Source of the DNA: Muribaculaceae bacterium
GTDB taxonomy: Bacteria; Bacteroidota; Bacteroidia; Bacteroidales; Muribaculaceae
NCBI GenBank assembly: GCA_017621845.1
Contig: JAGASI010000023.1
Span: forward strand, 62,001-126,000
DNA: 64,000 nucleotides
Reading direction: 5' to 3'
Shown: positions 1 through 64,000 of the stretch, in pieces
Numbering within the stretch: the stretch's first letter is position 1
Layout: every line of letters starts with the position of its first letter
The notes under the pieces: generated by a model
What the model saw: the letters and a program-made list of their open reading frames with translations, nothing else
Databases searched by the model: none
Told to the model about the DNA's origin: nothing
Position numbers and translations under genes: made by a program

Positions 1-50
1 TTTATTTAAGAAGAAAAATTAATAATAACATATATAAAGATATAAGCAAA

Positions 51-617
51 ATGATTAACGCTCAGGACATTAAAAATGGCACCTGTATCCGTATGGATGG
101 CCAACTTTACTTCTGCATCGAATTCCTTCATGTAAAACCCGGTAAGGGCAATACTTTCATGCGCACCAAACTTAAAAACGTTGTTGATGGTCGCGTATTG
201 GAACGTCGCTTCAATATCGGTGAAAAACTTGAGGATGTGCGTGTAGAGCGTCGTCCCTATCAGTATCTCTATGCCGAGGGTGGTGACGATATATTTATGA
301 ACCAAGAGACTTTTGAGCAAATTCCTATTGCCAAGGATCTTGTTACCGGTGCCGCTTTCATGAAAGAAGGTGACGTTGTAGAGGTTGTCAGCGATGCTTC
401 GACTGACACCGTCCTCTATGCCGAGATGCCTGTCAAGGTTGTTCTTGAAATTACCTACACCGAGCCCGGTATCAAAGGTGATACAGCAACTAATACTTTG
501 AAACCGGCTACACTGGAGACCGGTGTCGAGATACGTGTTCCTTTGTTCTGCAACATTGGTGACAAGGTACGTGTCGATACCCGTGACGGCTCTTATCAAG
601 AGCGTGTCAAGGAGTAA
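51..617 (+). CDS. efp: Translation elongation factor P
   Basis: EF-P binds the ribosome between the P and E sites and relieves stalling at consecutive prolines. The 188-residue product has the usual length and three-domain make-up: an N-terminal KOW-like barrel starting INAQDIKNGTCIRMDGQLY, then two OB folds, with the C-terminal signature region VEIRVPLFCNIGDKVRVDTR around residues 155-180. The tip loop that is normally post-translationally modified falls near HVKPGKGNTF (residues 28-37), with a lysine at the expected place. ATG at 51 is the first start and follows an AT-rich, Shine-Dalgarno-free stretch. The gene stands alone; the next gene converges on it. No modifying enzyme (EpmA, EarP or YmfI type) is in this window. 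Confidence 0.97.
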   Translation: MINAQDIKNGTCIRMDGQLYFCIEFLHVKPGKGNTFMRTKLKNVVDGRVLERRFNIGEKLEDVRVERRPYQYLYAEGGDDIFMNQETFEQIPIAKDLVTGAAFMKEGDVVEVVSDASTDTVLYAEMPVKVVLEITYTEPGIKGDTATNTLKPATLETGVEIRVPLFCNIGDKVRVDTRDGSYQERVKE

Positions 618-648
618 TCAGTCCTTGCTTAATCGACTACACAGATAT

Positions 649-690
649 AATGCTCCCCACGACGGTTTATTGCCATTCGTGGGGAGTATT
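649..690. terminator. Hairpin between convergent efp and aquaporin genes
   Basis: A 14-base stem (649-662 with 677-690, one G-U type mismatch) lies in the 113-base gap between two convergent genes. There is no strong U tract on either side, so it may be a bidirectional terminator or a 3'-end stabilising hairpin. Confidence 0.55.
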
Positions 691-730
691 GTATCTGAAA
701 TACAGTGGTCGTCTGAGAAGACTTCGATAA

Positions 731-1426
731 TTAATCTATGGTGTTCTTGGATAGATTGTTGGAAATGGCGTTCCAGCATAAGACAGCAAGTATAGCTCCT
801 ACGGCAGGACCTAAAACCATAATCCAGAAGTCTCCCCATGCATCGGGTGAGAACAGTGCCGGACCGAAAGAACGCGCCGGGTTGACCGAACAGTTGTCAA
901 CGGGTATACCCACGATATTAACCAGACCAAGTGCAAGGCCGATTGCAAGACCTGCAAATTTGCCAAAGCCGTGGCGCGTGTCGGTGGCTCCGAGAACAAC
1001 CAGTACAAAGAAGAAGGTCAGCAGCACCTCGGACATCAACGCCATCGGTGTGGTTGCCCCCGATTGTAAAACATTTGTAGCAAGATTATTATCACCGGTT
1101 ACTCCTCCAAAGTTGAAGTCAGGGGCTGATTGGGTAAACCAATATAAGAAGCCGGCTCCTATTGCTGCTCCTATCAACTGGAAGATGATATAATAAATAC
1201 AATCTTTACCACTCATGCGTCCTGATAGATAAACTGCCAGCGATACTGCCGGGTTGACGTGGCATCCAGAAATGTTGCCTATGCAATAGCATAGACATAC
1301 CAGTACCAGACCAAAACATAAACCTATTCCGAGGCCGCCTATGGACGGACCTGCTAACACGGCACTTCCACATGCCAGCAATACCAAGAACATGGTACCG
1401 ACGCTTTCTGCAAAATATTTTTTCAT
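731..1426 (-). CDS. Aquaporin-family channel (MIP family, AqpZ-like)
   Basis: This is a six-helix inner-membrane channel of the major intrinsic protein family, 231 residues as usual for AqpZ. Both half-helix NPA motifs are present: HVNPAVS near residue 56 and SVNPARSFGPAL near residue 182, the second with the conserved pore arginine. The spacing and the ARSFGP context fit water channels better than glycerol facilitators, which carry NPARD. Aligned by eye to AqpZ, the constriction phenylalanine is kept, the position before NPA is Cys, but the filter His is replaced by Asn (NIVGIPV rather than HLISIPV). Substrate is therefore uncertain: water is likely, other small neutral solutes are possible. 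The gene is monocistronic. No partner such as glycerol kinase is nearby. Confidence 0.9.
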   Translation of the reverse strand: MKKYFAESVGTMFLVLLACGSAVLAGPSIGGLGIGLCFGLVLVCLCYCIGNISGCHVNPAVSLAVYLSGRMSGKDCIYYIIFQLIGAAIGAGFLYWFTQSAPDFNFGGVTGDNNLATNVLQSGATTPMALMSEVLLTFFFVLVVLGATDTRHGFGKFAGLAIGLALGLVNIVGIPVDNCSVNPARSFGPALFSPDAWGDFWIMVLGPAVGAILAVLCWNAISNNLSKNTID

Positions 1427-1728
1427 AATAGGTGTTTAATTATAGTGTAACTATTGGAGATATATCGTTAGGGCGAGAGTAGCTTATGGATACTGATTGA
1501 CTCCCGGCTGAGAGATGATATTAAAACGTGTGAAACTTCCAATCGGTTCAGGGCCTGATATTAAAATCTTTTGCCGAATCATTGTGGGCCATTGATTATA
1601 TAACAAAAGGACACAAACTATCACTATAGAACTAATGTGTAGTTTGTGCCCTTTATTTTATCTGACACGATTTATTGATGTCTGATCTGTCAGGTCAAAA
1701 CAATGTTGTCGTGTGTCTGTTTTATGGA
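1427..1728. other. Intergenic region holding the wzc-like gene's terminator
   Basis: This stretch of 302 bases lies between the aquaporin start and the stop of the tyrosine kinase gene; both are on the minus strand. Apart from the hairpin at 1606-1654, I see no ORF, RNA gene or repeat. The aquaporin promoter should lie here, but I found no full TTTG/TAnnTTTG pair. Confidence 0.5.
1606..1654 (-). terminator. Likely terminator of the first wza-wzc unit
   Basis: A 15-base stem (1606-1620 with 1640-1654, one mismatch) lies about 75 bases downstream of the kinase stop. On the minus strand it is followed by a U-rich stretch (CCTTTTGTTATA). Confidence 0.6.
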
Positions 1729-4146
1729 TTAATGCTGGTGTTTGCGACGTTTGAAGATGTCTGATAATCTGCGTTTATGGGGAGTTTTGCCGTAACCATA
1801 GCCATATCCGTAGGTATGCTTGGCATTATAAGCGTAGTGTCCGTAGCGGCGGTAAATGTATGTATTGGAGTTCATGTTGACGCCGTTGAGGATGATGTAT
1901 GCCTTGGGAAGACGATTTTGGCTAATGGCTTGATGGAGCACTTTGAGACTCTTGCGTGTGGTGTAGCCGGCACGTGCAACATAAATTTGGATATCGGTGT
2001 GTGGAGTGACCAGATGTGTGTCTGAAATCATGCCTATAGGCGATGTGTCCACGATGATATAATCAAATTGTTCGCGTAGTTGTTTGAACATCTCTTTCAT
2101 GTTGTCTGACATAAGCAGCTCGTTGGGATTGGGCGGAATTGGACCTGCGGGCAGGACATAGAGGTTGTCGTCAAACGATGATTGATGTATGAGCGAGTTG
2201 AGGTCTTTTTCTTGGCCTGATAGGAATGTGGTGACTCCACGTTGGTTGGTGAGGCCACATGTGTGGGCGAGTACCGGACGGCGTATGTCGAGACCGACGA
2301 CACATACTTTCTTGTTGGTTAAGGCGTATGTCATGGCAAGGTTGAGGGCGATGAAAGTCTTGCCTTCTCCCGAGATGGTGGATGTGAGCATGATAACCAT
2401 GCGGTTGCGTCCTTGAGAGGTGAAGTTGATATTATTGCGCATCAAGCGGAATAGCTCGGCAATGGGTGTGGCTACTTTATCGCCGACGACAATGGGGTCT
2501 TCGCTCTTATCCAGGCATATCTCGCCTAATATGGGTACAGAAGTCACTCTCTCGAGTTCTTCTTGGTCATTGAACTTGGGCGATAGACAACGTTTTATCA
2601 GCAGAAGGAGCCCTGGGATAAGTAGGCCGATAAGGACTCCGATAGCTAAAATCAGGTATCGTTTGGGTGAAACCGGACCTGAGCCCATGGGGTTGTCGAT
2701 AAGTTGGGCCGTTGGTGTGGCGAGTGTTTTCTGTATGGCAATCTCCTCACGCTTCTCCAATAGGAAGGTATAGATGTCGTTTTTGACCGATTGCTCGCGG
2801 AAAATGTCTTGGAGTCCCTTGTCAATCTTAGGCTGGGCTGAGAGTTGGCTTGCTGAGCGACCGCCTACCGAAGCCACGCTTGAGCGATGTTGTCTGAGGC
2901 TGTTCTTGGCCGAGCGTATGTTGCTTAACACGAGGTTGCGTTGTTCGTTAAGACGCTGTTTGCTTTCCTTGACGATATCGGTTTCTTCAGTCTGTACTTC
3001 AGATAAGGCATTGTATCTGTTTACCAGAGTGTTATATGCCTCAATCTCGGCCTTGACCCCGGGGTCATCGACTACATTGGGAAGGGTTGAGAATTTGTCT
3101 TGGCTTTTGACCTGTGTCTCGACATCGCTTAAGATGTCAATCTGGGCATCGAGTTGGCTGGTCTGAATTTCAGCCTGACTCTGTTGACTGAGGTTGGTGG
3201 CTATTTGGGCGTCTTTGTCTGATATGTTATGTTGCTCTCGGTAGGTTTTTAGTTTTTCTTCTACGTCACCAAGTTCGCCTTGAATCATTCTGAGACGGTC
3301 GATGATGAATGCTTCGGTCTGGATTGCCGATCGATTTTTGTCCTCAATGATTTTACGGTTATAGAATGTGATGAGGGTATTGATTACGTCACGGCCTTGT
3401 TCAATGATGGGGGTGTTAAGGTTGATACGTAGGATGCTGTTGGAGTTTTTGGGGAATTCAATCGAGAGGTTGGCTGAGAGATTTGCAGCTACGGTGCGTG
3501 GATTGGAGATGACAATTTTTTCAGCTTGGGTCATCTGAGAAGTCTTCCCTGCTTGAGATAGGGTAACAACCCCCGATGGGAGCTTAATTTGGGCCGGAAG
3601 ACGGTCAAAGGTGCTTTCTTGTACGATTTCCTCACCATCTGTCCGGGTCTCGGCTTTGACGTTAAACTTGTTGTCTTCTTGAGAAATTGTAAGCGTTATA
3701 GGGTTGTCAAGGTCATTGAGTGATGTCGAGTCCATTGATGCCTCGAGCACCGAGCTGCGGTAGGTGGGGATGTCGCGTAATTTGCCTACATAATAGTAGG
3801 AGTAGGACATCTTCAGTGAGTCAACGATTTTAATCAGATTGTTGCGTGACTTGAGGATTTCTATCTCAGTCTCGTCAATAAATGTCTTTAGGTTGACCAT
3901 CGGGTCGGTGGACGAGAAGTTGACAGCCTTGCCGTTGGCTGCTGACTCATCGTTGAGGTATACCGATGCCGATACTTGATAGGTGGGGATTATTGTCGAG
4001 GAATAGTAGTAGGCGAGACCGGTTGTGATAATCACGCATATAAGGAACCAGTACCAGTGTTTAAGGTAGTCGAGTAACAGGCCGGTGATGTCAAAAGACT
4101 CGTCTTTGGTCTTAATGTCGTTTTTCTGTAGAGTGTCGGTGGACAT
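1729..4146 (-). CDS. Polysaccharide co-polymerase/tyrosine autokinase (Wzc-like), orphan copy
   Basis: This inner-membrane protein controls chain length and export of a surface polysaccharide through cycles of tyrosine autophosphorylation. The 805 residues contain a Wzz domain with a first membrane helix near 31-48 and a second near 497-519. A long coiled-coil periplasmic part lies between them. The C-terminal BY-kinase has Walker A (STISGEGKT, about 585-595), Walker A' (VVGLDIRRP, about 618) and Walker B (YIIVDTSPIG, about 695). The tail is unusually tyrosine-rich, with about nine Tyr between residues 770 and 795. The gene lies 48 bases downstream of a Wza-like gene in the same transcript. 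No glycosyltransferase adjoins the pair, so its polysaccharide must be encoded elsewhere. A second, different Wzc lies at 43636. Confidence 0.93.
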   Translation of the reverse strand: MSTDTLQKNDIKTKDESFDITGLLLDYLKHWYWFLICVIITTGLAYYYSSTIIPTYQVSASVYLNDESAANGKAVNFSSTDPMVNLKTFIDETEIEILKSRNNLIKIVDSLKMSYSYYYVGKLRDIPTYRSSVLEASMDSTSLNDLDNPITLTISQEDNKFNVKAETRTDGEEIVQESTFDRLPAQIKLPSGVVTLSQAGKTSQMTQAEKIVISNPRTVAANLSANLSIEFPKNSNSILRINLNTPIIEQGRDVINTLITFYNRKIIEDKNRSAIQTEAFIIDRLRMIQGELGDVEEKLKTYREQHNISDKDAQIATNLSQQSQAEIQTSQLDAQIDILSDVETQVKSQDKFSTLPNVVDDPGVKAEIEAYNTLVNRYNALSEVQTEETDIVKESKQRLNEQRNLVLSNIRSAKNSLRQHRSSVASVGGRSASQLSAQPKIDKGLQDIFREQSVKNDIYTFLLEKREEIAIQKTLATPTAQLIDNPMGSGPVSPKRYLILAIGVLIGLLIPGLLLLIKRCLSPKFNDQEELERVTSVPILGEICLDKSEDPIVVGDKVATPIAELFRLMRNNINFTSQGRNRMVIMLTSTISGEGKTFIALNLAMTYALTNKKVCVVGLDIRRPVLAHTCGLTNQRGVTTFLSGQEKDLNSLIHQSSFDDNLYVLPAGPIPPNPNELLMSDNMKEMFKQLREQFDYIIVDTSPIGMISDTHLVTPHTDIQIYVARAGYTTRKSLKVLHQAISQNRLPKAYIILNGVNMNSNTYIYRRYGHYAYNAKHTYGYGYGYGKTPHKRRLSDIFKRRKHQH

Positions 4147-4194
4147 ATTATGTTGATGCTCTTAATGTATAGGGAAGTGGACAGAAGGGAGGGG

Positions 4195-5037
4195 TTATTT
4201 GTCGGTGAGGTTTATTATACCGATAATAAGGCCGGCCAGTGACGAGACGCCGCCGACAACGGTAATTGTGGTTGTGACGGCGGGGTTGAGTTGCCAGGCG
4301 TTTTGGGCGGCCGACTTGTTTGGGGTCACGTATATGAAGTCGTTCTGTTGCAGGTTAAAGTATGGTGAAAGTAATAGATTGCGGTCATGGAGGTTGAGAC
4401 GATGTATTTCGCGTGTGCCATCGGCATTGGTGCGTAGGAGCATGATGTTCTCGCGTTCACCTTTGATATCGAGGTCACCGGCCTTGGCCAAGGCCTCTAG
4501 TATGTTGAGGCGCTCGTTGGACGAGGTGTATACGCCGGGACTTTTTACTTGACCCAGAACGGTTACTTTAAAGTTCATCAGACGTATGTCGACCGAGGGC
4601 ACGATTTTGATATACTTGGGATATATGGCATCTTTGATTGACTCGGCAATCTGTTGTTTGGTCTTGCCGGCGACATGGATATGTCCGAGAGTGGGGAAGT
4701 CTATGTCGCCATTGGTATCTACGAGATAGTAGTCGGTTTGGGACTCGTTGGAGGTAGAACTTGTATTATTATTGGAGGCAACAATTTGTATTTTACCGTC
4801 AGGGTCAATATATTGGCTTTTGTTGAACTGGGCAACAGCTGTCGGGTTGGATGCATAGACCTTGATATTAAGAAGGTCACCGGGGGTTATCACTGGGTCG
4901 GGTGCAGCCGGAAGTTGGGAGAGGACTTCATTGGGAATACCTTCGGCATCAACCATATATGGTACTTTTTTGGGGGCTGAGCATGATGCCATGACTGTAC
5001 AACATAATGCCATGGCTAAATATTTCTGGATTGACAT
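4195..5037 (-). CDS. Polysaccharide export lipoprotein (Wza-like), orphan copy
   Basis: This is an outer-membrane/periplasmic export lipoprotein of the Wza family, 280 residues. A lipoprotein signal ends at Cys19 (VMASC). The poly_export domain starts at ITPGDLLNIKVYASNP (about 50-65) and is followed by SLBB-type ligand-binding repeats (VTVLGQVKSPGVYTSSN, about 150-170). A hydrophobic helix (about 255-275) closes the protein, as in Bacteroidetes Wza relatives. Compared with Escherichia coli Wza (about 380 residues) it is short, which is normal for this phylum. It is the first gene of a two-gene unit with the downstream Wzc-like kinase, and a consensus promoter lies about 75-105 bases upstream. 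Confidence 0.92.
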   Translation of the reverse strand: MSIQKYLAMALCCTVMASCSAPKKVPYMVDAEGIPNEVLSQLPAAPDPVITPGDLLNIKVYASNPTAVAQFNKSQYIDPDGKIQIVASNNNTSSTSNESQTDYYLVDTNGDIDFPTLGHIHVAGKTKQQIAESIKDAIYPKYIKIVPSVDIRLMNFKVTVLGQVKSPGVYTSSNERLNILEALAKAGDLDIKGERENIMLLRTNADGTREIHRLNLHDRNLLLSPYFNLQQNDFIYVTPNKSAAQNAWQLNPAVTTTITVVGGVSSLAGLIIGIINLTDK

Positions 5038-5076
5038 AGGAATAATATGTGGAAATAAACAAGTCTATAATAGTTA

Positions 5077-5109
5077 CGAGGATAACGAGATACTATCCCA
5101 TTATCCTCG
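5077..5109 (-). promoter_or_regulatory. Inverted repeat abutting the wza promoter (operator candidate)
   Basis: Perfect 9-base arms CGAGGATAA and TTATCCTCG (5077-5085 and 5101-5109) are separated by 15 bases. The right arm touches the -7 element at 5110-5117, so the repeat spans the predicted start of transcription (about 5104). It could be a repressor site or, less likely, a 5' stem-loop. Confidence 0.5.
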
Positions 5110-5141
5110 CAAAAGTAGTTAATTATTTTTAAGTATGCAAA
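5110..5141 (-). promoter_or_regulatory. Promoter of the first wza-wzc unit
   Basis: On the minus strand, TTTG (5138-5141), a 20-base spacer and TACTTTTG (5110-5117) match the Bacteroidetes -33/-7 consensus exactly. The predicted leader is about 65 bases. Confidence 0.72.
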
Positions 5142-5229
5142 TTGAAGTTAAATACGGTGGCAACGGCGTAATATTTTTGTGAGATATGCGACCTCAGCGC
5201 TAACATATATTAAGGGAATGCTCTAAATA

Positions 5230-7545
5230 TCAAATCGATATTTTAAGAGACGCGTATAGTGAGCGTGGCATGGCGGGACCGTAGATATATCCTGAGTCGC
5301 GTGTGGCTCCGAGGTCAAAGTCTTTTTGGTAGGAGTTGAAGATATTAGTGATGCCGATGGACGGGAGCAGGTCGACACATCCCAGGACTCGGAAGCGGTA
5401 GGAAGCTTTCAGCGACAAATCAAAGAAGGTAGGGGTGTTGACAGCAACATCGATGTCTGTTCCCGAGCCTTCCATGTGCTGTACGAGCATAGGACCGGTG
5501 AGTGTTCCTGATGCTGAGATTGTCAACCGTGGTGTAGGATTATATGTGGCGGTGAGGTAGCCATAGATGTCCGGGGTGCGGAACATACGTTTGACAGGGG
5601 CTACATCGGGGTTTTCTGACCATTGTTCGGGTTGTTTGTATCGGCTTGATTGGAGGGTAACACCGAGTTGTACGTCAAAGTGGGATGTAAACACGGCTTT
5701 CCCCTCGATGTTAATGCCGAGTACACGTGCTCCACCGCCATTATATCGTTCCAGGACGGCGTTGCCGAGGTCGTCGGGCTCGTCGAGTCGTCTTAGTGCA
5801 AACGCGTCCCTGAGGTCGGTGTAGAAGCCTTCGATAAGGAGGTTGGTCTGTATATTGCCTATGCGTCCGTATAGGTCAGCTGATGCGCTGACTGATTGAG
5901 ATTTCTCGGCTTTAAGTCCGGGTGCAAGAATAGTCACGACACGGTCACCGCCGACGATAGCCACGTGGAAGTCTTCGTCATAGGCCTGGGGAGAGCGGAA
6001 ACCGGTCGAGTAGGATAGTCTGAAATTGTAATTGCGGGATGGATTGAAGCGCACATTGATACGGGGTGATACGATGGCATTATGAATAAGCGAGTGCTTG
6101 TCAAGGCGGGCGCCGATGAGGAAGCCCCAGCGGTCATTGCGCCACTCGTTCTGGGCATAGGCGCTGTATATATTGACATTCTGGAGTTGATTGTGGTTAT
6201 AGCCTATTGAGACGTCGTGGAGACGGTTGTAGTTGTATTCCAGACCGGCAATAAATTCAGCCGGCATGAACCACAGCTGTTTGATATTGTGGGTCCACTG
6301 AGTGCCGGCGTTAACTGTCAGGTCGGTAGTACGTCCGTAAGCGTTTGGGTCCATGTCTGAGCCGTAGTAGCTTTTGCGGTGAGTGCTCTGTGTGGCAGCA
6401 TAGATGGCCAGATGTTTGGTGCGTTGTTTGTCGCGTATGTCAAATGTCACTTCTCCCGAGTGGATGTTATGGTCTACTTGCTCGGCAATCATGACCTGGT
6501 GGGGTGGCAGGTCGAGTTGGTCACCGCCACGTCGATACTCGTTGGTGGTGTGGTATTCGAGAGTGAGTTTGGTGTCGTCGGTGGTGCGCATGAAAGAGCG
6601 CACTCCCACGGTGCGTGACGAGATGGTGGCCAGCTCGGTGAACCCGTCGCCATTGTGGTCATAGCCGTCTCGCGATCGCGACTGTCCGTAAATGAACATG
6701 CCGGCACGTCCATTCTTAGTGACAAGTGAGGCATTGAGTGTGGTGTTGTTGTCAAGGGCGCCGGTGATGCCGATAGAGGTGAGGGTGTGGGAGACGTCGG
6801 CCGAATTGGTCTCTGGGTCTTTGGTGATGATATTGATGGTGCCACCGACAGCCGATGACCCGAACAGAGCTGAGCCTCCACCACGCATGACCTCGACGCG
6901 GTCAATCATGTTGGCCGGTATATGCTCCAGTCCATAGACACCGGCCAAGGCCGAGAACACGGGTCGGGAGTTCATCAATATCTGGGAGTAGTGACCGTCG
7001 AGGCCGTTAATTCTCACCTGGGTGAAGCCACAGTTCTGGCAGTCGTTCTCGACACGCACTCCGGGTTGGAAGTTCAGTCCGTCGGCGAGAGTGCAGGCGT
7101 TGACGATGCTGAGAGTCTTGCTACCCATGACATTGACCAGTGAAGGGGAGTTGCGGCGTTTCTGCTCGCTTTTGGAGCCGGTGACGACTACCTGGTCAAG
7201 GAGAAAGGCGTCAGGGAGGACGTCAAAGTTTACTTCTATGGTCTTGCCTTTGGAGACTTCAACGGTTTTGGTTATGGTCTGGTAGCCGGCCATTGAAGCC
7301 TCCAGTGTGTGCTTGCCGGGGGTGAGGTCGTGGATTGCATAATGGCCCGAGGCGTCGGTCATGGCGCCGATGGATGAGCCTTTGACGTGGATTGAAAAGA
7401 AAGGCAGATGTTCGCCGGTCTCGGCATCTATAACGTGGCCCGAGATATTGGCATCGGTGCGAGTAGGGGCCTCGTCGGCATGTGTAACGAAAGGGTGTGC
7501 CGCGGATAAGACACAGCACAGCAATAGTGTATATATTTTCAGCAT
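5230..7545 (-). CDS. TonB-dependent outer-membrane receptor
   Basis: This is a beta-barrel receptor that imports a scarce ligand using TonB/ExbBD energy, 771 residues. In order: signal peptide (1-23, ending THA), a carboxypeptidase-regulatory-like beta-sandwich (ISGHVIDAETGEHLPF onward, about 34-115), the TonB box/plug (DQVVVTGSKSEQKRRNSP, about 117-134; plug to about 240), and a barrel ending in an aromatic-rich strand. The plug carries a CxxC pair (NDCQNCGF, about 163) and the VEVMRGGGSALFGSSAVGG signature. These features occur in receptors of the cobalamin, haem and siderophore type; there is no SusD-like partner, so it is not a polysaccharide receptor. The His-rich gene 134 bases upstream in the same direction hints at a metal or metal-complex ligand. 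Ligand identity is inference. Confidence 0.9.
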   Translation of the reverse strand: MLKIYTLLLCCVLSAAHPFVTHADEAPTRTDANISGHVIDAETGEHLPFFSIHVKGSSIGAMTDASGHYAIHDLTPGKHTLEASMAGYQTITKTVEVSKGKTIEVNFDVLPDAFLLDQVVVTGSKSEQKRRNSPSLVNVMGSKTLSIVNACTLADGLNFQPGVRVENDCQNCGFTQVRINGLDGHYSQILMNSRPVFSALAGVYGLEHIPANMIDRVEVMRGGGSALFGSSAVGGTINIITKDPETNSADVSHTLTSIGITGALDNNTTLNASLVTKNGRAGMFIYGQSRSRDGYDHNGDGFTELATISSRTVGVRSFMRTTDDTKLTLEYHTTNEYRRGGDQLDLPPHQVMIAEQVDHNIHSGEVTFDIRDKQRTKHLAIYAATQSTHRKSYYGSDMDPNAYGRTTDLTVNAGTQWTHNIKQLWFMPAEFIAGLEYNYNRLHDVSIGYNHNQLQNVNIYSAYAQNEWRNDRWGFLIGARLDKHSLIHNAIVSPRINVRFNPSRNYNFRLSYSTGFRSPQAYDEDFHVAIVGGDRVVTILAPGLKAEKSQSVSASADLYGRIGNIQTNLLIEGFYTDLRDAFALRRLDEPDDLGNAVLERYNGGGARVLGINIEGKAVFTSHFDVQLGVTLQSSRYKQPEQWSENPDVAPVKRMFRTPDIYGYLTATYNPTPRLTISASGTLTGPMLVQHMEGSGTDIDVAVNTPTFFDLSLKASYRFRVLGCVDLLPSIGITNIFNSYQKDFDLGATRDSGYIYGPAMPRSLYASLKISI

Positions 7546-7679
7546 GTTGTCGTTTTAATGTTTTAATAAAGTGGTAGTGACTGAGTGGCAATATTAGCTG
7601 TTCACTCATCATAAGGTGTTAATACCGACATCACATCGGGATAATGGAGCATACCGGTCAATCCGGTAATAAACACGTT

Positions 7680-8027
7680 CTAAACGACAACTGGTGGAGC
7701 TCTCAGTGTGTTGGATGCAATATCACCGGCATCCCATGTCGACTGGATGGGGTGTATATTTAAGAAGTGGTAATTAAGCGCAGGGTGTTCAACGTGGTCG
7801 GTGACGGTGGTAGGAGTAGTGCCGATTGAGGTTATATTGTTGGCGTTGATGAGGTTGAGAGAGGTGGCGTCATGTGTGTGATGACCGTGGGGATTGAACG
7901 GGTGGGAGTGGGTTACACGGCCCTGCTTGAGGTTATGGGTATGGACATAAAGGGAGTTTGCACCGATATAATATGCAAACATAACAATAGTGACAACGGT
8001 CCATATTTTCCTTAACCCTGTTTTCAT
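7680..8027 (-). CDS. Small His-rich exported protein, probable metal binder
   Basis: I do not recognise a named family. The 115-residue product starts MKTGLRKIW, has one hydrophobic signal/anchor helix (about residues 9-25), and then a histidine-rich stretch: HTHNLKQGRVTHSHPFNPHG followed by HHTHD (about 29-55). Such clustered His residues usually bind Zn, Cu, Ni or Co in the periplasm. I chose ATG at 8027; the longer frame would start at a TTG at 8048 lying in the U tract of a terminator. The gene sits directly upstream of the TonB receptor, same strand, and follows a long structured leader with a terminator. Co-regulated metal acquisition is the most economical reading, but function is unproven. 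Confidence 0.7.
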   Translation of the reverse strand: MKTGLRKIWTVVTIVMFAYYIGANSLYVHTHNLKQGRVTHSHPFNPHGHHTHDATSLNLINANNITSIGTTPTTVTDHVEHPALNYHFLNIHPIQSTWDAGDIASNTLRAPPVVV

Positions 8028-8046
8028 TGAGGCCACAAAGTTAAAC

Positions 8047-8090
8047 AAAAAAACTCAGGCCCGCAACGCCGGGGGCGTCGGGGGCCTGAG
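8047..8090 (-). terminator. Intrinsic terminator inside the leader of the His-rich/TonB unit
   Basis: A strong GC-rich stem (CTCAGGCCC at 8054-8062 with GGGCCTGAG at 8082-8090, plus inner ACGCC/GGCGT pairing) is followed on the minus strand by seven U (8047-8053). It ends 20 bases before the ATG at 8027, and about 375 bases after the upstream gene's stop. A regulatory (attenuating) role is likelier than a role as that gene's terminator. Confidence 0.82.
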
Positions 8091-8096
8091 CTGAGG

Positions 8097-8333
8097 GGTC
8101 CACACCAAAGGATGCGATGAAACTCCGATATGACAGGATTTGAGTGTTAGCCGCTCTTTGTAATCCGCCTGGTGTAAGTCTTACACCTTCCCCCTCACGG
8201 GGAAAGTGGGGCCCGCCATTGAGCTACTGAACTTGTCTCGGTATTTCATGTTGATTTGAAGAGTTTCCCAATCTACTTTGATGTGGATATGGGGTGGGAC
8301 CGATAGGGTGTCAATGTTCGTCGTTGTGATTTG
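8097..8333 (-). promoter_or_regulatory. Structured 5' leader, candidate riboswitch or attenuator
   Basis: Transcription predicted to start near 8333 yields about 240 bases before the terminator. A closing stem can form between GGUCCCACC (8293-8301) and GGUGUGGACC (8097-8106), nine pairs with one bulged U. Inside are a UUCCCC/GGGGAA hairpin (8188-8204) and a palindrome GGTGTAAGTCTTACACC (8171-8187). Aptamer-like closure immediately followed by a terminator is the layout of transcription-terminating riboswitches. I looked for the B12 box, the THI box and the FMN core and did not find a convincing match. A 22-codon frame (8181-8249) inside the leader might instead be a leader peptide. Confidence 0.55.
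8181..8249 (-). other. Possible 22-codon leader ORF
   Basis: ATG at 8249 opens a 22-codon frame whose stop falls inside the palindrome at 8171-8187. It lies wholly within the structured leader. It may be a leader peptide or chance; the RNA structure could itself explain conservation of these bases. Confidence 0.2.
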
Positions 8334-8339
8334 ATAACA

Positions 8340-8371
8340 CAAAAGTAGGCTTTTTGGTTTAATATACCAAA
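8340..8371 (-). promoter_or_regulatory. Promoter of the His-rich/TonB unit
   Basis: TTTG (8368-8371), a 20-base spacer and TACTTTTG (8340-8347) on the minus strand are an exact Bacteroidetes consensus. The start would be near 8333, giving a leader of about 306 bases. Confidence 0.72.
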
Positions 8372-8465
8372 TATTCGTGCCTGAAATGAATGTTAAAAAT
8401 CCATGTAAAACAGGATGGGGGTTCACTGTTCACATTTATTTTAGATAACCTCTATTTCAGCAATA

Positions 8466-9290
8466 CTATTTGGATGAGATTGGAGATGTGTGGGACGCGG
8501 CGTAGGAGGGGTCGTAGATTAGGTTTAGGATGTGGGCGAGGCGCAGACCTCCTTTGACGAGTTGTTGCTCGATGATAGGAGCGGCGGCGGCTATCTCGTT
8601 GTAGCTGACTTTGGTGCCTGCAGGAGTCTCCTTGTATATCTTGTCGGCGATGGCGACTGATTCTTTGGCCCAGTCATGGATGGAGCCTTGGATGATAGCT
8701 TCTTGTTGTTGGGGAGTAAGGCGGTCGAGTTGCTGTTGCCACTCGGTGTAGCTCCACTTGTGGGCCGATTCGACGAGTGAACCGTCCCAGATGGAGTGGA
8801 GGTTGGTGCCACGGTCAAAAAATCTCACTTGTACTTTGTTGCCCCCCAGGTCGGTTGCATGTCCCATGTGCATCGGCTGATGGATGTCGCCTACGACATG
8901 GACGAGTATCTTCAGGTCGAGTACCGAGTCGATAGTGTTGTCTCCATGGCGTGATAGTTGCTCAATCATAGTTGTAATGGCTGTGACAGCATCACCCTTG
9001 GGGTTGAGGGCCATGTCCTCATAAGCGACGCCCTCGTTGATGTTCTTATAATGCCATGTCTTGGTATAGGCATACTGGGGGGTGTGGCTGGCATTGTCGA
9101 GCCAGTTGGCCCAGTAAACTATGGACTTGCCGTCGAGTGCACGGTCGATGGCGGCGCGTGTAGTGGGAGTGAGGTGTTGCTCAGCTATGTAGGCGGTGAC
9201 GTCGTGGCCTTTTTGCCCCCAGCCCCAAGACATGACAGATGTCAGGGCGATAGCCATTGTGCTGAGTAGAAGTTGCTTGAATGTATTCAT
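8466..9290 (-). CDS. S1/P1-family zinc nuclease, secreted
   Basis: This is a periplasmic or secreted trinuclear-zinc nuclease of the S1/P1 family, which cleaves single-stranded nucleic acids and removes 3' phosphates. It has 274 residues with a signal peptide ending before WGWGQKGHDV; the mature N-terminal Trp and the following His are zinc ligands in this family. Other ligands are visible: the Asp of WANWLD (about 64), the His of WHYKN (about 80), HVVGDIHQPMHMGH (about 130-143) and NLHSIWDG (about 163-170). Its likely role is nutrient scavenging from DNA or RNA. A -7 element (TACATTTG, 9315-9322) without a clear -33 lies just upstream, so it may be transcribed separately from the kinase operon that precedes it. 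Confidence 0.93.
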   Translation of the reverse strand: MNTFKQLLLSTMAIALTSVMSWGWGQKGHDVTAYIAEQHLTPTTRAAIDRALDGKSIVYWANWLDNASHTPQYAYTKTWHYKNINEGVAYEDMALNPKGDAVTAITTMIEQLSRHGDNTIDSVLDLKILVHVVGDIHQPMHMGHATDLGGNKVQVRFFDRGTNLHSIWDGSLVESAHKWSYTEWQQQLDRLTPQQQEAIIQGSIHDWAKESVAIADKIYKETPAGTKVSYNEIAAAAPIIEQQLVKGGLRLAHILNLIYDPSYAASHTSPISSK

Positions 9291-9370
9291 GTTATTAGGG
9301 TTTATTATTTATGGCAAATGTACGATAAAAAAATCTTTTCTTCGCCCTTGTCTTAACAAAAAAAGCGCCC

Positions 9371-10612
9371 TTAGGGTAATAGAGGCAGGTCAATGCGGAA
9401 TGTTGTGCCTTGACCCGGGATGGAGGTTTTAACATATATACGTCCCGAGTGGTATTGCTCGATGATGCGTTTGGCCAGCGTCAGTCCGAGACCCCAGCCT
9501 CGTTTTTTAGTGGTGAAACCGGGGTTGAAAACCGTTTTGAAGTTTTTGCGAGATATACCTTTGCCGGTGTCTGAGACTTCGATAAAACATTTTCCGGGGG
9601 AGTCTGAGCCACAGATGACCTTAATCGAGCCATGTCCATGCATGGCGTCGACAGCGTTTTTGATAAGGTTTTCCATCACCCACTCAAACAGTGGGGCACA
9701 GGCTGTCGCTTCAAGAGGTTCTTGCTGTATGTCGGTAGTCAGTTCGATGCGCCCCGATATGCGGGTTGACATATAGTTGGCGGCGCCGCGCACTATGTTG
9801 GTGACATCACATGTCTCCATCTGAGGCTTGGAGCCAATTTTGGAGAAACGCGAGGCGATGGTGTTAAGGCGGTTGACGTCTTTATTCATCTCGTTGACAG
9901 TGTCTTGGTCAACCCCATATTCAGGCAACAGTTCCATCCATGCCATGAGCGATGAGATAGGTGTGCCGAGTTGATGGGCTGTCTCCTTGGACAATCCTAC
10001 CCACACTTTGTTCTGCTCGGCTTTTTTGGTGGACAGTACTGCAAAGTATACCACCACCAGGAACACTATCATCACCAAGAGTTGTATATAGGGATAGTAG
10101 CTCAGACGCTTGAGCAGGGTCGAGTCTTCATAATACAGGTGTTGGCGAGTATTCTCGTCGATGTCAATATCGATGACATTAGGGCTTGATGTCAGTGCTT
10201 TGAGTTTGTCGTGGAGATATTGATTGTTGGCCGGTGTCAGTTCGAGTGGATTAAGTGAATCGACGGGATCGGGAAGGTTAAAGTTGCGATAGTTCAGGAT
10301 ATTCCCTCGGTCATCGGTAAGAAGCACGGGGATGGTGTTGTTGCCCTCGATGACCTTGAGCAGGAAGTTGATGTCGGTCATCGGTGCTTCAACCGAGGTG
10401 CCTGTCGAATCATTTATTGCCTCCTCGGCGACGGCAAATTGGTTTATAATCTCTTTGGTAGCATCGGCCCATATCTCCATGCGTTCGCGTTCCTGGGCGG
10501 CAAGGTCCTTGACAAGGTTGTTGGAATGATAAAGAAACAGCAGGGCGACTGCGGCGGCTATCACCAGAAAAACAATCTTGCCATAACGGCGTATATCGTA
10601 GATGTTGGACAC
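9371..10612 (-). CDS. Sensor histidine kinase without HAMP domain
   Basis: This is a membrane sensor kinase of 413 residues. It has an N-terminal helix (about 13-30), an extracytoplasmic sensing part of about 140 residues, a second helix (about 172-192), then directly the dimerisation/phosphoacceptor region with the variant H-box ETAHQLGTPISSLMAW (about 214-229). The HATPase_c domain has an N box (NLIKNAVDAM), a G1 box (DTGKGI) and a G2 box (GWGLGLTLAKRI). No HAMP or PAS is seen. No response regulator adjoins it, so it is an orphan. It is the last of five minus-strand genes with short gaps, 22 bases after the Ser/Thr kinase gene, suggesting that two-component and Ser/Thr signalling are linked in one transcript. 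Confidence 0.92.
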   Translation of the reverse strand: MSNIYDIRRYGKIVFLVIAAAVALLFLYHSNNLVKDLAAQERERMEIWADATKEIINQFAVAEEAINDSTGTSVEAPMTDINFLLKVIEGNNTIPVLLTDDRGNILNYRNFNLPDPVDSLNPLELTPANNQYLHDKLKALTSSPNVIDIDIDENTRQHLYYEDSTLLKRLSYYPYIQLLVMIVFLVVVYFAVLSTKKAEQNKVWVGLSKETAHQLGTPISSLMAWMELLPEYGVDQDTVNEMNKDVNRLNTIASRFSKIGSKPQMETCDVTNIVRGAANYMSTRISGRIELTTDIQQEPLEATACAPLFEWVMENLIKNAVDAMHGHGSIKVICGSDSPGKCFIEVSDTGKGISRKNFKTVFNPGFTTKKRGWGLGLTLAKRIIEQYHSGRIYVKTSIPGQGTTFRIDLPLLP

Positions 10613-10634
10613 GTGTTATCGTGGAGATATATGT

Positions 10635-11855
10635 TTATAAATCAAGATAGATATTGGCCGCAAACAGTGCCAGTACAAGTACTGTATTGGTTATTACCAT
10701 AAACCATTTGAACTTGCGTCCTTTGTTGATTAGCGCGATAAAGTCAATGAAAGCTATCAGGATATGGACACTGCCGATACCACGGTAGTAATCAGATCCT
10801 TTAGTTATACATGCTGCTCCCATGAGGCCCATAAAAACCATGATGATTACAAGAAGGGTATTGACAAATGCCGCTCCCCCTTTTTTCTTGATATCTTTAT
10901 TGAATTCCTCAATAGAGATATTGTCAGTATTGACTTGTTGGTGGTATTGCTTATGGTTGGAGGTGTGCTGTCGGGATGAAGGGGTATTGTACAGAGTGTT
11001 GATAAATGCTTGCATGTCATGCAGGCGATTACCGGCGGTGTATTGCATGGCGCCGCTTATCGTAGCGCGTATGTTGTTGGGAATGGAGTTGTCAAGGTGT
11101 ACGAGTTCGGGAGAGTCCACCAGGACACTTGGCTCGGGTGGGGTTTTGCCTGTGATTAAATAATATAGTGTCGCTCCGAGAGAGTAGATGTCGCTTCGGG
11201 GCTCAAATATCGGACGTGGACGGTATTGTTCGATGGCTGTGTAGCCCGGTGATACCGCCGCCAAGAGTTGAGTGGAGTTGGAGACTCCGTTTGAATCGTG
11301 CTGTCGTGAGAGCCCAAAGTCGATAAGTTTTGGTAGTCCGTTGATGTCGAGGATGATGTTCTCGGGCTTGACGTCGAGGTGGGTAATGAGGTTGGAGTGG
11401 AGATAGCTCAAAGCCATGGCTATGTGTGTGACCAGGTTGGCCGCTGTCTGATATTCAAGTGGACCATTATCTTTGACGAGCTTCTTGAGGTTGGTGCCCT
11501 CGATGAGCTCCATGACCATGTAGGCTGTGCCATTGGCCTCAAACATTTCTATGATGGTTACGATAGACTGGTGGCGCAGCCGGGAAAGGTTTTGGCCCTC
11601 GGTGAGGAATTGTTCACGCAGGCGGTTGATGATATTCAGGTTGTTTGGGTTGTCAACCATGAGTATGCCGGTGTCTTCATCGCGCGTCACTTTGTCGCGG
11701 GGGAAAAACTCTTTGATGGCATATTCTATACCCTGATGAAGGTCGTGGGCGATGTATGTTATACCAAAACCACCACGTCCGAGGACCTCGTCGATAACAT
11801 AGCTACCGCGAGCGCCCCCGGACAATACGGTTCCGGCTCTTAGGGGTTCGGACAT
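10635..11855 (-). CDS. Membrane-tethered Ser/Thr protein kinase
   Basis: This is a Hanks-type kinase of 406 residues. The kinase domain spans about 20-275: glycine loop GRGGFGITYIAHD, catalytic lysine in EYAIKEFFP, catalytic loop HLDVKPENIILD (HLD, not HRD, so a non-RD kinase), DFG in LIDFGLSR and a PGYTAIEQY P+1 region. Unlike PknB types there is no PASTA domain. After a linker, three hydrophobic segments (about 320-342, 352-370, 380-402) anchor it in the membrane by the C-terminus. It sits between a PP2C phosphatase and a histidine kinase, with an FHA reader two genes upstream. That gives kinase, eraser and reader in one operon. Likely targets are discussed under the FHA and EF-hand genes. 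Confidence 0.94.
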   Translation of the reverse strand: MSEPLRAGTVLSGGARGSYVIDEVLGRGGFGITYIAHDLHQGIEYAIKEFFPRDKVTRDEDTGILMVDNPNNLNIINRLREQFLTEGQNLSRLRHQSIVTIIEMFEANGTAYMVMELIEGTNLKKLVKDNGPLEYQTAANLVTHIAMALSYLHSNLITHLDVKPENIILDINGLPKLIDFGLSRQHDSNGVSNSTQLLAAVSPGYTAIEQYRPRPIFEPRSDIYSLGATLYYLITGKTPPEPSVLVDSPELVHLDNSIPNNIRATISGAMQYTAGNRLHDMQAFINTLYNTPSSRQHTSNHKQYHQQVNTDNISIEEFNKDIKKKGGAAFVNTLLVIIMVFMGLMGAACITKGSDYYRGIGSVHILIAFIDFIALINKGRKFKWFMVITNTVLVLALFAANIYLDL

Positions 11856-11957
11856 TTATTATTTAGTTATTGATTGGTTTGATAAGGATGGCATGGCCGA
11901 CTGATATTATTGAATATCGGCGAATGTTGATATGGCTTGTGCTGTTTGTGTAGGCAC

Positions 11958-13397
11958 CTACCGTGTTTTTGTTACTGTTTTCTTATTGATGGCTTGCAGG
12001 AGCCTTTGACGTAATTCTTTGTTTTCGGCAACATCTATCATCTTGTAATTATTGTTGTTAAGGAATTGGTTGAATTGGGTCTGGACTTTGTCCAAGAGAT
12101 TAGGTTTGCCGTTATTAAGGAATTTTATTATGCTTTTTTTGTCAACCTCATTCTGTTTGTTGTAGAACGCGAGGAAGTTTCTGATAAGAGTATTTTCACG
12201 GAGTTCATCTTCATTGGCGCGGTCTTTGAGGTCATCGGCAATTTCTTCGGCAATATTGTGGTCAATTTCGTCGTTGCCGGGATTGAAGGGAGGCACAGTC
12301 TCATCGTCCACTTCATGGTCTTCATCTTTATCCTTGTCCTTTTTGTCTCTGCTATTGGTGTTCTCGGTTGTGGGCTTGTATTTGGGGACTTCTTTAGCCT
12401 CGGGCTTGAATATGAAGTATATGATGCCGACAATCAGGAGTGTTGCGACAACCGATAGGATGACAATTAATGTACCCGATAATTTTTTCTTATCCTGGTC
12501 GTGGGTGGGTTTCTGGATGCCTGTGGTGGGACGTTTTCCGGTGCCGTATACGTTGACGCGCTCGGGAGTCACCTCAAAGGCTTCGGTCGTGCTTGAAGTT
12601 GTTGTGGCGGGACGCTCGACAGGGGTGGGGAGGGGTAATCCCTGAACTTCAGTGATGGGGATGAGGTAGCAGGTGAAGTTGTCGCGAGTCTTGCCGAAGC
12701 AGGTAGTGTATATGTCATTTAGCTTGGTCGAGGCATCGGTGTCGGCTGAGATTATCTCGACAAGACGGTCATCGGAGAGTTGTTCGAGTATTCCGTCACA
12801 GCACATAAAAAGGTAGTCACCGGCCTTGACATCGGTGAGGATGTGGACGTCGGCGGCATATTGACGCTCGAGGCCGGGTTGCATGGCACGGGTGATGACA
12901 TTCTTGCGTGGAAAGTTGACGGCTTCTTCCTCGGTCAGCTCACCTGCATCGATGAGTTGGTTGACCAGTGAGTGGTCTTTGGAACGGTATATGATGCCTT
13001 GGCCGGGGCGCACGAGGTAGATGCGTGAATCACCGATGTGGGCGGCGAGGATACCGTTAGCGCCTAAGATGGTGCAGGTGAGGGTGGTGCCGGGGCGACG
13101 CTCGGTGTGATAATTCATCTTGTCGAGCTCGTTATAGGCGGCTTTCAGTGACTTATTGAACCAGTTAACGGTCAGGACGTTGTCTTTGGGAAGCGTGGAG
13201 GTGAGGCTCTCGTAAAGGGTCTTGGATACAATCTCGGCAGCGACCTCGCCTTGTTCGTGTCCACCCATGCCATCACACAGTACAAAGCATCGGTTGTCGG
13301 GGGTGAGTCGGCTGATGGGAGGAAAGAGACGATCTTCTTGTTGGTCTTTGAGGCCTTGTTCGGTAAAAGCCTGAGGTTGTCCTATTCTTATAATCAT
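11958..13397 (-). CDS. PP2C-family Ser/Thr phosphatase with membrane helix and C-terminal extension
   Basis: This is a metal-dependent phosphatase that should reverse the neighbouring kinase. It has 479 residues. The PP2C domain (about 10-245) has the metal motifs FVLCDGMGGHEQGEVA (about 38-53), GDSRIYLV (about 122) and CCDGILEQLSDD (about 199-210). A Thr/Pro linker leads to one membrane helix (LIVILSVVATLLIVGIIYFI, about 311-330), then a Lys/Asp/Glu-rich stretch and a probably extracytoplasmic tail of about 90 residues rich in Asn. The single-span architecture with an outside tail is more like a sensor-phosphatase than a free PP2C. There are 102 bases between it and the kinase gene, and 63 bases to the FHA gene. 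Confidence 0.93.
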   Translation of the reverse strand: MIIRIGQPQAFTEQGLKDQQEDRLFPPISRLTPDNRCFVLCDGMGGHEQGEVAAEIVSKTLYESLTSTLPKDNVLTVNWFNKSLKAAYNELDKMNYHTERRPGTTLTCTILGANGILAAHIGDSRIYLVRPGQGIIYRSKDHSLVNQLIDAGELTEEEAVNFPRKNVITRAMQPGLERQYAADVHILTDVKAGDYLFMCCDGILEQLSDDRLVEIISADTDASTKLNDIYTTCFGKTRDNFTCYLIPITEVQGLPLPTPVERPATTTSSTTEAFEVTPERVNVYGTGKRPTTGIQKPTHDQDKKKLSGTLIVILSVVATLLIVGIIYFIFKPEAKEVPKYKPTTENTNSRDKKDKDKDEDHEVDDETVPPFNPGNDEIDHNIAEEIADDLKDRANEDELRENTLIRNFLAFYNKQNEVDKKSIIKFLNNGKPNLLDKVQTQFNQFLNNNNYKMIDVAENKELRQRLLQAINKKTVTKTR

Positions 13398-13460
13398 GTT
13401 GTTGAATGGTTTTTATTGGGGACAGTATTTATTAATGGGAGTGAAGCCGTCGGTGACCAA

Positions 13461-14102
13461 TCAGTATAGCTGGGTGGCACCGTCATTGCCGGCTTGTTGG
13501 GGAAATCCTTGAGGTTGACTGTTTAGACGTATTGTGAAACTCATGCCGGCGAGTTTGAAAATGGCACCGGGAAGCAGTTTTACGATAGTGCCGTTGGTGA
13601 CTTTATTGTTGTTGACCCATGTTCCGTTGAGGGAGTTGAGGTCTTGCAGGAGGAATACGAGGCCGTTGTTTTTGACTTGGACATCAATGGCGGCATGCGC
13701 GCGGCCTATATGTTTCATCGGGTCGTTGAACATGATGCTTGCCTTGGGAGGCTGAGCAGTGCGTCCAATGGTGTTACGTCCCTGTCTCAAAGGTTGTTTT
13801 ACTCCACTGTCAATACATTCGATAAAAGCGCCGGTAAGGTTATTGCCGGCATTATTGTTGGCGCCGTTGTTTAGAATTTTTGTCGCGTCGTTGTTGCCGC
13901 CTAACGGAGGCATGGGGCCATTACCTGATATAATTGGTGAGATTGGGGGCTGAGGACTGGGGTCATATTTGATGTATTCCTTGATGAGTCCGTTGTAGGA
14001 GCAGAATGGACAGCGCAACGGTGATTCGAGATAGTTGGGAAAAGGTTTGAAGGATAGGATTTTTCCGCAGTTAGGGCATTTGATGTGTACTTTGGCCTCC
14101 AT
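13461..14102 (-). CDS. Zinc-ribbon plus FHA-domain phosphothreonine reader
   Basis: This is a cytoplasmic adaptor of 213 residues. The N-terminus has two CxxC pairs (CPNCG at about 9-13, CPFCS at about 32-36) that should form a zinc ribbon. A Pro/Asn/Gly-rich linker holds the motif DATKIL. The FHA domain (about 100-200) keeps GRNTIGR, the SIMFNDP segment, GRAHA and the NSLNGTWVNN stretch (LNGTWVNN), all typical pThr-binding elements. The protein ends in GATQLY. That terminal motif resembles DATRLY at the start of the next upstream gene product, suggesting a shared kinase site that the FHA domain can read. Gaps to both neighbours are about 64 bases; same strand. Confidence 0.9.
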   Translation of the reverse strand: MEAKVHIKCPNCGKILSFKPFPNYLESPLRCPFCSYNGLIKEYIKYDPSPQPPISPIISGNGPMPPLGGNNDATKILNNGANNNAGNNLTGAFIECIDSGVKQPLRQGRNTIGRTAQPPKASIMFNDPMKHIGRAHAAIDVQVKNNGLVFLLQDLNSLNGTWVNNNKVTNGTIVKLLPGAIFKLAGMSFTIRLNSQPQGFPQQAGNDGATQLY

Positions 14103-14166
14103 TAGGTATCGTTATTTGGGGATTGGAAATTTGGATTGAAGGAGAGAGGCTTAGTCACAGGTGGGG

Positions 14167-15462
14167 TCAGGCTTCAAAGCTTGACATGTCCATGTTGTTG
14201 TCAAAGTCGGTCTGGCTGTCAATGTCAAAGGCTTGGTCTTGAGACTCCTGTATCATCATCTGTTGGGCAACATCGTCGGTTGATAAGCCTGCTTCAGATA
14301 TGTCATACAGCTCGTCGGGGCTGATGTTCTGGTTGCCGTCGATATCAACGTGCATGACGTCGTAAATCATGTCATGGTCAGTGTCGACAACTACTGCGGT
14401 GGTGCCGTTGACGTCAATCTGGGCATAGTTATATGAATCACCGTTGGTGTCGGTCACTTCTGACATATTGATGACATGGACCTCGTCATCATAGCTGTCG
14501 ACATAATTGTTATCGTCGAGGTCATAGGGTTGGTCGGTTTTGGCGGCATACAATTGTTCATCGACTGATGTAGAGGGAGTGTGCCCTTGGACAGCTGCAA
14601 TCTGGAATTGGTGTTGTTCGTTGGGAGACATGGCGTTCCATTCATTTTCATAGTAGGTGCCATATACTTGACCGTGCCAGGTGAAAGATCCGCCGGGGCC
14701 GACTTCGGCGCGTGCGGTGGCAAAGGCCTGAGAGAATGACATGGAGTCATTGACGCCGGTGGCGGCGGTAATGTTGCCGGGCTCGATGTCTACAGCTTCA
14801 ACCTCGACGGCCTGAGCTTGATGATAATTGGTGTCAACCTCCGGGTCCTTGGCTGATACGGCATTTTGGTGCATGTTGATGCCGGCCTGGTGAACAGCTT
14901 CGGCGGGATTGGGACCGGTTACGTGGAGCGGTGCCTCGGTAGTGCCGGCGGTTGGATTGCTTGTATTTATATTAACATTGACATTGACGGTGCCGTTGGA
15001 CGCTATGGTTGACTGGCCTGATGTAGGGTCTATGTCAATTTCAGTAGTATCGTCAGTTGAGATATCCTTGGATGAGAAGGAGTCAAACAGGTGGCTGTTT
15101 GAGGTGTTGTTATCGGCTGATGCACTGTCGTTGGTTGAGGTGTCTTCATCTGGGGTATTGTCTTTGTCGTCGCTCAAGTTGTTGAGATTGGACTTGGTTT
15201 TAGACTCTCCTCCCATAGCGTTTATAGCGGCCATGGATCCGGCCCCTACAGCCACGCCGGCACCGGCGGCGGCAAAGTGAGAGCCTCCAATCGATGATGA
15301 TTTCTTAGGGGCTTTCTTGAGGTTGGTAGAGGACTGTGACTCAGATGAGGGGGTAGCCTCGGTTTGATTGGACGATTCGTCGTTAGAGAGAACGGTGTTG
15401 TCGCTCAGAACGGTAGAGTCTTTGGAATCATATAAACGAGTTGCGTCAGATGAGTTGTTCAT
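14167..15462 (-). CDS. Unknown acidic protein with glycine-zipper segment, EF-hand loops and Thr-x-Leu motifs
   Basis: I do not recognise a named family. The 431-residue protein begins with three similar threonine sites (DATRLYD, DSTVLSD, DNTVLSN, residues 6-27), then a Ser/Asn-rich disordered part. Next comes a short Gly/Ala-rich segment (HFAAAGAGVAVGAGSMAAIN, about 62-81) that may insert in membranes. A long acidic, low-complexity middle follows. Around residue 230-262 there is an aromatic module (GGSFTWHGQVYGTYY, EWNAMS). Near the C-terminus DIDGNQNISPDE is a textbook EF-hand loop (D,D,N,N,S,E at positions 1,3,5,7,9,12), preceded by DTDHD. It is the first gene of the kinase/phosphatase/FHA operon and a probable kinase substrate, perhaps responding to calcium. 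Function unproven. Confidence 0.75.
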   Translation of the reverse strand: MNNSSDATRLYDSKDSTVLSDNTVLSNDESSNQTEATPSSESQSSTNLKKAPKKSSSIGGSHFAAAGAGVAVGAGSMAAINAMGGESKTKSNLNNLSDDKDNTPDEDTSTNDSASADNNTSNSHLFDSFSSKDISTDDTTEIDIDPTSGQSTIASNGTVNVNVNINTSNPTAGTTEAPLHVTGPNPAEAVHQAGINMHQNAVSAKDPEVDTNYHQAQAVEVEAVDIEPGNITAATGVNDSMSFSQAFATARAEVGPGGSFTWHGQVYGTYYENEWNAMSPNEQHQFQIAAVQGHTPSTSVDEQLYAAKTDQPYDLDDNNYVDSYDDEVHVINMSEVTDTNGDSYNYAQIDVNGTTAVVVDTDHDMIYDVMHVDIDGNQNISPDELYDISEAGLSTDDVAQQMMIQESQDQAFDIDSQTDFDNNMDMSSFEA

Positions 15463-15525
15463 AATCGTGTATAGTAATTGTTATTATTAATCAGGTTGGA
15501 CGGGCTTTGTTGTTATTTAACGATG

Positions 15526-15558
15526 CAAAGATAGGCAATGGGGTAGCTGAAGCCCAAA
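15526..15558 (-). promoter_or_regulatory. Promoter of the Ser/Thr signalling operon
   Basis: TTTG (15555-15558), a 21-base spacer and TATCTTTG (15526-15533) on the minus strand. The start is predicted near 15519, about 57 bases before the first ATG. Confidence 0.65.
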
Positions 15559-15615
15559 CAATCTATATAATAATGGACAAAAAGGGTCGATTAATTGATG
15601 AAACAACCTTTTAAT

Positions 15616-15645
15616 GCTATGACACCGCGTGGGCGGTGTCATAGC
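15616..15645 (-). terminator. Hairpin after korB
   Basis: A perfect 13-base stem (15616-15628 with 15633-15645) with a four-base loop lies about 50 bases downstream of the korB stop. Only a weak U-rich tail follows, so efficiency is uncertain. Confidence 0.6.
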
Positions 15646-15694
15646 TTATCGGTGATTGGAGGTTGTAATCGTGTTTAGGTGTCTCGGAGGACAA

Positions 15695-16714
15695 TTATTT
15701 TACTTCCCATGTCTCGCCGGCGAGAATCATGTCTCTAAGGGTGTTGAAACCTTTCTTGGCTCGCACTTCCTTGACTTGGGCTTCGACGCCATCGTTGTAG
15801 GTTATAGCCTCGACGTCGCGGATTATTCCGATAGCCAGTGGAAGAGTCTCGCCATCCATCATGGCTAATTGCTGGTGAAGGAAGTTGGAAGGGGTGTGGG
15901 CATCGTGAACCAGGACATCATCCATGGTGTATCCGTCCTGGCCGATAGTGACAGCCTTGAGCAGGAAGCCGTCACGCACGAGACCTTTGTCACCGTTGGC
16001 ACCAAAAATCATCTTCTCGCCATGTCGCAGGTGGATAGTGCGGTCGGCACGTACCGAGCGGTCGGTTATGGCGTTATGTATGCCGTTGTTGAAGATGACG
16101 CAGTTCTGTAGTATCTCGACTACCGAGGCTCCTTTGTGTCGGGCGGCGGCTACCATGACTTCCTGGGATGTCTGGAGCTCGACGTCAATAGAGCGGCCAA
16201 AGAAGTTGCCACGTGCGCCAAATACCAGCTCGGCAGGAATAAACGGGTCTTCGGTGGTGCCGTAAGGTGATGATTTGGAAACAAAGCCACGTGCCGAGGT
16301 GGGTGAGTATTGACCTTTGGTGAGACCATAAATCTTGTTGTTGAACAGCAAAATGTTAATATCAATATTGCGACGCACGGCATGTATGAAGTGGTTGCCG
16401 CCGATTGCGAGGCCGTCACCGTCACCCGAGATTTGCCATACGGTCATCTCGGGGTTGGCGACCTTGAAGCCGGTGGCTATGGCTGCCGCACGTCCGTGGA
16501 TGGTGTGGAAGCCATAGGTGTTCATATAATAAGGTAGACGTGACGAGCATCCGATGCCTGAAATTACGGCAGTCATGTGGGGAGGCACGCCGAGGGTGGC
16601 CATGGCCTTGTGCAGGGTGTTGAGAATGGCGTGGTCGCCACATCCGGGACACCAGCGCACTGATTGATCGCTTTTATAATTGGCTGCTGTGTAGCAGGGT
16701 TTGTCTTGTTCCAT
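15695..16714 (-). CDS. korB: 2-oxoacid:ferredoxin oxidoreductase, beta subunit
   Basis: This is the thiamine-diphosphate-binding subunit of an enzyme that converts a 2-oxoacid (probably 2-oxoglutarate) plus CoA to the acyl-CoA, CO2 and reduced ferredoxin. It has 339 residues. Motifs include WCPGCGDH (about 22-29, the Cys pair near the cofactor site), GIGCSSRLPYY, HGRAAAIATGFK and the ThDP signature GDGDGLAIGGNHFIHA through NNKIYGLTKGQ (about 98-135). It lies 34 bases downstream of the alpha subunit gene, same strand. No separate ferredoxin-like delta subunit is present, as usual for the two-subunit Kor form. Isobutyrate- or pyruvate-type specificity cannot be excluded from sequence alone. Confidence 0.92.
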   Translation of the reverse strand: MEQDKPCYTAANYKSDQSVRWCPGCGDHAILNTLHKAMATLGVPPHMTAVISGIGCSSRLPYYMNTYGFHTIHGRAAAIATGFKVANPEMTVWQISGDGDGLAIGGNHFIHAVRRNIDINILLFNNKIYGLTKGQYSPTSARGFVSKSSPYGTTEDPFIPAELVFGARGNFFGRSIDVELQTSQEVMVAAARHKGASVVEILQNCVIFNNGIHNAITDRSVRADRTIHLRHGEKMIFGANGDKGLVRDGFLLKAVTIGQDGYTMDDVLVHDAHTPSNFLHQQLAMMDGETLPLAIGIIRDVEAITYNDGVEAQVKEVRAKKGFNTLRDMILAGETWEVK

Positions 16715-16748
16715 TGTAGGTGTATGATTTTAAGATGTGACGTTATGA

Positions 16749-18596
16749 TTATTTGGTGAGGTCGATGACACTGTCAACTATTTCTTTGACCAAGAACGGC
16801 TGTCCTTGGATTTTATTGATGCGCTTGATGGTCTTGCCGGGTATTTTGGCCTGGAGGTAGTCGGCGAACATGCCTGTATTGAGCTCGGCTACTATAATGT
16901 TTTTGTATCGGCTGAGTACCTCGAGAGCGTTTTTGGGCAACGGGTTGATATAGCGGAAGTGGGCAAAAGCGACGTCGTGTCCGGTGGCACAGAGCTGGTC
17001 GGTGGCTGTCATCAGGTGACCGTAAGTTCCGCCCCAGCCTACGAGGATGGTGTCGGCATCGGCATTACCTTGGACGGTAAGCTCGGGGATATTGTTGGCG
17101 ATGCGTGCGATTTTTTCGCGGCGTAGATTGACCATCTTTTCGTGGTTGGCGGGATCGGTGGAGATTGCGCTGGTCACACAGTCTTTTTCAAGTCCACCGA
17201 GTCGGTGTTGTAGGCCTTCAGTGCCCGGAATTGCCCAGTAGCGCACGAGGGTCTCGGCATCACGCTGGTAGGGCTTCCATGATGTTTTGTCAATGTCCGA
17301 TGGGAGGTAATTGGGCTTGATGGCGGGGAATTCGTCAGCCTCAGGGATGCGCCAGGCACTGGAACCGTTGCCGATGAAGGCATCGCTCAGGAGTATGACG
17401 GGTGTCATGTGCTCGATGGCGATACGGCAGGCTTCAAAAGCCATGGTGAAGCAGTCGGTAGGTGAGGCGGGAGCCACGACAGCGACGGGGGACTCTCCGT
17501 TGCGGCCATACAGGGCTTGCATGAGGTCGGTCTGCTCGGTCTTGGTGGGGAGACCTGTTGAGGGACCGCCACGTTGCACATCGATAACGACTAATGGAAG
17601 CTCGGCGATAACAGCCAGTCCGATACCTTCGCTTTTGAGCGCCAGACCGGGACCTGAAGTGGAGGTCACAGCAAGGTTGCCGGCAAATGAGGCGCCGATG
17701 GCCGAGCATACTCCTGCAATTTCATCTTCCATCTGGCAGGCTTTGACTCCGAGGTCCTTGCGCTTGGCCAGTTCATGAAGAATGTCTGTGGCGGGGGTGA
17801 TGGGGTAGGATCCGAGGAATAGGGGACGTCCCGATTTTTCCGAGGCCATAATCAAGCCCCAGGCGGTGGCGGTGTTGCCGTTGATGTCGGTATATATGCC
17901 TGGGCGGGGATCCTCGGTCTCGATACGGTAAGTAGATACCGAGGCGTGGGTATTATGGCCAAAGTTGTAACCGGCGTCAAGGACAAGCGAGTTGGCCTCG
18001 GCGACAGCCGGCTTCTTGGCAAACTTTTTATTTAGGTGTCGCTTGGCAGCATTGATGTCGCGATCAAATAGCCAGCATACAACGCCGAGGGCAAAAATAT
18101 TGCGGCACTTCAGTACGCTCTTGTTGTCCATGCCACGTCCTTCGAGGGCGGCTTTGGTCATTGAGGTTACAGGGGTTTCCATGATTTGGAAGCCTTCGAG
18201 ACCGAGCTCGGCGATGGGGTCAAGTGTCTTGAACTGTGCTTTTTTGAGATCGTTCTCAGTAAATGAGTCAACGTCTACGATAATGACACCGCCGGGCTTG
18301 AGGAAGCGTACATTCTGCTTGAGGGCTGCGGGGTTCATGGCGACTAAAACATCACATTGGTCACCGGGAGTGTGAACGCCACGGCCTACACTGACCTGGA
18401 AACCTGACACTCCGCTGAGTGATCCCTGCGGAGCGCGTATCTCGGCGGGATAGTCGGGAAATGTCGATACTTGATTGCCGACGCCGGCCGATACATTGGT
18501 AAAAATGTTGCCGGCAAGTTGCATGCCGTCACCTGAGTCGCCCGAAAATCTGACGACTACTTTGTCGAGAACTTTTACGTTGGTTTTCTCTAACAT
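16749..18596 (-). CDS. korA: 2-oxoacid:ferredoxin oxidoreductase, fused gamma-alpha subunit
   Basis: This is the larger subunit of the ferredoxin-linked 2-oxoacid dehydrogenase. It has 615 residues from the ATG at 18596 (MLEKTNVKVL); a longer frame to 18665 adds 23 residues unlike the family, so I reject that start. Domain order: gamma (RFSGDSGDGMQLAGNIF, about 15-31, to about 190) fused ahead of alpha (GSYPITPATDILHEL, about 255; CQMEDEIAGVCSAIGASFAG; TSTSGPGLALKSEGIG). This fused layout is typical of KorA in Bacteroidetes and Actinobacteria. It is the first gene of the korAB pair, with a promoter about 150-185 bases upstream. In anaerobes it supplies succinyl-CoA or, running in reverse, fixes CO2. 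Confidence 0.92.
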   Translation of the reverse strand: MLEKTNVKVLDKVVVRFSGDSGDGMQLAGNIFTNVSAGVGNQVSTFPDYPAEIRAPQGSLSGVSGFQVSVGRGVHTPGDQCDVLVAMNPAALKQNVRFLKPGGVIIVDVDSFTENDLKKAQFKTLDPIAELGLEGFQIMETPVTSMTKAALEGRGMDNKSVLKCRNIFALGVVCWLFDRDINAAKRHLNKKFAKKPAVAEANSLVLDAGYNFGHNTHASVSTYRIETEDPRPGIYTDINGNTATAWGLIMASEKSGRPLFLGSYPITPATDILHELAKRKDLGVKACQMEDEIAGVCSAIGASFAGNLAVTSTSGPGLALKSEGIGLAVIAELPLVVIDVQRGGPSTGLPTKTEQTDLMQALYGRNGESPVAVVAPASPTDCFTMAFEACRIAIEHMTPVILLSDAFIGNGSSAWRIPEADEFPAIKPNYLPSDIDKTSWKPYQRDAETLVRYWAIPGTEGLQHRLGGLEKDCVTSAISTDPANHEKMVNLRREKIARIANNIPELTVQGNADADTILVGWGGTYGHLMTATDQLCATGHDVAFAHFRYINPLPKNALEVLSRYKNIIVAELNTGMFADYLQAKIPGKTIKRINKIQGQPFLVKEIVDSVIDLTK

Positions 18597-18751
18597 GATA
18601 AATTTTATAATACAGGTTGAAGATTGAGTGGACAGGACCAGGTCAACCGCCCATAGTGATAACATGGTAGGTAACAGAGGGGCCGTATGGACTATTATCC
18701 CGGCAAAAAGCTGTCAGGACGTGTCTATATGCGGTCTCCCCATTGCCACCG

Positions 18752-18783
18752 CAAAGATACTAACTTTTTCTACCTTCTACAAT
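18752..18783 (-). promoter_or_regulatory. Promoter of korAB
   Basis: ATTG (18780-18783, near-consensus -33), a 20-base spacer and TATCTTTG (18752-18759) on the minus strand. The start is predicted near 18745, leaving a leader of about 150 bases that I could not assign to any known element. Confidence 0.6.
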
Positions 18784-19080
18784 AAATAATGTTAAAGTTT
18801 ATCAGGTTGGCTACGTTATTAATACCTCTTTATCAGATTAAATGTCCGATTTTACTCTATGTCTTATTGGTATACGCACTCATAGGCTGAAGAATGGGTA
18901 TCATTGATGTACTAATTGAGATTCCAATATCCTCATAGGCGCGTAGCGCCGGACCGGTGCAGTGCTGGAGTCCTGAGTTGCCACACACCTTGTATAACGT
19001 TGACTATAAGGGGTTAGCTGACAGCCACCCCTGTCCGCTGCTCCCCCCCCATTTAATCGCCCTTTACTTAAGATGAAAAA
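18784..19080. other. Non-coding gap upstream of korAB, no feature recognised
   Basis: About 300 bases with no credible ORF. It contains a small GGCGC/GCGCC hairpin near 18939-18952 and a run of eight or more C near 19043-19050. I see no RNA family that I can name. Confidence 0.4.
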
Positions 19081-19114
19081 AAGAAAGCAGCAACTTACAA
19101 GTTACTGCTTTCTT
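19081..19114 (-). terminator. Terminator of the tRNA-Pro gene
   Basis: A stem AAGAAAGCAG with CTGCTTTCTT plus inner pairing (19081-19114) is followed on the minus strand by a run of T. It starts 13 bases after the tRNA 3' end. Confidence 0.75.
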
Positions 19115-19126
19115 GCTTTTGCTTTG

Positions 19127-19200
19127 TCGGGGTGACTAGACTCGAACTAGCGACCTCACGCCCCCCAGACGCGTACTCTAACCAACTGAGCTACACCCCG
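19127..19200 (-). tRNA. tRNA-Pro (anticodon GGG)
   Basis: On the minus strand the 74 bases fold as a cloverleaf: acceptor CGGGGTG/CACCCCG, D arm with AGTTGGTTA, anticodon stem CGCGT/GCGTG with loop CTGGGGG (anticodon GGG, reads CCC/CCU), and T loop TTCGAGT. The 3' CCA is not encoded (ACAA follows). Confidence 0.95.
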
Positions 19201-19220
19201 ATTTCTTTTCAAAAGCGATG

Positions 19221-19252
19221 CAAAGTTAAACACTTATTTTGAACTGGCCAAA
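19221..19252 (-). promoter_or_regulatory. Promoter of tRNA-Pro
   Basis: TTTG (19249-19252), a 20-base spacer and TAACTTTG (19221-19228): exact consensus, with the start predicted about 14 bases before the mature tRNA. Confidence 0.78.
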
Positions 19253-19429
19253 CTTTTTGTGCATTATTTTTTTTATATAAAAATATTTTCTCGGCTATTG
19301 TTCTTATTATCAGCGTGTAATGTCGGATGATTTTTTTTTAAAAAAATGTGTTAAAATTTTGTGGGTCATTATGCTGGCTTTTTTAGAGAATTTTAGCATT
19401 TTGGTGGCTGATTATTTTTAGTCTTGGTG

Positions 19430-19461
19430 GTTGCATTATTACAAATAAATACCTATTTTTG
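19430..19461 (+). promoter_or_regulatory. Probable promoter of ilvE and the HD gene
   Basis: GTTG (19430-19433), a 20-base spacer and TATTTTTG (19454-19461). The predicted leader of about 198 bases to the ilvE ATG is long. I found no clear leader peptide or terminator in it. The rest of 19253-19664 is very AT-rich and otherwise empty. Confidence 0.5.
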
Positions 19462-19664
19462 CATCGAAAGTCACGTTTTTTTGAACCGTTTTTCGGGATG
19501 AACTCCCTGGCATAACTAACATTTTGCTTTGGTGTGCGTTAATAATATGACTCGTTGTCATTATATGTTGCGGCGGCTTAAGATAACGTGGTTTGGATTA
19601 AACTAACACTTGGCAGGTTGCTATAATATTATTGAGGTGCCTGCTGAAATTATTTATTAATAAT

Positions 19665-20690
19665 ATGGAAACAAATCTTGATTGGGCATCACTACCTTTT
19701 GGGTATGTACCTACAGATTACAATGTGCGTTGCACCTATCGCGATGGGAAATGGGGTGACATCGAAGTCTCCCAGTCTGAGACAATCAACATGCATATGG
19801 CAGCAACCTGTCTTCATTATGGGCAGGAAGTCTTTGAAGGACTTAAGGCCTTCAGGGGTAAAGATGGTAAAATAAGAATTTTCCGTCTCAAAGAAAATGC
19901 CAAACGTATCAGGTCCTCAGCTGAAGGACTTGTTATGGAGCCTATCCCCGAGGATTTATTCCTGAAGATGTGTGTGATGGCAGTGAAGCTCAATGAGCGC
20001 TTTGTGCCTCCTTATGGTTCGGGAGCATCGCTTTATCTGCGTCCTTTGGAGATTGGTATGACACCTCGTGTTGGCGTCAGCCCTGCATCGGAATATATGT
20101 TTATAATATTTGTGTCTCCTGTAGGGCCCTATTTCAAGAGCGGATTTGGTACTACCAGTATATGTATTACACGCGACTATGACCGAGTTGCTCCCAAGGG
20201 GACAGGCCGTTTCAAGACCGGTGGTAACTATGCCGCATCTCTCAAGGCTGGTATGACTGCCAAGGATAAAGGTTATTCGGCCGTACTATTCCTTGACCCC
20301 CGAGAGAAGAAGTATCTTGATGAGTGTGGTCCCGCCAATTTCTTTGCAATAAAGAATGGTGTATATATTACTCCTGCGTCTGACTCTATATTACCATCAA
20401 TCACCAATATGTCTCTGCAACAATTGGCCAAAGACATGGGCATACCCGTCGAGGCCCGTCATATCCCTGTTGAGGAACTGGCTGAGGTAGACGAGGCGGC
20501 TGCATGTGGTACAGCTGCGGTGGCATCTCCCATTGGGTATATAGATGATCTGGACAAGAACGTGCGTTATGTCATAGCCAAGGATGGTAAACCCGGTCCT
20601 ATCACAACCAAGCTATATAATGCCTTGCGTGCCATTCAGCTTGGCGAGGTTGAAGATATCCATGGCTGGAACCATGTCATGGGTATATAA
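19665..20690 (+). CDS. ilvE: Branched-chain amino acid aminotransferase
   Basis: This PLP enzyme of fold type IV does the last step of Leu, Ile and Val synthesis, using glutamate as amino donor. It has 341 residues from ATG 19665 (METNLDWASLPFGY); the frame extends to 19632 but the extra 11 residues are not family-like. Visible: HYGQEVFEGLKAFRG (about 47-61), RLKENAKRI, the substrate-binding YLRPLEIG, the PLP lysine in NYAASLKAG (about 198) and the later ECGPANFFAI and CGTAAVASPIG loops. The length fits the large (eukaryote-like) BCAT subgroup, common in Bacteroidetes. The HD-hydrolase gene follows after two bases, so the two are co-transcribed. Confidence 0.94.
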   Translation: METNLDWASLPFGYVPTDYNVRCTYRDGKWGDIEVSQSETINMHMAATCLHYGQEVFEGLKAFRGKDGKIRIFRLKENAKRIRSSAEGLVMEPIPEDLFLKMCVMAVKLNERFVPPYGSGASLYLRPLEIGMTPRVGVSPASEYMFIIFVSPVGPYFKSGFGTTSICITRDYDRVAPKGTGRFKTGGNYAASLKAGMTAKDKGYSAVLFLDPREKKYLDECGPANFFAIKNGVYITPASDSILPSITNMSLQQLAKDMGIPVEARHIPVEELAEVDEAAACGTAAVASPIGYIDDLDKNVRYVIAKDGKPGPITTKLYNALRAIQLGEVEDIHGWNHVMGI

Positions 20691-20692
20691 TC

Positions 20693-21319
20693 ATGGGCTG
20701 GTCTCCATTTGATGAAGAGTTGCTGAGGATAATTACAGATGATGCAATAGATATTGCATATCTGTCGGTTGACTATCAGACTATTATAGACAAGTATTAT
20801 AGGCCCGGGACAAAAGTCAGGGATATAATATTGAGCCACTCGTCATCGGTGGGAGAATTTGCCTTGGAGATATCACATAGTAATAGCCTCGGTCTTGACG
20901 ACGACATCGTCAAGACCGGGGCTATGTTGCATGATATAGGTATTATTCTTACCGATGCGCCCGGTATCGACTGTCGCGGATCGGCTCCATATCTGTGTCA
21001 TGGACTGTTGGGGGCGCGGTTGTTGTTGGATGAAGGTGCGCCACTGTGGGTGGCGCGTATAGCGGCGCGTCACACCGGCGCCGGGCTTACCGCACGCGAG
21101 ATTAAGGCTGAAGGCCTTCCGTTGCCATGTATTGATCTATTGCCTGAAACATTGCTTGAAAAACTCATATGCTATGCTGATAAATTTTATTCCAAGAGTG
21201 GTAATATGCAACGCAAGTCTATTGAGAGAGTGCGGGCTTCGATGGAGCGGTATGGTAGTGAGTCTTTGGCTCGGTTTAATCATCTCGATCGCATATTTAG
21301 AAATTGCCCCGCGCAGTAA
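20693..21319 (+). CDS. HD-domain phosphohydrolase, YqeK/uncharacterised type
   Basis: This is a 208-residue metal-dependent hydrolase of the HD superfamily. The metal motif is HSSSVG (about 50), LHDIGII (HD at about 84-85), the later LCHGLLGARLLL and ARHTGAGL, and a final DLLPETLLEKLICYADKFYS segment (Asp at about 168), which together give the H...HD...H...H...D pattern. The short single-domain form resembles TIGR00295-like proteins acting on small phosphorylated molecules, but the substrate is unknown. ATG 20693 lies two bases after the ilvE stop, suggesting translational coupling, although no biochemical link to branched-chain amino acids is obvious. Confidence 0.82.
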   Translation: MGWSPFDEELLRIITDDAIDIAYLSVDYQTIIDKYYRPGTKVRDIILSHSSSVGEFALEISHSNSLGLDDDIVKTGAMLHDIGIILTDAPGIDCRGSAPYLCHGLLGARLLLDEGAPLWVARIAARHTGAGLTAREIKAEGLPLPCIDLLPETLLEKLICYADKFYSKSGNMQRKSIERVRASMERYGSESLARFNHLDRIFRNCPAQ

Positions 21320-21384
21320 ATACTTAGAGTTTGCCCCGCGATAATACTGTGGTGTTATTGGGCTGTGTGTAAAATCTATTGATA

Positions 21385-21414
21385 ACGTGTACGCGTGCGC
21401 GCGCACGCGCGTGT
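21385..21414. repeat. 30-bp alternating purine-pyrimidine tract (Z-DNA-prone) with an 18-bp perfect palindrome
   Basis: Every base from 21385 to 21414 alternates purine and pyrimidine, mostly CG and CA/TG steps. Positions 21392-21409 (CGCGTGCGCGCGCACGCG) are exactly self-complementary. A short T run follows, so the palindrome could also act as the terminator of the ilvE-HD transcript. It ends about 18 bases before the gyrB -33 element. Confidence 0.9.
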
Positions 21415-21431
21415 TTTTATTATGTGTTTTT

Positions 21432-21462
21432 TTTGTCGTGTAACCAAAATTGAGTAACTTTG
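21432..21462 (+). promoter_or_regulatory. Promoter of gyrB
   Basis: TTTG (21432-21435), a 19-base spacer and TAACTTTG (21455-21462): exact consensus. The start is predicted near 21469, about 70 bases before the ATG. The Z-prone tract sits just upstream. Confidence 0.75.
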
Positions 21463-21539
21463 TGTCGCTAAATGGCTATTCACATGATTAATCACAAGGA
21501 GTAAATCTCCCCTAAATAAGACAATTCCATATTATAGTT

Positions 21540-23471
21540 ATGTCACAAGATCCAGAAGAATATAGCGCCAGTAATATTCAAGTGCTTGAAGGCCTTGAAG
21601 CTGTGCGCAAGCGTCCCGCGATGTATATTGGTGATATTTCAGCCAAGGGCCTCCATCACCTCGTCTATGAGGTAGTAGATAACTCCATAGACGAGGCATT
21701 GGCCGGATTTGCATCACATATCGAAGTCACTATCAATACCGACAACTCCATAACTGTCGTGGATAACGGTCGTGGTATTCCGGTGGATATGCATGAAAAA
21801 GAACACAAGAGCGCTCTTGAAGTGGTGCTCACCGTGTTACACGCCGGTGGTAAGTTTGACAAGGGTACATATAAAGTCTCAGGCGGTCTTCACGGCGTCG
21901 GAGTCTCCTGTGTCAACGCGCTGTCTGTATATCTCCGCGCCGAAGTCAGACGCGGTGGTAAAATATATATGCAGGAATACTCGTGTGGTAAGCCCACCGG
22001 TGACCTTCAAGTTATTGGTGAAGCCGAGACTACCGGCACGACCATTACTTTTAAGCCTGATGACACGATATTTACAGTCACCGAGTATGATTACAGTACT
22101 CTTGCCAATCGTCTGCGCGATCTCGCCTTCCTGAATGCCGGCATTTCGCTGAAACTAACCGATATGCGCTCATTGGATAAGGACGGCAATCCCCATAGCG
22201 AGACATTCTTCTCGGCCAAGGGATTGAGTGAATTTGTACAATATATTGACTCGAGCAAAGAATCTCTGATAGGCGATGTCATAGACCTCAATACCGAGCG
22301 AGCCGGTGTCCCTATTGAGGTGGCACTCACTTATAACAACTCTTACAATGAGAATATCTACTCGTTTGTCAATAACATTAATACTATTGAGGGCGGTACC
22401 CATCTTACCGGTTTCCGTCGTGGACTCACCACTACTCTCAAGAAATATGCCGAAGATAACGGGTTGTTGAAGAACGCCAAAGTCGAGATCTCGGGCGACG
22501 ACTTCCGCGAGGGTCTCACTGCTGTTATCTCGGTCAAGGTCATGGAGCCCCAGTTTGAGGGTCAGACCAAGACCAAGCTTGGTAACTCAGAGGTGTCGGG
22601 GGCAGTGCAGGCCGCTGTATCCGAGGCCCTCTCCAACTACCTTGAAGAAAATCCCCGGGAGGCCAAGATTATAGTATCCAAGGTCATCCTTGCCGCTCAG
22701 GCTCGTCAGGCTGCCTATAAAGCCCGTCAGAATGTACAGCGCAAATCGCCGCTTAGCGGTGGTGGCCTCCCCGGCAAGCTTTCAGATTGCTCATCCCGTA
22801 CAGCTGAAGATTGTGAGATATTTATCGTCGAGGGTGACTCGGCAGGTGGTACCGCGCTTGATGCCCGCGACCGTCGCTATCAAGCGATACTTCCACTTCG
22901 TGGCAAAATCCTTAATGTTGAGAAAGCCATGGAGCATAAGATATTTGACAACGAAGAAATTACCAACCTTTTCCGCGCGTTGCGTGTAACCATTGGTACC
23001 GAGGATGATCCCAAGCAAGCCAATGTCGATAAACTCGCCTATCACAAGATTATTATCATGACCGATGCCGATGTCGACGGAGCCCATATCGCCACACTGT
23101 TGATGACATTCTTCTTCCGTCGTATGCGTCCCGTTATAGAACAAGGGTATCTCTACCTCGCTACACCTCCCTTGTACAAGTGTAAGATGGGTAAGGCCGA
23201 GGAATACTGTTGGACAGACCAGCAACTCCAACGCTTTATCACCGAGCATGGCGAGCGCACAACCGTTCAACGTTATAAAGGTCTTGGCGAAATGTCGGCC
23301 AAGGAGCTGAGAGAAACGACCATGGCCCCCGGACACCGTATGCTCAAACAGGTTCACATCCAGGATGCCGCTGAGGCCGATCGTATATTCTCGATGCTTA
23401 TGGGTGAGGATGTAGGCCCACGACGCGACTTTATTGAAGAGAACGCCAACTACGCCAACATCGACGCCTGA
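21540..23471 (+). CDS. gyrB: DNA gyrase subunit B
   Basis: This is the ATPase subunit of gyrase, which with GyrA introduces negative supercoils. It has 643 residues. The GHKL ATPase has YEVVDNSIDEALAGF (about 41-55), DNGRGIPVDMHEK and the Gly-rich lid GGLHGVGVS. The transducer domain is followed by the TOPRIM domain (IFIVEGDSAGGTALDARDRR; TDADVDGAHI at about 502-511) and the GyrA-binding tail with YKGLGEMSAKEL (about 580) and MGEDVGPRRDFI. The absence of the long insertion of proteobacterial GyrB, together with QAILPLRGKILNVEKA, fits gyrase rather than ParE. The promoter is separate from the upstream genes. rnr and folB follow on the same strand, probably from another start because 148 bases separate them. 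Confidence 0.96.
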   Translation: MSQDPEEYSASNIQVLEGLEAVRKRPAMYIGDISAKGLHHLVYEVVDNSIDEALAGFASHIEVTINTDNSITVVDNGRGIPVDMHEKEHKSALEVVLTVLHAGGKFDKGTYKVSGGLHGVGVSCVNALSVYLRAEVRRGGKIYMQEYSCGKPTGDLQVIGEAETTGTTITFKPDDTIFTVTEYDYSTLANRLRDLAFLNAGISLKLTDMRSLDKDGNPHSETFFSAKGLSEFVQYIDSSKESLIGDVIDLNTERAGVPIEVALTYNNSYNENIYSFVNNINTIEGGTHLTGFRRGLTTTLKKYAEDNGLLKNAKVEISGDDFREGLTAVISVKVMEPQFEGQTKTKLGNSEVSGAVQAAVSEALSNYLEENPREAKIIVSKVILAAQARQAAYKARQNVQRKSPLSGGGLPGKLSDCSSRTAEDCEIFIVEGDSAGGTALDARDRRYQAILPLRGKILNVEKAMEHKIFDNEEITNLFRALRVTIGTEDDPKQANVDKLAYHKIIIMTDADVDGAHIATLLMTFFFRRMRPVIEQGYLYLATPPLYKCKMGKAEEYCWTDQQLQRFITEHGERTTVQRYKGLGEMSAKELRETTMAPGHRMLKQVHIQDAAEADRIFSMLMGEDVGPRRDFIEENANYANIDA

Positions 23472-23619
23472 TACAATACATACCTGCGCCCTGTCTGTGA
23501 CCTTGGTCCAGGCAGGGCGTTGTGATAAGAAATGACGAGCCGGGCATGTCCGGATATACACTATCCTAAAGATACAACCTTTTAAGCTACCAAGGTGTTA
23601 AATATAAAAATCAACTAAC

Positions 23620-25923
23620 ATGGCACGATCCAACACCAACCAGACCAAACGCCTGCGCGACGCAGTAGCCACATATATTCTTGCCCAGAAACAGGCAACC
23701 TTCAATTATAAGCAAGTTTCCCATGCGTTGGCAGTCACATCCCAAGCCCAGATGAGGACTATAGCGCTATACCTCGCTGAGCTTGCATTTGACGGAGATC
23801 TAATCGAGGTCGCCCCGGGAATTTATAAAGCCCCGACACGTTCAGTGACAGCCACAGGTACCTTTGTGAGACGTTCCAATGGCAAGAATAGTGTAGTCAC
23901 CGACCAGGACGGCGAAACAATATTTGTCGCCGAGCGCAACTCCATGCATGCCCTTAACGGTGATAGAGTTGAGGTGACTATCGCGGCACGTCGCCGTGGC
24001 GTGGAGCCTGAGGCCGAGGTGACAGCAATTCTCGACAAAAAAGAACAGACATTTATCGGAACCGTCAAGGTTGATAAACAGTATTCGTTCCTGCAGACCG
24101 ATTCCAAATTCCTCGCTACCGATATTATCATTCCCAAGAAAGGCCTGCATGGGGCCAAAAACGATGACAAAGCTATTGTGCGTATCACCGAGTGGCCTGA
24201 AGATGAAAAAAATCCGCGTGGTGAAGTAGTCGATGTCTTAGGCAAGACCGGTGAAAACAACGCTGAAATCCACGCTATACTTGCCGAATTTGGTCTTCCT
24301 TATAAGTATCCCGAGGCGGTAAACCGTGCAGCCGAAAAGATCGATGCCGGAATTACCCCCGAGGTTGTTGCCACTCGCGAGGATATGCGCGATGTTACCA
24401 CATTTACCATCGACCCCAAGGATGCCAAGGATTTTGACGACGCTCTGTCAATACGCTGTTTGCCCAACGGCAACTATGAGATTGGTGTCCATATCGCCGA
24501 TGTTACCCATTATGTTAAGCCCGATACGTTACTCGACCGCGAGGCCCGGGACCGTGCCACCTCGGTATATCTTGTCGACAGGGTCGTCCCTATGCTGCCC
24601 GAGCATCTATCCAACGGTATATGTTCGCTACGTCCCGATGAAGACAAACTTACCTTCTCGACAGTGTTTGAGATGGATACAAAAGGTAATGTGCTCAAGT
24701 CGAGAATTGTGCGCACGGTTATCCGTAGCAACCGCCGATTTACATACGAAGAAGCCCAAGAAATTATTGAGTCTGGCAAGGGTGACTATGCCGATGAGAT
24801 ACTGGCTCTTGATAAACTGGCCAAAATTCTTCGTGCCAAACGTTATGAAAACGGCTCGGTGGACTTTGACCGTATGGAAGTGAGATTTGATATAGACGAG
24901 ACCGGACATCCGGTAGGAGTGTACTTCAAGGAGTCAAAGGACGCCAACAAGCTTATCGAAGAGTTTATGTTGTTGGCCAACAGGACAGTTGCTACAACCA
25001 TAGGTATGTCTCAAGGAAAGAAAAAGCCCAAGGCATTTGTATATCGAGTCCACGATCAGCCTGATCCCGGCAAACTGACAGATCTTGCCTCCCTCTCACG
25101 CACCTTTGGTTATAAGCTTAAGACCAGCGGTTCTTCTCGGGATGTTAACCGCTCTATCAACCGTATGCTTGCCGATGTCAAAGGCAAGGGTGAAGAAAAC
25201 TTCCTCTCGACGCTTGCCATCCGTTCAATGGCCAAGGCCATATATACGACCACCAATATCGGTCACTATGGTCTGGGATTTGATTACTACACCCATTTCA
25301 CCTCGCCTATACGACGTTATCCCGACATGATGGTGCATCGTCTGCTGGAACGTTATCTCGCCGGCGGCCGGTCGGTAAACATTGAGAAACTTGAAGACCA
25401 GTGCAAACATTCGTCAGAACGTGAGCAACTTGCCGCTAATGCCGAGCGCGCTTCGATTAAGTACAAGCAGGTAGAATATATGAATGATCATCTCGGTGAA
25501 ATATATTCAGGAATGATATCCGGAGTCACCGAGTGGGGCCTGTATGTCGAGCTGGATGACAATAAGTGTGAGGGACTTGTGCCTGTGAGAGATCTCGCTG
25601 ATGACTATTATGACTTTGATGAGAAAAATTATTGTCTGGTTGGTCGTCGCCACAACAACCGTTATCGTCTTGGAGACCAAGTCAAGGTGCAGGTGGCACG
25701 TGCCAATCTTGACAAGAAACAACTGGACTTTGTAATTGTCGATGAGAAAAATCCGCCTCGAGATATGGACTCCTTGGGACATAATGTATCTGTTGCCAAA
25801 GCCTTGAGCGGACATGCTTCTAAAAAATCGACCGGAGGCACCAAAAACCGATCATCCAAGAAGACCAAGATGTCGTCTAAAGCGTCGGGCAAAGTATCCA
25901 AGAAAAGAAAAAAAGCCAAGTAA
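23620..25923 (+). CDS. rnr: Ribonuclease R
   Basis: This is a processive 3'-5' exoribonuclease that degrades structured RNA and takes part in RNA quality control. It has 767 residues. In order: an N-terminal winged-helix (about 10-75), cold-shock domains (about 75-235), the RNB catalytic domain with the four-Asp motif DPKDAKDFDDALSI (about 267-280), a region with FTSPIRRYPDMMVHRLL (about 562-578), an S1 domain (IYSGMISGVTEWGLYVELD, about 628-646) and a lysine/serine-rich basic tail (about 730-767) typical of RNase R. Everything needed for catalysis is intact. folB starts ten bases after the stop, so the pair is probably co-transcribed. Confidence 0.95.
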   Translation: MARSNTNQTKRLRDAVATYILAQKQATFNYKQVSHALAVTSQAQMRTIALYLAELAFDGDLIEVAPGIYKAPTRSVTATGTFVRRSNGKNSVVTDQDGETIFVAERNSMHALNGDRVEVTIAARRRGVEPEAEVTAILDKKEQTFIGTVKVDKQYSFLQTDSKFLATDIIIPKKGLHGAKNDDKAIVRITEWPEDEKNPRGEVVDVLGKTGENNAEIHAILAEFGLPYKYPEAVNRAAEKIDAGITPEVVATREDMRDVTTFTIDPKDAKDFDDALSIRCLPNGNYEIGVHIADVTHYVKPDTLLDREARDRATSVYLVDRVVPMLPEHLSNGICSLRPDEDKLTFSTVFEMDTKGNVLKSRIVRTVIRSNRRFTYEEAQEIIESGKGDYADEILALDKLAKILRAKRYENGSVDFDRMEVRFDIDETGHPVGVYFKESKDANKLIEEFMLLANRTVATTIGMSQGKKKPKAFVYRVHDQPDPGKLTDLASLSRTFGYKLKTSGSSRDVNRSINRMLADVKGKGEENFLSTLAIRSMAKAIYTTTNIGHYGLGFDYYTHFTSPIRRYPDMMVHRLLERYLAGGRSVNIEKLEDQCKHSSEREQLAANAERASIKYKQVEYMNDHLGEIYSGMISGVTEWGLYVELDDNKCEGLVPVRDLADDYYDFDEKNYCLVGRRHNNRYRLGDQVKVQVARANLDKKQLDFVIVDEKNPPRDMDSLGHNVSVAKALSGHASKKSTGGTKNRSSKKTKMSSKASGKVSKKRKKAK

Positions 25924-25933
25924 TTATATACCA

Positions 25934-26326
25934 ATGACCACTCCTCACCAACCGGTATATTATACCGACACCTATATTACTATATCGCGCCTGTCCCTGT
26001 ACGCCCACCATGGCGTGTTGGAACAGGAGCGACAAGTAGGTAATGAATTTCTGGTTGACGCTATACTACATTATGATGCTGTGACAGCGCTTGACTCTGA
26101 TGATGTCAGACATGCCTTGAACTATGCCGAGGTCATCGACATCATCAAACGAGTCATGAAGACCCCCTGTAATCTTATAGAGCACGTCACCGCCAACATA
26201 ATTCAGGCGTTACTCACAGACTTGCCGATGCTAACCCATGGATCGATAACTATCACCAAGGTTAAGCCTCCCGTGTCAGCCCAACTTGCCGGCGCATCAT
26301 TCACAATCGACTTTTCGCGCTCGTGA
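25934..26326 (+). CDS. folB: Dihydroneopterin aldolase
   Basis: This enzyme of the folate pathway cleaves 7,8-dihydroneopterin to 6-hydroxymethyl-dihydropterin and glycolaldehyde. It has 130 residues from ATG 25934 (MTTPHQPVYY); the open frame continues upstream into rnr but gives a basic, non-family extension. Characteristic elements: ITISRLSLYAHHGVLEQER (about 16-34, with the catalytic Glu), NYAEVIDIIK, LIEHVTANI and the catalytic-lysine strand ITITKVKPPVSAQLAGASF. It forms tetramers or octamers in known relatives. Its stop is only five bases from the stop of the convergent glycosyltransferase gene, with no terminator between. Confidence 0.92.
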   Translation: MTTPHQPVYYTDTYITISRLSLYAHHGVLEQERQVGNEFLVDAILHYDAVTALDSDDVRHALNYAEVIDIIKRVMKTPCNLIEHVTANIIQALLTDLPMLTHGSITITKVKPPVSAQLAGASFTIDFSRS

Positions 26327-26331
26327 TGGAG

Positions 26332-27516
26332 CTATTTTTTCCAAGTGTAGTAATTGGTGCGGCGTAGCTTCATAGATATGGCAAGCTTGAGGTTTCTTAC
26401 CGGTCGGGTGAAAATCAACCATGGAAGGGAGAAAAGTAAACGACGGCCTTTAAGGGCTTTCATTGCCCCGCGCCAAGTGGCGGTGACGGTAATAATGGCG
26501 ATAATAAACAACAAGGCCGCTATACCTATGGCAAATAAGTTGAACCCCGAGAGATATACGCCGGCTAAACCGGCAAGTAACATAAGCCATAATGCCCATT
26601 CGCCTGAGGCTTGAATACGTCGTGATGTCTTGCTGACGCGCGCTCCGGTGAAATGATGTCGGTGACGGCTGTCGCTGGTCGCGGCAGTGTGGTCGCGGTA
26701 GTTGGCCATCACCATACTGTCGGTTGATAATTCTACGACAGTATTATAGGGACGTGCTATCTCACTGATAAAGATGTCATCGTCACCATTCTCGAGATTG
26801 AGCGAGCGTGAAAATCCCTTGTTGTTGAAAAATAAGTCGCGGGTGTAGGCAATGTTATATTGTGTGCCACGGTAGGGCTTGCCGGCAAGAGCCGATGTGA
26901 GCCAAGTGACGCTGTCGGCAACGAAGTCAAAGGCGCGACGCCTTTTACCCAGGCCCTTGTCACCGTCAGACATATAGGCATAACCCAATACCACGTCACA
27001 TGCGCTGTCATTGTAGTTGGCCATGATATGTTGAAGCCACAGTGGTGAGTCTATAATCGTGGCGGCATCGGTCATCACGACAACGTCGTGTTTGGCGGCT
27101 TTGATACCGATGGTAATACCGAGTTTTTTGCGGCTGAGGTTGCGAGCACCATCAGGTGTGTAGGTGAGGTAAAGGTTGGGGTAGGCCAACGCAAGGTTTT
27201 CAACCAAGTCGCGTGTTGCTTCCGAGGCACCATCATTGACGACGATGACTTCAAATCCTGCCGGATAATCCTGGGCAAGTAAGCCGGGGAGTAATTCTTC
27301 GAGCCATGAACTTTGGGCCTGGGCATATACGATTACTGATGCCGGCAACATTGTCATTGGATCGGTTGGCTCTTGCCCGTCAGTTGTGTCGGAATTGACG
27401 GCTCGCGTCACGCGCCGAATACGTCGGACATATACTATGATTATATATATTAGCAAGATCAGGCACGTTGCTAATGCTATAATTACGCTTGAAGATAGGT
27501 TAAAATTGAAATTCAT
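26332..27516 (-). CDS. Membrane-anchored family 2 glycosyltransferase
   Basis: This is a GT-A fold glycosyltransferase of 394 residues that probably adds a sugar to a lipid-linked glycan at the inner membrane. An N-terminal helix (about 10-30) and two C-terminal hydrophobic segments (about 297-345) flank the catalytic part: VIVYAQAQSSWLEELLPGLL (about 59-78), EVIVVNDGASEATRDLV, VVVMTDAATII (the usual DxD is TDAA) and GNDD-like LENGDDDIFISEI (about 245). This layout resembles processive or PgaC-type GT2s, but the QxxRW signature is absent, so a single transfer is more likely. It is the last gene of the minus-strand wec block, 106 bases after wecB. Confidence 0.82.
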   Translation of the reverse strand: MNFNFNLSSSVIIALATCLILLIYIIIVYVRRIRRVTRAVNSDTTDGQEPTDPMTMLPASVIVYAQAQSSWLEELLPGLLAQDYPAGFEVIVVNDGASEATRDLVENLALAYPNLYLTYTPDGARNLSRKKLGITIGIKAAKHDVVVMTDAATIIDSPLWLQHIMANYNDSACDVVLGYAYMSDGDKGLGKRRRAFDFVADSVTWLTSALAGKPYRGTQYNIAYTRDLFFNNKGFSRSLNLENGDDDIFISEIARPYNTVVELSTDSMVMANYRDHTAATSDSRHRHHFTGARVSKTSRRIQASGEWALWLMLLAGLAGVYLSGFNLFAIGIAALLFIIAIITVTATWRGAMKALKGRRLLFSLPWLIFTRPVRNLKLAISMKLRRTNYYTWKK

Positions 27517-27622
27517 CTTTTAATGGTTGATGACACGTCTGTAGAGACGTGTCCTATGTGTGTTCGTTTCATTGAGTTATTATGCCGTTAATTCCGGGAT
27601 ATTGGCATGGTCGGGGAGGACT

Positions 27623-28798
27623 TTATAGGTTTTTGTCTATATAGTCAATGATTTTCAGACATGCGGTGCCGTCTCCATACGGATTGGCAATCAGTTTGTT
27701 GGCTTGATAGTAGGCTTGGTCATCAAGAAATCGGCTACATTCACTGACAATCTTGTCTCGGTTGGTCCCGACCAAACGTATTGTGCCGGCCTCGAGAGCT
27801 TCGGGGCGTTCTGTAACCGAGCGCATGACAAGGACCGGCTTGCCAAGCGATGGAGCTTCTTCCTGTATACCGCCTGAGTCGGTAAGAATGATATAAGCGT
27901 GCTTCATCATGTGGACAAATGGCAGATAGTCAAGAGGCTCGATAAAGAAGACATTATCGGGGCGGGATCCCTCGTGTTCAAATACCTCGGCAATAGGACG
28001 TCGCACATTGGGGTTGAGGTGCATTGGGTAGACGAGGTCAATATTGGGATATTTAAGAGCCAGGTCCTTGATAGCATGGCATATATTCATGAAACCGTCG
28101 CCAAAATTTTCGCGACGATGACCGGTAATCAGCACCATCCGGCGACCTCCACTGAGACGTTTCAGGTCATATCCCATGTTGAGTATATCTTTGTCAAGCT
28201 TGTCGGCAATGTCTTTGTCGGTGTCTATTTTAGAGCTGACGATGTGGAGGGCGTCAATCACGGTGTTGCCGGTAACTACTATATTTTTGTCAGGGACATT
28301 TTCTTTGAGTAGGTTGTTGCGGCTTGTATCGGTTGGCGCAAAGTGCATGGTGGCCAATCGGCCTGTCAGTCGACGGTTCATTTCCTCGGGCCATGGGCTG
28401 TAAATGTCACCTGTGCGAAGTCCGGCTTCGACATGTCCTACAGGTATCTGGGCGTAAAATGCACTTAAAGCGGCTGCGGTGGATGTCGAGGTGTCGCCAT
28501 GAACCAATAATAAGTCGGGCCGGTTGTCTGATAGTATATCCCTCATGCCTAACAGAATACGCGATGTGACATCAGTGAGGTCTTGTCCTGCCTTCATGAT
28601 GTTGAGATCATAGTCGGGCTTTATGTTGAACAAGTCGAGCACTTGGTCAAGCATCTGGCGATGTTGGCCGGTGACGGTAACTATGGGCTCATAGCGGTCA
28701 GTGAGCGATTGAAATGCTTTGACCAACGGGGCCATCTTGATTGCTTCGGGGCGTGTCCCGAATACTAACATCACTTTTTTCTTTTGCTCGGTTTTCAT
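27623..28798 (-). CDS. wecB: UDP-N-acetylglucosamine 2-epimerase (non-hydrolysing)
   Basis: It interconverts UDP-GlcNAc and UDP-ManNAc in the cytoplasm. It has 391 residues, with [20 protein letters not shown] (about 9-28), [52 protein letters not shown] (about 121-140), [12 protein letters not shown] and the C-terminal [20 protein letters not shown] (about 310). All catalytic residues expected of this family are visible (Asp, Glu, and His of the GHRREN region). UDP-ManNAc feeds the WecC dehydrogenase two genes upstream. This supports a ManNAc or ManNAcA building block for a surface glycan. The gene is 66 bases downstream of the wecG-like gene. Confidence 0.95.
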
Positions 28799-28864
28799 TG
28801 CTTATCGTTGGATTGGGCGGAATTGTGTTGACAGGTTTTAGGGTAGGGCCTCCGGCGCTTGGAG

Positions 28865-29584
28865 TCAGAATTTATGCCATAGAAGCCACCAGGCGTATTT
28901 TATAAATTTAAAGTTGCGTGTTATACGTTTGGGCTGTTTGATGAGGCGGTAGGCAAACTCGATGTTGTGGTCTATCCACCACTTGGGCGCTCGCTTGACG
29001 GTGTCGGTGAAGACGTCAAAGCTACCACCGAGACCTTGGTATATGGCGCGATGTCTCTTGAGCATGTCGGCCATAAGAAGTTCTTGTTTGGGAGACCCCA
29101 TTGCTACAAACACTACATCGGGACGCTTATCGGCAACGTCATCTATGAGTGCTTGTCGCTCGGTGTCGTCTTTGATGTATCCGTCACGATGACCGACAAT
29201 CTTGATGTCGGGCCAGCGCTGTAACAGACGTCGGATTGTCTCGTCATGTACCTCGGTTTTGGCACCTATGATATAGAATGTCTTGGTGTCGTGGTAGCGT
29301 TCTATGATTTTGAGCCACAGCTCGCATCCTGCAATCTTCACGGCTTGTGTCGCGCCTTTCTGACGTGCGGCCAGGACAGCTCCCGAGCCGTCACAGTAGG
29401 CGATGTTGTTGTTCAGGATGGGCAATGTGAGCTCATTGGCGTTCATTATTTTCTCGGCATTAACAGCTACAAGGATACCCTTATGCTCGTCGGCAAAGTC
29501 TATAAGGTGGTCAGGACCGGTGAAGGGGTATACTTTGACGCCACGCAGGTCGATACGCTCTATTGTTTGGGAGGCCTCGTTCAT
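28865..29584 (-). CDS. wecG: WecG/TagA/CpsF-family glycosyltransferase
   Basis: This is a GT26-family enzyme that moves ManNAc or ManNAcA from the UDP-sugar onto lipid-linked GlcNAc at the cytoplasmic face. It has 239 residues, usual for the family. Motifs: LVAVNAEKIMNAN (about 35-47), NIAYCDGSGAVLAARQKG (about 60-77), IIGAKTEVHDETIRRL (about 99), GHRDGYI, FVAMGSPKQELLM (about 155) and GLGGSFDVFTDTVKRAPKW (about 184-202). The start overlaps the wecC stop by four bases (ATGA), so translation is coupled. With WecB and WecC adjacent, ManNAcA is the predicted substrate, hence the symbol; a TagA-like ManNAc transferase remains possible. Confidence 0.88.
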   Translation of the reverse strand: MNEASQTIERIDLRGVKVYPFTGPDHLIDFADEHKGILVAVNAEKIMNANELTLPILNNNIAYCDGSGAVLAARQKGATQAVKIAGCELWLKIIERYHDTKTFYIIGAKTEVHDETIRRLLQRWPDIKIVGHRDGYIKDDTERQALIDDVADKRPDVVFVAMGSPKQELLMADMLKRHRAIYQGLGGSFDVFTDTVKRAPKWWIDHNIEFAYRLIKQPKRITRNFKFIKYAWWLLWHKF

Positions 29585-30792
29585 GCTTTGGGGTTGAAAA
29601 TGCCACAGAAGTCGAGGACTTGCTGTGCATCAGTTGGCTTAATAGATTTGAAAGGTGTGTGGCCGGTGAGCATCACGAGGATGTCGGCACGCCCGGTTGC
29701 CTCGTCGGTGGGTGTGAGAGTATATTTAGGGTGAGAGGTTACGTTGGGCTCGACGACAAGGATTTCGGCGTTGACGTTCTCGGCTATGACTTGGTCGATG
29801 ATGTGTCGTGCGGGGCTTTCGCGCAGGTCATCGATGTCGGGCTTGAAAGCTACGCCCATCATGGCGACCACAGGACGTCGGCCGTTGTCAAGGTTAAACT
29901 TGAGTATGGCATTGATGACTTTCTGGGCACACCAGTCGGCCTTATAGTTGTTGATGGCACGTGCATCTGATATGATGCGAGCCTCTTCGGGAAACATCGC
30001 GGTTATGAAATAAGGGTCAACTGCTATGCAGTGTCCGCCTACACCACATCCCGGACGTAATATGTTTACTCGCGGATGTTTGTTGGCGAGTTCAATAAGC
30101 TCCCATACGTTGATGCCGGCCCGGTCACATATCAGTGACAGCTCGTTGGCAAAGGCTATCTGAACGTCGCGACTCGAATTTTCAGTAAGTTTACACATCT
30201 CGGCAGTGCGGGCATTTGTCGGATGTAACTTGCCTTGGACAAAGCGACCATAAAATTCTTGAGCCTTGTGAGTGGATGCATCATCAATACCTCCAATCAC
30301 ACGGTCATTATGCATGAGCTCATATATGACATTTCCCGGCAATACTCGCTCGGGGCAGTAGGCGATATATATTTTATCTTTCAATTCGGGCCTTTCCTCA
30401 AAGATAATCTTGGCCATAGTCTCGGTTGTGCCTATGGGTGATGTAGATTCCACGACATAGAGGTCTCCGGGCTTCAGGTAAGGGATTACGGCACGTGTGG
30501 CGGCCTCGACATAGGATATGTCGGGTTGGTGGTCCCCCTTGAAGGGTGTCGGGACAACCATAAAATAGGCGTCAGATACTTCTGGCTTACCCGCGGCTTT
30601 GAAGTGCCCTGAAGCAACGACTTCCTTGAGCATCTCGCCCAAGCCGGGTTCTATTATATGCAATTCTCCACGATTGGTTTTTTCAACCACTTCGGGGTTT
30701 ATATCAACGCCAATTACTTCGACGCCATGTTTGGCAGCTATGATTGCTGTCGGCAGGCCTATATAGCCCAGTCCCATAAAACAAGCTTTCAT
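29581..30792 (-). CDS. wecC: UDP-N-acetyl-D-mannosamine dehydrogenase
   Basis: This is an NAD-dependent four-electron oxidation of UDP-ManNAc to UDP-ManNAcA. It has 403 residues of the UDP-glucose/GDP-mannose dehydrogenase superfamily. Visible: Rossmann motif FMGLGYIGLPTAII (about 5-18), VVPTPFKGDHQPDISYV, ESTSPIGTTE, the AYCPERVLPGN segment, KLTENSSRDVQIAFANELS (about 205-223) with the catalytic Lys/Asn, and the catalytic Cys in LRPGCGVGGHCIAVDPYF (about 251). The run GCGVGGHCIAVDPYF separates this group from UDP-glucose dehydrogenase. The gene is preceded by 171 bases that include a possible -7 element (TAAATTTG, 30882-30889), so the wec genes may have their own start. Confidence 0.93.
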   Translation of the reverse strand: MKACFMGLGYIGLPTAIIAAKHGVEVIGVDINPEVVEKTNRGELHIIEPGLGEMLKEVVASGHFKAAGKPEVSDAYFMVVPTPFKGDHQPDISYVEAATRAVIPYLKPGDLYVVESTSPIGTTETMAKIIFEERPELKDKIYIAYCPERVLPGNVIYELMHNDRVIGGIDDASTHKAQEFYGRFVQGKLHPTNARTAEMCKLTENSSRDVQIAFANELSLICDRAGINVWELIELANKHPRVNILRPGCGVGGHCIAVDPYFITAMFPEEARIISDARAINNYKADWCAQKVINAILKFNLDNGRRPVVAMMGVAFKPDIDDLRESPARHIIDQVIAENVNAEILVVEPNVTSHPKYTLTPTDEATGRADILVMLTGHTPFKSIKPTDAQQVLDFCGIFNPKA

Positions 30793-30963
30793 CTCAGATG
30801 TGTTTCATAATTATAATAGTGTACTTGCCTGTAGTATAGGCGCTTATCATATTGCAATCCATACATAGGCTTAAATCACTACAAATTTACGAATTTTATC
30901 GGTATAATGTGTCGGCCGTGAGTTTAAAAATCACGATTAAATCACTGTTGTGTCAAATAATAT

Positions 30964-32193
30964 CTATATTTTGGTAGTCGACAAGTTTTCGCTGATTGCT
31001 GTGGCCAGTGCACAGAACATGAAGGCGTTGGACCAACGCATATATGAAATCTTGGATGAAACGCCTTTTTTTAGTTGATAATAAAAGTATCCTTTGGAGG
31101 ACAACATGTTATCAAATGTCCATGTCAGGACTTTGTCAACCATCTCGCGGTGACGGTCATATTGATGCAGTCTCGAGAGTGTCATTACCAGTTGTCCGGG
31201 ACAGTGTATGTCGATGGGGTATTGTGTGTTGTGGTAGTATTTAGGGGCTCCATCGGGTAGGAAAAAGTTGGTAAGGTAAAAGTCGAGTCCACGGTTTATG
31301 TTGTCCTCAAAGCGGGTGTCTGCCGAAAGCTCCTGATAGGCGATTAACCCGTCAAGGTTGTAGCCGGTGTGGAACGAGTCAATCCATCCGGTCACCGGTT
31401 TCAGCCCGTATGTCCATGAGCCGTCGGGATGTTGCTCGGAGCAACAAGCCTCAACCGACTCTCGTGCCAGGTCGAGGTATTCCTGGCGGCCGGTTTCTTT
31501 CCAACAACGTGTCAACAGACGGCTTCCCAGCAGTGAAGCGTTGTATATGGTGTCGTTGCCGGGCATTTTGGAGTAGGAGATGATGGTGCCGCTGTTGTGA
31601 GGGGTGCGACGCAGGTCATGGACGATAAACTCGGCGGCCGAGAGAGCTGTTTGCTTGAAGTCGTCACGGCCTGTAATCTCAGCGGCATCAAGCAGTGCCC
31701 AAGCACAGAAGTTGGTTGCCACAACGGTGGGTTCACCGGCCGGGAATAGAAATTCTCTACGACATTGCCAAGGGAAGTTGTATCCCCAGGCGGCACCGCT
31801 GAAGCCGTCGGTCTTCATTTTCAACAACAGTTCGCCAAGATAGGTTATGCGGCCTTTCAGGTTGTCGGGCGTTCCCAACATGTCCTCGAGCGATGGTTGT
31901 TGCTCAACAGCTTTATATAGAGTGCAGTAGCCTTGCAAGAAAAGTCCTATCCCCTTGGCATTATGCTGTTTGGGGACCAATAGTAATTTCCGGAGGTTAA
32001 AGGGTGATCGTTTGAACAGTTGAATCCACACCAGTCGGCACACGGCAGAGCGCCCTACCAAGGGTATGGCCTTGAATACACGTGAGTTAAGTCCATCGTA
32101 TGGGTCCCAGCCCCGATAGTCCTCGGCCTCGCAGTAGTGCCTCAATCTGTCAAAAATGTTGTACAGACGCTTATTTGGATCGTTATAAGCCAT
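30964..32193 (-). CDS. Alpha/alpha-barrel (six-hairpin) protein of a glycan cluster, function unknown
   Basis: The protein has 409 residues, no signal peptide and no membrane helix. Repeated helical hairpins with aromatic and Gly/Pro-rich turns (GAAWGYNFPWQCRREF about 133-148; HPDGSWTYGL about 265; DSFHTGYNLDGLIAYQEL about 282-299; GYFYYQLKKG) suggest an (alpha/alpha)6 toroid like those of glycosidases, epimerases and uronyl lyases. I cannot name a catalytic pair. I have an unverified memory that relatives are mis-annotated as delta-aminolevulinate dehydratase, which this sequence does not resemble. The context, between a fused dehydrogenase/Gfo-Idh-MocA gene and wecC, suggests a role in polysaccharide synthesis or turnover. 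Confidence 0.72.
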   Translation of the reverse strand: MAYNDPNKRLYNIFDRLRHYCEAEDYRGWDPYDGLNSRVFKAIPLVGRSAVCRLVWIQLFKRSPFNLRKLLLVPKQHNAKGIGLFLQGYCTLYKAVEQQPSLEDMLGTPDNLKGRITYLGELLLKMKTDGFSGAAWGYNFPWQCRREFLFPAGEPTVVATNFCAWALLDAAEITGRDDFKQTALSAAEFIVHDLRRTPHNSGTIISYSKMPGNDTIYNASLLGSRLLTRCWKETGRQEYLDLARESVEACCSEQHPDGSWTYGLKPVTGWIDSFHTGYNLDGLIAYQELSADTRFEDNINRGLDFYLTNFFLPDGAPKYYHNTQYPIDIHCPGQLVMTLSRLHQYDRHREMVDKVLTWTFDNMLSSKGYFYYQLKKGVSSKISYMRWSNAFMFCALATAISENLSTTKI

Positions 32194-32231
32194 AAGTGTG
32201 TGGTCGGTTTTAAATATTCAATTAGGTTTAT

Positions 32232-32268
32232 AAAAAAGGTCTGACCGGGGATGTTGCCGAGTCAGACC
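32232..32268 (-). terminator. Terminator between the bi-domain oxidoreductase and the wec block
   Basis: An 8-base perfect stem GGTCTGAC/GTCAGACC (32238-32245 with 32261-32268) is followed on the minus strand by a TTTTTT run (32232-32237). No convincing promoter follows before the next ATG (32193), so it may act as a partial terminator within one operon. Confidence 0.7.
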
Positions 32269-32284
32269 CATAAAACTAAATTCT

Positions 32285-34420
32285 TTACTTAATCAGGATG
32301 GGCATGCCGTCTTGACGTATAGACTCGAGGGCGGCAAAGGTGGCTTTGGTTACGCTGAAAATCTCTTCCATTGAGATAGGTAGTTTGCCGTCTTTGAGCG
32401 ACTCAAAGAATTGTCGCATCATTTCGGGTTGTCCTTTGTCCTGGTTCATCTTTTTTATCTTCTCGACTTTGCGGCCGTAGACTTCGGCGCGACGGAAGTC
32501 ATAAATGATTCCTGTAGTACCGGCATGGTATACTTCAAAGTATTCCTTTGGCAGAGATTTGGAGCCGTTGGCATAGTAGGCGACAACACCTGTCGAGCCG
32601 TTGGCAAACTCGACCATGATATTGAGCGTATCATTTAATCCGGCAGCGTCGGGAAGTGCCGAGGCCGAGACCTTGACAGGTGCCGAACCGCACATGTAGG
32701 CCATCAGGTCGATAAAGTGGCACACTTCGCCGACAACGCGACCACCGCCTACCGTGGGGTCTTGTATCCAATGGTCACCGGGTATGGCACCGGCGTTGAT
32801 ACGGTAAATCATAGACATCTTGCCCGAGCCGACTTTCTTTTTAATCATTTGGGCGAAAGGAGAAAATCGGCGATTGAAACCTATCATTACCCCCTTGCCG
32901 GTCGATCGTGTCAGGTCTTCAATTTCGACCAGTTCGTCAAGGGTGAGACATAGTGGTTTTTCGACATATACGTTTTTGCCGGCGCGCAATCCCTCGGCAA
33001 CATATTTGGCGTGGGTGTCGTGGCGTGTGGCAATAAACAGGGTGTTGATAGGCGTGTCATCGAGTATTTCGTTGGCGTCGGAAGTGCATTTGGCAAATTT
33101 AAATTTCTCGGCAACGCGTTTGGAAGTTGTGCCCGAGTTGGTCATCACTGCGACGCGGCCCACTTGCTCAACGGGAGGAAGGTTGGGCAGGAGGTTGCCC
33201 TGAGCGTAGCTGCCGGCTCCGATAAAGGCGATATTTACATCGGCAACGGGCGTGAATTCGACGGTAGTTATTGAGCCGGGTTTATGCTCTTTGGTGGTGT
33301 CATATTCGAGAAGTATGCCAATGAAAGGCTCGGTATGTTTCAGCACGATGTCATAGGCCTTGGGCGCATCCTCAAACTTAAAGGTGTGGGTGGTTAGGTA
33401 GGCCAGGTCAATGCGTCCGTTATGTACAAGACGTTGGAACGCCTCCATATTACGTTTTTCGGTCCATCTAACGTATGCCGCCGGGTAATCGAGACCTTTT
33501 TCTTCATAGTTGAGGTCATATCGGCCTGGACCGTAGGAGCAAGACATTTTCAGCTCGAGCTCTTTTTTGTAATAGTCGGGGTCACGGTCAAATCCGGTGG
33601 GGACAGCCCCCAGAACTACCACACGACCCTTACGTCGGCATATCGAGCCGGCAAAGTTGACAGGGTCGAGGCTCGAGGTGGCGGCAGCGATAATCACGGC
33701 ATCGACGCCGCGACCATCGGTGAAGTCGAGAATTTGTTCTTTGATGCCGGGTTGGTTGCGTACCAATGCCAGGTCGGCGCAATGTTCGGCTGCAAGTTTT
33801 ACGGGGCCGGGGGCAACGTCGATACCTACGACATTGACACCCGAGGCTTTCAGCTCGAGGCATGCCAGTTGGCCTATCAGTCCCAGTCCGATAACTGCAC
33901 AGGTCTCACCCAGGCGCATGTCGGCTTGACGTACACCCTGGAGGGCGATGGCGCCGAGGGTGTTGTAGCAGGCTTTGGAGAGGTCAGCGTCGGGCGCGAG
34001 CTTGACACACAGGTTTTTGGGAACGCTGACAACCTCGGCATGGTTGGCATATCCGGCACCGGCACATGCAACTTTATCGCCGACCTTAAATTCGGTGACA
34101 TCATCGGCTACAGCAATTACCTCACCGGCTGAACTATAACCCAGAGGTGAGTAGGCATCGAGTTTTTTCATTACAGCACGATAGGTTTGGACGACTCCTT
34201 GTTGCTTGAGCTTCTCGAGTACTTGCTTGACTTGCTGAGGACGTTCTTTGGCTTTGCCTATCAATGACTTGCGGGCTGCTTTTACTGTAGAGCCTTCGGT
34301 GCCGGCACTGATAAGAGAGTAGTGATTTTTTACTAATATCATGCCTGATGATAGTTGGGGTACAGGCAGTTCTTGAATAACCATTTCGCCCGATCCGAGC
34401 TTTTGGGTCAGTTGTTCCAT
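32285..34420 (-). CDS. Fused zinc-type dehydrogenase and Gfo/Idh/MocA oxidoreductase
   Basis: This is a 711-residue two-domain enzyme. The N-terminal half (1 to about 350) is a medium-chain dehydrogenase fold: NHYSLISAGTEGSTV, GYSSAGEVIAVADD, VGDKVACAGAGYANHAEVV and the NAD motif AVIGLGLIGQLACLE (about 171). The C-terminal half (about 385-711) is Gfo/Idh/MocA: FIGAGSYAQGNLLPNL (about 393) and YVEKPLCLTLDELVEI (about 479), with the EKP catalytic lysine. The catalytic zinc Cys/His of classical alcohol dehydrogenases is not evident. Such fusions are found in surface-polysaccharide clusters and probably redox-modify a nucleotide sugar, but the substrate is unknown. It is the first gene of the minus-strand block; a -7 element (TACCTTTG) lies at 34532-34539. 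Confidence 0.85.
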   Translation of the reverse strand: MEQLTQKLGSGEMVIQELPVPQLSSGMILVKNHYSLISAGTEGSTVKAARKSLIGKAKERPQQVKQVLEKLKQQGVVQTYRAVMKKLDAYSPLGYSSAGEVIAVADDVTEFKVGDKVACAGAGYANHAEVVSVPKNLCVKLAPDADLSKACYNTLGAIALQGVRQADMRLGETCAVIGLGLIGQLACLELKASGVNVVGIDVAPGPVKLAAEHCADLALVRNQPGIKEQILDFTDGRGVDAVIIAAATSSLDPVNFAGSICRRKGRVVVLGAVPTGFDRDPDYYKKELELKMSCSYGPGRYDLNYEEKGLDYPAAYVRWTEKRNMEAFQRLVHNGRIDLAYLTTHTFKFEDAPKAYDIVLKHTEPFIGILLEYDTTKEHKPGSITTVEFTPVADVNIAFIGAGSYAQGNLLPNLPPVEQVGRVAVMTNSGTTSKRVAEKFKFAKCTSDANEILDDTPINTLFIATRHDTHAKYVAEGLRAGKNVYVEKPLCLTLDELVEIEDLTRSTGKGVMIGFNRRFSPFAQMIKKKVGSGKMSMIYRINAGAIPGDHWIQDPTVGGGRVVGEVCHFIDLMAYMCGSAPVKVSASALPDAAGLNDTLNIMVEFANGSTGVVAYYANGSKSLPKEYFEVYHAGTTGIIYDFRRAEVYGRKVEKIKKMNQDKGQPEMMRQFFESLKDGKLPISMEEIFSVTKATFAALESIRQDGMPILIK

Positions 34421-34799
34421 ATCGTGTTTGTGTTATGATGTTTGTTTCAAGTGGGTATTTCAGGTCTGTTTTACTATGTGAGCAAACTTAAATTTAGATG
34501 AGCCCACTCACTTATGAGCCATTACAAGTCACAAAGGTAAGTATTTTTGACCGATTTTCCTAAGTAAAATGCATCATACTGGAATTTTCTGAGCTCTAAA
34601 CTCCCCTCTAAACTTCTGAACATGGCTCTTGCATTTAAAATGCATCGTTTTATAAGCGAAAAATATATTTTATGGGCAGATTTTTACTACTAACAGGATT
34701 TGGCCTAAGCATATTGACCCGTTATTTGTATGAATATATTATCGGTTAACCAATGAGTAAAATGTTATTTCGGGAGCATCTTCCACCGGGGGGGTAGAA
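34421..34799. other. Intergenic region upstream of the bi-domain gene
   Basis: Apart from the -7 element TACCTTTG at 34532-34539 (minus strand, no good -33), this AT-rich stretch between the bi-domain gene and the rpmA terminator holds no ORF or RNA gene that I can support. Confidence 0.4.
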
Positions 34800-34841
34800 A
34801 ATAATAATACCTACCCCGACATCGGGGTAGGTATTATTATT
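34800..34841 (-). terminator. Terminator of rplU-rpmA
   Basis: A perfect 20-base stem (34800-34819 with 34822-34841) has A/T-rich outer parts that give T runs on both strands. It lies 28 bases after the rpmA stop. Confidence 0.85.
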
Positions 34842-34868
34842 TTTTTTACTTGGTAGAGAGGCCTTTAC

Positions 34869-35132
34869 TTAGGCTTCAGCCACGGGTGTAACGTTGATGA
34901 AACGACGACCGTTCTTACCCTCGGTGAAGAGGACGGTACCATCAACGAGGGCATACAATGTATGGTCACGACCAATACCGACGTTTAAGCCGGGATGGTG
35001 GACGGTGCCACGTTGACGTTTCAGAATGTTACCGGCTTTGGCAAATTGTCCGCCAAAAACCTTGACGCCGAGACGCTTGCTTTCAGACTCACGGCCGTTC
35101 TTAGAACTACCAACACCTTTTTTATGTGCCAT
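34869..35132 (-). CDS. rpmA: Ribosomal protein L27
   Basis: This large-subunit protein has an N-terminus that reaches the peptidyl-transferase centre. It has 87 residues and begins [19 protein letters not shown], the exact family start with no Firmicutes-type cleavable extension. The core [17 protein letters not shown] (about 27-43), [20 protein letters not shown] and the final VTPVAEA fit throughout. It lies 20 bases downstream of rplU in the conserved rplU-rpmA pair; the obg gene that often follows in other phyla is absent here. Confidence 0.97.
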
Positions 35133-35152
35133 TTTCTTGAGATTTTAAAGGG

Positions 35153-35473
35153 TTAAGCGACTACGTCTTTGATAACAACTTTGGTGAAATATTGGCGATG
35201 GCCGTTTTTGCGACGATAGCCTTTGCGACGTTTTTTCTTGAAAACAATCACTTTGTCACCTTTTACGAGGGGCATAGCTACCTCGCATACTACTTTTGCT
35301 CCTTCTACTGTGGGAGCACCAACTTTTACGTCACCGTCGGCGTCAACCAAGAGGACACGGTCAAAGTTTACGGTGTCACCCTCCTTGACTTGGTCACCGA
35401 GGAAGTGTACGTAGAGGAACTTGCCGGCCTCAGCCTTGAATTGCTGTCCCTGGATTTCTACGATTGCGTACAT
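35153..35473 (-). CDS. rplU: Ribosomal protein L21
   Basis: This large-subunit protein binds 23S rRNA near L20. It has 106 residues. It starts [20 protein letters not shown] and keeps the basic signature [16 protein letters not shown] (about 79-94) used for rRNA contact. It is the first gene of the rplU-rpmA operon. A consensus promoter lies about 100-130 bases upstream, leaving a leader of roughly 90 bases that can form at least two small hairpins; ribosomal-protein leaders often bind their own product. Confidence 0.97.
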
Positions 35474-35570
35474 TTAATTGATTAATGCTTAAAAAGTTAG
35501 ACCTTCGGGCGAGCCGCCTGATAAAACGTGGAGACTGCTTGTCTGAGCCCGGGTAGGCATAATTCGGCCA

Positions 35571-35602
35571 CAAAGATAGACATTTTTGTCTACCTCGCCA
35601 AA
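35571..35602 (-). promoter_or_regulatory. Promoter of rplU-rpmA
   Basis: TTTG (35599-35602), a 20-base spacer and TATCTTTG (35571-35578) on the minus strand: exact consensus. The predicted leader of about 90 bases contains AGAC/GUCU and GGCG/CGCC hairpins. Confidence 0.76.
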
Positions 35603-35693
35603 GTTTTTATCGGTTTTTTTACAAAATTTTTCGTGATAGTGATGGTTAAATAGAAAATTAGTAATTTTGGGGGATTGAAAAAGTTGTAAGATT

Positions 35694-36461
35694 ATGGAAG
35701 ATAAAAATCCGTTGTTCAGTATTATTACGGTGACATATAATGCCTCGGGAACAGTCGGTCGCACCATGCAGTCAGTCAAGTCTCAGTCGTTTCACGATTA
35801 TGAGCACATATTGATGGACGGTGTGTCATCAGACAAGACCATGGATATAATCAAAAGCGAAGCCACCGAAATGACACATGTCATATCTTCCCCTGACAAT
35901 GGCATTTACGATGCCATGAATAAAGCATTGGGTGTCGCGAGAGGCCAATATGTAATCTTTCTCAATGCCGGCGATAAATTCCACGCCAGCGACACTCTTG
36001 CTAAGATTGCTCGGGCTATCAAGGACAACAACTTGCCGGGTATTGTCTATGGGCAAACCGATCTTGTAGACAACGACGGCTCATACCTGGGTCCGAGGCA
36101 TCTGACGGCTCCCGATACGTTAACTCTCGACTCATTCAAAAAAGGGATGTTGGTATGCCATCAGGCTTTTGTCGCGTTGAGGCGCATTGCACCGTTGTAT
36201 GATACACGCTGGAAATATTCGGCCGACTATGAGTGGTGTATCAGATGTCTGCAACACTCACGCAAGAATATTTACATCGACACGACAATCATCGATTACC
36301 TTTCAGAAGGCATGACAACTGCCAACCATAAGGCTTCACTCAAAGAGCGGTTCAAAATAATGTGCCACTACTATGGTACACTTCCAACTATATGGCGACA
36401 TATAGGTTTTTTTATACGCAACCGCCGACGCCAACGCACAGGAAGCGCCAATATCCAATAA
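35694..36461 (+). CDS. Family 2 glycosyltransferase
   Basis: This is a soluble GT2 of 255 residues of the WcaA/RfbX-adjacent type. SIITVTYNASGTVGRTMQSV (about 9-28) opens the nucleotide-binding half; HILMDGVSSDKTMDII carries the first acidic residue, SPDNGIYDAMNKALGVARG (about 66-84) is the loop typical of this subgroup, and FLNAGDKFH (about 90) holds the metal-binding Asp. The acceptor half has YSADYEWCIRCL (about 181). No membrane helix. Possible substrates are hexoses or amino sugars for surface glycans, but it is not inside a glycan operon: it starts a plus-strand run with the DUF4286-like gene and ruvC. A -7 element TAATTTTG (35662-35669) precedes it. Confidence 0.87.
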   Translation: MEDKNPLFSIITVTYNASGTVGRTMQSVKSQSFHDYEHILMDGVSSDKTMDIIKSEATEMTHVISSPDNGIYDAMNKALGVARGQYVIFLNAGDKFHASDTLAKIARAIKDNNLPGIVYGQTDLVDNDGSYLGPRHLTAPDTLTLDSFKKGMLVCHQAFVALRRIAPLYDTRWKYSADYEWCIRCLQHSRKNIYIDTTIIDYLSEGMTTANHKASLKERFKIMCHYYGTLPTIWRHIGFFIRNRRRQRTGSANIQ

Positions 36462-36504
36462 CAGCCCCATCATAAATATTATATCTTTAATTATATAGCG
36501 ATAT

Positions 36505-36810
36505 ATGCATCTGATAAACACCACATTCTGTGTCGAACGCAGCATTGACACCGCTTTCAGGTCATGGCTGAAAAATGTATACATACGCTCGGCACTTTCG
36601 ACACCATTCTTGTCCGGGCCGATGCTCACCCGCGTTTTAGAACAAGAAGACCCTACAGCCACCACCTATGCTCTTCACCTTCGTGCGACATCGCTTGCCG
36701 AGGCGCGACGCTGGCACGATGAGACTGCTGCTATGTTGCGCGACGACATGTCGGCACGCTTTGGACAACGTGTATTGTTTTTCACTACTTATTTAGAGAT
36801 AATTGACTGA
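36505..36810 (+). CDS. DUF4286-like small protein
   Basis: This is a 101-residue cytoplasmic protein that I match, with moderate confidence, to the DUF4286 family seen beside ruvC in Bacteroidetes. It begins [15 protein letters not shown], has a ferredoxin-like alternation of strands and helices, and ends [15 protein letters not shown]. The sequence gives no catalytic motif. Its last 8 bases overlap the ruvC reading frame, so the two are almost certainly translated from one message and may be coupled. Function unknown. Confidence 0.7.
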
Positions 36811-37402
36811 CCATAAAGACATAACCGGTAACATCCGAGACTGGGACCGCATCATTATCGGCATTGATCCGGGCACTAACATTATGGGCTATGGCATACT
36901 TGGCATCAAAGCACGCAAACCCTCTCTCATAGCCTTAGGCGTGATACGCCTGAGCAAATTTGAAAGTCATTATATGAGGCTTCACCGCATATATGACCGT
37001 GTTCTCGGGCTTGTCGAGCAATATCTTCCCGATGAGATGGCCATCGAGGCTCCATTCTTTGGTAAAAACGTGCAATCGATGCTTAAGCTTGGACGAGCTC
37101 AAGGAGTAGCTATGGCTGCCGCACTGGCACGTCAGGTGCCCATCACCGAATATGAGCCACGTAAAATCAAACAGGCTATCACCGGCTCAGGCGCCGCTTC
37201 CAAGGAGCAAGTCAAAGAATTGTTGCGTCGCCAACTCGGTATTGATAAAGACAACCTCGTCGACATCGAACTTGATGCCACTGATGCATTGGGCGCCGCA
37301 CTATGTCATTTCTATGAGTCATCACGACCAATCAAAGTCTCCGGCTCGGGTTCATGGAAAGACTTTATCGCTAAAAACCCCGACAGAGTCAAGGGCTTAT
37401 AA
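36803..37402 (+). CDS. ruvC: Holliday junction resolvase RuvC
   Basis: This endonuclease cuts four-way junctions symmetrically after RuvAB branch migration. It has 199 residues. The RNase H-like fold shows all four acidic ligands: the Asp of [16 protein letters not shown] (about 23), the Glu of [11 protein letters not shown] (about 78) and two Asp in [14 protein letters not shown] (about 158-161). The start is a TTG at 36803: an in-frame TAA lies immediately before it and no ATG occurs before the catalytic Asp. The frame overlaps the upstream DUF4286-like gene by eight bases. The other genes of the pathway (ruvA, ruvB) are not in the window. Confidence 0.93.
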
Positions 37403-37420
37403 ATACATATCACCAATTTA

Positions 37421-38071
37421 ATGGACAACAGATTGACTGACAAAACTTCCGAAAGCCGAAATACATCCCTGAGGACTCTGATGGGAACGTTTTTCAAGAT
37501 AGGAGCGTTCACCTTTGGTGGTGGCTGGGCGATGATTTCCATCATAGAGCGCGAGATTGTTGATAAACATCGATGGATTGACCGTGAGGAATTTCTCGAC
37601 CTGCTGGCAGTAGCCCAGTCTATGCCCGGTATTCTCGCTGTCAATATTTCGGCATCAATCGGCGACCGTGTGAGAGGGCGCTCGGGCAGCATCTGTGCCG
37701 CCTTGGGGACTATCATTCCATCGTTTCTCATCATTCTGGCCATCGCTATCTTTCTCACACCCGAGACCATTAATTCCAACCCCACACTGACAGCCGTATT
37801 CAAGGGCATACGCCCGGCTGTCGTGGCTCTGATTGTAGCCCCCGTAATTTCAGCGGCACGTGCCGCACATATTGACTGGCGCACAGTGGCCATACCAATC
37901 GTCGTGGCATTGGCCATATGGAGCAAGCTACCCGTTATTTCCAATCCTATACTATGGATTGTCACCGGTGGTCTTGCCGGTTGGCTTATCTATCGGCGTG
38001 CTATTGCCAATACTTGCCAATCAGACAACACAACCACTAAAAATACCCGGGGAGGGGGTGATGAGAAATGA
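37421..38071 (+). CDS. Chromate-transporter-family protein, first half
   Basis: This is a 216-residue inner-membrane protein of the CHR family in its short, single-domain form, which works as a pair with a second half-length protein. The signature TFGGGWAMISIIEREIV (about 31-47), DLLAVAQSMPGILAVNISASIG (about 67-88) and about six hydrophobic helices are seen. Family members export chromate, but in anaerobic gut bacteria the natural substrate is not established. The next gene starts four bases before this one ends (ATGA), fitting an obligate pair. The N-terminal 17 residues are hydrophilic. Confidence 0.87.
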   Translation: MDNRLTDKTSESRNTSLRTLMGTFFKIGAFTFGGGWAMISIIEREIVDKHRWIDREEFLDLLAVAQSMPGILAVNISASIGDRVRGRSGSICAALGTIIPSFLIILAIAIFLTPETINSNPTLTAVFKGIRPAVVALIVAPVISAARAAHIDWRTVAIPIVVALAIWSKLPVISNPILWIVTGGLAGWLIYRRAIANTCQSDNTTTKNTRGGGDEK

Positions 38072-38631
38072 TATACCTGCAACTTATATGGAGCTACCTT
38101 AAGATAGGACTCTTTGGATTTGGAGGCGGATATGCCATGCTTGCATTGATTGAGAACGAGATTGTAGGGCCCGGCTGGATTACCGAGAAGATGTTTACCG
38201 ACATCGTGGCCATATCCCAGATGACCCCTGGTCCTATCGGCATCAATTCGGCGACATATATAGGGTATGTAGCTCCGGCCCAGGCGGGATTTACCGAGTG
38301 GTACTGGTCTCTGGCAGGGTCACTGATATGTACCATTACTGTTGTGGTGCCATCGTTCCTGCTGGTCATCTACACCAGCCACTTCATCATGCGCCACCAC
38401 GAGAGCACCGTCATCAAGGGCATATTCAAGGGGTTAAGACCTGTCACGGTTGGCCTTATCGCTTCGGCGGCATTGCTGTTGATGAACAGCGCCAACTTTG
38501 GTGAGGCCACCGATGACGTCATCAAGAGTATAATAATATGTGTAGCGGCTTTCTGCACTGTCTTTTTTACCAAAATTCATCCCATCTGGGTCATTGTAGC
38601 CTCAGGAGCTGTGGGATGGATAGTCTTTTAA
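38068..38631 (+). CDS. Chromate-transporter-family protein, second half
   Basis: This is a 187-residue partner of the preceding protein. It carries FGFGGGYAMLALIENEIV (about 15-32) and DIVAISQMTPGPIGINSATY (about 52-71), which correspond to the two motifs of the CHR domain, followed by four or five more hydrophobic helices. The two half-proteins are probably inserted with opposite topology, as in other split CHR pairs. The start overlaps the previous gene by four bases. folC follows after 38 bases on the same strand, perhaps co-transcribed but functionally unrelated. Confidence 0.87.
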   Translation: MIYLQLIWSYLKIGLFGFGGGYAMLALIENEIVGPGWITEKMFTDIVAISQMTPGPIGINSATYIGYVAPAQAGFTEWYWSLAGSLICTITVVVPSFLLVIYTSHFIMRHHESTVIKGIFKGLRPVTVGLIASAALLLMNSANFGEATDDVIKSIIICVAAFCTVFFTKIHPIWVIVASGAVGWIVF

Positions 38632-38669
38632 GAAATTATCGGATAAGCTAATAGAGCATATTTAAAACA

Positions 38670-39983
38670 ATGGACAATATCGAGACAGAATACAACCTGG
38701 TGCTTGAAGACTTATATGGGCGTCTTCAGGCGTTCCATCGCGTGGGTTCAGCTGCTTACAAGCCGGGACTGGATACGGCCCACATTCTTGCCGAGGCTTT
38801 CGGCAATCCCCATCACCGTTTCAAGACCATCCATGTCGGTGGCACCAACGGCAAGGGCTCGACGGCCCATCTTTTAGCCGCCATACTTTCAGCCGCAGGC
38901 TACCGCACCGGATTATATACCTCCCCCCACCTCGTTGACTTCAACGAGCGTATAAGGGTTGACGGCCGGCCGATACCCCACGAGAAGGTAATCAACTTTA
39001 TAAGACGTTGGGAACAAATCAGACCTGATTGCGACCCGTCTTTCTTTGAGTTGTCCACCATCATGGCTTTTGATTACTTTGCGGCCTGTGAAGTAGATGT
39101 TGCCGTCATCGAAGTGGGCCTTGGCGGTCGCCTCGATACCACTAATATAATCACTCCCGAACTATCTATAATAACCAATATATCACTTGACCACACCTCC
39201 ATTCTCGGCAACACCATTTCTGCCATAGCCCGAGAGAAGGCCGGCATCTTCAAGAACGGTGTTCCGGCTCTTGTGGGCGAGGCTGACGAGGACAGCCGCA
39301 GGGTATTTGAAACCGTGGCCGGGGAAGTGCGATCACCACTGACTTTTGCCCAAGACTCACCCCAAGTACTGAGCCATGAGATAAAGAATGATATATTGGT
39401 GCTCGACACACGGTCATGGGGAACACTCGATGACCAACTGACCGGCGACTGTCAGAATCTCAATGCCAATACTGTCCTTAAAGCCATCGATATTCTCATC
39501 AGTCACGGATGGAAGATAAGTCCCGAGGCGGTATGTAACGGCTTGGCCAATGTGTGCAATCTCACCGGGCTCATGGGACGATGGATGAAGCTACAATCCG
39601 AGCCGACAGTAATATGTGACACGGGCCATAATCCCGGTGCTTGGCAATACCTGACAGCGCGGCTTGGTGACATCGCCCGCGACAGGACATTGCACATTGT
39701 TTTAGGATTTGTAGGCGATAAAGACTACCGTCACATTATCCCGACATTACCATCCGGTGCCCGCTACTATATGGTGACCTCATCTACGCCCAGGGCTGTC
39801 ACGGGTAAAGAATTATGTGCCATAGCCCGCGAGGCCGGTCTGGAGGCCCAAGCCTATGACTCGGTTATCGAGGGCTATGAACAAGCCATCGCCCACGCCG
39901 CCACCGATGACACCATATTTGTCGGTGGCAGCACCTTTGTCGTCGCCGACCTCTTGAAATGTATTGATTTCATATCAAGATAA
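38670..39983 (+). CDS. folC: Folylpolyglutamate synthase/dihydrofolate synthase
   Basis: This is a cytoplasmic ATP-dependent ligase that joins glutamate to dihydropteroate or folates. It has 437 residues of the Mur-ligase fold. The P-loop is HVGGTNGKGSTAHLLAAIL (about 52-70), followed by TGLYTSPHLVDFNERIRVDG, the metal-binding VAVIEVGLGGRLDTTNII (about 146-163) and NISLDHTSILGNT. The C-terminal domain has CDTGHNPGAWQYL and FVGGSTFVVADLL. Dual activity is the rule in bacteria having one copy, and the window also has folB at 25934. The start at ATG 38670 follows an AT-rich, SD-free stretch. Confidence 0.95.
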   Translation: MDNIETEYNLVLEDLYGRLQAFHRVGSAAYKPGLDTAHILAEAFGNPHHRFKTIHVGGTNGKGSTAHLLAAILSAAGYRTGLYTSPHLVDFNERIRVDGRPIPHEKVINFIRRWEQIRPDCDPSFFELSTIMAFDYFAACEVDVAVIEVGLGGRLDTTNIITPELSIITNISLDHTSILGNTISAIAREKAGIFKNGVPALVGEADEDSRRVFETVAGEVRSPLTFAQDSPQVLSHEIKNDILVLDTRSWGTLDDQLTGDCQNLNANTVLKAIDILISHGWKISPEAVCNGLANVCNLTGLMGRWMKLQSEPTVICDTGHNPGAWQYLTARLGDIARDRTLHIVLGFVGDKDYRHIIPTLPSGARYYMVTSSTPRAVTGKELCAIAREAGLEAQAYDSVIEGYEQAIAHAATDDTIFVGGSTFVVADLLKCIDFISR

Positions 39984-40045
39984 CAATTTACCCATCGAAG
40001 GCGGCACGCGCGAACACATGGCTCTTGCTTTATGCTCCCGGGCCT

Positions 40046-40096
40046 TTAGAGCCTGACCGCCTCAGCGTTAACATTTGTTGTGGGACAGGCTCTTAA
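40046..40096. repeat. Palindromic element, copy 1 (TTAGAGCCTG...GTGGGACAGGCTCTTAA)
   Basis: A 51-base unit with arms TTAGAGCCTG (40046-40055) and CAGGCTCTTAA lies between convergent folC and the membrane-protein gene. Its last 17 bases (40080-40096) are identical to the end of the element at 58661-58719, although the centres differ. It may be a REP-like or small mobile palindrome, or a shared bidirectional terminator type. Confidence 0.6.
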
Positions 40097-40129
40097 CTTA
40101 GCGCCGGAATTCATTGTATCAAGTGGAAA

Positions 40130-40181
40130 AATACTCAAGGCAGGAGCCCCTTGCATTTCAGAGACTCCTGCCTTGAGTATT
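40130..40181 (-). terminator. Terminator of the membrane-protein gene
   Basis: A perfect 17-base stem (40130-40146 with 40165-40181) is followed on the minus strand by five T. It lies 70 bases after the stop at 40252. Confidence 0.78.
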
Positions 40182-40251
40182 GATTGGTCGTTGCCTGGTA
40201 AGGCACCTAAAAGTTATATTGCCTTACATGAACAACTTTAGATTTACCAAA

Positions 40252-40860
40252 TCACTGTTTGGTAGCTTGAGCTGTGATACTGAACTGGCCGATAATCCAC
40301 AGAACAGCACCGACAAACATTCCAAGACCGCCAAGGACCGATAACACGCCCATCATACCCAAGGTGCCCAGTGAGGGGGCGATACCAAAGATAAACAAGC
40401 CAAAGCCTAAAACAAAGCTACCGATAGCATACACGAGGATACCGGCGCTGAAAAGACCCTGATTGAGGTTTAATTTCTCAAAAGCCGCTGACATGTTTTT
40501 CTTGAACATCAGCATCAATACACCTACACCGATAACAAACAAGCCGGCCATGGCGACTGCAAAGAATGCGCCACTCACGCTATGTACATTGTTAGTAGCT
40601 ACAATGATTGATGACAAGACGTTAAGTCCGGTGATGATAAACAGGAAGATTGCACCTTTTTTCAGCAATTCAGCCGCAGGATGACTTGCCTTAACCAGCT
40701 CGTTGGCCGAAAGAAAATATCCTACACCTATAACGCCGATTGAAAGGGATGAAAGAACGCCAAAGAAATCAACAAAGACTCCTAATAACGAGCATACGGC
40801 CACGCCGAGAGTCGCCCATTGAGCGAGTTGCCAACCTGTGTTGTACTGTTTTTGATCCAT
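40252..40860 (-). CDS. Integral membrane protein of unknown function
   Basis: I do not recognise a family. The 202-residue protein is almost wholly hydrophobic, with about six predicted membrane helices (about 13-30, 34-52, 67-85, 97-116, 137-160, 165-190) and short Lys-containing loops (VKASHPAAELLKKG; MFKKNMSAAFEKLNLNQ). There is no signal cleavage site and no charged catalytic motif. It is monocistronic, with its own terminator. A -7/-33 pair (TAAATTTG at 41117-41124, TTTG at 41143-41146, spacer 18) lies about 260 bases upstream and would give a long leader. Convergent with folC. Confidence 0.6.
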   Translation of the reverse strand: MDQKQYNTGWQLAQWATLGVAVCSLLGVFVDFFGVLSSLSIGVIGVGYFLSANELVKASHPAAELLKKGAIFLFIITGLNVLSSIIVATNNVHSVSGAFFAVAMAGLFVIGVGVLMLMFKKNMSAAFEKLNLNQGLFSAGILVYAIGSFVLGFGLFIFGIAPSLGTLGMMGVLSVLGGLGMFVGAVLWIIGQFSITAQATKQ

Positions 40861-41326
40861 AATTTTAATTGTTAAAGTTTGGTTAATATTTAAGAATTAG
40901 ATTTTTGGGACTGAGAAAACACCAACCTCAGAGGTTATTTAAGAAGAAATGTGAACAATGAGTCAGTATATGTCTAAGGACATAAGAAACTTGACAGATA
41001 CGGGTATGGTGTTTTTGTCATAAACGTTATAAATTCAATGTCAGGATTGTTTAAAACGACCTCTAAATCAGATTATATTCACGCCCACTATTACAGCGAG
41101 CAGAAATCTCATAGCGCAAATTTACAACTTTAATCTTAATAACAAAAAATATTGTGAAAAAAAATTAACGAGGCTTTCACCGGTAGGCTTACAACCGAGG
41201 CAGCCCTCCTCCGAAAATCACCTTCCCGAAAAATATCTTTACAACTACTCCAAGGCCTCTTTTATCCGTAAAGAAAGCTACAACCAGAACTTCCTTATAA
41301 ACTGGGCATAAAAAATCGACTTTTTT
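40861..41326. other. Intergenic region between divergent genes
   Basis: This AT-rich region holds the minus-strand promoter candidate at 41117-41146 and otherwise nothing that I can support as coding or structural RNA. Confidence 0.4.
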
Positions 41327-41329
41327 ATG

Positions 41330-41337
41330 TACCTTTG
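41330..41337 (+). promoter_or_regulatory. -7 element upstream of the acyltransferase gene
   Basis: TACCTTTG matches TAnnTTTG. It begins one base inside the most upstream in-frame ATG (41327-41329), so that ATG would not be transcribed. The real start must be 41375 or later. No clear -33 box. Confidence 0.5.
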
Positions 41338-41374
41338 TAACATCCATAATAAATCTACAATTACTGAAATATCA

Positions 41375-42448
41375 ATGCCATCATCTATCACTCCAGCCAT
41401 CAATCACCGTCAACCCCGACAATCTAATATGGAATTACTGCGTATCATTGCTATGGTACTGGTCGTGTTGCTTCACTCCAATTTTAAATCTCTGGGGGCT
41501 ATTGAGTTCCACTCTCAGGTTGTTGCCAATCCATTATCATCGTTTATAAGACTCGAGCTTGATGTTTTTTCAATTCTCGCCGTTAATCTTTTTGTCCTTA
41601 TTTCAGGTTACTTTGGAATTCGCCCCAAATTAAAAAGTGTGCTGAATATTGTATTCCAATTAATATTCTGGAAAACAATATTAGCGATAATATCTTATAC
41701 GGCCGAAGGTTTTACCTTATCAGAGGTCGCCAAAAACTTAGGCAACGGTATATTATTTGGCGGATGGTTTATCCCATGTTACTTTTTGTTAATGTTGATA
41801 GCTCCAGCCCTTAACAGTTACATTGAGGCCTCATCTAAAAAAGATATATTCAAATTCCTATTGATTTTTTACGGTGTACAAACAACATTGGGATGGTTGA
41901 TACCCTTATGGCCCTATATTGATGGTTACTCGTTTGTTTCATTCATTGGTCTATACATGTTAGGCCGATATATAAACAAATTCATGAATGACCAACAACG
42001 TGACAAGATTACATTTAAGCGTGGACTGGCAGGGTATGCCTTAATATCGGCTTTATTGGGCGTGGGCGGTTTCTTGTTCTATTATTTTGTTGATATGGAT
42101 TATTTGTGCCACCTCGTTGATCGTGCTATAAACAACTACACTTCACCGTTCAATATCCTATGTGCAGCATTGTTGATAATCGGCTTTTCAAACCTGAAAC
42201 TCTACAGCAAAGTAGTCAACAGATTGGCACAGTCGGCATTTGCAGTATACATTATTCATTTAGACCCGGCTGTGTTTGACTATATCAAAGCGACGAGTAT
42301 TTATCTGTACGACAATTTCAATATATGGGTATTTGCAGGTGGAGCAATACTGCTTGCCATCAGTGTCTATCTCGTGTGTGCCTTGGGCGACACAGTCCGT
42401 ATATGGGCCTGGAATAAGCTATGTTCCATAATTCCAGTCTTGAGATAG
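41375..42448 (+). CDS. Membrane acyltransferase (acyltransferase-3 family)
   Basis: This protein probably O-acetylates a surface polysaccharide. It has 357 residues from ATG 41375; 41327 is rejected because a -7 element overlaps it, and 41429 (MELLRIIAMV) is a possible later start. About ten hydrophobic helices are seen. The first carries NMELLRIIAMVLVVLLHSNF with the conserved Arg and His (RxxA...H). FGGWFIPCYFLLMLIAPALN (about 144-163) and a final FAVYIIHLDPAVFDY (about 295) fit the family. The gene is AT-rich relative to the wza gene downstream. It heads the capsule locus but is separated from it by a 297-base gap. Confidence 0.85.
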   Translation: MPSSITPAINHRQPRQSNMELLRIIAMVLVVLLHSNFKSLGAIEFHSQVVANPLSSFIRLELDVFSILAVNLFVLISGYFGIRPKLKSVLNIVFQLIFWKTILAIISYTAEGFTLSEVAKNLGNGILFGGWFIPCYFLLMLIAPALNSYIEASSKKDIFKFLLIFYGVQTTLGWLIPLWPYIDGYSFVSFIGLYMLGRYINKFMNDQQRDKITFKRGLAGYALISALLGVGGFLFYYFVDMDYLCHLVDRAINNYTSPFNILCAALLIIGFSNLKLYSKVVNRLAQSAFAVYIIHLDPAVFDYIKATSIYLYDNFNIWVFAGGAILLAISVYLVCALGDTVRIWAWNKLCSIIPVLR

Positions 42449-42745
42449 ATAATCCAATACAATAAATATCATATTCATTCATAGGATAATTTTGTGCTAA
42501 ATCAATATAATACAACAAATTAACAATATTACCTTCTCAACAACCTGGTTATATAGTCAACGAGACGTCAAATCATACTTGCTTGTATGGATTATTATAT
42601 ATAATTTTGTCGTTGCTTTCATTCAAGGCAAAATTATTTAACATCAAGATAATATTTTGTCCATTTCGACGTTAGCTAATTATAAAGAATAATAACAAGT
42701 GTTTAAAACACTCTTAAGCACATTTGAAGGATTAATCGTTATATA
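42449..42745. promoter_or_regulatory. AT-rich leader region of the capsule operon with a 15-bp palindrome
   Basis: No ORF is present. It holds TAATTTTG (42602-42609) as a -7 candidate with no clear -33, and a palindrome AGTGTTTAAAACACT (42698-42712, seven-base arms) about 34 bases before the wza ATG. I looked for invertible-promoter inverted repeats and for UpxY/UpxZ regulator genes as found in Bacteroides capsule loci and saw neither. Confidence 0.45.
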
Positions 42746-43552
42746 ATGAAAATCAACATATTAACAACAGGAGCCATTGCAGTCGCAATGGGGCTGTGTT
42801 CATGTAGCACCCAACGGTCGCCCCTGACATACTTTGAAAACATCGACAGCGTTAAAGTCGTCTCTTTCAACGAGGCCGACTATATGCCCAAGGTTGAACC
42901 CGACGATGAGCTGTACGTGCTTATCACTTCATCCCAACCCGAGGCTACCGCGGCTTACAACCTGCCACTGAGCAACCCGGCAGTCAGTGCCAACAAACTC
43001 ATGGCATCTTCACCACAACAGATGACCTATATCGTTGATTCCACGGGACAGATAGATATACCATTAATAGGCAAACTTACAGTGCAAGGTCTTACTACCG
43101 AGCAAGTTGCCGATATAATTGAAGCCAAAGTCAAGCACGACGTCGAGGACCCCATTGTAGTGGTCAAGCTACTCAACTTTAAGGTCAACGTAGCCGGCGA
43201 AGTCAAGAATCCCGGTGCAATCCCCGTAACCAACCAACGTTTCTCGGTATTGGATGCCCTCACCGCTGCCGGTGACCTCACCGAATATGGCGAGCGCAAC
43301 AATGTACTGCTGATACGTGAAGAGAACGGCAAGCGAGAAGCCCATCGCCTTAATCTCAACTCGGCTGACATCCTCACTTCTCCATACTTTTTTGTCAAGC
43401 AGAACGACTATATCTATGTCGCTCCCAACAAAATACGACAAGACAACTCCAAGTATAACCAGAACAACGCCTATAAAGTGACCGTCATATCAACTATAGT
43501 GAGCGCCGCATCGGTAGTCGCCTCTCTTGTCATTGCCCTGACTGTCAAGTAA
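42746..43552 (+). CDS. Polysaccharide export lipoprotein (Wza-like), capsule locus
   Basis: This is an outer-membrane export lipoprotein of 268 residues. The signal peptide ends at Cys20 (GLCSC). The poly_export domain starts at KVEPDDELYVLITSSQ (about 50-65) and SLBB segments follow (VNVAGEVKNPGAIPVTNQ, about 148-165). A C-terminal hydrophobic helix (about 243-263) ends the protein. It is a paralogue of the product at 4195-5037: both share the IYVAPN/IYVTPN stretch near residue 223-240 and the general fold, but the sequences differ clearly. It is followed after 83 bases by the Wzc-like kinase gene. Together with the flippase and polymerase downstream it marks a Wzx/Wzy-dependent glycan. Confidence 0.92.
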   Translation: MKINILTTGAIAVAMGLCSCSTQRSPLTYFENIDSVKVVSFNEADYMPKVEPDDELYVLITSSQPEATAAYNLPLSNPAVSANKLMASSPQQMTYIVDSTGQIDIPLIGKLTVQGLTTEQVADIIEAKVKHDVEDPIVVVKLLNFKVNVAGEVKNPGAIPVTNQRFSVLDALTAAGDLTEYGERNNVLLIREENGKREAHRLNLNSADILTSPYFFVKQNDYIYVAPNKIRQDNSKYNQNNAYKVTVISTIVSAASVVASLVIALTVK

Positions 43553-43635
43553 TCTAATATCTTAATTTATCACATCTCACTGTGAGAGCCACCCCTAACC
43601 CCCTAAAAGCTATTCACAGCAACAAATAAATCAAT

Positions 43636-45942
43636 ATGGCCTCAGATAAAAAGAAAAGCGAATTTATAGATATAAAAGAAGTTTTAGCCATATTCAAACG
43701 CAAATGGTACTGGTTTCTTATATCGGTAATCATTTGCTGTGGCATCGCTTATGTTTATACCAAAATTTCCAAGCCCCAATACAAGGTAGTAGCCAACGTC
43801 CTCATCACCCAAGAAGACGGTGGCGGCATGGGTAGCTTCGGTGGCCTGGGTGACCTGTTTGGCTCCAACGGATATGTTGAAGACGAGATATTTGTCATTA
43901 CATCCCACTCGGTACTGCGCGAGGTCGTCAAGGACCTGGGCCTTTATCGCAGCCACATTGTAAAGACCGGCTTGCTGTCCAAGACATTTGAATATGAAAA
44001 ATACCCCGTCGATGTCTATCCCTCCCCCGGTATTGTTGACACACTACGCACTGCAATCGTGTTTAAGACCAAGATACACGATGGTAAGGCTGATATCAAG
44101 GTATCGGTATCGGGAGACGATATTGAAGACCTGAAAGACCAGACGTTACCAGCCACTATCAAGTGTGACTACGGACAATTTGTCATCGACCGCACCAAAT
44201 ATTGCCCCAAAAACAAGGAAATCAATACCACCGTCACCATCATGGGATATGACGCTGCGGCCGAAGACCTGGCCAAGACGGTATCCAGCTCCATAGCTTC
44301 CAAAAAGTCCAATGCCATCAACCTCTCCATTGTGACCCCGGCACCCAAATATGGACTCGACATCCTTAATACCATAATTCAGAAATATAACGAGCGTGGC
44401 ATAAACCAAAAAAATCTCCAGAGCACCAAGACGGCAACCTTTATTGACGAGCGTCTCGCTCTTATCTCGGGAGACCTCGCCGGCGCCGAGTCTGACATCC
44501 AGGACTACAAGGAAAACCAAGGTATCGTAGATGTACAGACCGAAGCCTCATATAATATCGCTCTCAAAGGCGAGGCCGAGCGAAACCTCATCGCCGCCCA
44601 GACCGAGAACGAGATTATCAAGATGACACGTGACTTTATCAACGACCCGGCCAAGGCCTACGAACTCATCCCGTCATCCAACGAGATAGCAGGTGTCGGC
44701 TCAGCTATCGGCACATACAACTCCCTGATACTTAAACGTCTCGAGTTGATGAACAATGCCAAGGGTAACAACACGGCCCTGAAGTCACTGAACGACCAGA
44801 TTGACGCCATGCGCTCATCTATCAACACGTCGCTCCAGCGTGCATATGTCAACTCCAATGTACAGGTCAAGGAGCTCTCGGCTCAAGTCGCCAAGGCCCA
44901 GGGTAAACTCGGCAACATACCCACTCAAGAACGCACATTCATAAACCTCAAGCGGCAACAGGAAGTCAAACAACAACTCTACCTCTTCCTGCTACAACGC
45001 CGTGAAGAGACCGCCATGATGCTTGCCAACGCTGTTCCCAAGGGCGAGATTATCGACGAGGCCTATACCCTGAGTGACCCCGTCAGCATGAGCAAAAAAC
45101 TTATCCTGCTGATTGCTCTCCTTATAGGCCTCTGCATACCGCCGGTAATCATCTATATCAAGAAACTTTTACGCTCCAAATTTGAGACACGCCAAGAAGT
45201 TGAGAACCGTGTCGACATGCCTGTACTCGGTGAAATGTGCATTGACCGCTCCGGCGAACAACTTGCTGTTGGTGCAACCAATACTTCCTCTACATCCGAG
45301 CTGTTCAGACTGTTGCGCACCAATCTCCAGTTTGTCCTCAACGGCAAGGACGACAAGGTAGTGTTGATGACATCTACCAGCTCGGGCGAGGGCAAGTCTT
45401 TCATTTCTATCAACCTTGCCGCCTCACTGGCACTGCTGCACAAAAAGGTTATACTCGTGGGTATGGACATACGCAATCCTCAACTCGCCAAGTATCTTAA
45501 CCTGGCCCCTCATACAGGCCTCACCCAATACCTTGCCGACCCCTCGATTGAAGTAGACTCACTTATCATGCACGACCAGATGATTGAAGGTCTCGACATA
45601 ATCCAGGCCGGTCCTATACCGCCAAACCCCGGAGAGCTTCTTGCCTCTCAGGCAGTCGATGATCTTTTCGTCAAGCTACGTCAAGAATATGACTATATTC
45701 TTATTGACTCGGCACCCGTGGGTATGGTCAGCGACACATTCCATATCGTGCGTGTCACCGATGCGACAGTATATGTATGCCGAGCCAACTATACCACACT
45801 GCGAGATCTCGACTATATCGAGGACCTCTACCACGACAAGCGCCTCAAGAAAATTTCGCTCGTGGTCAATGGTACCGCCGCACGCAAGGGCTATGGCTAT
45901 GGTTACGGCTCAGACAAGAAAAAGCGCAAAGCCAAAATTTAA
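43636..45942 (+). CDS. Polysaccharide co-polymerase/tyrosine autokinase (Wzc-like), capsule locus
   Basis: This inner-membrane BY-kinase regulates polymer length, 768 residues. A first membrane helix lies near 25-44 (WYWFLISVIICCGIAYVY) and a second near 484-505. The periplasmic part between them is predicted coiled coil. The kinase has Walker A SGEGKSFIS (about 583), Walker A' LVGMDIRNP (about 608) and Walker B YILIDSAPVGM (about 690). The Tyr tail is short (GYGYGYG, three Tyr, then a Lys-rich end), unlike the nine-Tyr tail of the copy at 1729-4146. An unusual Gly-rich stretch (GGGMGSFGGLGDLFG) follows the first helix. It lies between the Wza-like gene and, after a hairpin, the flippase gene. 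Confidence 0.93.
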   Translation: MASDKKKSEFIDIKEVLAIFKRKWYWFLISVIICCGIAYVYTKISKPQYKVVANVLITQEDGGGMGSFGGLGDLFGSNGYVEDEIFVITSHSVLREVVKDLGLYRSHIVKTGLLSKTFEYEKYPVDVYPSPGIVDTLRTAIVFKTKIHDGKADIKVSVSGDDIEDLKDQTLPATIKCDYGQFVIDRTKYCPKNKEINTTVTIMGYDAAAEDLAKTVSSSIASKKSNAINLSIVTPAPKYGLDILNTIIQKYNERGINQKNLQSTKTATFIDERLALISGDLAGAESDIQDYKENQGIVDVQTEASYNIALKGEAERNLIAAQTENEIIKMTRDFINDPAKAYELIPSSNEIAGVGSAIGTYNSLILKRLELMNNAKGNNTALKSLNDQIDAMRSSINTSLQRAYVNSNVQVKELSAQVAKAQGKLGNIPTQERTFINLKRQQEVKQQLYLFLLQRREETAMMLANAVPKGEIIDEAYTLSDPVSMSKKLILLIALLIGLCIPPVIIYIKKLLRSKFETRQEVENRVDMPVLGEMCIDRSGEQLAVGATNTSSTSELFRLLRTNLQFVLNGKDDKVVLMTSTSSGEGKSFISINLAASLALLHKKVILVGMDIRNPQLAKYLNLAPHTGLTQYLADPSIEVDSLIMHDQMIEGLDIIQAGPIPPNPGELLASQAVDDLFVKLRQEYDYILIDSAPVGMVSDTFHIVRVTDATVYVCRANYTTLRDLDYIEDLYHDKRLKKISLVVNGTAARKGYGYGYGSDKKKRKAKI

Positions 45943-45944
45943 CA

Positions 45945-45977
45945 AACATAGCAAGCCTCATCGAGGCTTGCTATGTT
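45945..45977 (+). terminator. Hairpin between wzc-like gene and flippase gene (attenuator candidate)
   Basis: Perfect 15-base arms (45945-45959 with 45963-45977) enclose a three-base loop. The hairpin begins three bases after the kinase stop. No T run follows, so it may stabilise the upstream message or partly terminate. It contains the most upstream ATG of the flippase frame (45973). Confidence 0.62.
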
Positions 45978-46026
45978 AATACCCAACCCCAATTCTAATT
46001 TCCAATTTCCAAATCCCAATTCATTC

Positions 46027-47475
46027 GTGTCCAATAAAGGCGTCTACAAATGGAGTGCGATAGACCGAGTGTTAAATTCGGCCATGACCTTTACCGGCAA
46101 TGTCGTGCTGGCCCGTTTGTTAGACCCGTCAGATTTTGGATTGGTAGCTATGGTGGCAATATTTACAGCCATCGCCCAGAATCTCAGTAGTTGTGGCATG
46201 AGCGATGGGCTCATACATAAACACAACCCGACAGACCGAGACTACTCCACAGTATTTGTGTTCAACGCCGCCTTTGGGTTGTTTTTCTGCTTGCTTTTCA
46301 TTGCATTGGGTATGCCTTTGGCAAAATTCTTTGCTAGACCTCAAATTAGCTCAATTATGTCTGTTCTTGGCGTGTGTTTCCTATTTCAGACACTTTGTTT
46401 TGTACAAGAAACTCGTATGCGCAAGAATCTTGATATGAAGCACATGGCAATTGTACACCTTCTATCCACAGCTTCTGCTGTAACTTTAGGTATCATTGTT
46501 GCAATCAATGGAGGGGAATATTGGGCGTTGGTGATTTCCCAATCCGGTTTGTCGATTTTTACATTTATATATTTCATGTTAATATCAAGATGGATACCTC
46601 GCATAGCATTTTATAAAAAATCATTCCATGAATTGTTTGGATACGGTGTCCATCTGATGATAGCTTTCATAATAAACATGATTAGTAGAAATATAAACAG
46701 TTCGGTCATTGGCAAATATGTCACACCGGTGGCTGCTGGTTTATATTCTCAGGCTCAAAAACTTCAAGATGTCCCATTTGCTATAATAGAATCGGTATTT
46801 AATTGGGCTTTCTTTGCTGTATTATCTAATGAACAGGATAAAAATGCCCGACTTAATCTTGTATCTGAAATGAATGTGCGACTATGGACAATAAATATTA
46901 CAATATCCTTATTATTATTATTAATTTCATGGCCTGCGTTTAATTTCCTATACGGAGCGAAGTGGGACGGCGCTATTCCTATTTTTCAATTGTTATTGGT
47001 GTTTGGACTTGCTACAGCTATGAAATCTTTCTATCAAACAGTATTTAAAGCGTACGGCAAAGTTAAAATAGTCAAAAATCTAACATTTATTGAAACAGCG
47101 ATACAATTAATTTTGCTTGTAATTTTTCTTAACTCGGGAGTGATAGTGATAACGATGACATTAATCATTGCTGTAGTTTTTATTTTACTATGTCATGTCA
47201 TATATTATTGCAAGCTACTTGATATACGGCCCATAGTTGTGATTAAAGCCTTTTGGGATGCTTTGATTGTCCCTTTAATTGCATTTGGTATTAGTTGGGG
47301 AATAAGATATAAATTTCTCTCAGCCTCAACTCCATTTTTACAATGTCTATTATTAATTATAATTTTCAGTATAATTTTCCTTATATCTTGTTGGCTTATT
47401 AAACCTCCATATTACCAAATCGTAAACCAATTAATATACAGCAAATTCCGATTAATAAATGCATCAAATAAATAG
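46027..47475 (+). CDS. Polysaccharide flippase (Wzx-like, MOP superfamily)
   Basis: This protein turns lipid-linked repeat units across the inner membrane. It has 482 residues from the GTG at 46027 (VSNKGVYKWSAIDRVLNSAM). The frame extends to ATG 45973, but that codon lies inside a hairpin and the added residues are low-complexity (Pro/Asn). About twelve to fourteen hydrophobic helices are present. Family motifs include KWSAIDRVLNSAMTF, LARLLDPSDFGLVAM (about 31-45) and a late PLIAFGISWGIRYKF. From about 46350 onward the gene is clearly AT-richer than wza/wzc, as is common for Wzx/Wzy. The next gene overlaps its end by 17 bases. Confidence 0.87.
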   Translation: MSNKGVYKWSAIDRVLNSAMTFTGNVVLARLLDPSDFGLVAMVAIFTAIAQNLSSCGMSDGLIHKHNPTDRDYSTVFVFNAAFGLFFCLLFIALGMPLAKFFARPQISSIMSVLGVCFLFQTLCFVQETRMRKNLDMKHMAIVHLLSTASAVTLGIIVAINGGEYWALVISQSGLSIFTFIYFMLISRWIPRIAFYKKSFHELFGYGVHLMIAFIINMISRNINSSVIGKYVTPVAAGLYSQAQKLQDVPFAIIESVFNWAFFAVLSNEQDKNARLNLVSEMNVRLWTINITISLLLLLISWPAFNFLYGAKWDGAIPIFQLLLVFGLATAMKSFYQTVFKAYGKVKIVKNLTFIETAIQLILLVIFLNSGVIVITMTLIIAVVFILLCHVIYYCKLLDIRPIVVIKAFWDALIVPLIAFGISWGIRYKFLSASTPFLQCLLLIIIFSIIFLISCWLIKPPYYQIVNQLIYSKFRLINASNK

Positions 47476-49036
47476 TTCTGGAATATCTCTATACCATCAG
47501 CCAATAGCTGATGTGGAGAAAAATACCCCCAAAACATCCCATACGCCTGAACGAGACTCAGACAAAGAATATACGCGCCGGTATATTGAAATTTCAAAAT
47601 CTGAATGGTGGCGTGTAATTCTATTCTGTCTCTCAATGTCACTAATGGGATTAAAGTTCCCTCTAGGCTATCTATTTGTCCCGATGTGTCTTATAAGTTC
47701 GTGGCGTAACAGTAGATATGATTTCATAATACAGTTTACAATATTTGTAGGAGGCTACGCATTTCTTTCAGATTCGACACTCCCATTTAAAACCGAAGAT
47801 TTAGCTATGCTATTAGGAGTTATAGGTGTTTTTATATACCGTAAACCGCCTATAGTAAAAAAAGTGCTTGTGGCTGTAGGTATTTATGCCGCAGCTCTGA
47901 TTATTCTCGCAATGTTTTCCGATGAAAGGATGGGAATTCAGATACGCACGATGCGATATTGGCTGTGTTTTATTTATTTTATGGTCCCGCTTATGGCCTT
48001 TGCTGGCCAAAATTTTGACATTAGGGAATTAATGAAAAAAATATTCCCTTACGTTCTCGTTATCAGTGTATTCTATATACTTGACTGCTTTATCGTTAAC
48101 GGAAATTTGTTTGTCCCCAATTCCTTTGTATGGGACAGCGCAGGTTCAACATGGAATAACCTTGCATTATCGGGATTTGGGAGTTTCCCACGCAAGTTTC
48201 CTCCCGGCATGTACTGGTTGCTTATGGTTGTCGCTCCAATTGCCCGCTATTATAAGCTAAAATGGTGGCAATGGTTGTTAATTGTTGGTGCATTAATCGC
48301 TGCACGCACCTTTACTCTCATCATCACCACAGTCATTGGATTGATGCTCTTCCAACCTAAGGTTGGTCGTCTTGTAGGGTATTCGGTAATTGCAATCTTC
48401 TTGTTCAGTATCGCATATAGCATAGACTCATCTCTTCCCAAACGTGCCAATGGAGAAAGCGCTATGCGTATTAAATCATCTATAGACCAAATTATCAGCC
48501 TCGGGGAGGTCGAGGATGACGAGGACCTATCTAAATTCGGTACGGGGCGCATCGCCCAAGCACTTCCCATCATGGACTTGATGACTGCCTATAATAAACA
48601 GGCTGTAGGGTTGGGCTTCCTACATCCCGAACTGACTACCAATACTCGCTATATCATCATCAACGATTATCTTGATAATGTTGAAGAAAGTGTAAGGGTT
48701 GCCACAGGTGTTGAATGTTCTCCACTTCAGGTTTATGTTACTGTTGGCTATATAGGACTGATTATTCACCTGGCGTTCTTTATCTCGCTGTGGGTCTTTG
48801 TGCGACGTCTTAAATATTCATGGTATTTTTTATCAATACTACTTCTCACATTTATATTGGGATTAAGTGGCATGACTAAATGGATTGACAATACAGGGCA
48901 ATTTTTACTTGCACTGTCATTCAGCGCTGTTCTGTTAGAAAATCATGACCAACTATGGTCACACATACATTTAAGGAGTCTAAATCCATCTGCTCAATCT
49001 GTAACTAAAGAAATTATCGATGAACAACATAAATAA
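47459..49036 (+). CDS. O-antigen/capsule polymerase-like membrane protein (Wzy candidate)
   Basis: This protein has 525 residues, with a hydrophilic N-terminus of about 50 residues, then about eleven hydrophobic helices and a large periplasmic loop (about 290-410). No sharp motif exists for Wzy proteins; identification rests on topology, size, a WDSAGSTWNNLALSGFGSF-like loop and position directly after the flippase. It could instead be an O-antigen-ligase type (WaaL) protein, which has similar topology. The start overlaps the flippase gene by 17 bases. A glycosyltransferase gene follows 12 bases after the stop. AT-rich, like other Wzy genes, suggesting exchange between strains. Confidence 0.72.
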   Translation: MHQINSSGISLYHQPIADVEKNTPKTSHTPERDSDKEYTRRYIEISKSEWWRVILFCLSMSLMGLKFPLGYLFVPMCLISSWRNSRYDFIIQFTIFVGGYAFLSDSTLPFKTEDLAMLLGVIGVFIYRKPPIVKKVLVAVGIYAAALIILAMFSDERMGIQIRTMRYWLCFIYFMVPLMAFAGQNFDIRELMKKIFPYVLVISVFYILDCFIVNGNLFVPNSFVWDSAGSTWNNLALSGFGSFPRKFPPGMYWLLMVVAPIARYYKLKWWQWLLIVGALIAARTFTLIITTVIGLMLFQPKVGRLVGYSVIAIFLFSIAYSIDSSLPKRANGESAMRIKSSIDQIISLGEVEDDEDLSKFGTGRIAQALPIMDLMTAYNKQAVGLGFLHPELTTNTRYIIINDYLDNVEESVRVATGVECSPLQVYVTVGYIGLIIHLAFFISLWVFVRRLKYSWYFLSILLLTFILGLSGMTKWIDNTGQFLLALSFSAVLLENHDQLWSHIHLRSLNPSAQSVTKEIIDEQHK

Positions 49037-49048
49037 TCTTGTTGAATT

Positions 49049-50113
49049 ATGAAAATTGTTCACGTCATATTTTCGATGAATACGGGCGGCGCTGAGCTGA
49101 TGTTGGTTGACATCATGAACCGGCAGGTCCGGCGCGGTCATGACGTGCACCTGTTGATTATCAATAACCAGTACACGCCCTCAATCATCGAGTCTGTCGA
49201 CCCCAAGGTAAAAGTACACTATATCGGACGCCCCGAAGGTTCACGCAATCCGTGGTGGATTTTAAAATATAACCTAAAGTTGAGATATCTTAAGGCCGAT
49301 GTTATCCATTTCCATCACGATGGGGCTGTCGGCATGGTGCCGGTATTGCCTCGACACGCGGTCAATGTCGGGACAATACATGCGCCCGGAATTGCTGTCA
49401 AGCATTACAAGCATCTTGATAGAGTATTCGCCATATCAGATGGTGTCAGAAACGATACTCTCAAACGCACCGGCGTAGACTCGACTGTCGTCTACAACGG
49501 CATCAATACCGATGATATAATCCCGGCCGACTCCCAATCCCTACCGGGCCAATCTTTCAAGATTATACAAGTCGGACGTGTCAGCATCGATGTCAAGGGA
49601 CAGGATATTCTTATCCGCGCGATAGCCCGACTCGCGGGCCAAGGTTATGACATAACGGTGGACTTTATCGGTGCTCCGTTTGACCGACCTGTTCTCGATG
49701 AGTTGGCAAAAGAATTGGGCATACTTGACCGTGTGAACTACCTCGGACTGCGCGACCGCCGGTATATATACTCCCACCTCAAGGATTACAACCTCTTGGC
49801 CGTCCCCTCGCGATATGAGGGATTTGGCCTGACTTTGGCCGAAGCCATGGCCGCAAAAATTCCGGTCATGGCAAGCGATACCGAGGGCCCGGCCGAACTT
49901 TTAGCCGACAACACCTATGGCGAGTTGTTTAAAAATGAAGATGTAGACGACTGTGCACGCGCCTTAAAACAGATAATTGATAACTATCCTAAATATATGG
50001 CCATAGCACGTGACAAGGCTTACCATTATGCCATCGACAACTTTTCGATAGCGTCGACTGTCGCCAATTACATTAATCAATATCAGGAACTCATAGAGAG
50101 GAATAACAAATGA
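49049..50113 (+). CDS. Family 4 glycosyltransferase
   Basis: This is a GT-B fold retaining transferase of 354 residues, cytoplasmic and peripheral. N-terminal IVHVIFSMNTGGAELMLVDI (about 3-22) is the acceptor-side signature. The C-terminal half has IIQVGRVSIDVKGQDILIRA (about 170-189) and the E-x7-E-type motif region RYEGFGLTLAEAMAAKIPV (about 254-272) that binds the nucleotide sugar. GC content returns to the level of wza/wzc. The next gene starts within its stop (ATGA overlap), so the two transferases are coupled and probably add successive sugars of the repeat unit. Sugar identity cannot be read from sequence. Confidence 0.9.
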   Translation: MKIVHVIFSMNTGGAELMLVDIMNRQVRRGHDVHLLIINNQYTPSIIESVDPKVKVHYIGRPEGSRNPWWILKYNLKLRYLKADVIHFHHDGAVGMVPVLPRHAVNVGTIHAPGIAVKHYKHLDRVFAISDGVRNDTLKRTGVDSTVVYNGINTDDIIPADSQSLPGQSFKIIQVGRVSIDVKGQDILIRAIARLAGQGYDITVDFIGAPFDRPVLDELAKELGILDRVNYLGLRDRRYIYSHLKDYNLLAVPSRYEGFGLTLAEAMAAKIPVMASDTEGPAELLADNTYGELFKNEDVDDCARALKQIIDNYPKYMAIARDKAYHYAIDNFSIASTVANYINQYQELIERNNK

Positions 50114-51165
50114 GTCACCGAGAAGATAACATATTCCGCCGGGTACTGTTTATTGGCACCGACCGACAAATGGCCGGAGGGGTAGCTGCCGTGCTGAAAT
50201 CTTATGAGCGCAATATCGACGGCTTCAAACACCTGGCGACCAACAGCCGACATGGCAAGTTGGCGGCGATGGCCAACTTTGCTCTTACCCTGGCATGTAT
50301 ACCATTCTACCGGTGGATAGGTGGCCGCGACATAATCCATGTCCACGGCTCAAGTTATATATCGTTTACACGCAAGTCGATGGTGATACGTTGGGCCAAG
50401 ATACTTGGCTTTAAAATCGTCTATCACATACACGGTGGTGCGTTCAAGGAATTTACCGCCGAGCGCGGCGAGAATGTAATACGCCGCACCCTTGACCGAT
50501 GTGACGCCATTATATGCCTCAGCGATTACTGGCATGAATACTTTGCCGGACAGTTGGGATATGGCAATGTCCACGTCGTCCCCAATATGATTGACAATCC
50601 TACCGACCTGAAAATCGAGCGTGCCGACTCGCGTGTCAACTGCATCTTCATGGGTACTATCTGTGCCGACAAGGGTATCTATGACCTCGTGAAAGTTATC
50701 GCTGATGACCAAGAATACTACCGCTCCAGAGCACGATTTATCATTGGCGGTGTCGGCGAGAATGACCGCCTGGCCGAGATGATTGCCGACTATGGTATCG
50801 GTGACTTGGTGGAACAACGCGGCTGGATTGCCGGGAATGATAAAATCCAACTTTTTAACCAGGCCGATGTCCTGTTATTGCCCTCCTATATCGAAGGGCT
50901 TCCGATATGTATCCTCGAGGCTATGTCCTACGGCTTGCCCGTGCTAACAACCGACGTGGGAGCCATTCCCGATGTCATCACACATGGCGTCAACGGTCTC
51001 ATCGCCAAGCCCGGCGACCTCAATATGATAGCTAAGGACCTACACCATATTATCGATAATAACGAATTTAGAAGAAATGTCAGGCCAATTTCTCTAAGCA
51101 GAGTTAAGCGATACCTGCCTAAACAAGTTTTAGGTAAATTAAAAAGTATCTATAGTAGGCTGTAA
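50110..51165 (+). CDS. Family 4 glycosyltransferase
   Basis: This is a GT-B transferase of 351 residues. RVLFIGTDRQMAGGVAAVLK (about 11-30) opens the first domain; IVYHIHGGAFKEFTAERGEN (about 98-117) is the typical donor-cleft segment. SYIEGLPICILEAMSYGLPV (about 258-277) holds the nucleotide-sugar-binding Glu pair, followed by TTDVGAIPDVI. It overlaps the previous gene by four bases. Its last 27 bases overlap the 3' end of a convergent glycosyltransferase gene on the other strand. That is an unusual arrangement and could allow antisense interference. Confidence 0.9.
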   Translation: MSHREDNIFRRVLFIGTDRQMAGGVAAVLKSYERNIDGFKHLATNSRHGKLAAMANFALTLACIPFYRWIGGRDIIHVHGSSYISFTRKSMVIRWAKILGFKIVYHIHGGAFKEFTAERGENVIRRTLDRCDAIICLSDYWHEYFAGQLGYGNVHVVPNMIDNPTDLKIERADSRVNCIFMGTICADKGIYDLVKVIADDQEYYRSRARFIIGGVGENDRLAEMIADYGIGDLVEQRGWIAGNDKIQLFNQADVLLLPSYIEGLPICILEAMSYGLPVLTTDVGAIPDVITHGVNGLIAKPGDLNMIAKDLHHIIDNNEFRRNVRPISLSRVKRYLPKQVLGKLKSIYSRL

Positions 51166-52344
51166 ACTGTGATATAACAGATTATCATAGCATTTAAGAT
51201 AACGTCTTAGACTATTATCACCCTTAAATAATGAGGTATATTTATTATATGCCTTTTTGCTTTCATTTTCTCTCAATTTAATATTTTCGGCATATTCGCT
51301 AATAAGCTTGTTTAGTTGAGGTATGTCTCCCACTTCAAAAGTTGTATTTGATAATTCGGGCAAACCACCAATATTAGATCCTATTACAGGAATTTTAAAC
51401 CTTAGAGCTTCGATTGACGCAAACGATAATGCTTCTGTGCGCGACGGCTGAACATATATATCGGCCATACACAACCAATGGTTAACATCATTAGTAATTC
51501 CCACCCATATAAATTGGTTGGAAATTCCTTTTTCTTGCGTAAGTTTTACAAGTGATTGTGTATACTCAACGTTAGGATTACATCCAATTATTATATACTT
51601 GATATTTGGTATTGGATTATATATAGCGGCATTAATAAGTATATCTGCGCCTTTCATTGGTACCGCAAAAAGAGTGGTCGCGACAACAATCTCATCTGAA
51701 TTAATCCCATTTTCTTTTCTGAGTTTTTCTCTATGCTCTTTATCAACAGGGGGAATATCGTCTATACCAAAGTATATAGGATCTTTCTCAATTTTTTTAT
51801 CAAGAAATTTATAAACACCTGAAAATTGAGTAACTACATATTTAGATATTCCACAAATTTTATCCATTGCATAATATAATCGCCCATTTAATGATCCAAT
51901 ACGATGTTTAATCGAAAAATCTGACATCCTATTTATTTGTTTATCATTTTTGTCGCATAGACAGCTATGCAAAGTCCATAAGGTGTGGGCTTTATAGATT
52001 TTAGCAATAGGAGCCCAATATAACGCTGCAAACGAAAAATTGAAATGAACAATTTGAGGTCGGTATTTTTTTAAAAGTTTGATAAACGAAGGTATATTTT
52101 TAATAACCTTATTATCACTACTTGAAAGAATCTCAAGTATACACCCTGTTTCTTTTAGTTGATTAATATATTCCGGCACTTCAGGTAAATCATTATATAC
52201 AATTACAAATCGGTAATTACTATAACAAAAATCAATCAACCTCAAAAAAAAACGTTCAAGGCTACCATATTTAGTCACATTCATTCCTGTAACAATCATT
52301 ATGAGTGGTAGTTGTTGATGACTTTGGTGTGTATCTTTTGTCAT
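51139..52344 (-). CDS. Reversed AT-rich family 4 glycosyltransferase
   Basis: This is a GT-B transferase of 401 residues from ATG 52344 (MTKDTHQSHQ); the frame reaches ATG 52401, adding 19 residues that I consider doubtful. PLIMIVTGMNVTKYGSLERF (about 12-31) opens the enzyme, IVHFNFSFAALYWAP lies in the first domain, and PSRTEALSFASIEALRFKIP (about 316-335) is the nucleotide-sugar site. It is the only minus-strand gene in the capsule locus, clearly AT-rich against its neighbours, and overlaps the convergent gene by 27 bases. A -7 element TATCTTTG (52454-52461) gives it an independent start. These points suggest a later insertion. Confidence 0.86.
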   Translation of the reverse strand: MTKDTHQSHQQLPLIMIVTGMNVTKYGSLERFFLRLIDFCYSNYRFVIVYNDLPEVPEYINQLKETGCILEILSSSDNKVIKNIPSFIKLLKKYRPQIVHFNFSFAALYWAPIAKIYKAHTLWTLHSCLCDKNDKQINRMSDFSIKHRIGSLNGRLYYAMDKICGISKYVVTQFSGVYKFLDKKIEKDPIYFGIDDIPPVDKEHREKLRKENGINSDEIVVATTLFAVPMKGADILINAAIYNPIPNIKYIIIGCNPNVEYTQSLVKLTQEKGISNQFIWVGITNDVNHWLCMADIYVQPSRTEALSFASIEALRFKIPVIGSNIGGLPELSNTTFEVGDIPQLNKLISEYAENIKLRENESKKAYNKYTSLFKGDNSLRRYLKCYDNLLYHSLQPTIDTF

Positions 52345-52836
52345 AATCGGGATATTATATAATGTCAGCATAGATTCAATGCTATACAATTTTATTAACA
52401 CAATTTTTTGTTTGATTTTAGCACGAATGAATTGTATCTAACGTTAACGTCCACAAAGATAACCCTTATCCATGTATCATACACTATTTCAATGGTATTT
52501 TTTGTGACTCGTCGTAACTGCCTTTCAGCGTTTTTCAATACAATTTCGCTTTATATACCAAAAGTGGAACTAAAAATAGAGTAAAATTTCATAACCAAAG
52601 CTAAATCCATACTTATAGATAATTCGCTGATGACGAGGAGGATATTTGGGGAGAATTTGAGATGATAACTTGATGCGTTAGATATACATTGATATACATC
52701 AGGGAAAAGGTGGTGGTGTGGGAATAAAATGTTAACTTTGTGAGTATTTATTTTAACACCTTGACCGATTGAACGATGACAGTATTGAATAAAATACTGT
52801 CTATTAGCTGTAAATACACTTTATTCAGAGTCAACC
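52345..52836. promoter_or_regulatory. Divergent promoter region inside the capsule locus
   Basis: It holds a minus-strand -7 (TATCTTTG, 52454-52461) for the reversed GT gene and a plus-strand -7 (TAACTTTG, 52733-52740) for the CapK-like gene, both without good -33 boxes. A ten-base near-perfect tandem repeat (GATATACATT/C, 52681-52700) sits 33 bases upstream of the second. No ORF. Confidence 0.45.
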
Positions 52837-54201
52837 ATGAACGTCGATAATCACGCTATACAACCCCCACGGCCTTCCAAACTCAAGAAAATTCTATGGC
52901 TCGGCGCGTCCGGTTTGAGATTTTTAACACTTTGGACCGCACAATATCTTACTCTCAAGAGTAATGATAGTGTGAAACGTTATCAGTACCGCCGACTTAA
53001 GCGCCTCATCAAGCACGCCTGGGACAAGGTCCCGTTCTATCGCCAATATTGGAGTGAAGCCGGCTTTAATCCTTCGATGTTTAAGAGTCTCGAGGACATT
53101 AGTCTCATACCGGTTATAGACAAGAATACAATCTTGGCGCATCGCGATGAATTTCTGGCACAAGGCGTCAATATGTCACGCCTCGAGCTGATTACCACAG
53201 GTGGCACCACCGGTATGCCCATGGAATTCTATATCGACAACTACCGTGCCCGTGCCAAGGAACAAGCCCATCAGATGTACGCCGCATATCATGTGTGGGG
53301 ATACCGGCAATATATTGACAGGTGTATATCTCTGCGTGGTGCACGCATCGATGATAATTTGCTCAGCCAAGGCATCTTTTGGCAAAAGTCAGACCGCGAC
53401 CGCGGCTATGTGATGTCCTCGTTCCACCTGCTCGAAGAGAATTATCAGGCCTATATCGACAAGATACGCGCTTACCGCCCACGGTTTATACGCGCCTATC
53501 CCTCATCGATAGTAGCCTTGTGCCTGCTGATGAAAAAGCACGGTGACCACGGGTTTGAACGACTGAAAGGCGTGCTGTGCTCGTCAGAAAACATTTATGA
53601 TTGGCAGCGTGCTCTGGTGATGGATGTCCTCAGTGTGCCCATCCATAGCTCATATGGGCACACTGAAAAAGCTGTATGGTCGTTTGAACACGACGGACAT
53701 CTGCTGTTCCCGCCACGATATGGCTATGCCGAGTTTGTTGACGATGACCTTAATCCCGTGAACACGCCGGGCTCACAGGCCCAGATTATTGCCACGGGAT
53801 ATGACCTTGACGCTTTCCCGTTTATACGATACAAGACCGACGACATCGCTATCGTAGGCGCGTCGGTCGAAGGGTATCCTCAGGTAGCCGACCGCATTGT
53901 AGGGCGCCGTCAGGAGTTTGTCATCGACCGCTATGGCAACAAGGTGCCATTTACATGCTCCGACGAGGTTTTCTGGGGACTGCGTGGCATCGACGCTTAC
54001 CAGTATGTCCAATCCACCCCCGGAGTTATGGATATCAACATACAGACCTCCGATGACTTTGACCCCGCCACAATCGAGACCATCAAAGGCTCGGCCCGGG
54101 AAATATTCCTGAACTTTGACATCACCGTCAACCAGGTACCCGATATACCCAAAACCAAATCGGGCAAATTCAGATACCTAATACAGAACATCTCTGAGTG
54201 A
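52837..54201 (+). CDS. CapK-like adenylate-forming enzyme (phenylacetate-CoA ligase family)
   Basis: This is an AMP-binding superfamily protein of 454 residues of the PaaK/CapK group found in capsule loci. The core adenylation motif LITTGGTTGMPMEFYID (about 114-130) is intact. Later landmarks are the SYGHTEKAVW segment (about 271) replacing the usual YG-E motif, YKTDDIAIV (about 331) and the C-terminal GRRQEFVIDRYGNKVPF and KTKSGKFRYLI (about 440). It may activate an acyl or amino acid group for attachment to a sugar; the substrate is unknown. It starts a second plus-strand unit with the arginase-family gene eight bases later. No acyl-carrier protein is adjacent. Confidence 0.87.
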   Translation: MNVDNHAIQPPRPSKLKKILWLGASGLRFLTLWTAQYLTLKSNDSVKRYQYRRLKRLIKHAWDKVPFYRQYWSEAGFNPSMFKSLEDISLIPVIDKNTILAHRDEFLAQGVNMSRLELITTGGTTGMPMEFYIDNYRARAKEQAHQMYAAYHVWGYRQYIDRCISLRGARIDDNLLSQGIFWQKSDRDRGYVMSSFHLLEENYQAYIDKIRAYRPRFIRAYPSSIVALCLLMKKHGDHGFERLKGVLCSSENIYDWQRALVMDVLSVPIHSSYGHTEKAVWSFEHDGHLLFPPRYGYAEFVDDDLNPVNTPGSQAQIIATGYDLDAFPFIRYKTDDIAIVGASVEGYPQVADRIVGRRQEFVIDRYGNKVPFTCSDEVFWGLRGIDAYQYVQSTPGVMDINIQTSDDFDPATIETIKGSAREIFLNFDITVNQVPDIPKTKSGKFRYLIQNISE

Positions 54202-54208
54202 AACCATA

Positions 54209-55102
54209 ATGAAGATAGACATAATCACGGCACCGGTCAATATCGGTAGCGGAAAACAAGGAGCCCAGGATGGCCCCGAGACATTGCTAAAAGCCGGAGT
54301 CACAACCTGGCTCAACCCCCATGAGTGTAACATCGTCGCGGGATGTGAGTCTCATGACCCGGTATTGAACATCGATGACGCCGCCCTACATGCTGTCGCC
54401 GCTCAATGTAAATCCCTGAGACGGGCTGTAGTCAAGTCTTTGTCAGTCGGACACTTGCCACTTATCCTTGGTGGTGACCACTCCCTGACATGGGGTTCTT
54501 TGGCCGGCGTGATGGATTTATACCCCGATGCTTACTGTATATATATCGATGCGCATGGCGACATCAACACCTATGAAGGTTCGCCATCGGGACATGTCCA
54601 TGGCATGTGCCTGTCTTTCCTGTCCGGGATATGTGACGTCTCGACCGTGGTCCCCGAATACACTCATCCCACGATTGCACCCCAAAGGATAAAATTCTAT
54701 GCCACACGCTCTCTCGACCCTTGTGAACAAGACATTATAAACAACCATCATCTTGATGTCATAACCTCTGACAACATATTGACCCATGGCGTGCAGACCT
54801 ACACCCGTCAACTCGAACAATGGCTCGATACGGATGAAGTCAGACACGTCCACCTGAGCTTTGATATCGATGCCATAGACCCGTCATTAACCCCTGCGAC
54901 CGGCGTCCCTGAAAAAGAAGGTATCACGGTCCAGGATGCCGTAGCATTGATTGACACTGTTCTTGCATCAGGCAAAACCGTCGCCATCGACCTTGTTGAA
55001 TTCAATCCCCGCCTTGAAGGTCGAGATAAAACCCTCGACGCATGGCAAAACATCTTCAACGCTATAGCACGTTCTCTATCATCGCGGACATCGTCTAAAT
55101 AA
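54209..55102 (+). CDS. Arginase/ureohydrolase-family enzyme
   Basis: This is a dimanganese ureohydrolase of 297 residues. Metal ligands are all visible: GGDHSLTWG (about 90), DAHGDINTYE (about 113-122), SGHVHGMCLSF and SFDIDAIDPSLTPATGVPEKEG-type residues near 215-235 (SFDIDAIDP), with a later Glu in LVEFNPRLEG. The SPSGHVHG and ATGVPEKEG loops favour arginase (arginine to ornithine and urea) over agmatinase or formiminoglutamase. It follows the CapK-like gene by seven bases. Arginine catabolism and capsule synthesis are an odd pair; it could supply ornithine or act on a guanidino-modified sugar precursor. The assignment to arginase proper is moderate. Confidence 0.8.
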   Translation: MKIDIITAPVNIGSGKQGAQDGPETLLKAGVTTWLNPHECNIVAGCESHDPVLNIDDAALHAVAAQCKSLRRAVVKSLSVGHLPLILGGDHSLTWGSLAGVMDLYPDAYCIYIDAHGDINTYEGSPSGHVHGMCLSFLSGICDVSTVVPEYTHPTIAPQRIKFYATRSLDPCEQDIINNHHLDVITSDNILTHGVQTYTRQLEQWLDTDEVRHVHLSFDIDAIDPSLTPATGVPEKEGITVQDAVALIDTVLASGKTVAIDLVEFNPRLEGRDKTLDAWQNIFNAIARSLSSRTSSK

Positions 55103-55233
55103 ACTTATCGTTATTGATCTTAAGCTCAGCAACACCGATTGCCATGCCGAAAGGTAATTGTTGCGGGCACATATTCTTGTGGCCTGACCTGACTTCTACA
55201 GATTAATGGGAAGACCAATGGTCTATGATGAAA

Positions 55234-55266
55234 AATCGGGAACCTTCCGAGGAAGATTCCCGATTA
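55234..55266 (-). terminator. Terminator of tRNA-Leu (CAA)
   Basis: Stem AATCGGGAA/TTCCCGATT with inner CTTCC/GGAAG pairing (55234-55265), then TTTTT-type bases on the minus strand. It lies three bases after the tRNA. Confidence 0.75.
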
Positions 55267-55268
55267 AG

Positions 55269-55350
55269 TACCCGGAGCCGGGGTCGAACCGGCACGGATC
55301 TCTCCATCGGTGTTTGAGACCGACGCGTCTACCGATTCCGCCATCCGGGC
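55269..55350 (-). tRNA. tRNA-Leu (anticodon CAA)
   Basis: An 82-base class II tRNA on the minus strand. Acceptor GCCCGGA/TCCGGGT, D loop with AATCGGTAGA, anticodon loop CTCAAAC (CAA, reads UUG), an extended variable arm, T arm GCCGG/CCGGC with loop TTCGACC. CCA is not encoded. Confidence 0.95.
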
Positions 55351-55361
55351 GTTTATGGGTG

Positions 55362-55393
55362 CAAATTTAGGGATTTATTCCCGTATGTGCAAA
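55362..55393 (-). promoter_or_regulatory. Promoter of tRNA-Leu (CAA)
   Basis: TTTG (55390-55393), a 20-base spacer and TAAATTTG (55362-55369) on the minus strand: exact consensus, ending 12 bases before the mature tRNA. Confidence 0.75.
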
Positions 55394-55472
55394 TTTTTTT
55401 TGATAGGCCTATTAAATAAACTGTTAAATTGAACTGTTTCATGTTGTTGAGGAGGGGAAGCGTTGAGGGGGA

Positions 55473-56426
55473 TTAGGGATAATATGTTATTGTACGAGAA
55501 ATGGTTTGTTTTTCACGGCCATTAGAGTATGTTGTAATACGACGGGTCCAGTTGCGGTGGGTGTCGTATTGGTATAGATGCTTGGTTGTAGATTCGATTT
55601 GTCCTGAGGGCGTGTATTTTGTAACAATTGTGGGATTTTTGTTTGCGTCGGCTGTACTTACAGAGACAAGCTGTCTGAAGCCGTTGGGTGTAATTTTGTA
55701 TACATAAGTTTTTGAACCTTGATATTCAATTAAAAAGGTTTCGGTGCCCGAGGTGGATTTGAGAATTTGAGATGTCGGTCGTTCGATATAGTCAAGTTTC
55801 ATTGTAGAATATCGATTGCCGGTTTTGGCGCGGAGCTTGGCTATTGTGCGGTTAGGACGCATGATGATATAGTTGTATTGTGTTTCGCCGGAATTTGATG
55901 TGTGGGTCTGGTTTATATAGGTGCTGTCTCCAACAATGTGGCAGTCGTATGTCTCGGTGAAAATGATATTGTTGTTTCCATCAATGGCAGTGGCCGATAC
56001 CGGAAGATGGCGTGAGTCGTAGGAGGTGGTATAGGTGCGGCTAAGCTGAGAGCCTAAATATCTTTTTTCGGTGGTGGGTAAACCTGGAAAATTTTCTTGG
56101 TCAAGATAAGATATGGTTTCTACCACGGGCGTAGACCCCCAATATGAGACCTCCTTGGTGGTGTATCCATATCGGTCATAGTGAATTTCACTGATGATGT
56201 CTTTTGAAATTACCGGCGGTTTGCGGCCGAGACGTTTATATTTGGCTAATGTATCGGCATGATAATATTTTATGGGAGTGATATTATATTCTTTGATACA
56301 TTTTACTTTGCCATATAAGTTGGCGCGTTTGGCGCTTGATATTGAAGAGAATTGGGCAGAGGCGTTATTAGTCGATAGGCACGTAAACAATGCTATCATA
56401 ATTGTGTGGAAAAATTGGACTTTCAT
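55473..56426 (-). CDS. Secreted protein with YD-like (RHS-type) repeats, unknown function
   Basis: I do not recognise a named family. The protein has 317 residues from ATG 56426 (MKVQFFHTIMIALFTCLSTN), which opens a good signal peptide cleaved after NASA; the frame runs on to 56564 but adds 46 non-family residues. The mature part shows repeated short strands ending in Tyr with charged turns (EIHYDRYGYTTKEV, TYTTSYDSRHLPVS, FTETYD, TKYTPSGQIESTTKHLYQYD), resembling the YD/RHS repeats of Bacteroidetes secreted proteins. No enzyme motif. Likely periplasmic or surface. It is monocistronic and lies between the tRNA-Leu and a divergent glycosyltransferase gene. Function unknown. Confidence 0.68.
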   Translation of the reverse strand: MKVQFFHTIMIALFTCLSTNNASAQFSSISSAKRANLYGKVKCIKEYNITPIKYYHADTLAKYKRLGRKPPVISKDIISEIHYDRYGYTTKEVSYWGSTPVVETISYLDQENFPGLPTTEKRYLGSQLSRTYTTSYDSRHLPVSATAIDGNNNIIFTETYDCHIVGDSTYINQTHTSNSGETQYNYIIMRPNRTIAKLRAKTGNRYSTMKLDYIERPTSQILKSTSGTETFLIEYQGSKTYVYKITPNGFRQLVSVSTADANKNPTIVTKYTPSGQIESTTKHLYQYDTHRNWTRRITTYSNGREKQTISRTITYYP

Positions 56427-56630
56427 GGACGTAAAAGCATGTTTTGAGTTAGCTGTGACAAATATAAGGATATTTTTATATATTCTATGCATGTATGGAA
56501 TAAAAGTATGATTTGTTACAAATGGCTGACAATAATGATACAGATTGTTGGTAGTTTGGTACATGGTGACATGGAGGTTACAATGCTGATAATATTTGGA
56601 TACGAGTAAAAACGGTATTGTGTAAAATAT

Positions 56631-56638
56631 TACCTTTG
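56631..56638 (+). promoter_or_regulatory. -7 element almost touching a start codon (leaderless candidate)
   Basis: TACCTTTG ends seven bases before the ATG at 56646. The predicted start of transcription (about 56643-56645) would leave essentially no leader. No clear -33 element. Confidence 0.5.
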
Positions 56639-56645
56639 TCGAGCA

Positions 56646-58580
56646 ATGAAAGAAAGTGTCAGCATAATTATCCCGACTTACAACTCATCACAGTGGATTG
56701 AGCGCTGTCTGAACAGCGTGGTATCGGCTATCGATAACACATGTGAGATTATCGTTGTGGATGATGGCTCAAGCGATATGACAATGGCTATTGTTGAGGA
56801 TTATGCCGGAAATCACCGAAATTCTAAGATTAGGGTGGTCGGTATAGAACACAGTGGACCTGGGGCTGCGCGCCGTGCCGGTGTGCGTGTCGCCAAAGGA
56901 CAATGGATAACCTTTGTGGATAGTGATGATGTCATCTTGTCTGACTCGTTGAGCCGTATGAGGTTATTGGTGGATGATGAGACTGACATAATATGTGCCA
57001 ATGTCACGGTTAAATCGCCTACCAGCGTTGAACGTGTGTTTTTGGGAGAGCAGTCAGAGTTAACCGGTCGCGCCTTTGCTATTAAAGTGCTTAATAATGA
57101 AATAATGGGAATATTGCCGGCCAAGCTTTTCAGACGCTCGTTGTTTGATGGTATCAACTGGGATGATGACAGCATAATCACCAATCACGAGGATGCCATG
57201 TTGTTATTGATGCTGGCTACCGTTGCGCGTGGTAAGGTTAAAGTCGTGCCTTCAATACATGCATATGTATATTATAGAAGAGGCGGGTCCCAGTCATCCA
57301 TGCTCAAGATGAGCCTTGAGGGACTTGAACGTGTGTGGAATAATGTCAAGGAATTGGATTTGCCTCATGATGCACTTACTCGCTGGGGATTATCAATGCT
57401 ATATCAGACGTTTATATCGCGTGGCATAGTATTTGAAAATAACTATGGCCCGGCAGTGGAGCTAAGGCATATGTCGAGGCGTGTCAAATTGGATAAAGTT
57501 TATCGTCGTACAGCGTGGATGCTATATAGTAAACGACTGAGGCGTTATATTATGAGACGTCATGTCAGGGACGGACTGTTGACTGTGGCAGTACCCCATC
57601 TGGCGTTTATACTTTACTGTCGGAATGATATCCATGGTGTCAACCGCACTGTCAAGTCCATTCTTGATACAGGACTGCGTAATATCGAGATACTTATAGT
57701 CAATGATGCTTCGGACCAAAATACGTCGGTAAGTCTTAATGCATTGCAAGTAAAGTATCGTCGCGTCAAGGTGTTGAAAAACACGACAAGTCTGGGAGGA
57801 GCAATCTCCCGCAGCAAGGCTGTCAAGGCATCTCAATCTTATGCTGTAATGTTTGTGCGTCCGGGAGATACGGTGTGTCGAGATGGCGTGTATGAGGCTC
57901 TTGTCAAGATTGATAATGGAGCCGACATGGCGTTGATGGGTACGGGTGTCAGGTGGTCTATGATGGGTATGTCGGGAATGAGAGAAGCAGGTGTCACCTC
58001 TCACGATGACGACATGTCGGAATGGTCATTGAAAGCAGTTCTCGGGCGATTTTCGACCCTCCCACCATTGGATGGTGTTATGTTTAAGCGTGAATTTATC
58101 ACCGATGAGGATTGTGTCGACGACAACGATGTGGCGCCAATGAGTGGTGAGCTGTTGATGAGGCTTTCGCTAAACATGCGAGCTTCCATTGTAGATAGTG
58201 TAGACACCCTGGGCTATGTCAATGCTGTTGAACCGTGTCATTGCCGGGATAAGAAGACTCGCCATCGTCGCATTTTCAAGATGGCCGATGAGATTATCGA
58301 CATGCTTGTAGAGTCGGGGATGGATGACTATCTACCTGAGCTGGCAACCGGCTTGGAGGATTTTATTGTCAATGATATGGCATGTCTTATGGCTAATCCG
58401 TTTGTCCGACGCGCACGTGTCATGGATGAAATCAATTCTATGATTGAAGATGATGAGTATAGAGGGCTGTTGTCGCGTATAGGCGCAGACACACCCGATG
58501 CCGACACAATGTATAGACAGTCGTGTCAGCGTCTCAAGTCCAATATATGGATGTATACTACTCGTCGCCTTAGATGTTAG
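56646..58580 (+). CDS. Two-domain family 2 glycosyltransferase
   Basis: This 644-residue protein carries two GT2 domains. The first (about 4-240) is complete: VSIIIPTYNSSQWIERCLNS, EIIVVDDGSSDMTMA (the first Asp pair), RRAGVRVAKGQWITFVDSDD with the DxD-type VDSDD (about 99), and NHEDAML. The second (about 320-480) has LAFILYCRNDIHGV, IEILIVNDASDQNTSVS and SYAVMFVRPGDTV, where the metal-binding DxD is replaced by RPGD, so catalysis there is doubtful. The remaining 160 residues are helical. No membrane helix. The family adds sugars to surface glycans; the double architecture resembles bifunctional chain synthases such as hyaluronan or teichoic-type enzymes, but no substrate can be named. Confidence 0.83.
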   Translation: MKESVSIIIPTYNSSQWIERCLNSVVSAIDNTCEIIVVDDGSSDMTMAIVEDYAGNHRNSKIRVVGIEHSGPGAARRAGVRVAKGQWITFVDSDDVILSDSLSRMRLLVDDETDIICANVTVKSPTSVERVFLGEQSELTGRAFAIKVLNNEIMGILPAKLFRRSLFDGINWDDDSIITNHEDAMLLLMLATVARGKVKVVPSIHAYVYYRRGGSQSSMLKMSLEGLERVWNNVKELDLPHDALTRWGLSMLYQTFISRGIVFENNYGPAVELRHMSRRVKLDKVYRRTAWMLYSKRLRRYIMRRHVRDGLLTVAVPHLAFILYCRNDIHGVNRTVKSILDTGLRNIEILIVNDASDQNTSVSLNALQVKYRRVKVLKNTTSLGGAISRSKAVKASQSYAVMFVRPGDTVCRDGVYEALVKIDNGADMALMGTGVRWSMMGMSGMREAGVTSHDDDMSEWSLKAVLGRFSTLPPLDGVMFKREFITDEDCVDDNDVAPMSGELLMRLSLNMRASIVDSVDTLGYVNAVEPCHCRDKKTRHRRIFKMADEIIDMLVESGMDDYLPELATGLEDFIVNDMACLMANPFVRRARVMDEINSMIEDDEYRGLLSRIGADTPDADTMYRQSCQRLKSNIWMYTTRRLRC

Positions 58581-58660
58581 GATTGTAAGTTGCTGCCATC
58601 TAAGGGTATGGGCCAGCTTTGTAACCCCTCCATTCGAAATCCTCTCAACCTTAATCAGGT

Positions 58661-58719
58661 TTAGAGCCTGTCCCACCTTAGATTTGCAGCGGCAAACCTA
58701 AGGTGGGACAGGCTCTTAA
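58661..58719. repeat. Palindromic element, copy 2 (21-bp arms)
   Basis: Arms TTAGAGCCTGTCCCACCTTAG (58661-58681) and its complement (58698-58719, one extra base) form a long stem between convergent genes. It shares the first ten and last 17 bases with the element at 40046-40096. No strong U run, so it may be a repeat rather than only a terminator. Confidence 0.7.
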
Positions 58720-58731
58720 AATCAACCACTC

Positions 58732-59184
58732 TTAAGAGACCGGCATTTTATCAAGACGGCGTTGGTGACGACCTCCTTCAAAGTCTGTGCTGAAGAATAC
58801 GTCTACAATCTGAAGTGCCAATTCGGGGGCTATGAATCGGGCTGGAAGGACCAGAACATTTGCATTATTGTGGGCTCGCGTCAAACGTGCCAACTCGGGC
58901 TCCCAACATAGACCGGCTCTTATGCCCTGGTGCTTGTTTAGAGTCATGGCGATACCGTTGCCGGTGCCACATATACCTATAGCCGCGCATACGTCGTGAT
59001 TTTCTACTGCCAAAGCACAGGGATGGGCATAGTCGGGGTAGTCACAGGACTCTATGCTGTGAGTCCCGAAATCTTTATAGGCAATTCCTTGGGACTCGAG
59101 ATAGCCTTTGATGATTTCTTTTAGTTCATATCCGGCATGGTCGCTGCATAAACCGATAACATTGTTTTCAAGTTTGATATTCAT
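58732..59184 (-). CDS. rpiB: Ribose-5-phosphate isomerase B
   Basis: This is an RpiB/LacAB-family isomerase of ribulose-5-phosphate and ribose-5-phosphate, 150 residues. VIGLCSDHAGYELKEIIKGY (about 9-28) carries the active-site Asp/His, YKDFGTHSIESCDYPDYA follows, and GICGTGNGIAMTLNKHQGIR (about 71-90) has the catalytic Cys and the anion hole. ARLTRAHNNANVLVLPAR (about 98-115) completes the fold; all expected residues are intact. RpiB is usually a dimer acting in the pentose phosphate pathway. No transketolase gene is adjacent. Monocistronic, with the palindrome at 58661-58719 beyond its stop. Confidence 0.94.
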   Translation of the reverse strand: MNIKLENNVIGLCSDHAGYELKEIIKGYLESQGIAYKDFGTHSIESCDYPDYAHPCALAVENHDVCAAIGICGTGNGIAMTLNKHQGIRAGLCWEPELARLTRAHNNANVLVLPARFIAPELALQIVDVFFSTDFEGGRHQRRLDKMPVS

Positions 59185-59257
59185 TGCTATAGTGTTGTTG
59201 TATTCTGTAATATTTGTGTTATAATATTAATGTGTCAACAGATGATAAAGTTCAATG

Positions 59258-61516
59258 TCATGGATGAAGTATAGCGGAAAGAGACGGAATACCGTTGAGG
59301 TAAAGGCGAGCACGTACATTGGACATTTCAGATGTCAGTTCAAAGGGAGTATTGTATATTGGGGAGTTTTCGGCCGGTTCAGATCCATCGGTGGTGTAAC
59401 GGATAATTCCGTCGGGGTAGGGCGAGTTCATGTGCACCATGTCATCGATGACTTTGATGCCGGGCATGCGCACGTGGTATGTAAAGCCGGCGTTCTGCCA
59501 CATTGGAATCTCGCGCATGGCAATAAGTGTGTTTAATTGGGCAGGGGTGTATGTCTCTTTTTTATTCCAAGCGCGTTCGCTGAGTCCGGCAATTTTAGGT
59601 AGTAGGAGATTGTATAATTGTTGTGGCGAGCGGATTGTCTCGGCAAAGATTTGTGCGCTGATGCCGATGACTCCGGGGATAGAATCAGAAATAGGACACA
59701 GACGCGAGGTATAGGCGTTGAGTGCTGAGAATTCATCTGTTGCGCCACCCCATTTAAGACCGCGTTCACCGGGATGATCGGTATAAGACATGTCAAAGTA
59801 TAGGTGGTTGACGTTGGAGAGTATTACCGGCCATCCGCCACGCACGGCGCGGTCAGTGACGTCGGCGTGTCCGCTGGCGGCCAAGGTGCTCCAGCAGTTG
59901 ATGCCTCCTGTGAGAGGACGCACGTGACGGTCGTATTCAGCCGAGTGGCCAAGTGCTACTTCTTGCCAGCCAAACATGGGGATGCCGTGACGAGCGAGAG
60001 TGTCGGCAATCTGCTCGACAAAGTAGGCGTGAAGCTGATGTTGGTCGGGGATGTTGTTGTCGGCCATGAATTTTTGGGCAACAGCCGAGCCGTTCCAAGC
60101 GCCACGTGCAACTTCATCACCTCCTATGTGGATACCTTGGAGTGGCACGTCGGCCTCTTGATACATATTGGCAATCTCACTGATGACCTTACCCATAAAT
60201 CTATAGGGACCCGGTAGAGCCGGGTTCATGACATTGTCGTGGAAGGCCTGGGCTGAGGTATAGCGGGAGGTGTCTCCATCGTGAATGAGTCGGTATGTGT
60301 CATCTCCGTGGCGGTGTCGTGATTCCATGGCGCGTATGGCAGCACGTGCATGTCCGGGAGATTCGATTTCGGGTATGACGGTGATGCCAAGGGTGTTGGC
60401 GTGTTTGATTAGATCGATAAAGTCTTGACGCGTGAAATAGCCATTGGCCGAGCCTCGCTTTGAGTCGGGATTGCCGTCACCGCCAAAGATTTGTGGTAAG
60501 AATTCAGTCTCGTCAGTAGTATAGCCACGACGTGAGCCGATATCGGTGAGCTCGGGGAGACCTGGAATTTCGAGACGCCAGGCTTCATCATCAGCGATAT
60601 GAAAGTGCAGGTGGTTAAGACGGTTGACCGCCATGAGCTGGAGTATGTGGTGCATTGTCCGGGGTGTCTGGTAGTTGCGTGCAATGTCAATCATAAGTCC
60701 ACGGTAGGTCATGTCGGGATAGTCCTCTATTATAGCGTTGGGAAGGGTGACGCCTTGGTCGCGGCCTCCCATAACTTTGGTCTGGAAGGGGGCATAGGCC
60801 AGCCACTGGTCCTGGGGGCAACTGGTGACGATAACACTGTCACCACTGACTTGGATGCGGTAGTGCTCGGGCCTCATTGCAGTGTCGGGATTAAATGCCA
60901 GATACTTGATGGTAGAGGTGCCTCCGGTGAGATGTACGCTTTTATAGGATGGTATGATGTCGTAAGGACCGGGAGTCCAGGAGGTCTGTAGTGACTCATT
61001 GAAGTTATATATAACGGGTCCATAGGGCATCTCGTCTTTGACTGTATCTTTGACGGGAAATTGCCATTGAGCTTTATTGGCCGTGGGCTCTCGGCGTATT
61101 ATTAGTATTGGCTCGGTGGTGCCGTCGTGGTTGACTCTGTGAAAACCGTCGGGTGCATAGCTGAAGTTGATGAGACGACCTCGGGTCTCAATATCAAATG
61201 TTACCGAGTCGGCGCCGATCCCAAGGCGTGGCGAGGCTATGGCGTAGTACCCGGGTACAATTTCGATGAGTGTGTCGGATGGGTTAAGGATTTTGGCTCC
61301 ACGTGCAAATTGGTTGAAGGCCAGTCTCTTGAAGTCGGTGTCGCCAGAGACCGTGATGTGCTGGATGTATCGCACGGGAGTGTCACTGAGGTGCCCTTCT
61401 GTTGACCATGTCACGGTTGTGCGGGTGGAGATGTCATTGTTGATGACGTCGGCATGTACCACAGGAGTGGCCGTCCCCCATGCCAATCCTATGATTATGG
61501 TTGTGATTTTTTTCAT
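59258..61516 (-). CDS. Beta-N-acetylhexosaminidase, GH20
   Basis: This is a secreted or periplasmic exo-hydrolase that removes terminal GlcNAc/GalNAc from host or microbial glycans. It has 752 residues: a signal peptide (1-22, ending VHA), a GH20b-like N-terminal domain (to about 260), the GH20 TIM barrel (YRGLMIDIARNYQ about 268; HFHIADDEAWRLEI about 305; the catalytic pair in GIHIGGDEVARGAW about 463-476), and a C-terminal chitobiase-type beta-sandwich (GIIRYTTDGSEPAENSP, about 705). Asp-Glu catalysis with substrate-assisted mechanism is expected. It follows a consensus promoter and a terminator after fabF, so it is a separate transcript. No SusC/D pair adjoins it. Confidence 0.93.
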   Translation of the reverse strand: MKKITTIIIGLAWGTATPVVHADVINNDISTRTTVTWSTEGHLSDTPVRYIQHITVSGDTDFKRLAFNQFARGAKILNPSDTLIEIVPGYYAIASPRLGIGADSVTFDIETRGRLINFSYAPDGFHRVNHDGTTEPILIIRREPTANKAQWQFPVKDTVKDEMPYGPVIYNFNESLQTSWTPGPYDIIPSYKSVHLTGGTSTIKYLAFNPDTAMRPEHYRIQVSGDSVIVTSCPQDQWLAYAPFQTKVMGGRDQGVTLPNAIIEDYPDMTYRGLMIDIARNYQTPRTMHHILQLMAVNRLNHLHFHIADDEAWRLEIPGLPELTDIGSRRGYTTDETEFLPQIFGGDGNPDSKRGSANGYFTRQDFIDLIKHANTLGITVIPEIESPGHARAAIRAMESRHRHGDDTYRLIHDGDTSRYTSAQAFHDNVMNPALPGPYRFMGKVISEIANMYQEADVPLQGIHIGGDEVARGAWNGSAVAQKFMADNNIPDQHQLHAYFVEQIADTLARHGIPMFGWQEVALGHSAEYDRHVRPLTGGINCWSTLAASGHADVTDRAVRGGWPVILSNVNHLYFDMSYTDHPGERGLKWGGATDEFSALNAYTSRLCPISDSIPGVIGISAQIFAETIRSPQQLYNLLLPKIAGLSERAWNKKETYTPAQLNTLIAMREIPMWQNAGFTYHVRMPGIKVIDDMVHMNSPYPDGIIRYTTDGSEPAENSPIYNTPFELTSEMSNVRARLYLNGIPSLSAILHP

Positions 61517-61546
61517 GATAGGATTTTATTGTGGTAGGTGTTACGA

Positions 61547-61578
61547 CAAATGTACGACATTTATCTTATTCGTCCAAA
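61547..61578 (-). promoter_or_regulatory. Promoter of the GH20 gene
   Basis: TTTG (61575-61578), a 20-base spacer and TACATTTG (61547-61554) on the minus strand: exact consensus, with a short leader of about 25 bases. Confidence 0.75.
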
Positions 61579-61590
61579 TCATAAAATAAA

Positions 61591-61618
61591 TGCGTCATCC
61601 CGGGGGAGGAATGACGCA
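61591..61618 (-). terminator. Terminator of fabF
   Basis: Stem TGCGTCAT/ATGACGCA (61591-61598 with 61611-61618), then ATTTATTTTA on the minus strand, 57 bases after the fabF stop and just before the GH20 promoter. Confidence 0.7.
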
Positions 61619-61675
61619 CTTGGTGGTTGTTATAGCTTAGGAGTGTGTATAAATTAATCTTGGACTATAGCGGGA

Positions 61676-62944
61676 TTACTTTTCAAATTTCTTGAAGATG
61701 ACGGTGGCATTGTGTCCGCCAAAACCAAATGAATTGCTCAGAGCGGCGCGCACGGTGCGTTTCTGGGCTTTGTCAAAAGTAAAGTTAAGGTTGTAGTCGA
61801 TGTTCTCGTCGATATCCTCGGGGTCGTGGTTGATGGTCGGGGGCACGATATCTTCTTCGACAGCTTTAATCGAGAATACGGCTTCCATTGCGCCTGTAGC
61901 GCCGAGAAGGTGACCGGTCATAGACTTGGTTGACGAGATGTTGAGGTTATAGGCGTGTTTGCCGAAAACCTCGACGATAGCTTTGACTTCCGATGTGTCA
62001 CCAACGGGAGTTGATGTGCCGTGAACGTTTATGTAGTCGATATCCTCGGGTTTCATGCCGGCATCCTCGAGGGCATTGTTCATGGCAAGAATGGCGCCAA
62101 GACCTTCGGGGTGAGTGGCTGTGAGGTGATAAGCGTCGGCTGACAGGCCTCCACCTGCTACTTCGGCATAAATTTTAGCACCGCGAGCGAGAGCGTGCTC
62201 AAGTTCTTCGAGGATAAGTATAGCCGAGCCTTCGCCCATGACAAAGCCGTCACGAGATTTGCTGAATGGACGTGATGCGGTCTCGGGAGAATCGTTGCGT
62301 GTAGACAAGGCATGCATAGAGTTAAAGCCACCAACACCGGCGGGGAAGATGGCAGCCTCGGCACCACCGGTGACGATTGCATCGGCTTTGCCCAGACGGA
62401 TGAGGTTGAAAGCATCAACGATAGCGTTGTTGGATGAAGCGCAAGCCGAGACAACGCCATAGTTGGGACCGTGGAAGTTGTATTCCATTGAGATATGGCC
62501 TGATGCAATGTCGGCAATCATCTTGGGAATGAAGAAAGGATTGTATTGAGGTCCGTTCTGGGCACCGTGTACGGCATAGTATCCGGCTTCTTCTTCAAAG
62601 GTGTGAAGTCCACCGATGCCGGCAGCGACGATAACGCCGATACGGTCTTTATTTATTGATGTGTCTTGGTCGAGGTTGGCGTCTTTGACGGCCTGACGGG
62701 CAGCAACTATGCCGTACTGGGCATAAAGATCGAGCTGGCGCAGTTTCTTACGGTCAAAATGATCGGCGGCGTTGTAGTTTTTAACCTCACACGCAAATTT
62801 GGTTTTAAACTGTGAGGCGTCAAAGTGAGTGATGGGGCCGGCGCCGCTGACACCGTTTTTGGCGGCCTCCCATGTGGTGGCTACGTCGTTGCCAAGGGGG
62901 GAAATAGCTCCAAGGCCGGTGACGACTACTCTTTTTAATTCCAT
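61676..62944 (-). CDS. fabF: 3-oxoacyl-ACP synthase II
   Basis: This is a condensing enzyme of type II fatty-acid synthesis, extending acyl-ACP with malonyl-ACP. It has 422 residues. The thiolase fold has the catalytic triad Cys (VVSACASSNNAIVDAF, about 168-183), His (INVHGTSTPVGDTSE, about 308) and His (SMTGHLLGATGAMEAVF, about 343), plus the start VVVTGLGAISPLGNDV and the C-terminal GFGGHNATVIF. The FabF type (not FabB) is indicated by length and these contexts. It lies downstream of acpP, with 413 bases between, which is long for the usual acpP-fabF operon, so a separate promoter may exist. Confidence 0.95.
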   Translation of the reverse strand: MELKRVVVTGLGAISPLGNDVATTWEAAKNGVSGAGPITHFDASQFKTKFACEVKNYNAADHFDRKKLRQLDLYAQYGIVAARQAVKDANLDQDTSINKDRIGVIVAAGIGGLHTFEEEAGYYAVHGAQNGPQYNPFFIPKMIADIASGHISMEYNFHGPNYGVVSACASSNNAIVDAFNLIRLGKADAIVTGGAEAAIFPAGVGGFNSMHALSTRNDSPETASRPFSKSRDGFVMGEGSAILILEELEHALARGAKIYAEVAGGGLSADAYHLTATHPEGLGAILAMNNALEDAGMKPEDIDYINVHGTSTPVGDTSEVKAIVEVFGKHAYNLNISSTKSMTGHLLGATGAMEAVFSIKAVEEDIVPPTINHDPEDIDENIDYNLNFTFDKAQKRTVRAALSNSFGFGGHNATVIFKKFEK

Positions 62945-63357
62945 TATCGTATTATTGGTTGATATATTTTGATTGTAATCAAGTGACTTGGCATGGCTTA
63001 TGGCGTGTCAGCTTGATACGTTCTATTGTTTGCTTGTTTAATTATGTGGGGCGGGTGTCGCTCCCGATGGTGTGTGATGAGGATGAGTTGGATGTAGGTT
63101 GCCTTGTCGGTTGACTGACAGGTCTTACTGTTTTCAGGAATAATTGTTTGCCCGTTCCTCGGGGGATAGTTACGTGAGGTCGATATATGGGCCTCGGCGT
63201 TATCGGTTGTATTGTGTAGAAAGGAGGTGTTAATTGCAAAATTTCCGACCTCGTGGCACATAGACGGGCGTTATAGGCTCGTCTATGGTCACTTGGTAGG
63301 ATATTTGATCTTCAATCACTGTCGGCTGTGACAGTGCCAGGGTTGATGAGATGCTAA
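62945..63357. other. Intergenic region between acpP and fabF with two hairpins
   Basis: Hairpins CACTGTC/GACAGTG (63317-63323 with 63330-63336, 20 bases after the acpP stop) and CATAGACG/CGTCTATG (63259-63266 with 63280-63287) may end or attenuate the acpP message. I see no ORF or promoter with both consensus boxes. Confidence 0.45.
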
Positions 63358-63591
63358 TTACTTGTTAGCTTCGATGTAAGTGATAGCGTCGCCAACGGTC
63401 TGGATTTTCTCAGCTTCCTCGTCGGGAATTTTGATGCCGAATTCTTTCTCAAACTCCATGATGAGGTCAACGGTGTCCAGAGAGTCAGCACCAAGGTCGG
63501 TGGTGAAAGCAGCAGTTTCGGTTACTTGGCCTTCGTCTACGCCGAGTTTATCGACGATAATAGCTTTTACGCGGTTAGCAATTTCTGACAT
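63358..63591 (-). CDS. acpP: Acyl carrier protein
   Basis: This is a small acidic carrier of fatty-acyl intermediates, 77 residues. The phosphopantetheine serine lies in [20 protein letters not shown] (about 29-48, DSL motif). The four-helix bundle, the [16 protein letters not shown] end and the length are standard. The start ATG 63591 is preceded by AT-rich sequence with a near-consensus -7 (TTACTTTG). The fabF gene lies downstream on the same strand, the classic acpP-fabF neighbourhood, but fabD and fabG are not here. Confidence 0.96.
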
Positions 63592-63785
63592 AATGATTTA
63601 GTTTTTAATTAGTAATATTCAGTTTTTGCGGTGCAAAGTAAGTAAATATAATTGGAATAACGAAATTTTTCAGCAAATAAAACTTAAAAAAATGTTATTG
63701 AGGCTCATTGTGAGGTATATAGAGGCCTACTGCTCCTGACCGCTGATTCGGTATGCCGGGTTTATGGGGTAGGTATTCAGAAAAT

Positions 63786-63823
63786 AAGAGGAGCAACCAA
63801 TCGGTGGAAGGGTTGTTCCTCTT
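63786..63823 (-). terminator. Terminator of tRNA-Leu (UAG)
   Basis: A 13-base stem (63786-63798 with 63811-63823, one G-U pair) is followed on the minus strand by ATTTTC. It lies seven bases after the encoded CCA. Confidence 0.65.
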
Positions 63824-63832
63824 TTATCGTGG

Positions 63833-63914
63833 TGCGCGCGGGGGGACTCGAACCCCCACATCGTGAGATATTAGATCCTAAGTCTAACGCGGCTACCAAT
63901 TACGCCACGCGCGC
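63833..63914 (-). tRNA. tRNA-Leu (anticodon UAG), CCA encoded
   Basis: An 82-base class II tRNA on the minus strand: acceptor GCGCGCG/CGCGCGC, D loop AATTGGTAG, anticodon stem TTAGA/TCTAA with loop CTTAGGA (UAG, reads CUA and CUN), a long variable arm, and T arm GGGGG/CCCCC with TTCGAGT. The 3' CCA is genome-encoded (63830-63832), unlike the other two tRNAs here. A -7 (TAATTTTG, 63965-63972) lies upstream. Confidence 0.95.
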
Positions 63915-64000
63915 TTTTTTGTGCCTGTAAGCCATGATGAAATCGTGAGGCTCGTTGACGGGCACAAAATTAGTTATTTATTTTGGATTTTCAGGCATAA

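Follow-up and report, generated by a model that had tools for sequence, protein, structure and literature searches.

The question raised by this locus was whether a run of alternating, CG-rich DNA next to the promoter of a gyrase gene may help the cell to sense the winding of its DNA, given that some relatives have comparable runs at this position. The locus was analysed within a 64,000-nucleotide stretch of DNA (the window) from a gut bacterium of the Muribaculaceae with a genome assembly of 2.61 Mb in 66 contigs, and the features considered were as listed here.

20693–21319, + strand: HD/HDIG-domain protein of 208 aa (domain matches), the co-directional upstream neighbour, ending 65 bp before the tract.
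21385–21414, no strand assigned: predicted B–Z transition element, a 30-bp alternating purine–pyrimidine, CG-rich tract (sequence and model).
21389–21424, + strand: candidate intrinsic terminator for the HD gene, a stem at 21389–21414 followed by TTTTTATTATG; this reading does not exclude the others.
21392–21409, no strand assigned: perfect 18-bp palindrome CGCGTGCGCGCGCACGCG within the tract (script).
21432–21435, + strand: −33 element TTTG of the gyrB promoter (sequence; consensus in the consulted part of PMC7366714).
21455–21462, + strand: −7 element TAACTTTG (TAnnTTTG) of the gyrB promoter, also present upstream of gyrB across the genus set (sequence; same consensus).
21540–23471, + strand: gyrB, DNA gyrase subunit B, 643 aa (TIGR01059, Pfam).

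The tract (ACGTGTACGCGTGCGCGCGCACGCGCGTGT) was found by direct reading and by script in the AT-rich spacer between the stop codon of the HD-domain gene and gyrB. The palindrome lies at its centre and is the longest perfect one in the window, where the runner-up alternating run has 18 bases and is AT-rich. A sequence-only reading of the same DNA had described 30 alternating bases holding a perfect 18-bp CG-rich palindrome, about 18 bases from the −33 box of a consensus gyrB promoter, and this description was borne out: 17 bases were counted between the tract and the −33 TTTG, 19 bp separate this box from the −7 element, and both boxes agree in sequence with the Bacteroidetes primary-sigma promoter as given in the excerpted text of PMC7366714 (TTTG near −33 and TAnnTTTG near −7). 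The downstream gene scored 919.6 bits against TIGR01059 (cut-off 882.4) and contains the Pfam gyrase B domains; its closest relatives belong mostly to Muribaculaceae-type metagenome genomes. With the offset that we take to hold between the −7 box and the start site, transcription would begin near 21467 and the leader to the ATG would measure about 70 nt.

The tract is the longest alternating run in the whole assembly, in which runs of at least 22 bases occur at two places only (the gyrB tract and one AT-rich 22-mer). In 200 random sequences of 2.61 Mb, built with the alternation rate of the window, the longest run averaged 22.4 bases and reached 30 in two. Runs of at least 26 bases were located at eight places in 49 same-genus genomes, two of them directly upstream of gyrB (the window's genome and G001). 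The remaining six were in G007, G020, G008, G039, G041 (adjoining an integrase-like ORF) and G045 (within an ORF), with gene names read from the ORFs. In G007 (L082) and G020 (L084), long CG/TA alternating tracts occupy the apparent acpP–fabF spacer (3501–3528), and in G008 and G039 the run falls in the 5' leader of an ORF resembling a membrane protein.

Alternating segments were scored by their steps (CG or GC, +2; CA, TG, AC or GT, +1; TA or AT, −1), and a strong tract was defined as one scoring at least 16 and located 110 to 15 bp before the −7 box. All tests reported here are post hoc, because the score and the threshold, like the comparisons, were chosen after the tract had been seen, and the related genomes are non-independent. 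The gyrB upstream DNA was usable in 44 of the 49 genomes (G021, G029, G035, G038 and G041 were left out; the regions of G048 and G018 were taken from partial gyrB matches). Both promoter boxes were present in 41 of these 44 regions by a script with a looser −33 test, the −33 match being absent in L006, L034 and L040.

Strong tracts were found at eight of the 44 gyrB promoters, and their ends lie 39–50 bp before the −7 box (window's genome, 40 bp; G023, 45; G008, 40; G039, 40; G032, 39; G040, 39; G001, 50; G036, 40). The other 36 regions contain no segment of this score in the defined interval, and a strong tract is therefore not needed for gyrB control. The sequence-only reading had staked its proposal on conservation in near relatives, which was not found for the exact tract; the property of being Z-prone, as judged from base sequence, is nevertheless recurrent upstream of gyrB. 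On a tree of the gyrB protein (43 of the 44 genus rows, G048 being left out, and three outgroup rows) no fewer than four changes of state are required to account for the eight carriers, so gain or loss of the tract has happened repeatedly. In the clade formed by G008, G039, G032 and G040 the tract sequence has changed and the alternation has been kept, and among lineages the sequences diverge strongly (ACGCGTGCGCGCGCACGCGCGTGT, ACATACGCACGCGTGTGCGT, CACGCACGCGCG). In a wider set of 61 further gyrB promoters, two had a strong tract in the examined interval, with gaps of 26 and 25 bp, and one more gyrB tract was sited in the 5' UTR or leader. Two sister genomes, G004 and G014 (L015 and L016), carry an unlike perfect 18-bp palindrome, TGTAACAGCGCTGTTACA, immediately before the gyrB −33 box. 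The gyrB of G012 (L011) has one in-frame TAG in the assembly, either an assembly error or real.

The background comprised the window and 40 stretches from the window's genome and eight relatives (854 kb, with 102.6 kb left as intergenic after ORF calling). In these 102.6 kb, five segments scored at least 16, the window tract included. A nearby strong tract was found at none of the 119 other promoter-like intergenic sites, that of gyrB being alone among 120, which rules out a general promoter feature. Upstream of gyrA, strong tracts were absent from all 44 genomes in which this gene was covered (44 of 49, two with less than 300 bp of upstream DNA), and for parE from all ten regions, a sample of ten only. 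The topA set gave two tracts in 44, CGCGCATACGCGTGCGCGTG in G023 (L299) and CGTGCGCGCACA in G033 (L287), with gaps of 47 and 44 bp to the −7 box, a spacing like that at gyrB; G020, G021, G024 and G030 were not covered, one locus of 30 came without upstream DNA, and one further topA tract, scoring 16, was left uncounted at 267 bp from the box. Compared with 0 of 119 other promoters, the topA count gave a p value of 0.07. G023 has a CG-alternating tract at both gyrB and topA.

By Fisher's test, 8 of 44 at gyrB against 0 of 119 in the background gave p values of 1.7e-5 for all genomes and 6e-5 without the window's genome; counted by lineage (four), the values were 0.004 and, without the lineage of the window's genome, 0.014. 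The six lineages with tracts (four for gyrB, two for topA) place them within 11 bp of one another, for which simulation with uniform placement gave p values of 0.0003–0.0006 (0.015 for the gyrB lineages alone). The comparison of gyrB upstream regions proposed in the earlier reading was thus divided in its outcome: Z-prone tracts recur at a near-fixed spot, and not at gyrA or the sampled promoters, whereas the tract itself is unconserved. A 17-mer, ACACATTATTWWWTATA, was about sevenfold commoner (with up to one mismatch) than its reversed control in the 49 genomes (e.g., L323, L331 and L330); its contexts varied, and among them were the upstream regions of gyrB (some relatives), topA and parE (a few relatives each). 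A dispersed element was rejected, the composite AT + CGCG motif being no more frequent in the 49 genomes than its reversed control, and so was an RNA element, the Rfam match within 19000–24000 being limited to one tRNA (19127–19200).

B–Z equilibria were calculated with a statistical-mechanical, single-run treatment of a 5-kb domain around the tract, using energies from Table 1 of PMC3024258, the part of that paper drawn on. The model predicted a peak Z probability at the tract of 0.001 at σ −0.025, about 0.035 at −0.03, 0.69 at −0.035 and 0.99 at −0.04. No competitor was predicted in the rest of the domain, where the probability stayed below 0.001. The twist at the junctions was 0.4 turn, and setting it to zero moved the predicted switch to σ −0.04/−0.045. 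The tract is accordingly a 30-bp alternating run rich in CG/CA steps with a modelled half-transition at attainable negative superhelicity, σ −0.03 to −0.045, in a model that ignores strand separation as a competitor as well as constrained supercoils. The earlier claim that the tract flips to Z-form under negative supercoiling is in line with these predictions, for which σ of about −0.03 to −0.04 is a plausible range. A simpler threshold estimate placed the eight gyrB tracts at 0.032–0.041 and the best of the 119 other promoters at 0.045. A rank test of the predicted thresholds at gyrB (own genome omitted) against the background gave a p value of just 0.024, because most gyrB regions have no tract.

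Extrusion of a cruciform, the other transition that had been proposed, is unlikely. With an assumed cost of 18 kcal/mol, the 18-bp palindrome would, by rough estimate, be too short to extrude before about σ −0.08. The longest palindromes at gyrB were no different from those at the 119 other promoters, apart from three 18-mers, and a cruciform or operator palindrome was rejected on both grounds.

We tentatively prefer the reading that the tract is an optional B–Z element, evolved recurrently upstream of gyrB, by which the promoter is tuned to supercoiling. Given the sequence, uniqueness, recurrence and spacing described above, and the energetics predicted, we infer Z-form DNA in vivo, an effect on transcription, a direction for this effect and a role in homeostasis, as follows. 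The element would lie immediately upstream of the RNA-polymerase footprint at the gyrB promoter. Under strong negative supercoiling, with a putative threshold of about σ −0.03 to −0.04, it would flip to Z-form, absorb about six superhelical turns and place a B–Z junction at about −51, in the upstream DNA where RNA polymerase, with its alpha C-terminal domains, usually makes contact. The B-form upstream contacts of the polymerase would then be lost and initiation at gyrB would fall; upon relaxation the tract would return to B-form and gyrB would rise. The direction of the response depends on this contact-blocking step, because a buffer alone would clamp supercoiling and would not reverse the response. 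The element would be optional: CG-alternating tracts of unlike sequence lie at near-equal distance in several lineages of the genus, and most relatives have none. Against the B–Z reading stand, as its main weaknesses, the 36 of 44 same-genus gyrB regions without a strong tract and the counts at gyrA and topA, and also the wider set: gyrA, expected to be co-regulated, never carries the tract (0 of 44); topA, expected to be regulated in the opposite sense, has it twice at gyrB-like spacing; and gyrB promoters of the wider set rarely carry it (2 of 61), at other gaps.

Two explanations are close rivals of the B–Z element. The tract may be a B-form, sequence-specific site for a transcription factor or nucleoid protein, positioned like an activator site ahead of the −33 box, and the alternation would follow incidentally from a recognition sequence resembling CGCGCACGCG. 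The near-fixed spacing of 39–50 bp to the −7 box is what such a factor would impose, and a GCGCRYGC core is common to several gyrB regions: in a pattern scan of 397 genomes family-wide, six of the 34 genus sites combining core and promoter were gyrB, a descriptive count only, the pattern having been modelled on the gyrB tracts after inspection. The large sequence differences between lineages, the lack of a dyad symmetry common to the tracts and the absence of enrichment of the composite motif over its reversed control argue against a bound protein, which we regard as rather unlikely, if a serious competitor.

The other rival is chance combined with replication slippage: functionless short tracts of CG dinucleotides would appear and lengthen where intergenic DNA is free of constraint. 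In its favour are the 36 regions without a tract, the long tracts at unrelated sites (the acpP–fabF spacer and the 5' leader already described) and the two random genomes in which a run of 30 was reached. The rarity of high-scoring intergenic tracts, four in 102.6 kb besides that of the window, and their occurrence with a single spacing at the promoters of gyrB and topA speak against this explanation, and we consider it unlikely.

That the tract serves the HD-domain gene as an intrinsic terminator, and at the same time shields gyrB from read-through, is improbable: the + strand does have a GC-rich stem of 7–9 bp followed by TTTTTATTAT, the usual stem-plus-T-run arrangement, starting about 65–70 bp past the HD stop codon, but the fold is no more stable than those of shuffled sequences (z 0.98 and 1.08), the tracts of G032 and G040 fold to just about −3 kcal/mol, and the upstream neighbours of gyrB vary and are divergent in some relatives, such as G001 (a DEAD-box-like ORF by our own reading) and G008 (tRNA-Pro), and therefore termination does not explain the recurrence. 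The terminator suggested earlier is thus possible in the window's genome, in addition to another function, and fails for relatives with a divergent upstream gene.

Returning to the B–Z element, its interest lies in how gyrase promoters respond to relaxation, a question not yet settled. The consulted passages of PMC8422995 state that the relaxation-activated gyrA–gyrB promoters cannot be accounted for by the discriminator mechanism alone, and that nearby competing transitions, Z-DNA among them, can alter the supercoiling response of a promoter. Z-DNA is depleted around prokaryotic start sites according to earlier evidence cited in the excerpt of PMC3343103, and a strong Z-former at gyrB is therefore unusual. 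Z-prone tracts and supercoiling-controlled gyrase genes are each known; their combination at gyrB at a set distance, or any Z-DNA element at a gyrase promoter, was not found among the titles and abstract openings of the open-access literature searched, a scope outside which most subscription journals fall. A gyrB promoter with a strong Z-former, together with sister species without one, offers a natural comparison for B–Z regulation of bacterial genes. The wider proposal, that a switch based on left-handed DNA arose repeatedly in some gut Bacteroidales at a set distance ahead of the gyrB promoter and occasionally that of topA, so that these topoisomerase genes would read supercoiling directly through a B–Z transition and not through the core promoter, is doubtful at present.

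Among known systems, the nearest in role are the gyrase promoters of E. coli and mycobacteria, where relaxation stimulates gyrA and gyrB transcription (PMC4770202, as excerpted); in common with them are the promoter of a gyrase gene and a homeostatic response to supercoiling, proposed to act through elements in the DNA around the promoter. Their response is described as lying mostly in the −10 region in E. coli and in distal or overlapping promoters in mycobacteria, whereas the candidate at the Muribaculaceae gyrB is a Z-prone tract. With the Z-forming sites of the SIBZ model (PMC3024258, in the part drawn on) the tract shares an alternating CG-rich run and a predicted switch at σ −0.03 to −0.04; it differs in its location at a bacterial gyrB promoter, the excerpt of PMC3343103 citing depletion of Z-DNA around prokaryotic start sites. 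The Bacteroides primary-sigma promoter, TTTG / TAnnTTTG in the excerpted text of PMC7366714, is matched in both boxes at gyrB, as in the 41 genus regions counted with the looser −33 test; to this consensus the gyrB promoter adds an upstream CG-alternating tract that is not part of it.
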